Origin: a virus
Strand: one strand, 5' to 3'
DNA length: 28,148 bases
IMG/VR virus record: IMGVR_UViG_3300038428_000130
Span: 1-28,148 of that record
Part shown: positions 1 through 28,148 of the stretch, in pieces
Position numbering within the stretch: the stretch's first letter is position 1
How the letters are laid out: each line of letters starts with the position of its first letter
Notes under the pieces: model-generated
Told to the model about the DNA's origin: nothing
What the model saw: the letters and a program-made list of their open reading frames with translations, nothing else
Database searches by the model: none
Translations under genes and position numbers: made by a program

Positions 1-120
1 ACAATCCATATACAATCTTGGGGCAATAACTCTGGTCTATTTCTCATATCTATAAATTTGTGCATTCGTTGTATATTCCTCCCATTACTAATATATTCCA
101 TATTTGATTTTCTTAATCAA

Positions 121-576
121 ATGGCTAAAGAAAGAGGAATGTCACATAGTTGGGAAGATTTTCCAAAACGTAAAGATGAATTAGGGTTTAACCTTTGCCG
201 CTTCTGCGGCAAAGCTCTAACCGGTCGCCGGACCTCATGGTGCAGCAAACAATGCACCATCGAAGTCCTCCTCCTCTGCGACTGGTCATTCATCCGCAAC
301 AAAGTAAAGCGCCGGGACAAGTACCGCTGTGTCCTCTGTCATCGCAATAAGCATGAGGCGGGTTCGCTGGAAGTTGACCATATCGTGGAGTTGCAAGACG
401 GTGGGCAGACAGTGATGGAGAACTTACGAACAATGTGTTTAGAGTCTCATAAAGTTAAGACCAAACTCATGAAAACGGCAAGGTTTGAAAGACGGGTGGT
501 TCTTTCACAAAAGGAATTATCCACCCTTCCATGCATTTCAAAAAAATGGGCAGGGCTTCCGGTCTTAAGCATTTGA
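121..576 (+). CDS. HNH endonuclease with a degenerate zinc site
   Basis: Probable free-standing homing-type HNH nuclease of 151 residues. An N-terminal treble-clef-like zinc finger is visible (C26, C29, C41, C45). The HNH core follows: C70-x2-C73, D86-H87, N101 and H110. The fourth expected zinc ligand is serine (C106-L-E-S109-H) where relatives have C-x2-C-H, so the structural zinc site looks damaged. The frame is open upstream to an ATG at 58, but the intervening residues are hydrophobic and unlike the family, so I chose the ATG at 121; no clear ribosome site marks either. The last 30 or so residues lie antisense to the next gene and look like read-through rather than a family tail. It is one of few plus-strand genes here. 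Positions 1-120 are AT-rich and hold nothing else that I can identify. Confidence 0.7.
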   Translation: MAKERGMSHSWEDFPKRKDELGFNLCRFCGKALTGRRTSWCSKQCTIEVLLLCDWSFIRNKVKRRDKYRCVLCHRNKHEAGSLEVDHIVELQDGGQTVMENLRTMCLESHKVKTKLMKTARFERRVVLSQKELSTLPCISKKWAGLPVLSI

Positions 577-1120
577 AAAACCCAATCATACCACCCCTCA
601 AACGATTACACTTATTACATGAAATAACTAGATTTTCTGGACTATTATCCTCTTTAATTTCATTTAAGTGGTCACCCACAATATCCTTCCATTCAAGAGT
701 ATTTCCACACCAAAAACAGGGGTGAACGCCGGGACCATACCTATCGTATAAAACTTTTCTGTGTTCTAAAACGTATCCCGCACTAATCGCTAAAGGATGC
801 TGAGGGAGGATTAGTCTTACATACCCATCTTTCTTGACGGCACGAAACTTAACTCCTTGTCTAACCACACTGCCCGTTCTTCTTTGTTGATAATAACAAG
901 CCTCACATAGACCGTAGGTGGGGCGGTCAACCAGCTTACCACAATTTGGTGTATTACAAACTAACGCTCTTTTAATTTTTCTTCTGGATTTTAAGGTAGA
1001 CTTTTCATACTCGGTTCTACACTTAACAGAGCAATATTTGCGGTCTGTACCCCTACCAACTTGGTAAGAAAACTCTCTTCCACAAATACAGGTACGAAAT
1101 CTCTCCGTTAGTTTATCCAT
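467..1120 (-). CDS. HNH endonuclease with multiple zinc fingers
   Basis: HNH-family nuclease of 217 residues, probably a free-standing homing endonuclease. Two Cys4 finger-like clusters precede the nuclease (C11, C13, C30, C34 and C55, C60, C72, C75). The HNH core has CFWC at 135-138, GDH at 149-151, N163 and CNKC at 168-171, all intact. Upstream of the core an EHRKVLYDRYG-type stretch is typical of phage HNH proteins. No convincing ribosome site precedes the ATG. Its 3' end overlaps the plus-strand HNH gene tail-to-tail by 110 bases, so both proteins' C-termini are antisense-coded. Nuclease activity is inferred from the family, and the target is unknown. Confidence 0.85.
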   Translation of the reverse strand: MDKLTERFRTCICGREFSYQVGRGTDRKYCSVKCRTEYEKSTLKSRRKIKRALVCNTPNCGKLVDRPTYGLCEACYYQQRRTGSVVRQGVKFRAVKKDGYVRLILPQHPLAISAGYVLEHRKVLYDRYGPGVHPCFWCGNTLEWKDIVGDHLNEIKEDNSPENLVISCNKCNRLRGGMIGFFKCLRPEALPIFLKCMEGWIIPFVKEPPVFQTLPFS

Positions 1121-1146
1121 ATAAAGGGGAGCGAAAGTTGTTGTTT

Positions 1147-1248
1147 TTATGACAATGAGTTCTTATTGTGGCAAAACCAGAGAAGAATACCACCAATAGA
1201 GATTACGCCAAAAGCGAAATATGCGACAACTCCCCAATCAATGTGCAT
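1147..1248 (-). CDS. 33-residue single-span membrane protein
   Basis: A short frame on the minus strand encodes 33 residues, with one hydrophobic segment at about residues 5-27 and a short polar, weakly basic tail (CHNKNSLS). Its ATG overlaps the stop of the upstream gene by 11 bases (the start lies inside that gene's last three codons). An AAGGA-type ribosome site sits about 10 bases ahead. Coupled starts and a good ribosome site support translation. By the positive-inside rule the C-terminus would be cytoplasmic. Tiny single-span proteins in phages can be holins, antiholins or lysis regulators, but nothing here proves such a role. Confidence 0.6.
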   Translation of the reverse strand: MHIDWGVVAYFAFGVISIGGILLWFCHNKNSLS

Positions 1249-1825
1249 CCCCTTTTTCCTTCTTGATGCGCTTCATTACCTTCCGGCTGAGGGCATTCAG
1301 CCACTTGCAGTCGGCGCACGGGCGAGAGCACTTCCCTTCTCGAACCATGTTCTTTTTGAGCCGATAGTTTCCGTAATGTTTGAACGTCAAATTGGCAAGC
1401 TCGATAAGAGCTTCATCGAAAGTGGGACCGCCGCAGTCAAGCTCCACGTCATGGAAGGGCATCAGGGCGGTACTGGTATCCCACTCCGACATGTAACCCC
1501 ACTCCAAGTGACCCAGTTCCAGCCAGCACTCAGGGTTGACATTCTTGGTTCTGTCATCGTTGACTTCACCCTTGTCGTCCACGAGCGTGTAGAAGATGCT
1601 AAGGTTTTCCTCAATAGCACGATGGAACTCGTGCCGCCATTCCCGCCAGTGCTGACCACCCCTGTCTTTGGTAACGATGAATCCCTTCCGCTTGGACCGG
1701 GCGGCATCCACAGGAGACTCCGGGGTTCTCACCCGACAGTTAAGTTTAGGATGGTAGTAGAGAAACCACCAAGCCCCAAAACCATCTGTTATCTTACGTT
1801 TTTCTTGCAATTTTCCCCGTGCCAT
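1238..1825 (-). CDS. Conserved phage protein of unknown function
   Basis: 195 residues, soluble by composition, with no transmembrane segment. A C-terminal cysteine cluster (CSRPCADC, about residues 168-175) followed by a very basic tail suggests metal and possibly nucleic-acid binding. The central part (LELGHLEWGY, then HDVELDCGG and a helix ending in YGNY) resembles phage hypothetical proteins I have seen, but no function is known to me. The start is the ATG at 1825 with GAGG about 11 bases ahead. That ribosome site lies inside the 3' end of the upstream GIY-YIG gene, which overlaps this gene by 37 bases, so the two are probably translationally coupled. Confidence 0.75.
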   Translation of the reverse strand: MARGKLQEKRKITDGFGAWWFLYYHPKLNCRVRTPESPVDAARSKRKGFIVTKDRGGQHWREWRHEFHRAIEENLSIFYTLVDDKGEVNDDRTKNVNPECWLELGHLEWGYMSEWDTSTALMPFHDVELDCGGPTFDEALIELANLTFKHYGNYRLKKNMVREGKCSRPCADCKWLNALSRKVMKRIKKEKGDAH

Positions 1826-2520
1826 TTATAATAGAACCTCTCTACTACGGTTTTACCGCAGTGGGGACATTGAAACCGAGTAACCGTACTCCAATAATTT
1901 TGTTGAGCGACTTTACTGTGTTTTTTACTTTCCTCGTTTCTTTTTTCACCCCGTAACCGAAACTTCCACGCTTCTCTTAAATGTTCTCGATGAGTCTCTG
2001 ATTTCGTTTTTCCTTTAAGTCCTAGACTGATTTTCTTTTTAACTTCAGTGGTCATGCTAGCTTTCTTGGCTTTAGACATCATAGTGCGATATATTTCACT
2101 TGCTGACCGAATAACCGCAGACCTTTTCATTTTAATTAAAGTACTTTTTGAAAATTTCCTTCCTTTTAATGTCGCCGAAATTTTAGCTCGTGTAACGGCG
2201 GACTGGTTTTTAGAGATTATTGACCGAACTTTTCTTTGTTTTTCATTTAGAGTGTATCCGGCGGTGCCTTCTCCACCATCTGTGTGATTATGGAGAATTC
2301 CGGTACCCAAATCTTTTCTACCGTATTTAGCCACCAAGCTTTTTTCCAAATTAAAGGCAGTTGGTTCATCAAGATTATCTTTAACTATTTGAATTCGTGT
2401 TAAATCACGAGGGTGAAACCTCCGACTGGCGTTAAACGCCCGTTTGCCATGGCCCTTACCAACATAATAAGGGGTACCATCCTTTCGTAGAAATACGTAC
2501 ACATAAAAATTATTTAACAT
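1789..2520 (-). CDS. GIY-YIG homing endonuclease with C-terminal zinc finger
   Basis: 243 residues. The N-terminal GIY-YIG nuclease domain opens with a YVYVFL strand and a YYVGKGHGKRAF segment, the counterpart of the YIG element, and includes the glutamate of NLEKSLV. A linker of repeated basic NUMOD3-like DNA-binding motifs follows (ARAKISATLKGRK- and KKKISLGLKGK-type). The C-terminus carries a C-x2-C...H-x4-C finger (CPHCG to HGENC). This is the SegA/I-TevI-like architecture of free-standing phage homing nucleases. The start at 2520 has GGGGAG ahead of it. The gene sits between two unrelated phage genes and its 3' end overlaps the next start by 37 bases. It is AT-richer than its neighbours. 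Confidence 0.9.
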   Translation of the reverse strand: MLNNFYVYVFLRKDGTPYYVGKGHGKRAFNASRRFHPRDLTRIQIVKDNLDEPTAFNLEKSLVAKYGRKDLGTGILHNHTDGGEGTAGYTLNEKQRKVRSIISKNQSAVTRAKISATLKGRKFSKSTLIKMKRSAVIRSASEIYRTMMSKAKKASMTTEVKKKISLGLKGKTKSETHREHLREAWKFRLRGEKRNEESKKHSKVAQQNYWSTVTRFQCPHCGKTVVERFYYKWHGENCKKNVR

Positions 2521-2620
2521 TCATAACTCCCCACATAGGGAAATCATATTGGTTCTTTTATAAACACCCATTTAATTATCGGACCTATGAAGCAAAGAAA
2601 ATATTACGTTTTGGCTTATT

Positions 2621-2631
2621 TATAATACTGA
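2621..2631 (-). promoter_or_regulatory. Isolated copy of the GTATTATA motif
   Basis: On the minus strand this reads TCAGTATTATA, the same core found directly ahead of ribosome sites at several other gene starts in this window. Here no GGAGG follows; it lies about 100 bases upstream of the GIY-YIG gene in the 125-base gap 2521-2645. It is a candidate promoter for that nuclease transcript, inferred only from the motif and position. Confidence 0.3.
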
Positions 2632-2645
2632 GTTTTATGGGAAAT

Positions 2646-3152
2646 TTAGTACTCTTCTTCCGGCTCTTCTTCGAGGGGATTTTGCATTTGCTCCATGAAC
2701 TGCCCCATTTGTTCAAGCATCTTTATCTTACGAGGGTCTTCCCTCCCGTCGCCGATGTAGGAGAACAGGCCCGTGGAAGGAACCGGAGTCAGCTTAAACC
2801 CGATAGCCCGCAGAGCCAGCCCGTACATCTTGGTCTTGACGGCGCTATGGGAAGCAACCACCAGCATGTGGTATTGGGCGAGCCAGCGGGTGATGGATTC
2901 CTTGAACGCCTTGCGGTCGAAGCTACCCCAGACCTTGGGGACGATGTGTTCCAACTGCTCTTCGCTGGTGAAGTCCTGTCCCCGGCGCTGGAGACCAATC
3001 TGATGAAATCCAAAGCGGGAGTCTACGGTGAGAAAGAGTTCGTAGTCCCCCACCTGTACCTCATCCAAGACACGGTCCCCCGTTACCTTAAAGCGCTTCT
3101 GCGCTTCGGGAGTCAAGGGCATCGCCTGCTTGGGGCGGAGCAACGGATTCAT
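2646..3152 (-). CDS. Unknown phage protein with acidic tail
   Basis: 168 residues, function not recognised. The middle holds a mixed alpha/beta stretch (QYHMLVVASHSAV, then LRAIGFKL) that has a faint acetyltransferase-like look, but no acetyl-CoA loop can be pointed to. The C-terminus is strongly acidic (NPLEEEPEEEY), as in some phage structural or scaffolding-associated proteins. It starts 26 bases after the upstream gene ends, with GAGG ahead of the ATG, consistent with the same transcription unit. Confidence is for it being a gene, not for any role. Confidence 0.75.
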   Translation of the reverse strand: MNPLLRPKQAMPLTPEAQKRFKVTGDRVLDEVQVGDYELFLTVDSRFGFHQIGLQRRGQDFTSEEQLEHIVPKVWGSFDRKAFKESITRWLAQYHMLVVASHSAVKTKMYGLALRAIGFKLTPVPSTGLFSYIGDGREDPRKIKMLEQMGQFMEQMQNPLEEEPEEEY

Positions 3153-3177
3153 GGGGCCTCAATAGAGGCTTTCATAG

Positions 3178-3795
3178 CTACCTTGGTGGAGTTAGAGCAA
3201 CCTCAACCGAAGTCATGGTGCTCCTGAACTCTTTCCGTATCAACGTCTTAAGGGCCTCTCTTTGAGTCCTGTCGGAAGAAGAAGCGTCAAGGATAGTCAG
3301 CACCCTGCCTTCCAATGACCGGAAGTAACCGAGGTTTGCACTCTTGTCCAAACCGGAAACACGGGAAGGCACAATATCAACGGCTAGATGCGGGAATCGT
3401 TTGAATTCCGAAACCTCCACCTCGGTTTTGATGGCCTCTGCCTTGGCGTCTGCATTTGCCACGGCGCAATGCATCTTCTCTTCATCCGCTTCCATCAGGT
3501 TTTCGAGTGCCTGCACGGGGCGGCTGACCTTCTCCGGGGGTGGGGGTGTTTCCACCAGTGGTTCCCCATCCTTCCCCTCATGAAAAAGGGAAGCAACCAA
3601 GGTCTCTGCCGTCTTGGGGGTGAGCTTGGGAACGTCGGCACCATAATCAAAGAAATCGGCGGCACCGGCTTCGGTAAGCTCCTTCTCCAATCTTTCTATT
3701 TCGGCTCTGAGTTTGGTGGTTTTGGCTTTGACGGTCTCCGTTTGAATTCCCTCGGGAGACACACGGGTCTTACGAATCTTTCTTTTTGCGGACAT
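3178..3795 (-). CDS. Unknown coiled-coil phage protein
   Basis: 205 residues. A basic N-terminus (SAKRKIRKTR) is followed by a clear coiled coil at about residues 23-42 (KLRAEIERLEKELTEA), then a proline-rich linker (ETPPPPEKV, about 84-92). The C-terminal half is probably globular. No family recognised. A start seven codons further upstream is possible, but GGGGGA lies just ahead of the ATG at 3795. It heads a short unit with the next gene and is preceded by a repetitive CAGT-rich leader that resembles the motif seen at other operon heads. Confidence 0.75.
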   Translation of the reverse strand: MSAKRKIRKTRVSPEGIQTETVKAKTTKLRAEIERLEKELTEAGAADFFDYGADVPKLTPKTAETLVASLFHEGKDGEPLVETPPPPEKVSRPVQALENLMEADEEKMHCAVANADAKAEAIKTEVEVSEFKRFPHLAVDIVPSRVSGLDKSANLGYFRSLEGRVLTILDASSSDRTQREALKTLIRKEFRSTMTSVEVALTPPR

Positions 3796-3799
3796 ATAT

Positions 3800-3819
3800 C
3801 CCCCACTGTACTGCACTGA
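3800..3819 (-). promoter_or_regulatory. Divergent copy of the operon-head motif with ribosome site
   Basis: On the minus strand this reads TCAGTGCAGTACAGTGGGGG, joining directly to the start of the gene at 3795. It shares TACAGTGG(A/G)GG and the spacing with the better copies at 7373-7391 and 11773-11791 but lacks the TATTATA core. The triple CAGT is a possible protein-binding pattern. Weak on its own. The rest of the gap to 3880 holds a five-pair GGGGC/GCCCC inverted repeat at about 3833-3848 without a T-run. Confidence 0.3.
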
Positions 3820-3880
3820 ATTTGACTACACTAGGGGCATAATAGCCCCACAATAGAGGGTGTGATAGTTGTGGTTTTGA

Positions 3881-4543
3881 TTATGCTAAGGCGTGAAACA
3901 CGCCTCGGTCACCACTCCAGTTAGCGGGTTTGTATTTAATGCTGACCATGTGGGCATCATTGAAACCAGCGAACTTTAGCCAAGATTCAACGCATGGGGG
4001 ATTTGGTCCCCAAAGGCATGTGGGGTCACCGTAAGGCTTGTTTTTATCATAGAAACTGCATATGGGTTCTTCCTTGAAAATCCAATCCAAATGGGTTTCC
4101 AAGATGAGCTTTCCCTTGCAGACAGAGTGAAGCTTCTGGAGGGCAAGAAGGGGGTTTTGAAAGTGGTGGAGCGCCCCGAGGCAAAGAACGAAGTCATACT
4201 TCCCAAGAAGGTCCGGGTCCAAGTCATGAACATCAAGTTTTATCCCCACCACCTTGGAATTTAACACTCGTGTGGCGAGGTCAAATCCCCGGCGTCCGGT
4301 GTCAAAGCACCACGTATCCACGGCAGTCACCGCAGAGGCCCCCCGGCGCTCGCACAAGAAGCTCCACCAGCCATCCCACGCACCTACATCCAGTACGCTC
4401 TTGCCGGTTAAGTCCTCGGGGAGATGCAAACGACGAAGCTTCTCCTCGCTGTCGGTGGTGCCGGGGGTGATGACCCCGTCGCCAAGGTCAATCCTGTGCC
4501 ACCACTTAATTGCATCAATTTCGGCCTTAAGTTTTAGATTCAT
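3881..4543 (-). CDS. Class I SAM-dependent methyltransferase
   Basis: 220 residues with a Rossmann-type methyltransferase fold. Motif I is VLDVGAWDG (50-58), the acidic residue after strand 2 is D76 in AVDTW, and motif IV is LCLGALHHFQNP (120-131). The N-terminal IKWWHRIDLGDGVITPG stretch is characteristic of a CmoB-like/TIGR04290-like family whose members are often found in sugar or nucleotide-sugar contexts. A family 4 glycosyltransferase lies just upstream, separated only by an HNH gene, so a shared role in making or decorating a glycan is plausible but unproven. The start overlaps the 3' end of the HNH gene by 17 bases and has only a poor ribosome site (GATGGG), suggesting coupling. Confidence 0.85.
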   Translation of the reverse strand: MNLKLKAEIDAIKWWHRIDLGDGVITPGTTDSEEKLRRLHLPEDLTGKSVLDVGAWDGWWSFLCERRGASAVTAVDTWCFDTGRRGFDLATRVLNSKVVGIKLDVHDLDPDLLGKYDFVLCLGALHHFQNPLLALQKLHSVCKGKLILETHLDWIFKEEPICSFYDKNKPYGDPTCLWGPNPPCVESWLKFAGFNDAHMVSIKYKPANWSGDRGVFHALA

Positions 4544-5114
4544 GTAAACCCATCTTTTTTATATAATGGCTTGCTGTAATCAAATAGTCAATGAATTCCA
4601 TATAAGACATATTACTTTTACAACGATTACATATTTTGCAACAAGTCACCGTATTTCCCTCTGTATAACCGCAATCATTATTCATGCGGTCCAGACCGTT
4701 GTATATAAAAGCCCCATTGTTAGCTTTAGTTTTTGCACATCCAACAGGGGGTCTACCACAGTAATGACAAGGCTGACAAACAAGAGTATCGAATTGGGCA
4801 TCGCTTAATGCCCACTCGTATCCACGTTTTTTTGCTTGGTTTTTATAGATTGAGAGAACCCGGTTTCTCATACTTTGACCGGCAGGGAGTTTATTCCCGG
4901 ATGCTTTGCCTAATCTACACTTTCTTGCATTTTCTCTTTGAAGACACCCACAACTCTTTACAGCACCACTAATCAGGTGTCTTCCTAAAGTGGGTTTTTC
5001 TACACCACAATCACAACGAGCCAACCACTTTATTTTTTGGTACTTATCCCTGCCAAACAATTTAAGGATGGTTAATCTACCAAAACGCATTCCCGTCAAA
5101 TCTTTGAACATCAT
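4527..5114 (-). CDS. HNH homing-type endonuclease (DLTG-x2-FG type)
   Basis: 195 residues. It opens with the DLTGMRFGRLTIL module and a small zinc-binding domain (CDCG at 34-37, CGC at 55-57) often found ahead of phage HNH domains. The HNH core has CHYCG at 116-120, NGLDRMNN at 139-146, N154 and CCKICN at 158-163; the first catalytic position is Asp-Arg as in this subfamily. It is clearly paralogous to the gene at 26965-27552. The frame is open to 5198, but that would overlap the glycosyltransferase gene; the Met at 5114, preceded by GGGGATG, is the better start. It lies between the glycosyltransferase and methyltransferase genes and overlaps the latter by 17 bases. Confidence 0.85.
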   Translation of the reverse strand: MMFKDLTGMRFGRLTILKLFGRDKYQKIKWLARCDCGVEKPTLGRHLISGAVKSCGCLQRENARKCRLGKASGNKLPAGQSMRNRVLSIYKNQAKKRGYEWALSDAQFDTLVCQPCHYCGRPPVGCAKTKANNGAFIYNGLDRMNNDCGYTEGNTVTCCKICNRCKSNMSYMEFIDYLITASHYIKKMGLHESKT

Positions 5115-5152
5115 TTGATGTACATCCCCAAATAAGCAAATGATAATCCATA

Positions 5153-6313
5153 TTATGACCAGAGGTCTTTGACTAACTGAATAAGCTGGCTTACCCAACC
5201 GGGTTCTTCCACTTCCGGGACAGGCTCGGGAGCCGGGATGACCGGCTCCTCTGGTTCCTCATCGTAGAGATAGTTCTTCCACAGACGAAGACCTTTGTGG
5301 TTGTGCTCGTTGAGAGCTTCCTTACCATCAAGCCACGCCCGTGGGTCGTCCAGAAGGTGAAGGCCCACGTTGGCGATGTTCTCCGGGCTATCGGGGTTTG
5401 CCTTCCACTGCTTGGGTGCCCATCGCACAGCGTCAGAGACCACGGTAGGAACTCCCATGACCACACCATCCGCCGTCACGATATTGAACGACTCGGTGAA
5501 TGACGGCTGAAACAGGAGGTCCATGGTTCTCACGAGTTCGGAGAACTTTTCCCACGGCATCCACCTGTGCTTGACTACATCAAATCCGGGGATAGCCTGA
5601 GACATCTGTTCAATCGTGTTAACAATGGCCTTGCCCTCAGACTCCCCTCCCTGATTGATATGGAAAGAGACGGGCACCTGCAAGCGGTTCTGAATGAGAA
5701 GACCGGCAGCAACCGCCGAGGGGATGTTCTTCTCCGGGCGGAGTGCGCCGAATGCACCAAGACGTAGAGGTTGAGATGAGAACCGTACCTTGCCCTCGTG
5801 ATGGCCCCGACTGGAATACAAGTCAGGCAGCAGGAAGGTATTGACCCCATAGGCTTCACTGAACCACTGGGTGAATGAACGAGAGTTCCCGGATACCGAA
5901 AGGTTGGGAAGGTCGTTCATCAAGTCGGCGTACTGGCGGAAGTTTCCTATTCCCCGGTAATCGCCATATAAAGCCGCCACGTTACAATGCGACTTTACGG
6001 TGAACTCCATGTCGGGGAAGTAGTTGACCAGTGCCTTCAAATCCAGCGGCGTAATCCACGGTGCCATGATGACACAGTGGGTCAATGGACCCTTGCCTTC
6101 TTTCGCTCGCTTGCCATTGTGAAAGAGAATGGACTGGAGAAGCTCAACGTTATCTTTAACGCCGATAACGTAAGTCCTGATTCCATGTTGGTTAAGTTCT
6201 TCCGCTGTCTTCTTTGCTGCTACGGCGAGACCCACCGAACTGTACCCTGTCCAAAAGGCAAAGTCCTTGTAGCATAGGGCAACTGCCACTTTTTTCCTGC
6301 ACCCCTCACTCAT
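5153..6313 (-). CDS. Family 4 (GT-B) glycosyltransferase
   Basis: 386 residues with two Rossmann-like halves. The second half carries the retaining GT4 signature: GAFGALRPEKN (about 187-197), then MPWEKFSELV, and SFTESFNIVTADGVVMGVP with the E-x7-type acidic pair around residues 267-285. These enzymes move a sugar from a nucleotide donor. Here the acceptor may be virion protein, DNA or a host glycan; the sequence does not say. After the catalytic part comes a Pro/Glu-rich linker (about 350-372) and a short amphipathic end (WVSQLIQLVKDLW) that could dock on membrane or a partner. Strong GGGGAGG ribosome site before the ATG at 6313. The methyltransferase follows after an intruding HNH gene. Confidence 0.85.
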   Translation of the reverse strand: MSEGCRKKVAVALCYKDFAFWTGYSSVGLAVAAKKTAEELNQHGIRTYVIGVKDNVELLQSILFHNGKRAKEGKGPLTHCVIMAPWITPLDLKALVNYFPDMEFTVKSHCNVAALYGDYRGIGNFRQYADLMNDLPNLSVSGNSRSFTQWFSEAYGVNTFLLPDLYSSRGHHEGKVRFSSQPLRLGAFGALRPEKNIPSAVAAGLLIQNRLQVPVSFHINQGGESEGKAIVNTIEQMSQAIPGFDVVKHRWMPWEKFSELVRTMDLLFQPSFTESFNIVTADGVVMGVPTVVSDAVRWAPKQWKANPDSPENIANVGLHLLDDPRAWLDGKEALNEHNHKGLRLWKNYLYDEEPEEPVIPAPEPVPEVEEPGWVSQLIQLVKDLWS

Positions 6314-6366
6314 TGTTTCCTCCCCGAAATTTTTGCTTTCACTATGAGGATGATAGTCGAACTTCC

Positions 6367-6948
6367 CTACGCAGTTGCGTCGGCGGAGGGGGTGGACTCC
6401 TCCACAGCGGGACCCGTAGGACCGGTCACAGCATCCGGGAAGGCGGTACCTTGAGGCACGACATCAGCCGGATTTTCATCGGCGGTGAACGTAGAAGGCC
6501 CCGCAGGCCCGCTAGGAGGCGCTCCCGGCGCAGGGGCGGGCGGTGGGGCGGGCTGAGCCTGCATCTTGGCGAGTTCGGCCTCTGTAATGGCATCGTAGGA
6601 GAAAACGTAGGACTCGGCTTTCTCAGCGTCGGTGATTCCTTCCGGCAGTTCCCACTTGATGTTGATTGCCATGCCCTTGAACTGTTCAAGTTCCACCTTG
6701 CTGAGTTCCACCCTGCCCCCGGCGTGCTTGAGGAGTGTGGCGGCAAGAGCGGATAGCCTCTTGGCGGAGCCTTGTGCTCCCTGATAGGCGGTCGCCAGTT
6801 TGCCAACGATTTCATCCGGGTTGTTGTAAATCTTCTGGAGTTCTTCTTCGAGTTGTCTGCAGTACTTTTGCAGGGAACTGAGGAACTGCTTTTTGACGGT
6901 GGACTTTTTCAATACAAAGGGCTTGGGCTGTAAGGATGATTTACTCAC
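6367..6948 (-). CDS. Unknown protein with Pro/Ala-rich collagen-like tail
   Basis: 193 residues, starting with GTG at 6948 behind AGGAGGAAGT, a strong ribosome site. The first 60 residues are basic and helical (coiled-coil-like, about 20-45). A low-complexity region follows from about residue 130 (PAPPPAPAPGAPPSGPAGP, then TGPTGPAVEE), Gly-Pro/Thr rich and resembling short collagen-like tails on some phage virion or virion-associated proteins. No domain recognised. Confidence 0.7.
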   Translation of the reverse strand: MSKSSLQPKPFVLKKSTVKKQFLSSLQKYCRQLEEELQKIYNNPDEIVGKLATAYQGAQGSAKRLSALAATLLKHAGGRVELSKVELEQFKGMAINIKWELPEGITDAEKAESYVFSYDAITEAELAKMQAQPAPPPAPAPGAPPSGPAGPSTFTADENPADVVPQGTAFPDAVTGPTGPAVEESTPSADATA

Positions 6949-6987
6949 ACTTCCTCCTGTTGGGATTTTTCTGTAAAGAAATCGAGA

Positions 6988-7368
6988 CTACATCAGTTCT
7001 TTGGCCTTCATGAACCGGACGGCTTCGATTGCCTTCTTCACCATGATTTCGTAATCCTCGGGGCCGCAGTCGAACAGAGCGGAACCCCAAAGCTCGGCGA
7101 AAGCCGCCTCGGCGGTCCGATACTTGTAATTGGGGTTGGGGGTAACCAGCCGGGTCTGAGGATTGGTGATGAACTTGTCCTCGGTATTGACCGGTTTCCC
7201 GTCCGAGGGTGCACCCACTCCTTCGATTCTGGCATCAAACATGGGGTCCCAGTAAATCTCAATGTCGGGGGATTCCAAGCTCACGTAGATGCCGGGAGCG
7301 GTCTTCTTGTAGCTCGCCCCAGCCGCCTTGAAGTACCGACCAACCGCAATGCTATCAAATTTGCTCAT
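6988..7368 (-). CDS. Unknown phage protein
   Basis: 126 residues, compact and soluble by composition, with no motif that I can name. The N-terminal half appears beta-rich (GIYVSLESPDIEIYWDP) and the C-terminal half helical (YEIMVKKAIEAVRFMKAKEL). The ATG at 7368 follows GGAGGTTGT and the GTATTTATAC motif, so it appears to head the minus-strand unit that runs left through the glycosyltransferase. It is divergent from the gene at 7448. Confidence 0.75.
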   Translation of the reverse strand: MSKFDSIAVGRYFKAAGASYKKTAPGIYVSLESPDIEIYWDPMFDARIEGVGAPSDGKPVNTEDKFITNPQTRLVTPNPNYKYRTAEAAFAELWGSALFDCGPEDYEIMVKKAIEAVRFMKAKELM

Positions 7369-7372
7369 ACAA

Positions 7373-7391
7373 CCTCCACTGTATAAATACC
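7373..7391 (-). promoter_or_regulatory. Operon-head motif (GTATTTATAC-AGT-GGAGG)
   Basis: On the minus strand it reads GGTATTTATACAGTGGAGG, ending in the ribosome site of the gene starting at 7368. The same core, at the same distance from GGAGG, occurs at 11773-11791, 14190-14208 and 22670-22690. The TATTTATA element so close to the start codon would give a leader of only about 10-20 bases if it is a -10 element. No sigma70-like -35 box is obvious. Confidence 0.45.
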
Positions 7392-7422
7392 AAAAAATAA
7401 CGGAAATAATCGGTCACATTGA

Positions 7423-7442
7423 GGTATACTGTAAGTGGAGGG
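7423..7442 (+). promoter_or_regulatory. Plus-strand operon-head motif (GGTATACTGT...GGAGGG)
   Basis: Reads GGTATACTGTAAGTGGAGGG on the plus strand, ahead of the ATG at 7448. TATACT matches a -10 hexamer at 5 of 6 positions, and the TATACTGT run matches the copy at 11773-11791 on the other strand. With 7373-7391 it forms a compact divergent start region. Confidence 0.45.
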
Positions 7443-7447
7443 AAAAC

Positions 7448-7912
7448 ATGATGCAGGGAATGATTACGGACCCCGAGGCTGCCCTAAAGTTCATGCTCAG
7501 TGGGAAGGTTGGTGAAAAAGAATATATCCCCACAGTTACTTTCAGAAGCCAAAAGACCGGCAACCATTTCACCTACAAAATCAAACCTTTGTCCAAGAAG
7601 GAAGGGATGCCTCCGGCATATTTCGTCAGTGTCTTGAGCGGACCCGACAACGAGAACGACTACACTTATGTCGGCATGATTTTTGACCGCCCAACCGAGG
7701 TCACCTTCAACCTCACTAAGGGTTCCAAGTTTAACTACAACAGCCCGTGCGTTATAGCAATAAGCTGGGTAATAGAGTACCTTGCCTGCGAGCAAGAACC
7801 TCCCATGACGGAGATATACCACGAAGGAAGGTGCGGAGTTTGTGGGAGAACACTTACGACCCCGGAGTCATGCTTAACCGGCATTGGCCCTATTTGTGCT
7901 GCAAAAATGTAA
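7448..7912 (+). CDS. DUF6011-like zinc-finger protein
   Basis: 154 residues. The C-terminal 30 residues form a treble-clef-like motif: RCGVCGRTLT, then C and GIGPICAAK, the hallmark of the DUF6011 family common in phages and plasmids. The function of this family is not known to me; metal binding and nucleic-acid contact are inferred. The N-terminal 120 residues are mixed alpha/beta without a recognised domain. The frame is open upstream to 7328, but GGAGGGAAAAC directly ahead of 7448 fixes the start. First gene of the plus-strand island 7448-8916. Confidence 0.8.
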   Translation: MMQGMITDPEAALKFMLSGKVGEKEYIPTVTFRSQKTGNHFTYKIKPLSKKEGMPPAYFVSVLSGPDNENDYTYVGMIFDRPTEVTFNLTKGSKFNYNSPCVIAISWVIEYLACEQEPPMTEIYHEGRCGVCGRTLTTPESCLTGIGPICAAKM

Positions 7913-7969
7913 GGAATCGGTCTCTAATGCGCAAAACTTGCCTAACAAAACTATAAGTGAAGGAAACAT

Positions 7970-8695
7970 ATGGCACGACTCGTCCATTCATGGCAAGACC
8001 TATGCGCTTGCGGAAATCCTAAGAACCGCTACGCAGTAGAATGCCAGCAATGCCACTTGAAAAACCGCAGGGATACTTGCGTATGCGGTAAACCTAAATA
8101 TAAAACTAAACCCTTGTGTCGGGACTGTAACCACAAACGAGACTTCTGCCCCTGTGGTCTTACAAAGGACAAGAGGGCACTGAGATGCACGGTGTGCAAG
8201 GGCAAAGAGCCATTAGAAAAAAGGTGCAACAGGTGTGGAAATCCTTTCCCAATTGAGGCATATAGTCTCAGACCTGATGGCAGGGGCGGACATAAACGAC
8301 GTAGCCGCTGCAAGAAGTGCGAGTCAGACGAACAAAAGGAACGGCGTTCCAAGTTTCCGAAGAAAGCTAAGGACATAAAACAACGCTCGTTGGAAAGATG
8401 CAAGAAAGACCCTGTGCGCTCAGCCAAGGCACAGAAAGCCCAATGGCGGCGGCAATGGAGAAAATTAGGACTCGACCCCAAAGAGGTCTTCAAATGGATA
8501 GAAATTCATGGGTGGTTCTGTGCTATCTGCGGGGAAGCAGTGGGTCATCGGACACGGGCAGCGGACCACGACCACATCACAGGAAAATTTCGTGGTATTT
8601 TATGCTCAAGATGTAATCCCGGTCTCGGTATGTTCAAAGATAAACCTGAACTACTTAGGAAAGCGGCACAATACTTAGAAGATTCTATAAGGTAG
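7970..8695 (+). CDS. Endonuclease VII-like nuclease with zinc-ribbon array
   Basis: 241 residues. The C-terminus is an endonuclease VII-type (treble-clef His-Me) core: CAIC at 184-187, DHDH at 199-202, RGILCSRCN with C212 and C215, followed by the typical LGMFKDKPELL helix. The first 120 residues carry about five CxCG/CxxC zinc-ribbon-like units (CACG, CQQC, CVCG, CRDC, CPCG, CTVC, CNRCG, CKKC), an unusually long array probably used for DNA recognition. The family includes the T4 resolvase, but many phage copies behave as mobile nucleases; the zinc array and its position next to small genes favour the latter. AAGGA ribosome site before the ATG. Confidence 0.85.
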   Translation: MARLVHSWQDLCACGNPKNRYAVECQQCHLKNRRDTCVCGKPKYKTKPLCRDCNHKRDFCPCGLTKDKRALRCTVCKGKEPLEKRCNRCGNPFPIEAYSLRPDGRGGHKRRSRCKKCESDEQKERRSKFPKKAKDIKQRSLERCKKDPVRSAKAQKAQWRRQWRKLGLDPKEVFKWIEIHGWFCAICGEAVGHRTRAADHDHITGKFRGILCSRCNPGLGMFKDKPELLRKAAQYLEDSIR

Positions 8696-8700
8696 GTATT

Positions 8701-8916
8701 ATGGCAGGAAACACCGGTAAGATGACACGAGGAGCAATCGAGCGCCGGGGGCCAAGGATGTGCCTCAGTTATTTGGTGGGCGGAGAAGGGTATTTCATCT
8801 TCCGGGAAGGCCAACTGCCCCTTAAGAATAACTTCTACCGGCTTCGAGTGCTGGCAAGGTCCTACAGCAAGTCCTACCTCATGGGGATTGGGCGGGCGCA
8901 AAACATCATGCCCTAA
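8701..8916 (+). CDS. Small unknown basic protein
   Basis: 71 residues, basic, no recognised domain. It begins two codons after the nuclease gene's stop; AAGGTAGG overlapping that stop serves as ribosome site. Its stop overlaps the convergent minus-strand gene at 8913 by 4 bases, so there is no room for a terminator between the facing units. The second half (NNFYRLRVLARSYSKSYLMG) could fold as a small beta/alpha unit. Real coding is supported by position and ribosome site rather than homology. Confidence 0.55.
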   Translation: MAGNTGKMTRGAIERRGPRMCLSYLVGGEGYFIFREGQLPLKNNFYRLRVLARSYSKSYLMGIGRAQNIMP

Positions 8917-9473
8917 TCCTTGGCCTGCGTCAAATTCTTGTTTTCGGTCGGGTCACTATCATCCAACAACTGGTCCAAAGATTGTGCTGGTCCATCCGCA
9001 GCAAAAGCTACCCCGGATTCTTCTGCCGCCACACCAGCCAACTCCCGGTCTACCGCCGCCCCGGCTGCGGCAAGCTGCTCCTGATTCCGCTTGATGGTCT
9101 TAACGATGGGCGGGCGCTTCGGCCCGGCGAGGGCGGCAACCTTCTGTACGGCCTCACCATCAAAGTTCTCGGTCGGAGCCATGGGTACACCGGCAACAAG
9201 CCTCTGAGGCGCTGCTGGAGCCTTCTGCGCCTCCGCAACGGCCTCTTCCAGACGCTCCGCCATCATAAACTCCAACATGGAGCGCTGCGGGTCCTTGGCG
9301 TGCTTCTTACAGATGTCATAGACCTTGCTGGCTTCCACCACTTCCTCACCCTCCTTGTTGGGTAAGGGAGCGAATGGCTCCTTGCAAAGCCTGTCTTTGA
9401 AGTCGGCAATGACCCCGCAGCCACATGATAGCTTTACGCTAATCCTATGAATACTAAGGCTTTCTACTTTCAT
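8913..9473 (-). CDS. Unknown protein with N-terminal Cys cluster and Ala-rich region
   Basis: 186 residues. The N-terminal third has a zinc-knuckle-like CGCG...C...C...H arrangement (LSCGCGVIADF, then CKEPF and YDICKKHAK). The rest is Ala/Glu-rich and probably helical or disordered, ending in an acidic tail (LLDDSDPTEN). AGGGAG ribosome site before 9473; starts 1 base after the preceding gene's end. No function recognised. Confidence 0.7.
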   Translation of the reverse strand: MKVESLSIHRISVKLSCGCGVIADFKDRLCKEPFAPLPNKEGEEVVEASKVYDICKKHAKDPQRSMLEFMMAERLEEAVAEAQKAPAAPQRLVAGVPMAPTENFDGEAVQKVAALAGPKRPPIVKTIKRNQEQLAAAGAAVDRELAGVAAEESGVAFAADGPAQSLDQLLDDSDPTENKNLTQAKD

Positions 9474-9474
9474 C

Positions 9475-9678
9475 TTAAACTCCCTTCATGAGTGCTTTGA
9501 AGCACAGTTCAGAGGCGTCGGTCAGCACCTTCTTGGCGATTTCAAGCTTATCCTCGTAGAGGATGCCGCTGGACATATCGTTGTAGAACTCCAATGAGAG
9601 GAGTGGTGCGTGGTCATCTTCCGGGTCACTGGCGATGAACTTCTTCTGATTGATAGTACTGTAAATCTCTAATTTCAT
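9475..9678 (-). CDS. Small unknown protein
   Basis: 67 residues, acidic, alpha/beta by eye, no recognised domain. Its ATG overlaps the stop of the upstream membrane protein by 4 bases (ATGA), a strong sign of translational coupling within one transcript. Confidence 0.7.
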   Translation of the reverse strand: MKLEIYSTINQKKFIASDPEDDHAPLLSLEFYNDMSSGILYEDKLEIAKKVLTDASELCFKALMKGV

Positions 9679-10580
9679 AAGTGTTTCCCCAGTTCATAAC
9701 CGGCTAATAGCGCCCCGGCAATCTCCGCACCCTTTTTGGTGCCCGCCCAAATTTTCTGCCATCTCGTCTTGACGGATACTGCCTTGTACTTCTTCACAGT
9801 GTCTTGGCACTGCCCGTTGGCGAGCTTAAGCTTGTCATCATCGGCCCGAAGAGCATTGAAATCCGTAGTCAGGCTGGCGTTGGTCTTGGTCAGACCGTCA
9901 ATGGTCTGGTTCTTGGTTGTTATCTGTTGGTTAAGGTTGTCCACGTTACTTGCCAGCCGGTCCCGGTCCAGTTTCGTGGCGGTAAACTGCTGCACGATGG
10001 TGATGGGGAAGGTGAGCAACTGTTCTTTCGTCGCCGGGTCGGCGGATACGTTAAGTGTGAGCGGCAGCGGGGTGTTCTTGTAAGAATCCTTCAAGTCCCC
10101 GAATACTTCCTGTGCCGACTTGCCCGGCTGGAGAACGGCGGTAATGGACTGGTCAACCTTGGTGTTGAGGTCTTTTAGTTGCTGAATGAGGCCAGCTTCC
10201 TTGGCGTTGGCGGCGGCAATCTGTGTGGCCCATTGCGCCCGGTCAGCGGCATGTTCCGTCGCCTCCTTCTGATACTGGCTGTCGGCCTGCTTCCACGACT
10301 GCTCATACTGAACCATGAGCTTCTCAGAAGCCTCCGCCCGCTGCATGAGTTTGTCATATCCTTTAAGGCCGTAGTACGCTCCTACGCCGCCACAGGTGAG
10401 AACAAAAAACAGGATGAGAACGATGACATAGTTGAGCGTGATATGGTGGTTCACCATCTTATTCAAAATTTCCTGCGGCACAGTTACGGTGGGGGCGACC
10501 GGGGCCGGGGGCGACAATGGACCCGTATATCCCGTGTTGCCCATATATCCCGTGGTTCCCGTGGGTGCGATATTACTCAT
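9675..10580 (-). CDS. Single-span membrane protein with long coiled coil
   Basis: 301 residues. The N-terminus holds a short collagen-like run (GTTGYMGNTGYTGP, about 8-21) and a Pro-rich linker, then one transmembrane segment at about 48-70 (VIVLILFFVLTCGGVGAYY). After it come two long heptad-rich regions (about 75-140 and 205-270) and a C-terminal Gly/Ala-rich hydrophobic patch (about 283-300). One N-terminal anchor plus a long extracytoplasmic coiled coil is the layout of an inner-membrane spanin, but at 301 residues it is much longer than Rz-type proteins and no outer-membrane partner is seen. A tail- or membrane-associated role is an alternative. AGAGGAG ribosome site before 10580. Confidence 0.75.
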   Translation of the reverse strand: MSNIAPTGTTGYMGNTGYTGPLSPPAPVAPTVTVPQEILNKMVNHHITLNYVIVLILFFVLTCGGVGAYYGLKGYDKLMQRAEASEKLMVQYEQSWKQADSQYQKEATEHAADRAQWATQIAAANAKEAGLIQQLKDLNTKVDQSITAVLQPGKSAQEVFGDLKDSYKNTPLPLTLNVSADPATKEQLLTFPITIVQQFTATKLDRDRLASNVDNLNQQITTKNQTIDGLTKTNASLTTDFNALRADDDKLKLANGQCQDTVKKYKAVSVKTRWQKIWAGTKKGAEIAGALLAGYELGKHL

Positions 10581-10584
10581 GATT

Positions 10585-11769
10585 CTACTCCTCTTTGCTG
10601 CTACCTAAAGGAATTGGTAGTGAGGGGTCCACCTTTGCCATCTGTTTAGCGGAAAACTTATAGGTATCTCCATACTTCTTCACCACTTCCCGGTAGTTTT
10701 TGAAGGCTGGATTTTCCTTTTTCACCCAGTGCTTCATGACGTTATCCTTCACTATTGTGTAAATAATGAAGTAGTTCTTAGGGGATTTGACTTCCCCTTT
10801 CTTGATGGCCTCCACAATTTTGGCAGCGATGGTGGAGGGAACGTGGATGCCATCCACGAGAATGAGTTTGCGCACAAGGGCTGTGACCGTCTTCTGCCGG
10901 GACTTCTTGAGCGGCTCGTGCTGGTCTTTCCGCTTGGCGGTGGGAACGAGGGGAGACTCTCCCAGCTTGGTGTCTTCCCGGATGAGGCTTAAAGCCTCCT
11001 TGATATCCTTCGCCCGGCTGGCGGCGGCAAACTTCCTGCGGACAGTGGAGTCCTTGATTTCCCCAATCTCTTTTTCGGTAGTTGCTTCCTTGAGCGCCTC
11101 AGCCTCTTCGGCGTCGAACTCAGCATAAAGTTCGGAGAGGGCCTTTTCTCCTTCCTTTTCGTCATCTTCCTTGAGGGTGGAAACAAGGGGACAATAGTAG
11201 TAAGTTCGTATGTCTTTGGGAACATAGGAGAGGTTGAGGAGGTTCCGAACAGGGGTCTCCAGCATGATACTCTTGGTCTTCAAGGTTATGCGAATGACCG
11301 CCCGCCCGGCTCCAATAGCTGTTACCGTCCCACAGAAATCTCGGGTCTCGCCGTTAAGAACCCGGACAAAGGACCCCACCTCTACCCCGGAGGAGTGTTC
11401 CCTGAACTGCTTCTCGGCAGGGGACATAAGCTTCTGAACTTCCGTGTCGGAGACTCTTATTACCTTATTTGGCCGGTTTGAATCTCCCTCAGTGACCAGA
11501 GACACCACACCCGTGATGGTCTTTAGCCGCAATAGCCCTTGGAAACTATCACTGCGGACAAAGAGGTACGCCGCCGCCGTGAGGTCAAAAACGTCAAGGT
11601 CCCGGTGACCTACCGGTATGAACAATTCCACAGCATCTTCTCGAAAAATCTGAGGTATTTGTTTGCCTATCCGGCGTAGGGTGGGTTCGATGGTCTTCTC
11701 GCTGCGAACTTCCAGCATACACCACTCCTTGCCTTTCAGCTTGGAGCAGTCTCTATATGTTAGTAACAT
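10585..11769 (-). CDS. NusG-like transcription factor with long C-terminal extension
   Basis: 394 residues. Residues 14-120 align by eye with the NusG NGN domain: KEWCMLEVRSEKTIEPTL corresponds to the first strand and helix, AAAYLFVRS to the conserved PGYVLV strand, and TGVVSLVTEG...RPNKVIRVSDTEVQKLM to the NGN end. Residues 131-178 form a KOW domain (VGSFVRVLNG, then FCGTVTAIG and AVIRI). Known NusG homologues bind RNA polymerase and control pausing, termination or antitermination. The remaining 215 residues are charged and helical and unlike host NusG, which is about 180 residues, so this is a phage-specific paralogue. It has GGAGGACC before the ATG and a strong operon-head motif, and may help direct phage gene expression. 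Confidence 0.75.
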   Translation of the reverse strand: MLLTYRDCSKLKGKEWCMLEVRSEKTIEPTLRRIGKQIPQIFREDAVELFIPVGHRDLDVFDLTAAAYLFVRSDSFQGLLRLKTITGVVSLVTEGDSNRPNKVIRVSDTEVQKLMSPAEKQFREHSSGVEVGSFVRVLNGETRDFCGTVTAIGAGRAVIRITLKTKSIMLETPVRNLLNLSYVPKDIRTYYYCPLVSTLKEDDEKEGEKALSELYAEFDAEEAEALKEATTEKEIGEIKDSTVRRKFAAASRAKDIKEALSLIREDTKLGESPLVPTAKRKDQHEPLKKSRQKTVTALVRKLILVDGIHVPSTIAAKIVEAIKKGEVKSPKNYFIIYTIVKDNVMKHWVKKENPAFKNYREVVKKYGDTYKFSAKQMAKVDPSLPIPLGSSKEE

Positions 11770-11772
11770 GGT

Positions 11773-11791
11773 CCTCCACAGTATAATACTG
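11773..11791 (-). promoter_or_regulatory. Operon-head motif (CAGTATTATACTGT-GGAGG)
   Basis: On the minus strand it reads CAGTATTATACTGTGGAGG immediately before the NusG-like gene. It contains TATACT (5 of 6 to a -10 box) and a near palindrome (CAGTATTATACTG). The best copy of the motif in the window. It separates the NusG-like gene from the GIY-YIG gene upstream, so the factor can be transcribed independently. Confidence 0.5.
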
Positions 11792-11796
11792 ATTGT

Positions 11797-12546
11797 TTAG
11801 CGCAAACGTCCTAGCTTATCCCGTTGTCTTCCCTGTGTGCTTTTACTGATTTTGGCACGTATCTCGGGAGAAAGCCGTCTCGCACTCGCTATTTTACTAA
11901 GTTTGGCTCTAGTCTCATCTGACACAACCCTCTGTCTGCACTTAGCACGGAATTCTTCCGACCGTTTTCTACCACGATTGGATGCGGATATTTTAGCAGT
12001 GCATTCGGGAGCCTGCTTTCTTCCTTTCGCTACTTTACTCATCTTGATTCTTTCCTCAATTGGAACTTCTCTGCCCGTTAATGCATTGCTCAATTTTTGT
12101 CTTGTTTCCTGAGACACCTCTCGGTTACACATACATTTCCGTATGCTGTCAATGCGGGACTGTTTAGTCTCTGGATTAGCCCAAGCAGCCTTATTACCTT
12201 CTCCAATCTTCTTACGAGTTTCATCTGAAAGGGGTCCGGTTCTTCCCTCCCCACCCCGGCATATATTGTACCCATACTCAGGGTCCTGCGACCGCAGGAA
12301 CTTGATGAAATCCCGTTCAGTTTGGTCAAGCTCTTCTCGGTCAGTGATGTCGGCCCGGAGGGCGTGTATGGACCAAGAAGAGGGGTCTGAGTGTGCTCGC
12401 ATAGACTGATAAAGGCGAGATTGGTTTGAGATACCTCTTTGGGCGTGGTGAAACTTCTGCTGAAGATATTTCTTTAGATTGTTCCCCTTATGCTGACCGA
12501 CATAGTACTTACCGGTCTCGTGGTTAACAATGAGATAAATGAACAT
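11797..12546 (-). CDS. GIY-YIG homing endonuclease with NUMOD3 repeats
   Basis: 249 residues. The nuclease domain begins FIYLIVN with YYVGQHKGNNL as the YIG element, and YGYNICRGGEG marks the end of the catalytic region. The C-terminal half is a run of NUMOD3-like basic helices (SDETRKKIGEGN, SQETRQKLSNALTGR, ERIKMSKVAKGRK, SEEFRAK, SDETRAKLSKIAS, SPEIRAKISKSTQGR) expected to wrap along the target DNA. It is free-standing between the clamp loader and the NusG-like gene. Good GGGAAGAAG ribosome site. Confidence 0.9.
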   Translation of the reverse strand: MFIYLIVNHETGKYYVGQHKGNNLKKYLQQKFHHAQRGISNQSRLYQSMRAHSDPSSWSIHALRADITDREELDQTERDFIKFLRSQDPEYGYNICRGGEGRTGPLSDETRKKIGEGNKAAWANPETKQSRIDSIRKCMCNREVSQETRQKLSNALTGREVPIEERIKMSKVAKGRKQAPECTAKISASNRGRKRSEEFRAKCRQRVVSDETRAKLSKIASARRLSPEIRAKISKSTQGRQRDKLGRLR

Positions 12547-12581
12547 AACTTCTTCCCGATTAAGGATTAGGAAGTTGTTTT

Positions 12582-13688
12582 TTACAAAACTTCACCTTTC
12601 AGGATGGCTTGGCTGGAAGAGAAATTCTTGCTTGGAGCATTGGTCGGCGGCTTGACTGATTTGAGGATTCTCGCCGCCGCCATAAGCTCGTACACAAAAA
12701 GGGGGAGGGCATCAGCGGGAATGAACGGGGTCGCTAACCATTTGAGAAATATAGCGGAAGTCTCCTTAATGTTGGGGAGCGTCTCAGCAATACGAGCAAG
12801 CTCCGAGGCTGGCTCCGACCATGGGGACTTGGCATAAAGGGAAAAGGTAGTTTCAATGACCTTGGTTGGAAGCGCTACCCGTGCGCCATCGTCGGCAAGC
12901 TTGACGGCAGCGGCTTGGTCCCCATGGCTTATAGCCAGCAGGATGCTGTAGCATACGCTTTCTAGGGGATTATCCAGAACCTTGTCAACGTTCTCCCTGT
13001 TCACCTTGCCCAGTGCGGCGGCGAATCCCAGCCAACGGACCGCCTCCCTTATGATGCCTTTGGAGTGTTTGGCGATGTCCTTGATAGCATCAAGTTCATA
13101 GTCAATGCCGTTACGGGAGGCTATGCTCGCCATCAGGCCGGTAATCACGTCGTCTGTGGCACGATAGAAAGTCAGCGGCAAACAGCGGGACTGGATGGTC
13201 TTGGGGATGCGGTTGTCATCGGTGGTAACGAACATGAAGATACTGTCAGTGTCGGGGCGCTCCAGTGGCTTGAGGAAAACATCCCAAGCTTCCGAAGAAA
13301 GCCGATGGGCTTCATCAATCACAGCGACCCGGCGCTTCCCAGTGATGGGCGGCTGCGCCATGCAGTCCATTAAATTGCGGGCATCTTGCACGCCGGGGTG
13401 TTCAGCAGCATCCGTTTCAAAGAAGTCGGCGTCATGCTCAATTGTCTCTTGGTCGATGAAGCGACAGGAGGGGCACGTTCCACAACCCAGTGGGTCACTC
13501 CCGGCGCACATGAGCGCACGGGAAAGAAGGTAGGCCACAGAGGTTTTCCCAAGGCCCCATGGACCTTTGAGGATGAAACCACGAGGAAGAAACTTTCCCG
13601 TAGTCAGGAGACTCTTGAGTAAGGATACGACTCTGTCTTGTCCCACGACTTCGCTCCAAGCCGTGGGACGAAAGGAGATTAGATTCAT
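12582..13688 (-). CDS. dnaX: DNA polymerase III clamp-loader subunit (gamma/tau-like)
   Basis: 368 residues, AAA+ clamp loader. The N-terminus FRPTAWSEVVGQD is the family signature. Walker A is GPWGLGKT (42-49), the zinc module is C61 with CGTCPSC (69-75), Walker B is VAVIDEAH (121-128), and the SRC arginine-finger motif is at 167-169. It uses ATP to open and load a sliding clamp on primed DNA. The length matches a gamma-like protein without the tau extension. With the probable sliding clamp and the TOPRIM primase it indicates a phage with a partly autonomous replisome. GAGAGG lies upstream of the ATG with a rather long spacer. The gene symbol is by analogy to the bacterial family. Confidence 0.9.
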   Translation of the reverse strand: MNLISFRPTAWSEVVGQDRVVSLLKSLLTTGKFLPRGFILKGPWGLGKTSVAYLLSRALMCAGSDPLGCGTCPSCRFIDQETIEHDADFFETDAAEHPGVQDARNLMDCMAQPPITGKRRVAVIDEAHRLSSEAWDVFLKPLERPDTDSIFMFVTTDDNRIPKTIQSRCLPLTFYRATDDVITGLMASIASRNGIDYELDAIKDIAKHSKGIIREAVRWLGFAAALGKVNRENVDKVLDNPLESVCYSILLAISHGDQAAAVKLADDGARVALPTKVIETTFSLYAKSPWSEPASELARIAETLPNIKETSAIFLKWLATPFIPADALPLFVYELMAAARILKSVKPPTNAPSKNFSSSQAILKGEVL

Positions 13689-13706
13689 AGCGTTACGTTA
13701 CCTCTC

Positions 13707-14183
13707 CTATGCTTGTTTGGGAATAGAGGCAACGTGAGCCGCCTGCCTTTGCAGGACGGTGCTGAGCTTCTGGAATCCCTCCACGGCGATGTCAGTCATC
13801 TCGTCTTGATATTGACCGAGGTCCCGGACATCAACCCATAGAGCATCGGAGTTACCGGAAATCCTGCCCATGCGCTTGGCGAACACGAACACCACCAGCC
13901 GATGGACCTGTTGGTCCTGTCGAATTTCCTCGCACACAAACAGGGCGTGCTGAGGGTCAATGTCCACCCCGGACCACTCGATAGCAAGACGACGGGACGT
14001 TTCAAAGAACGACTCGAAGGACATGATTTGACCGATGGGAACGGTTATCCGGTCTTTGTCGATGCCTTCCTTGGCTTTGCCGAGAAGCACCAACCCGTGT
14101 TCATCCATGACGATTACAGCTACCTCTGCCTGTGGCAGGGAGATATATGTCTCCCCCTCATCAAAGTCTTTTTCGACTGCCAT
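13707..14183 (-). CDS. Nudix-fold protein with a degenerate catalytic box
   Basis: 158 residues. The AEVAVIVMDEHGLVLLGKA strand-turn-strand and the region GQIMSFESFFETSRRLAIEWSGV match the layout of a Nudix hydrolase. Against G-x5-E-x7-R-E-U-x-E-E-x-G-U, the first E, the R, one core E and the final G-V are present, but the E after R is L and the second metal-binding E is W. Metal-dependent hydrolysis may therefore be weak or lost, and the protein may bind nucleotides or RNA instead. GGAGGCCAGTC before the ATG and a strong operon-head motif mark it as the first gene of a unit containing the clamp loader. Confidence 0.6.
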   Translation of the reverse strand: MAVEKDFDEGETYISLPQAEVAVIVMDEHGLVLLGKAKEGIDKDRITVPIGQIMSFESFFETSRRLAIEWSGVDIDPQHALFVCEEIRQDQQVHRLVVFVFAKRMGRISGNSDALWVDVRDLGQYQDEMTDIAVEGFQKLSTVLQRQAAHVASIPKQA

Positions 14184-14189
14184 GACTGG

Positions 14190-14208
14190 CCTCCTTTGTA
14201 TAATACTG
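14190..14208 (-). promoter_or_regulatory. Operon-head motif (CAGTATTATACAAA-GGAGG)
   Basis: On the minus strand it reads CAGTATTATACAAAGGAGG, ahead of the Nudix-like gene. The first 11 bases and the spacing to GGAGG are identical to those of the copy at 11773-11791, despite unrelated downstream genes, which argues that it is a shared control element rather than chance. Confidence 0.5.
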
Positions 14209-14210
14209 CG

Positions 14211-14588
14211 TTATCTTGACGCCCGAGGGCAAGCCTTCGGGTGTTTCTTACACGCTGCGAGAATTTCCTCCACGAAGGGAACAAAGTGAACGTACAATCC
14301 CCATCCGTTGGAAGCATTGAATTTCTCAAACCGGGCAGGGCCAGCCTTCATCTCAGCTATCGCCTTAGTGAGCGGCTCAATAAGCCCCTCTGCCTTGGTG
14401 ATACCAATCTCCTCGGGTCGCCAGAGGTGCTTATAAATACCCGCTTCCACTGCCATCCTGCCAAGATTGTGAGTGATATTGCTATCATACACAACCTCCC
14501 TTTCATCCAACTCAGGGAGAGTAGACCCGCACTCCGGGCAGTTCCGCAGCCGGTTTATCGGGTACTCAAGATAGAAATCAAGACTCAT
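14211..14588 (-). CDS. Conserved phage protein of unknown function
   Basis: 125 residues. The SNITHNLGRMAVEAGIYKHLWRPEE region, the LI-x-PL helix and the NGWGLYVHFVPFVEEILAACKKHP end are recognisable from a widespread phage hypothetical family of unknown role. This copy also carries an NCPECG zinc-type pair near residue 16. The frame is open to 14624, but the ATG at 14588 has GAGGAGATTAAGG ahead and overlaps the upstream stop by 11 bases, so it is the likely start and is coupled to that gene. Confidence 0.8.
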   Translation of the reverse strand: MSLDFYLEYPINRLRNCPECGSTLPELDEREVVYDSNITHNLGRMAVEAGIYKHLWRPEEIGITKAEGLIEPLTKAIAEMKAGPARFEKFNASNGWGLYVHFVPFVEEILAACKKHPKACPRASR

Positions 14589-15783
14589 CCTTAATCTCCT
14601 CGCTGGAATCCGCTTCGGTGCCAATCACCGCCAGTCCATAATTTCCCGCACCGTCTAATGCCAAGGCGTTGATAATGCTGTCAACGATGGTGAGCGTGGC
14701 ATCATGCATATCGGTTAGCCAGATAGCCCAGAAATCCTTGATTTGCAACCCGCCCTGCGCCTTGATGGCGAGCTTGACATGCTTCCTGAATTCTGGCATG
14801 TCGAACCCCCGGAGCAATGCCGCCCCGGCGTCGAAGTTGTTGACATTGGGGTTGATATCTACGCTCAAGATAGGCTTGTTGACAATCTTCTCCCCGCCAC
14901 CCTTGACCTTCTTGGCAACCGGCTGCACGAGGGTAAGATTCGCCCCGGCAAGCTCGGGGTCATTGGTCATCTCCATCAGAGTGAACGCCACGGAAGGACT
15001 TGTTACCCCCACAGGGTCGCTGACCTTATGGATGCGCACCTGTGACGGGCATCCGAGGCAGGCGACAAACTCATTCTCCAAGGGTGTGAAAGCGAAGAAA
15101 GCGGAAACAATCTTTTCCATCTCTTTGTCTTCCAGCTTCTCTACTTCATCCGGGCGGAATTTGGCAAGCTCGTCCGCACGGGATTTCATCTCCGCTGAAT
15201 AGCGAGTCCCGTTGTAGATTTTGTTCAAAAAGAAAGACGGCCATTCCGCCCCCCCGAACGACCAGCAGAGGGAGAACGTCTTTACACCTAAATCCTCAAG
15301 GATGTTCCGTAGAGCAAGGATAACATCTTTGGAAGTATTCTCAATAAACGCCTGCCCATGTGGGAAATCCAAGAGTACGGGAAATTGTTGTCGAGAAGTA
15401 ACAATAGAAGAATTGACCTGTTCTTCAATAACCTCCTTTTCCTTTTTAGCGAGGAACTTAAAGGGTCTTCCCATATTTCGGTAAGAGAGTGCCTCCTTTT
15501 TTGACATCGGGTCTTGAAGGTCTTTACCCCCGTTTACTATTAGCCAAAACCCATAACATCCATTACTCAATGAGAAGTCTAAGGCGGGGGGAACTTCCTT
15601 TTCCTCATCAAGGCGGGGGCTAAAGAAGGGATTTATGCCTATGCTTTCAGTTTCGGTTCCCTTAGTTTCAGCCAAAACCGTAGCTTGTAGAAACTCCTGA
15701 ATATTACCACCATTAAGGTTGTTTTGAAAAACTGTAGAATCTGATTCTATGCCGAAGATAGCCCAGTTAGAATGTCCAAACAT
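14578..15783 (-). CDS. Unknown 401-residue protein, possibly RdgC-like
   Basis: 401 residues, no confident family. Blocks that look conserved are FPVLLDFPHGQAFIENTS, LSFGGAEWPSFFLNKIYN-type and FRPDEVEKLEDKEMEKIV. The spacing of a hydrophobic strand, an Asp-x3-Gly turn and a helix (about residues 134-165) recalls the middle of RdgC recombination-associated proteins, but I would not rely on it. The 5' 480 bases (15301-15780) are about 41% GC by count, against 53% for 15001-15300 and 62% for 14941-15060; the low part abuts the endonuclease gene that overlaps its start by 37 bases. See the separate finding. Confidence 0.75.
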   Translation of the reverse strand: MFGHSNWAIFGIESDSTVFQNNLNGGNIQEFLQATVLAETKGTETESIGINPFFSPRLDEEKEVPPALDFSLSNGCYGFWLIVNGGKDLQDPMSKKEALSYRNMGRPFKFLAKKEKEVIEEQVNSSIVTSRQQFPVLLDFPHGQAFIENTSKDVILALRNILEDLGVKTFSLCWSFGGAEWPSFFLNKIYNGTRYSAEMKSRADELAKFRPDEVEKLEDKEMEKIVSAFFAFTPLENEFVACLGCPSQVRIHKVSDPVGVTSPSVAFTLMEMTNDPELAGANLTLVQPVAKKVKGGGEKIVNKPILSVDINPNVNNFDAGAALLRGFDMPEFRKHVKLAIKAQGGLQIKDFWAIWLTDMHDATLTIVDSIINALALDGAGNYGLAVIGTEADSSEEIKDES

Positions 15784-16331
15784 TTTTCCTCCTCATATTT
15801 CTTAAGGTATTCAGCCAATCCTAAAATTCTTTCCTTGTTCTCGTGTAAAAACCCCAAAGCAGCATTGCATCCATTACAGAGGATTCCTCTCACTTTCAAA
15901 GTAGTGTGATTATGGTCTATTGACCAATCCCACCCCCACCGCCCCCGTGAAGTAGAACCACACCCTAAGTTAGCACATTTTCTTCCCTGTAATTCAAACA
16001 TTTCCTTTACTTTTTCTGGAGTTAACTTATATTGCCTTTTTAAAACGGAACGTCGGCGTATAAGCTTGTCTTTTTCTGTGTTATTTTTTCTCCACCGACG
16101 AGTTTTAGCTGCAACCTTTTCAGGATTAGCAAGCCTCCACTTTTCAACAATATTTCGGCGACATATCTTACACCGCCTTCTCTTTCCTCCCGTTAAATTG
16201 TCTTCGGTTAACGGATGACCATATTTGCAGGTTAACCGAGAATTTATATACTTTTTACCTTTTCTACAGTTAGCATATTGGGCTAACCGCTGTTTTTGTT
16301 CTGCTGTTCTCTCATAAACCCCTGTAGGCAT
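15747..16331 (-). CDS. Endonuclease VII-like nuclease
   Basis: 194 residues, starting MPTGVYERT, a typical opening for phage mobile nucleases. A C-x2-C finger pair (CKYGH, CKIC) precedes a very basic region, then an endonuclease VII-type core: C119 and C124, DHNH at 139-142, RGILCNGCN with C152 and C155, and the LGFLHENKERI helix. The open frame begins two codons earlier at a TTG, but GAGGGGG spaced from the ATG at 16331 supports the shorter start. Free-standing and overlapping the downstream gene's start by 37 bases. It is AT-rich relative to the phage core genes. A homing role is inferred from context; resolvase activity is the alternative. Confidence 0.85.
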   Translation of the reverse strand: MPTGVYERTAEQKQRLAQYANCRKGKKYINSRLTCKYGHPLTEDNLTGGKRRRCKICRRNIVEKWRLANPEKVAAKTRRWRKNNTEKDKLIRRRSVLKRQYKLTPEKVKEMFELQGRKCANLGCGSTSRGRWGWDWSIDHNHTTLKVRGILCNGCNAALGFLHENKERILGLAEYLKKYEEEKCLDILTGLSSA

Positions 16332-16405
16332 AATCAACCCCCTCTCTTTCTGATATAGGGGCTGATAGTCATTTTAATGAAAATAACCAACCCAATCACT
16401 AAAGG

Positions 16406-16678
16406 CTATTTGACATTGGGGGCCTCCATTTCGCACTCTCCCGGACCGGGCTGTTGCGGACGGGGTGGTAACGTGGCATAGGGATAATGGTCATGACCAT
16501 CCCTGCCCGTTTTGGGGTTAAAGTCCCGGTGGATGTCTTTGCGCTTCCACCACCATGGAGCATCCTTGGCTATGCCGATATGCCATCTGCCGGTGTTATC
16601 CTCCACGCACGTACCAGGGGTGGGAATGTTGCCTTCTCGATGGTCTTGCATCTTTACCAACCCATCCTCCAAGTACAC
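16406..16678 (-). CDS. Zinc-ribbon protein remnant or downstream half of an interrupted gene
   Basis: The annotatable frame (GTG start at 16678, 90 residues) has no ribosome site. Reading the same frame further upstream, it continues without a stop to a TAA at 16757-16759, giving CCICG immediately before this segment, and beyond the TAA the frame reads IECP. Together ECP-stop-CHQ and CCIC would make a standard C-x2-C...C-x2-C zinc ribbon broken by one TAA. The C-terminus is His/Asp/Trp- and Pro-rich (AKDAPWWWKRKDIHRDF, PPRPQQPGPG). It may be a gene split by a nonsense change, a sequencing error, or a fragment left by recombination at this locus. No function recognised. Confidence 0.45.
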   Translation of the reverse strand: MYLEDGLVKMQDHREGNIPTPGTCVEDNTGRWHIGIAKDAPWWWKRKDIHRDFNPKTGRDGHDHYPYATLPPRPQQPGPGECEMEAPNVK

Positions 16679-16756
16679 ATCAAAGCGGAGACCGCAGATA
16701 CAGCAATCGAAATCCCTAGTCTCCCTTTGGAAATAGAGACTCTGGAACTGGTGACA

Positions 16757-17158
16757 TTAAGGGCACTCAATTAGTCCAAAGTCTCCGTCCCGATTAACCA
16801 CGTACACTGTGCGAGACCACTGGACTTTGTTGCCGGAATAGAGTCCTTCACCGATGAGGATTTCCGGGCTGAATCCAAGACCAATAGACAGGTCAGAGTT
16901 GGTGTGCTGCCATTCTCCATCCAGAGATAGCAACCTACCATCTGAACCAATTTCATCCCACCGGGCCTCATAGTTCAACACGACGCTCCCGAGTTTCTTG
17001 CGCCGGTCCCGGAGTTTCCACTTGGTGTACTTGTCGGCTGCCCACATGTACCAGACCATCGGACTAAGATGGTAAGTCCAGTAGCGATGCAGTCCTTTCC
17101 AAAACCCGAACCGCTGGATGGCGTAAATGAGATACCACTCCTTGAGCCTCTTTCCCAT
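16757..17158 (-). CDS. Chimeric small gene containing a portal-protein fragment
   Basis: 133 residues. The start at 17158 has a strong AGGAGAGGGG ribosome site. Residues 1 to about 57 (GKRLKEWYLIYAIQRFGFW...) are an aromatic, basic domain that I do not recognise. From about residue 58 (VVLNYEARWDEIGSDGR) to residue 113 (SGNKVQ) the sequence is portal-like; residues 72-113, from SDGR to SGNKVQ, are identical to the portal gene at the window's right end over 127 bases. It then diverges to VVNRDGDFGLIECP and a TAA that interrupts an apparent zinc ribbon continuing into 16406-16678. The product is probably not a functional portal; it looks like a recombination scar or partial duplication. Confidence 0.6.
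   Translation of the reverse strand: MGKRLKEWYLIYAIQRFGFWKGLHRYWTYHLSPMVWYMWAADKYTKWKLRDRRKKLGSVVLNYEARWDEIGSDGRLLSLDGEWQHTNSDLSIGLGFSPEILIGEGLYSGNKVQWSRTVYVVNRDGDFGLIECP
16819..16945. repeat. Direct repeat copy A (127 bases, portal fragment)
   Basis: Identical, base for base, to 28022-28148, same orientation, offset 11,203. The left boundary is sharp: C at 16818 against A at 28021. The right boundary cannot be seen because the other copy reaches the end of the window. It encodes the SDGR to SGNKVQ part of the portal protein in frame. Confidence 0.95.
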
Positions 17159-17164
17159 GCCCCT

Positions 17165-17183
17165 CTCCTGTTCTTTAATACTC
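17165..17183 (-). promoter_or_regulatory. Possible operon-head motif inside the primase gene's 3' end
   Basis: On the minus strand GAGTATTAAAGAACAGGAG closely resembles the copy at 22670-22690 (GAGTATTATTCAACGGAGG). It overlaps the last codons of the TOPRIM gene and ends in the ribosome site of the gene starting at 17158. Weaker than the others because coding constraint overlaps it. Confidence 0.3.
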
Positions 17184-17915
17184 GAAATACTTGGCGGTTC
17201 GTGATTGTAAGTCTCTTGCCCACTCATATTTTTCCAATGCCTTACTGGGGTCCTTTTTTGTACACTCACAGGTTATAACCTGCATAACCTTGATGTTTCT
17301 CCGCTGCTGTTCCATGGACTCCTCACCCTGAATCTCATTGTCGTACATCAACAACAGCCGCTTCACCCCAAGGATACGAAGGTAGGCAATGTGGTTCTTT
17401 CCTACCTTCTTGGTGAGGGGAGACATTATGGGAAAGCTCGGGCAAATCAGGCGCATTGCCAACAGGTCAAACGGGCCTTCCACGCACATAACCGACTGGG
17501 TCTCAATGATTTGCCTGATAGTCTCAGGGTCATTACCCAACCAGTTTGGACCAATGTACTTTTCCTTATCCCCGACATACTGGTACTTCCCATCCACACT
17601 CCACAGGGCGCTTCCCTCTAACGGTTTGGTTTGCGCACGGGGGTAGGTACCATCAGCGGAGCGCATGGGGAAGATAAACGCCGGGCCGGGGATAATGAGT
17701 TTGGGGATGTAGAGACACCCCAGTCGGGTTACAACATCCCTAAAGCGACCCTCGTATATGGGAAGAGATTCCTCCCAGTGGCGCTCCTGTATAATTTTCT
17801 GAATGGTCGTCGCTTCGAGAGTCTTATCCGGGTACTTCTCTACGAGACGCTGATAGATGAGCTTGGTCTCGGCAATAATCCGGGGGACATCGGTGCGGAA
17901 CCAATCATTTTGCAT
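17175..17915 (-). CDS. DnaG-type primase, TOPRIM-domain protein
   Basis: 246 residues. The C-terminal half is a TOPRIM domain: VMCVEGPFDLLAM (143-154) carries the catalytic Glu and the Asp of motif I, SPLTKKVGKNHIAYL follows, LLLMYDNE (187-194) is the acidic metal-binding motif, and KDPSKALEKY (221-230) the DP element. Residues 45-120 (IYEGRFRDVVTRLGCLYIPKLIIPGPAFIFPMRSADG) match the segment that precedes TOPRIM in phage primases. There is no N-terminal zinc-binding domain and no helicase domain. The small Cys-containing genes directly upstream, overlapping in coupled fashion, may supply metal-binding functions. Synthesises RNA primers for phage replication (by family). Confidence 0.75.
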   Translation of the reverse strand: MQNDWFRTDVPRIIAETKLIYQRLVEKYPDKTLEATTIQKIIQERHWEESLPIYEGRFRDVVTRLGCLYIPKLIIPGPAFIFPMRSADGTYPRAQTKPLEGSALWSVDGKYQYVGDKEKYIGPNWLGNDPETIRQIIETQSVMCVEGPFDLLAMRLICPSFPIMSPLTKKVGKNHIAYLRILGVKRLLLMYDNEIQGEESMEQQRRNIKVMQVITCECTKKDPSKALEKYEWARDLQSRTAKYFEY

Positions 17916-18105
17916 CTTTCATCTCTTCCAACAATCCAGTAAACTCCACAAATTGTGCCTCAGCCTCCGGGTCATCGGGCGGACACAGGCTGCACACCAG
18001 CTTGGGGTAAGAACGCATCGTGCCGTTGTAGCACACGTGGGTCTTCCCTTTAATATACTGCATCAGCAGTTGAATCTTCGGATTGTTAGACGGCAGGGCT
18101 GCCAT
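17905..18105 (-). CDS. Small Cys-containing protein upstream of primase
   Basis: 66 residues from the ATG at 18105, chosen for AAGGCGGAA just upstream; the frame is open to 18156. THVCYNG and KLVCSLCPPDDPEA give three cysteines in a loose zinc-finger-like pattern. It overlaps the upstream gene by 20 bases and the primase start by 11 bases, so all three are likely co-translated. It could assist the primase, but that is inference from position only. Confidence 0.65.
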   Translation of the reverse strand: MAALPSNNPKIQLLMQYIKGKTHVCYNGTMRSYPKLVCSLCPPDDPEAEAQFVEFTGLLEEMKDAK

Positions 18106-18481
18106 TTTCCGCCTTACTCTGGATGATGGCTTCGGGAACCGCAGCCGGGATATCAAACTGACCGAGGACCCACATGAACGCCACGATGTCCCGATAGTCC
18201 TGCAAGAGTACCTCCGGGTCCCTCAGTCCCCGGTTAAACTGCTCCACAAGCTCCTGTTTGGTGTATACCGGTGTAAACCCCTTGGGGTTTTTGCAGAACT
18301 CAGGGTTGGTGGAGCCGCATACGACGCACCCTACAACTTTTCTTCCCACTATCTTAGCGTTCTTGCAGTTGTAAGGGCAGGGCTTGAGGTTCCTGAGAAT
18401 GAAACGGCGTCGGTACCGGCGCACCAAGTTTTGCAACCGGACGAGAATCTCCGACACGGATTTGAGTTTGACCGTGTTCAT
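18086..18481 (-). CDS. Zinc-ribbon protein
   Basis: 131 residues. A basic N-terminus (RRYRRRF) precedes two Cys pairs: CPYNCKNAK (about 35-43) and GCVVCGSTNPEFC (about 51-63), a typical metal-binding set. The C-terminal half is helical (ELVEQFNRGL, VLLQDYRDIVAFMWVLGQF). Similar arrangements occur in phage hypothetical proteins; no activity known to me. Its ATG overlaps the stop of the GIY-YIG gene by 4 bases, and it precedes the small Cys protein and primase. Confidence 0.75.
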   Translation of the reverse strand: MNTVKLKSVSEILVRLQNLVRRYRRRFILRNLKPCPYNCKNAKIVGRKVVGCVVCGSTNPEFCKNPKGFTPVYTKQELVEQFNRGLRDPEVLLQDYRDIVAFMWVLGQFDIPAAVPEAIIQSKAENGSPAV

Positions 18482-19044
18482 CTCACCCCTTTAATTTTTT
18501 TATTCCAAGGGGTACGTCCTAATGCCTTTTTTCTTATTTTTTCTTTGGTAGCAAGAGAATGAGGTTCTTTTTTAACTCCAGTATGAGAAAGACTCATTTT
18601 TTTACGAACGCTGAGTGAATGATGCTTTCCAAACATTGGGTTATTTTGACCCGATAGAGACTCACTCATTTGCTGACGAGTTTCGGGGGTGAAAACAAAC
18701 CGCTTTCTCGCTTTACTCATCTTCAATCTTGTAGATTGAGTTGGAGTTCCTCCTTCTCCACCTAGAGTCAAGTTGTATCCATATTTTGGTTCATGGCTGC
18801 GATATTTAGTGATGAAATATCTTTCTTGTTCGGATAAATCTTCTTTCGATGATGCCCAAGAAGACAAAACGTGTATACTAAAAGCCCCTTCTCCGTATTT
18901 TCGGATGGCTGCACCTATAGCACACGGCCTTCCTTTTCTAGCGGCATATAAGTGCATTTTCCACCTTTGAAGAAGGGAGTTACGCACCCACTTTCCGATA
19001 TATACCTTATTGTTCGTTTTGTTGAGAATCAGATAAATCAGCAT
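18478..19044 (-). CDS. GIY-YIG homing endonuclease
   Basis: 188 residues. The domain opens IYLILNKTNNKVYIGKW, a clean GIY-YIG pair, with the catalytic Arg region RWKMHLYAARKG and the Glu of LSEQERYFI. YGYNLTLGGEGG closes the domain. NUMOD3-type helices follow (TRLKMSKARKR, TRQQMSESLSGQNNPMFGKHHS). No clear ribosome site precedes the ATG, which lies inside the 3' end of the ATPase gene (38-base overlap), and the stop overlaps the next start by 4 bases. Thus it is wedged seamlessly between two phage genes. AT-rich. Confidence 0.9.
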   Translation of the reverse strand: MLIYLILNKTNNKVYIGKWVRNSLLQRWKMHLYAARKGRPCAIGAAIRKYGEGAFSIHVLSSWASSKEDLSEQERYFITKYRSHEPKYGYNLTLGGEGGTPTQSTRLKMSKARKRFVFTPETRQQMSESLSGQNNPMFGKHHSLSVRKKMSLSHTGVKKEPHSLATKEKIRKKALGRTPWNKKIKGVR

Positions 19045-19678
19045 GTTGAACCAATTGAAGAATGGGTGTTTCTTCCGAGGATGATACCCTATAAATGCGT
19101 GTTGCAGCCTCAGCTAGTTTATCTTGCCCCGTTATGGCTAAGATTGTAAACCCAAAATCATTAGCTAGGGTATGCAAAATTTTAGACATTCGGGATAAGT
19201 TCTTGCTCCCGTTTATGTTATTGAAAGACTCATCAAGAAAAATGGCTTTTGCGAGCTTAAACCTTTTACACATTATCACTCGCAAAAAAAAGGCGCATAC
19301 GTTCTGCACCCCCCCGCCGAAGGTCGTCATGATGGGACCCACCGTCTCTCCCTGCTTGCACAGGAGACGGTAGTTGTACCCCCGAGCAGTCTCCTTCTTT
19401 TCCACAACGAAGGAGATAGGCTCGGGTTCATCCTTGAATACCTGTTGGAGTCCAGCGGTAACGATGGACTCAATCTTGGTGATACCGTTGGCGCTCACCA
19501 CCTCTATGCATTTGTCGATAAGACCCAGTGCCTTCTGGAGGTCCAGTTTCTCCTCTTCAATGCGCTTAATCTTGTCGTTGAGTCGGGAGATGTTAGACTG
19601 CTCATAGATGAGTTGCTGCTCAAGGCGCTTGGCACCGGAGCGGAAAGTAGTGATGCGGTTGATGATGACGTAATCCAC
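19007..19678 (-). CDS. ABC-ATPase-like (RecN/SbcC-type) protein lacking Walker A
   Basis: 223 residues. Residues 15-60 form a coiled coil (LEQQLIYEQSNISRLNDKI). The second half is the C-lobe of an SMC/SbcC/RecN-like ATPase: signature-like TFGGGVQ (119-125), Walker B KAIFLDESFNNI (144-155) and an ILAITG strand in the H-loop position. A Walker A loop is absent, so it either partners with another ATPase subunit or is a non-hydrolysing relative. GTG start at 19678 overlapping the previous stop, with AAGGAAG as ribosome site. The 3' part, 19021-19260, is about 39% GC by count, against about 54% for 19321-19440; the change lies just before the Walker B region. The gene ends inside the GIY-YIG gene. 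Confidence 0.7.
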   Translation of the reverse strand: MDYVIINRITTFRSGAKRLEQQLIYEQSNISRLNDKIKRIEEEKLDLQKALGLIDKCIEVVSANGITKIESIVTAGLQQVFKDEPEPISFVVEKKETARGYNYRLLCKQGETVGPIMTTFGGGVQNVCAFFLRVIMCKRFKLAKAIFLDESFNNINGSKNLSRMSKILHTLANDFGFTILAITGQDKLAEAATRIYRVSSSEETPILQLVQHADLSDSQQNEQ

Positions 19679-20067
19679 TATTTCTTCCTTTTGAGAAGTT
19701 CTTTCAGGCGGAAGTTGCGGCGATACAGTTTCTCCGCTTCTCCCTTAAAGTAGGCGATTTTAGAGGAAAGTTCCTTGTAACTATCGTTGTCGCAAGGAAC
19801 ATATCCGCCCGCATAAATAGCTGCCCGCCGAACCGGCCATCGGTCGATGCAGGTGATATCGAGTTTGATGGTGAAGTCCCGGTACCCATGACGAAAAAGA
19901 AAGTCACGGAGAACTTCCATCTCCTGACCGCCCACGATGTCAATCTCCACCCACATCCCATGTCCGCATGAGCAAACGGTATTCCAGCCATTGTCCCGAA
20001 GAAGCTTCACCAACTTGCGGATGGGTGCCTCAATGCCCTCGTAGAACTCGTTAAGCTTTCGGGGCAT
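19678..20067 (-). CDS. Conserved phage protein of unknown function
   Basis: 129 residues from the ATG at 20067 (PRKLNEFYEG...). The longer open frame back to 20241 would lie wholly over the next upstream gene. The IRKLVKLLRDNGWNTVCSCGH block followed by alternating strands (MWVEIDIVGG, DFTIKLDI) is familiar from many phage genomes as a small ferredoxin-like-looking protein, without known function. The C-terminus is a basic helix. Coupled: it overlaps the upstream gene by 17 bases and has no strong ribosome site of its own. Confidence 0.75.
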   Translation of the reverse strand: MPRKLNEFYEGIEAPIRKLVKLLRDNGWNTVCSCGHGMWVEIDIVGGQEMEVLRDFLFRHGYRDFTIKLDITCIDRWPVRRAAIYAGGYVPCDNDSYKELSSKIAYFKGEAEKLYRRNFRLKELLKRKK

Positions 20068-20275
20068 CAACGACCGCTGCGGTGGGGGCTGCTTCCTTGA
20101 CCGGGACTTGCTTGTTGCGGAAAGTGAGGATGTCATAACTTCCCGATACCAGCCCGGAGGGATATAAGGCAAAAAGCTTCTCTCCCTCCAAGGACCGCTT
20201 ATTGAGGTGGTCTTTGAGCAGGCGGCTTTGCACCGTCTCAAAGTTGAATATCTGTACCTGCTTGGTTGCTGCCAT
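20051..20275 (-). CDS. Small unknown phage protein
   Basis: 74 residues, probably beta-rich in the first 50 (QVQIFNFETVQSRLL, EKLFALYPSG, YDILTFRNKQ), with an Ala/Pro-rich tail. AAGGAG ribosome site before the ATG at 20275, 8 bases downstream of the preceding gene's stop. No family recognised. Confidence 0.75.
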   Translation of the reverse strand: MAATKQVQIFNFETVQSRLLKDHLNKRSLEGEKLFALYPSGLVSGSYDILTFRNKQVPVKEAAPTAAVVDAPKA

Positions 20276-20283
20276 GTGGCTCC

Positions 20284-20457
20284 TTAGTCTGTTGCTGCCA
20301 ACAGAGGCATACTCTCAATCCGCTCGCTCGGGTGCAGCTTCCGCTCAGCCTTCTTCATGGCGAGCTTGAATGTAGCGGCATGTACCTTGAACGAATCGTA
20401 ATTGAATCCCCACCGTTTGTGCTCGGTGTTGACCTTGTAGATTCTCACTTGTCTCAT
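20284..20457 (-). CDS. Small conserved phage protein (57 residues)
   Basis: A short frame between the GIY-YIG gene and the next phage gene. It begins RQVRIYKVNTEHKRWGF, then KVHAATFKLAMKKAERK and a short tail. A YKV-x3-KRWGF opening followed by a helix is a layout that I associate with small phage proteins of unknown function. The ATG overlaps the nuclease stop by 4 bases (ATGA), and the gene ends 8 bases before the next start, so it fits the operon exactly. GC-rich like the core genes, unlike the nuclease beside it. Confidence 0.75.
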   Translation of the reverse strand: MRQVRIYKVNTEHKRWGFNYDSFKVHAATFKLAMKKAERKLHPSERIESMPLLAATD

Positions 20458-21317
20458 GATGCTGCTCCTATTTTCAACTTTCCGGTCTCATGCTCTTTAA
20501 TACTCACCTTTGACCACCTTATTTTACTTATATTGGACATTCTAACGCTACGCTGAGGGTCAGCCCTTTTGATTTTAATCATTTTATCACGGAAATCGGG
20601 GTCAGCCCACAATCTTTTTCTACATGCACTAAGTTTAGCACGACTCTCGGGACTAAATTTTCTCCCTCTATTAGATTCAACTATCTTGGCACGAACTTGA
20701 GGCTTATTCATGGCCCTTTTAGTTATTTCGGAGTGTTGAATATGATACTGGGGGCTAGACCATACTTCGTTTATATGGGAAGCTGCTTTAGCTTTAGCTT
20801 CTGGAGAATGCATCACCTTGACTTGGTTGGTATAAAATCTAGGGTTAGACCACATCTTTTTACTGGCTTTAGATTTGTTAATGGAGGTGCCGGAACTGTT
20901 CATAGCACTCTGAATTGATTTAATTGTTTTAGAACGGAATTCTAGATTAGACCACCTTTCCTTAGAAGCTTTACCAATCTTAATACGAGCCTCGGGAGAG
21001 TGCGGTACATTACACCCGTCTCCTCCAAGGGAGATATTGTATCCAATTTCTGGATTACGAGAATCAAAAGCATATATTAAAGCCTTCTCCCATAAGCAAA
21101 GTTGATAATTGGTGGTGAGGCAAGAAATGAGGGGGCGGATAGACCAAACCCGAGAGGGATAGTTAGCCATCGCATTAAACAAGTAAGACCGTCCCCGATA
21201 AGTCCCTTTCAGGGCATCCCTAATTTTTCGTTTAAGGTATAAGTCTAGATTAGATGTAACCGTTTTACCAATGTAAATCTTCTTGGTCTCACTATTTGTT
21301 ATGACATATACGAACAT
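20454..21317 (-). CDS. GIY-YIG homing endonuclease with tandem W-x-x-P repeats
   Basis: 287 residues. The nuclease domain begins FVYVITNSETKKIYIGKT and ends near residue 107 with YNISLGGDGCN. The C-terminal 180 residues contain at least four degenerate units built around W(S/A)(N/S/D)P-x-(F/Y) or a close variant (KERWSNLEF, KKMWSNPRF, NEVWSSPQY, KRLWADPDF), mixed with NUMOD3-like helices (PESRAKLSACRK, VRAKIVESNRGRKF). These probably form a modular DNA-recognition array. GGGGGATAGTT before the ATG. Free-standing between the probable sliding clamp and the 57-residue gene. Confidence 0.9.
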   Translation of the reverse strand: MFVYVITNSETKKIYIGKTVTSNLDLYLKRKIRDALKGTYRGRSYLFNAMANYPSRVWSIRPLISCLTTNYQLCLWEKALIYAFDSRNPEIGYNISLGGDGCNVPHSPEARIKIGKASKERWSNLEFRSKTIKSIQSAMNSSGTSINKSKASKKMWSNPRFYTNQVKVMHSPEAKAKAASHINEVWSSPQYHIQHSEITKRAMNKPQVRAKIVESNRGRKFSPESRAKLSACRKRLWADPDFRDKMIKIKRADPQRSVRMSNISKIRWSKVSIKEHETGKLKIGAAS

Positions 21318-21346
21318 AACTATCCCCCATTAAGTGATTTGGATAG

Positions 21347-22363
21347 TTAAGGAATGACACGAACATCAATTTCAAAGTTCCCCCTACTTATCCGCATTGC
21401 AGCGGGGCCGGACAGCGGGGTGATGCTCTGAAATACCGCATCCTTGTCGGCTGATTGTGATAATGCCGAAACCAATAATTCGGCGGTGCTGCCGGATGTA
21501 GCAAACTTCGCCCATTCGGAAGCCTGTGGACCAAGGTTAAGGGTTGCCTCATTGCCGTACTTGTCCCGGCAGGATAACCCTTTCGTAGGACTGAACTCCA
21601 CCCGGCTGGACTTCTCACACAGGAGAACGATGCTCTTCAAGGCGCTGACGAGCCGGGCGGCATCCACTGTGGCAAAAACCGTTCCCGGCACGTTGAATAT
21701 CTGGCGCATCGGGTCTAGGGAAGTGTGCGAGGAAAAGCACCCCACCATTCCATCCTTGTGGGCTACCCAATAGCCGTTTTCACTGAGAGTGAGAGCATCC
21801 GCCACGCCGCCGCTGACAAAGCTGAGAAACGACTTCCTCGGTTGAAGGGTGATATTCCTTATGGAGTCGGGAACTTGCCATTTAACTACGCCCGCCTGCG
21901 TGCCGAGATACAGTTTGCCGTCACCCAGTGAGGGCTGACCGGAAAGCTCGGGGAGAGCCTCTACATCAATCCCGGAAAACACAATGGGGTCTAGGCGCTC
22001 TTTGGCCGGTTCACCGATAGAGTGATATTTGATGCCGGTACTGACTTCCCGGACGGTGTGAACGTGCATGAAGTTCCGGTAAGGGCCGTCCACGGACTCG
22101 ATACAGACAATGCCCATGGCGTCTACCGACATCTCAAGGCTGTCCGCCGAGGCTCGCAGGCAATCCTGCAAGTGGCTATAAGAAACGAAATGACGGACAC
22201 CCACGGGATTGAAACCCTTGGTTTGAATGAAGCTGAGAGAGCTTGACCGATAGAACACGGGGGCTTTGCCAGCGGGAATTTGTACTGCCATGTAGGCGCA
22301 TACGCTGCTGTCAAGAACACTTGACATCTTGAAAACGGAGGCAAGACTGGACTTCTTTACCAT
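21347..22363 (-). CDS. Probable DNA polymerase sliding clamp (beta-like)
   Basis: 338 residues, a little shorter than bacterial DnaN (about 370). Repeating strand-helix-strand units are visible; the region FATVDAARLVSALKSIVLLCEKSSRVEFSPTKGLSCRDKYGNEATLNL (about 229-277) has the helix and beta-sheet order of a DnaN domain, and the ending MRISRGNFEIDVRVIP resembles the C-terminal strand. No strongly conserved motif proves it. A clamp-loader gene 8 kb downstream makes a phage clamp likely. The start overlaps the preceding gene by 7 bases with GGGGAAGAGG ahead. Confidence 0.5.
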   Translation of the reverse strand: MVKKSSLASVFKMSSVLDSSVCAYMAVQIPAGKAPVFYRSSSLSFIQTKGFNPVGVRHFVSYSHLQDCLRASADSLEMSVDAMGIVCIESVDGPYRNFMHVHTVREVSTGIKYHSIGEPAKERLDPIVFSGIDVEALPELSGQPSLGDGKLYLGTQAGVVKWQVPDSIRNITLQPRKSFLSFVSGGVADALTLSENGYWVAHKDGMVGCFSSHTSLDPMRQIFNVPGTVFATVDAARLVSALKSIVLLCEKSSRVEFSPTKGLSCRDKYGNEATLNLGPQASEWAKFATSGSTAELLVSALSQSADKDAVFQSITPLSGPAAMRISRGNFEIDVRVIP

Positions 22364-22665
22364 GTAACCTCTTCCCCTAAATAGGCTTGGGTCGCCTGTA
22401 GATATGGAGACTGCGTTTCAAGCCTGACTGGCTGCAAGGGTTTGCCGAAGGTCATCAAAATCAACCACAAATCTCCGCTAAACAGGATGCGTAGCCGTTC
22501 CCGCCAACTCAGTCTCCATCGGGTAAAAACGTAGGGGTCGGCAACGACAGCCGGGAGGGGGATGTATTGCGGCTGGTCTTTTGCAATGACGACTTCTTTG
22601 TCCCCAAACAGACAGATGTCAGGCAGAATGGGTGATACGGGCAGAACGGGTGAGACAGGCTGCAT
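22357..22665 (-). CDS. Small conserved phage protein (RLRILFSGDLWL family)
   Basis: 102 residues. The WRLSWRERLRILFSGDLWL then TFGKPLQPVRLE block is a pattern recurring in many tailed-phage genomes as a hypothetical protein. Its role is unknown to me; the amphipathic, partly hydrophobic stretch may contact membrane or a partner. GGAGGGAGT precedes the ATG at 22665, with an operon-head motif directly upstream. The 3' end overlaps the probable clamp gene by 7 bases. Confidence 0.8.
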   Translation of the reverse strand: MQPVSPVLPVSPILPDICLFGDKEVVIAKDQPQYIPLPAVVADPYVFTRWRLSWRERLRILFSGDLWLILMTFGKPLQPVRLETQSPYLQATQAYLGEEVTW

Positions 22666-22669
22666 ACTC

Positions 22670-22690
22670 CCTCCGTTGAATAATACTCAG
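22670..22690 (-). promoter_or_regulatory. Operon-head motif (CTGAGTATTATTCAAC-GGAGG)
   Basis: On the minus strand reads CTGAGTATTATTCAACGGAGG between the end of the giant structural gene and the small phage gene. The GTATTAT core and its distance to GGAGG match the copies at 11773, 14190 and 7373. It would separate the structural gene from the replication genes. Confidence 0.45.
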
Positions 22691-22692
22691 AT

Positions 22693-25600
22693 TTATATGG
22701 AAATTGCTTCAACGTTGGAAAATCCCGAGCTTCCATCGGAGGAAAGGGTCTGGACTCGGAAGGTATAGGTATGTCCCTTGGACAAACTTACGACGATGCT
22801 TTCAATGGAGCCATTATTGACCGTAGAAGCCACTTGCCATGTTGCCCCGCCGTCAATGCTGGACTCAACAAGGTACCCACTGGCGAGGTCCGGTCGGAAT
22901 GCACTCCAGCTTATCTCCACCTGTTCCAGATTGGATTGAAGTGGATTCGGCCCCTTGTCAACGGGGGGGAAGAGCGTGGGCGACAGGGGCGCACCAGCAT
23001 AAGTGCTTTCCGGCTCGAACAAGATTTCACCGCTGGTCACCTGCTGATTGATGAGCTTGGTCTTGTCCCATGTGCCGATGATGGCATTCTGAGAAAGGTC
23101 GATGAGTGTTTCGTAGGTCAGCCCGCTATTAGTTACAGACCCGAGAAAAATCTGGCCGGAGCGGGTGTTTTCCACATTGGCGAGCCGGACAAATTGAATG
23201 TTGTTGGCACCGTAGAGAAGCTGGGAGGTCGTACTGATTTCCAACACCGCCTGCGGAACCAAGTCAGTGGTGCGTACCTGTAAGAGCAAGCAGCCATCCG
23301 GCCCAGAGAGAACCAAGACCCGATTGCCGCCATAGCTCACTGTGGTGAATATTTGGGTAAAGCTCAAACTGGATATAGACGAGAGATTCAGAGATATATC
23401 CGGGTTATCCGAGGTGAGGGGAAGGTCCGGGAGGAAACGGTAAAGGTATCCGTTGCTCGCCAGCATCAGGGTATAATCCTCCTCGGTATGAACCGCATCC
23501 AGAACCGTGGGGAGTACTGGTGGAGACGACACGGTGTTCTGCGGCGGCAGGAGCTTGCGGAAGACACTGGACGGCGGGCTATTTAGGTAAAGGAAGACAA
23601 GCACTGAATAGGGGGAGATGTATACCAACCGGTCTTGCCCCTGCGTGGGCGGGCTGATGACCTGTAGTACCGATACCCGCTTGACGCCGGATAGGTCACT
23701 GTAGATGCTCGATATATCCAAGGCTCCCCACTCCATAGGCGGGCTGGGTGCGGTCACATTCCGGTCAGCGATATTTCCCCACCACACGGACCGGCTAAGG
23801 CTCAGACTGTCGGTGGGAGAAAAATCGTAGGAGTCAATGGGGATAGCGACGAAAGCTGTTACCGGTGGGTTGACTCCATCGTTTACAACCAAGCTCCACT
23901 CAATCGTTTCCCCCTCCACGAGTGCTCCGTTAGTCTCAAAGGTCAGAACCGGGGTATCAGTTCCGGTTGCCTGCAACAGTGTTCCTACCGGCTCCGTCCA
24001 AGTGTAGGTAGTGAGGTCATCTGCATCCGTATCTCCCGTGATAACCGGAGCGACCACCACCGTAAAGTTCCTGTGTCCAACAAGGCCCACGGGCATGGTA
24101 ATGACCGGCGTCGGGTTGAAAGGAACCACTAATCCTGCGGGAGGAGAAGTGATGGAATCAATCACCACATATTGAGGCTTCGTGATGGCAAACCCCGTAT
24201 CCGCAGTGAATCCATAATCTCCCTGCACGGTGGGGATTGAGAAGGTCACTGTACCAGTGAACTGCAACCCCGGAGGAGAAAGGAGGGTACCGTCAGAAGT
24301 TACGGTTACTGTAGCGTTGTTGAACTGGGGGGCGATGTGCAGGCCGTAAAGTAAAATTTCTTCCCCGGCTGTGACCGTATTCAAGGAGTCCACTTGCACC
24401 GTGATAGTGTTGGTTCCCTGCACATACTGAATCCCCAAAACATGCATGGGTGGGTGATTGGGAGTAACACCTGTGTAGTCTACAGCAACAACCGCCACAC
24501 CGATGGGGACAGTCGCTCCCCCAATGGTTCTGTCAACAAAAAGTTCAGCGGTGGTGCCCGAGTTACTCGGGGTGAGGGAGACATAGGGAGCATCCCCCGT
24601 GGGAACTTGCAAAGACCACGTGAACTGAATGGTGTCTCCCGTGTCCGGGTCATAAGTCCCACTGGTATCCAAAAGGAAGGGGTTGCCTCGGAGCACTGTT
24701 CCACTCAAAGGAGTCAATTCCACGGTGGGTGGAACATTGAAGTGGGAAACATAGTACGGGGTTGACTGTAGGGGTGGAGACCCGGAGAATCCTGTATTCG
24801 CCTCTCCAATCACCGCCCACAAGCTTTCATCGTCAACAACAAACTTAGTGCCTCGCAGCCACGTAAGGCTGAGGGCGGCGTATGTGGCGGGACTGATAAG
24901 CCCCAGTGTAACGGGGTTAACTTCTGCCGTGTAGAAAGGCCAAGCCACGGAGGTGATACCCCAGTGAGCAGTATCCTGCGGCGGAGGAAGCAACGGGGTC
25001 CAATTGGTGGTATCAGTGACCGGAGAAGCTGCGGAGTAACCCCCCAGATTGAGATAATAGACGGGGATTTGTACCGTCTGCCCGGCGAGGTAACTCAGGA
25101 GGGGATTCCACGGAGCGGCGATGCTGACCGCCGTGGTCACTTCCCAGTTAGCACTGAGATTAAGAGGAAGGGCATTCTCAATCAGGGTAGACCCATCACT
25201 GCCCGGAGCCAGAGTAGCGGTAACCGAAATTCCTTTTACCACTACCGGGAATTGAGCGATAGCAGCGGAGAGAGTGATTTCCCCATTGATGATGATGGTA
25301 TTTCCCGACACCACCACAGGACCAACGGCGGTTGTGTCAAAGGCAACCTGAATAGCGCTTCCTGCTGAGCCACTCACTTGGGCGGTGAAAATGATTCCCT
25401 GTGTATTTAATGTAGCCTGTGTATCCAACGAGGGTGGTAAGTTCTCGGGGTTTCCCACAACATGATTGAGAGCCACATAAAACACAGGAACCGCTGAGAT
25501 ATCGTTTAGTTTGTAGGTCAGCGTAGAAGACCACTGTCCCCGATTGACCATGGGGATTAGGCAGAGATAGTCGGTGCCATTGTACACCACCCGGTCATTG

Positions 25601-26964
25601 ACGGCGTAGCTGTCCTGCCACTGGGGAATAATTGTGAGATTTGAATATGACCATCCTCCCCGCTGATTGTAGACCGGGGAAAGGAGGTAGGAGATGCTCG
25701 TTCCCTGTGTTGAAGACACGGATAGAGCCGCTTGCATTGCGGAGCCGCCCAACGTAGAGCCGGAACTGGTTGTCCAGTTCCAAGCCGGGGGAGAATCGGC
25801 AAGGGTGCTATAGCCGATGAGGATGTTGCCTACGATGGTGTTGGTTTGAACCCCTTGGGTAAAGAAGACTAATGAGGCGGTACGGTTGCCGTCCACGGGG
25901 AACACAGTCAGCCGGTTATCTGTGTAGCGCCCGGTGAATGTGGTGAGAACCTCGGTGCTTCCCCAGACAGTACCGGGCGGAGAGAAAGAGACCACCCCAT
26001 CAATCTCATTGATGGAGAAAATCTGGTCTTGAAATGTCACGTTCTTAGGGTGACTCTCGTAATAGACCTCCACCGTAGTTCCATCCTGACAAACAGCGGA
26101 TGTGGAACCGAACACCGGTCCACTGCGGGCGGGAGCGGATGCCAGCGCCACGGGTGGTACGGCTATGGTATCATTGGTTTCAAGCTGGAAACCCAGCAAA
26201 GAGTTCCCCGGCAACCATGTGGCAAATCCCGACTCATAGGCCGGGGGACTGATGGATTGGGAATAATCCGGGTATAGTACGTTGGCAGTAAAACTGAGAG
26301 AGTTGGAACCGGTGACAGTGACGCTGGTCCCGTTAAGGAATTGGGCAAGCTGCAATCCTGAGAAGGAGACGGGCATTCCCGCTTGAAACAGGTTGTATCC
26401 GATGACCGTAAGTACGCCGCCACTTATGGAAATGTTGGTAATTTGACAAACCGTGGGAATCTGGTCTACCGCCACGGGATTGACCACCGCCGCAACCACA
26501 AATGACCCGGAGGACAGGGAACAAACATCATAGCCCTCTCGAACTGTGGAAGCTGTAGAGAGAACATGAGGCCCCGTAAGCGTATAGGGAGGGCTGCCTT
26601 GGGTGTCGAAGGTAAACTTGATAAGGTCTACCGGAAAAACCTGAGAGGTGGATAGCGACTCAGGAGAAGAGTAGCTGCTCCGGTTATCCTGTGTCCCGAT
26701 GATGTGGATATACTGGCTACCGTCATAGGCAATGACCGGGTCGAAGGATTCATTGAGGTTGGGAAAGACGTATTCCGCTACCTGTGTGAAGCTCCATCCC
26801 GGACCGGGGTCCGGGGGGATAGCATTGGAGCGAAGAATTACAAAGGAGTTGGTTGCCGGGCGGACCTGACTGACCACAAAGAGAGTTCCACTCACGTCTA
26901 CAAAGGCGGCATTTCCTTCGTAGAGTTCGGGGGACCAAGTCGTGGTATCAAGCAGTGTCTTCAT
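22693..26964 (-). CDS. Large virion structural protein with carbohydrate-binding, PKD-like and FN3 domains
   Basis: 1,423 residues, almost entirely beta-rich. The N-terminal 430 residues show repeated strand pairs suggestive of a propeller. Two CBM5/12-like units follow, recognisable by W-x3-Y-x3-D/Q-x-V...Y: WQDSYAVNDRVVYNGTDY (about 448-466) and WNPLLSYLAGQTVQIPVYY (about 615-640). PKD/Ig-like domains lie at about 740-830 (TVELTPLSGTV, YDPDTGDTIQFTW) and 950-1050 (GDTDADDLTTYTW). A fibronectin type III domain closes it (about 1335-1423: VEISWSAFRPDLASGYLVE, TYTFRVQTLS). This suits a tail-tip, fibre or head-decoration protein touching host polysaccharide. The ATG directly abuts the upstream HNH stop and has no visible ribosome site. 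Confidence 0.8.
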   Translation of the reverse strand: MKTLLDTTTWSPELYEGNAAFVDVSGTLFVVSQVRPATNSFVILRSNAIPPDPGPGWSFTQVAEYVFPNLNESFDPVIAYDGSQYIHIIGTQDNRSSYSSPESLSTSQVFPVDLIKFTFDTQGSPPYTLTGPHVLSTASTVREGYDVCSLSSGSFVVAAVVNPVAVDQIPTVCQITNISISGGVLTVIGYNLFQAGMPVSFSGLQLAQFLNGTSVTVTGSNSLSFTANVLYPDYSQSISPPAYESGFATWLPGNSLLGFQLETNDTIAVPPVALASAPARSGPVFGSTSAVCQDGTTVEVYYESHPKNVTFQDQIFSINEIDGVVSFSPPGTVWGSTEVLTTFTGRYTDNRLTVFPVDGNRTASLVFFTQGVQTNTIVGNILIGYSTLADSPPAWNWTTSSGSTLGGSAMQAALSVSSTQGTSISYLLSPVYNQRGGWSYSNLTIIPQWQDSYAVNDRVVYNGTDYLCLIPMVNRGQWSSTLTYKLNDISAVPVFYVALNHVVGNPENLPPSLDTQATLNTQGIIFTAQVSGSAGSAIQVAFDTTAVGPVVVSGNTIIINGEITLSAAIAQFPVVVKGISVTATLAPGSDGSTLIENALPLNLSANWEVTTAVSIAAPWNPLLSYLAGQTVQIPVYYLNLGGYSAASPVTDTTNWTPLLPPPQDTAHWGITSVAWPFYTAEVNPVTLGLISPATYAALSLTWLRGTKFVVDDESLWAVIGEANTGFSGSPPLQSTPYYVSHFNVPPTVELTPLSGTVLRGNPFLLDTSGTYDPDTGDTIQFTWSLQVPTGDAPYVSLTPSNSGTTAELFVDRTIGGATVPIGVAVVAVDYTGVTPNHPPMHVLGIQYVQGTNTITVQVDSLNTVTAGEEILLYGLHIAPQFNNATVTVTSDGTLLSPPGLQFTGTVTFSIPTVQGDYGFTADTGFAITKPQYVVIDSITSPPAGLVVPFNPTPVITMPVGLVGHRNFTVVVAPVITGDTDADDLTTYTWTEPVGTLLQATGTDTPVLTFETNGALVEGETIEWSLVVNDGVNPPVTAFVAIPIDSYDFSPTDSLSLSRSVWWGNIADRNVTAPSPPMEWGALDISSIYSDLSGVKRVSVLQVISPPTQGQDRLVYISPYSVLVFLYLNSPPSSVFRKLLPPQNTVSSPPVLPTVLDAVHTEEDYTLMLASNGYLYRFLPDLPLTSDNPDISLNLSSISSLSFTQIFTTVSYGGNRVLVLSGPDGCLLLQVRTTDLVPQAVLEISTTSQLLYGANNIQFVRLANVENTRSGQIFLGSVTNSGLTYETLIDLSQNAIIGTWDKTKLINQQVTSGEILFEPESTYAGAPLSPTLFPPVDKGPNPLQSNLEQVEISWSAFRPDLASGYLVESSIDGGATWQVASTVNNGSIESIVVSLSKGHTYTFRVQTLSSDGSSGFSNVEAISI

Positions 26965-27552
26965 CTAAGCCGCCGCAATTATAAATTTCTTTCTATATTG
27001 AAAATGAAAAATAGTCCGAATTTGTTCTAAAAACTCCTGCTGTGAACGGTCAGATTTCATCTCATTACAAGTCTTACAGCAGGGAACGACGTTGTCTTGG
27101 GTATACCCACGACTGCTGTCGATACGGTCGATACCGTTGTATCTAAACTCAGAGTGTGCGGGCAAGACACTGGTTAACCTTTGTTGTGGTGCTCTGCCAC
27201 AGTAAAAGCAGTTAGATATAATCAACCCAGCAAATTGCTCTTTAGTTAGGATGAACTCCCTTTGTACCTTCTTTGCTTTCCCCTTATAAGAACCAAACAA
27301 ATAAGTAGTTGGACTTGAGTCTTTATAGGATTTTAGACATCCACAACTATGCAGTCCCTCTCTCAATAGATGGTTAGTTTTAGTAATAAATTCTCCTTTA
27401 CATTTCCTCCCTCCGCCATCACACCGACATAACCAAAGAACATGGGATACTCTTCCAGATTTACATTGGTATATCTTGGAACCCACTCGACGAAGAACAA
27501 CCACACTCCCGAAAACCCTTCCGGTTAAATCAGTGTAAGTACCCGTTGACAT
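26965..27552 (-). CDS. HNH homing-type endonuclease (paralogue of 4527-5114)
   Basis: 195 residues, same length and layout as the gene at 4527-5114: DLTGRVFGSVVVL opening, a Cys-rich module (CRCDGGGRKC, CGC), CFYCG at 115-119, YNGIDRIDSSRGY at 138-150, N154 and CCKTCN at 158-163. The two have diverged in sequence outside these blocks. It sits exactly between the portal gene (2-base gap) and the giant structural gene (0-base gap), so it is a free-standing insertion between virion genes. AT-rich relative to the flanking structural gene. Confidence 0.9.
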   Translation of the reverse strand: MSTGTYTDLTGRVFGSVVVLRRVGSKIYQCKSGRVSHVLWLCRCDGGGRKCKGEFITKTNHLLREGLHSCGCLKSYKDSSPTTYLFGSYKGKAKKVQREFILTKEQFAGLIISNCFYCGRAPQQRLTSVLPAHSEFRYNGIDRIDSSRGYTQDNVVPCCKTCNEMKSDRSQQEFLEQIRTIFHFQYRKKFIIAAA

Positions 27553-27554
27553 AA

Positions 27555-28148
27555 TTATCCTTGACCCGAACCCTCCGGCCCTTGTTCAGGCTCCTCATCC
27601 ACTTCGTCAAGCTGCAATCCCTTGATGACCCGCTTGACGACATCGGACCGCTCCATGACTACTTGCCCGACGGAGTTGTAAATGTTGCTCAGCAACTCAT
27701 TAAACTTAGCGTCATTTACACCGTACAAGTCTTCTTCCAATTTACGTTTGGCGTCCTCGGGGTCAATCTCCAAAAACTCCAAGATAATACTAACAGGAAT
27801 ACTACCTTTGGAATAAAGATTGTATAGCATATCATAAACGTCCCCGGAGTCACGTAAAGCAAGCCTAGAGAACGATACCTTGGGATATATCCAGCGAGGC
27901 TTATCCCACTTATCCAACTCGTAAAAACCACGTTTCATTGCAACCGGTCGGAAGATACCGTTTTCAATGATATCCGCCAACACGTCACGGAACTGGAGGT
28001 AACTGGTTTCGATAAGCTGCAACTGGACTTTGTTGCCGGAATAGAGTCCTTCACCGATGAGGATTTCCGGGCTGAATCCAAGACCAATAGACAGGTCAGA
28101 GTTGGTGTGCTGCCATTCTCCATCCAGAGATAGCAACCTACCATCTGA
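27555..28148 (-). CDS. Phage portal protein, C-terminal part (truncated by window edge)
   Basis: 198 codons including the stop, open at the right edge; the real start lies outside the window. GLGFSPEILIGEGLYSGNKVQ, LQLIETSYLQFRDVL, FRPVAMKRGF and then DVYDMLYNLYSKGSIPVSIIL with the EIDPEDAKRKLEEDL helix are the order seen in the crown and wing region of tailed-phage portal proteins. The portal forms the dodecameric DNA gate of the capsid. An acidic, Gly-rich tail ends it (EEPEQGPEGSG). The first 127 bases (28022-28148) are repeated exactly at 16819-16945. Parts of the 3' half are AT-rich (27781-27840 about 28% GC), next to the HNH gene. Confidence 0.75.
   Translation of the reverse strand, partial: SDGRLLSLDGEWQHTNSDLSIGLGFSPEILIGEGLYSGNKVQLQLIETSYLQFRDVLADIIENGIFRPVAMKRGFYELDKWDKPRWIYPKVSFSRLALRDSGDVYDMLYNLYSKGSIPVSIILEFLEIDPEDAKRKLEEDLYGVNDAKFNELLSNIYNSVGQVVMERSDVVKRVIKGLQLDEVDEEPEQGPEGSGQG
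28022..28148. repeat. Direct repeat copy B (127 bases, at the window edge)
   Basis: Identical to 16819-16945. This copy continues naturally into portal sequence on its left side (LQLIETSYLQ after SGNKVQ), so it is the native copy. It reaches the last base of the window, so the true repeat may be longer. A length of exactly 127 equals a commonly used assembler k-mer, which suggests that the sequence record ends because of this repeat. Confidence 0.95.

Follow-up and report, generated by a model that had tools for sequence, protein, structure and literature searches.

A GIY-YIG nuclease gene and the 3′ end of the adjoining Rad50-like ATPase gene form one replaced tract in a large soil phage, a probable footprint of intronless homing

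The closest described counterparts of the locus reported here are the seg and mob genes of phage T4, which are known for distant cut sites, for co-conversion and for overlaps with the upstream gene (reviewed in PMC2988022). Intronless homing in T4 is carried out by free-standing GIY-YIG enzymes such as SegF, whose target is gene 56, and SegG, whose target is gene 32 (PMC2988022; Belle 2002 and Liu 2003, cited in PMC2993671). Our locus is like these in that a free-standing GIY-YIG gene adjoins a gene of DNA metabolism, the neighbour alleles of donor and recipient are distinct, a flanking tract appears to travel with the nuclease and there is a small overlap with the upstream gene. It is unlike them in that the event is inferred here from natural mosaics alone and in that the target would be a Rad50-like C-lobe ATPase, and the overlap is 38 nt (26-68 nt in relatives) as against 11-24 bp for the T4 genes. 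There is also a likeness to the HEG islands (PMC10448857), where DNA exchanged between phages is bordered, close to essential genes, by genes for homing nucleases; however, those islands are longer than 10 kb, of high identity and bracketed by nucleases, whereas the tracts described here are single, about 1 kb or less, of low identity and accompanied by one nuclease. The catalytic domain of our nuclease is detectably related to that of I-TevI, the GIY-YIG enzyme encoded in a T4 group I intron, with the catalytic Arg and Glu kept, although unlike the I-TevI gene it is free-standing. The kind of event, T4-type intronless homing, is already known; what is less usual is the near-perfect empty site, the fact that two well-separated phages have their composition step at nearly the same codon, and the end of a host gene that is encoded by the nuclease gene.

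The window, by which we mean the whole 28,148-nucleotide stretch of IMG/VR record IMGVR_UViG_3300038428_000130 that was analysed, is a virus contig from a large soil phage, and the genes around its ATPase gene are all on the minus strand (Table 1). As judged from its sequence and predicted fold, the ATPase is a Rad50-like C-lobe: the signature motif and Walker B (FLDES) were both found, a profile search matched Rad50 3aux (E 5e-4), and the AlphaFold2 model (pLDDT 84) matches the C-terminal lobes of Rad50/SMC proteins, e.g. 1f2u_D (target TM 0.73). A Walker A N-lobe was looked for within the 223 residues and none was found, so the protein is not a complete one-chain Rad50/SMC head. A Walker A protein of about 400 aa (AAA_23, with PHROG exonuclease/SbcC-like matches) is encoded separately at L100 838-2076 (G002:C1), about 17.6 kb from the ATPase; it has a CxxC-type zinc motif at its end and an adjoining RecA-like gene, is also present in L102, L103 and L104, and was found in five of six phage records in which it was sought. 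These phages thus seem to have their Rad50-like ATPase divided between two distant genes. The conserved gene after the ATPase lies downstream of it in nearly all relatives. In L045 (5740-7341) this gene encodes 533 aa and an intein-like interruption (CFAYETPVLIRDRGFVPIG...) is apparent; a Pfam search gave no match.

Table 1. Coordinates, in the window, of the ATPase-nuclease locus and of tracts beside other nuclease genes
Feature	Position	Strand	Description
ATPase ORF	19007-19678	minus	223 aa, PHROG 15167
Native 5′ ATPase part, codons 1-129	19291..19678	-	coiled coil, core strands, GGG signature motif; GC 53.6%
Replaced 3′ ATPase part, codons ~130-223	19007..19290	-	AT-rich; remainder of signature helix, Walker B, H-loop region, tail
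ATPase/nuclease overlap	19007..19044	-	38 nt; last 12 ATPase codons and stop inside the nuclease 5′ end, different frame
Predicted free-standing GIY-YIG homing endonuclease with NUMOD3	18478..19044	-	188 aa; Pfam, PHROG
Right junction	18478..18495	-	GGGGTGAGATGAACACGG, common to the window and L003; in L003 the native ATPase end/stop and next gene start
Conserved gene after the ATPase	18086..18481	-	131 aa; directly follows the ATPase in nuclease-free relatives
Exonuclease-like gene 5′ part, candidate comparable scar	15283..15783	-	adjoins endonuclease VII-type nuclease 15747-16337
Clamp-loader gene 3′ end, candidate comparable scar	12582..12668	-	adjoins GIY-YIG gene 11797-12546
Sliding-clamp gene 3′ end, possible short scar	21347..21386	-	adjoins GIY-YIG gene 20454-21317

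The product of the gene that abuts the ATPase has the features expected of a free-standing GIY-YIG homing endonuclease with intact catalytic Arg and Glu. The domains detected were GIY-YIG (7.7e-8) and NUMOD3 (1.1e-16) only, both above the Pfam cut-off, and the PHROG match is to a homing endonuclease (6e-32). In the alignment, R27 and E74 stand at the positions altered in 1ln0 and 1mk0, two structures of the I-TevI domain with mutated catalytic residues. The gene is an ORF of its own between intact host genes and is missing at that site in close relatives. As judged from the ORFs, the arrangement is not that of an intron or intein, since the nuclease comes after an ATPase ORF bearing its own stop and the native ATPase of L003 is similar in size (222 aa). 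The original prediction had noted that the end of the ATPase gene runs 38 bases into the nuclease, and the ORFs bear this out. Equivalent overlaps measure 26 nt in L005, 26 nt in L029 and 68 nt in L035, and in all four GIY-YIG lineages the final ATPase residues are the nuclease's first codons read out of frame.

Relatives were found in IMG/VR, four of them near or moderate (L002, L003, L004 and L005); none was found among bacterial genome contigs. L003 and L004 are close relatives that lack the nuclease, and L005 is a 77% relative that carries an orthologous nuclease at the same site. A search for this ortholog across the L003 and L004 contigs (237 and 317 kb) found none, the best other GIY-YIG being at 34%. 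Read along the gene, nucleotide identity between the window and L003 is 372/389 (96%, with 98% amino acid identity) before position 19290 and 162/277 (58%) after it, and the MaxChi value for this break is 140.5, whereas the largest value among 5000 shuffles was 20.2. The 300 nt immediately upstream are about 98% identical to L003, and identity is again about 98-100% from the nuclease end onward, including the conserved downstream gene. The ATPase of L003 has the same end point and is followed immediately by the next gene, with no nuclease between. Because identity drops at 19290 and recovers past the nuclease, the last ~93 ATPase codons plus the nuclease take the place of the last ~92 codons of L003. 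Codons ~130-223 and the GIY-YIG gene are thus a single replacement, about 800 bp long, and the backbone on either side of it is nearly identical. The sharp break and the return after the nuclease are what co-conversion, in which a tract of the neighbouring gene moves with the nuclease, would leave, whichever the direction.

A chimera of metagenome assembly could in principle produce such a junction, given that the near relatives are all metagenome contigs and that the window contig ends in a 127-bp exact repeat. We attach next to no weight to this explanation: L002, another IMG contig, is 100% identical to the window across the ATPase and the nuclease, and the arrangement recurs in L005, which comes from a separate dataset. 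At 16819-16987, 169 bp of the portal gene occur as a copy inside an unrelated gene (16757-17269); the copy is not present there in L003 but is present in L002, and 127 bp of this copy match the contig end (28022-28148) exactly; the repeat probably broke the assembly of the window.

The original prediction rested on a GC contrast within the ATPase gene, and our recount agrees with it, giving 38.8% for 19021-19260 and 54.2% for 19321-19440. The best split gives 37.0% GC for 19007-19290, against the value in Table 1 for the 5′ part. The optimal GC3 change-point is codon 129 (window 19292), with 93/129 before and 32/94 after (GC3 0.72 vs 0.34), and none of 5000 permutations was as extreme. The step is real, but its placement at 19260-19320 did not hold, as it is located right after the GGG motif, within the signature helix. 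The low-GC tract had also been said to cover the Walker B and H-loop codons; both positions fall inside it, but the H-loop His is absent, the window clade reading ITGQ where most relatives have ITHQ. All ten nuclease-like ORFs of the window are AT-rich (38-48.5% GC vs 52.4% for the remainder).

We dismissed the GC step by itself as proof of exchange, since the nuclease-free L076 and L096 also become AT-richer toward the end of the ATPase gene (GC3 change -0.21 and -0.18); a GC3 fall near the gene end is seen in nuclease-free L034 as well. Such declines are what could be said for an explanation without recombination, in which the 3′ part evolves faster or gene ends are AT-rich. For the window this is excluded by the identity break, and it is hardly credible overall: a single base separates third-position identities to L003 of 116/129 and 24/67 (0.31 for the 3′ part 19007-19290) while protein conservation is still high, the downstream sequence returns to near identity, and the L003 gene has no step. 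In L076 (3001-3657) and also in L078, the nuclease-free ATPase gene passes from GC3 0.64 to 0.43 and the next gene is AT-rich (41% vs 51%), a pattern that is possibly a scar persisting after loss of the nuclease.

Whether relatives lacking the nuclease share the step was one of the two points on which the original prediction could fail, the other being agreement between trees of the two halves. L003, L004, L025 and Tunturi_5, all nuclease-free, show essentially none, and it is at the step that identity to L003 collapses. In L005, whose nuclease is 74% identical in amino acids, GC3 falls from 0.93 to 0.48 at about the same codon as in the window. When 21 ATPase lineages are compared, abutment of a GIY-YIG gene, seen in four of them, goes with larger GC3 steps (exact Mann-Whitney p 0.003, which is approximate as the lineages are related). 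One of the four, L029, has a truncated 76-aa nuclease, a genome of 43% GC and a GC3 step of only -0.07; in L035-L038, which carry another GIY-YIG gene with the 68-nt overlap, the step lies further along the gene. L040 was considered as a nuclease-free scar and dropped, because a different homing nuclease of NUMOD3/HNH type (5590-6294, opposite strand) occupies the place of the GIY-YIG gene; its ATPase gene is 98.5% identical to that of L035. In L033 the same boundary holds an HNH/endonuclease VII-like nuclease. Since different nucleases occupy it in L040 and L033, the boundary between the ATPase and the next gene looks like a hotspot.

Separate phylogenies of the two halves of the gene had been proposed as a check, and they gave a clear answer for one half only. 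The N-part tree joins the window with L003 (100/96) and rejects window plus L005 (p-AU 0.005). The C-core tree (65 columns) places the window weakly with the nuclease-bearing L005 and does not reject window plus L003 (p 0.41), so that the short C part yields no significant conflict. Conflicting half-gene trees were accordingly dropped as proof of exchange, the C part being too short; the support for exchange is the nucleotide discontinuity and the nuclease linkage, not tree conflict. The window C-core does lie within a clade of window, L003, L005 and L025 with 100/100 support, from which it follows that the donor would have been a relative.

The exchange need not have been a gain by the window lineage. 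It is possible, though improbable, that the insertion is old and was inherited vertically, with the AT-rich 3′ part and the nuclease both present in the common ancestor of the window and L005; recombination with a relative lacking the nuclease would then have removed the two from L003. Identity between the window and L005 is indeed similar for the nuclease (72.5% nt), the C-core (68%) and the N part (73%). In addition, L003 and L025 agree at 0.62 of third positions in the C-core and at 0.47 in the N part, and this relative closeness of the C-core suggests that L003 may have exchanged its 3′ part too. On the other hand, the GC3 of the L003 3′ part is in line with the gene and genome around it (0.76/0.74), which is not so for the window, and AT-richness would have had to last beside a GC3 of 0.93 in L005 across that divergence. 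By composition, the window would be the holder of the foreign piece. This alternative concerns direction and can be compatible with a homing origin, the tract and the nuclease still being a linked foreign unit.

A further concern is ordinary phage mosaicism, in which homologous recombination between co-infecting relatives would have moved a piece of about 800 bp that incidentally held a nuclease, with no role for its activity. Both junctions lie in sequence possibly common to donor and recipient, exchanges scored by the presence of a nuclease necessarily have an adjoining tract, and the window has synteny breaks without a nuclease (16819-16987 and 10359-10588). We nevertheless consider this explanation quite unlikely. 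Against the L003 contig the window has 11 discontinuities, read by eye, and a nuclease ORF is present in the window at nine of them. Three further nuclease-adjacent genes, the exonuclease-like, clamp-loader and sliding-clamp genes, were tested for breaks. The exonuclease-like gene is 56% identical to L003 in nucleotides before the break at 15283 and 93% after it (MaxChi 235 vs 19 by permutation; GC3 0.39 vs 0.70), and the clamp-loader gene passes from 98% to 55% at 12669 (MaxChi 280 vs 28) with no GC step; both breaks fall on the side facing the nuclease. In the sliding-clamp gene identity drops from 87% to 59%, a borderline case, as its MaxChi of 23 equals the highest value reached by permutation (23). 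No break was found in a control gene that has no nuclease beside it, and gene 10585-11769 has a weak break (34 vs 30) at the end away from its nuclease. Tracts thus adjoin nucleases of differing families at several genes, which, together with the intact catalytic residues of the GIY-YIG nuclease, argues against a passive passenger. The GIY-YIG gene that adjoins the clamp loader has an N-terminal part (12245-12547) with 88.5% identity to a GIY-YIG gene of the L003 contig that lies at a different site, near the position corresponding to 26965 of the window.

Taking together the observed mosaic with its sharp ends, the nuclease linkage, the catalytic residues and the overlap, we put a probability of roughly 0.78 on the 3′ tract of the ATPase gene being a footprint of intronless homing with co-conversion. 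The original prediction of a co-conversion scar beside the GIY-YIG gene is, at the level of sequence, supported by the identity break with L003 and by the linkage. The donor would have been a co-infecting related phage with the nuclease between its ATPase C-lobe gene and the next gene. The nuclease would cut ATPase genes that have no nuclease beside them, at a site in or close to codons 130-220, and the double-strand break in the recipient ATPase gene would be repaired from the nuclease-bearing phage. Repair would copy the nuclease and, upstream of it, about 250 bp of the donor ATPase 3′ end, giving a chimeric ATPase whose recoded tract would escape cutting; the window lineage would have gained the tract, as opposed to a loss in L003. 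The AT-richness could be either the composition of the donor relative or a property that evolved alongside the nuclease. A search for the donor phage found none. L029 was considered, since its genome is low in GC and a truncated relative of the nuclease occupies the corresponding place, but was rejected as donor because the ATPase C-cores of L029 and the window share only 52% identity.

A more tentative extension, which we think rather unlikely to be correct, is that a stable mobile cassette of two parts, the nuclease and the recoded last ~93 codons, has repeatedly entered GC-rich phages at the same codon. Since the first codons of the nuclease encode the ATPase end, the phage would then be unable to lose the nuclease 5′ end without altering a probably important recombination protein; the shortened nuclease kept in L029 would point this way.

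The locus offers a well-preserved natural snapshot of apparent intronless homing beyond the T4-type phages, with an empty site and exact junctions, and the L003 and window alleles are a directly testable pair of substrates. Intragenic GC steps in phages can flag nuclease-linked exchange, although they are unreliable without alignment. At least two more nuclease-linked breaks occur in core DNA-metabolism genes within the same 28 kb, which indicates that in these relatives of soil jumbo phages homing nucleases have repeatedly exchanged the ends of genes for recombination and replication.
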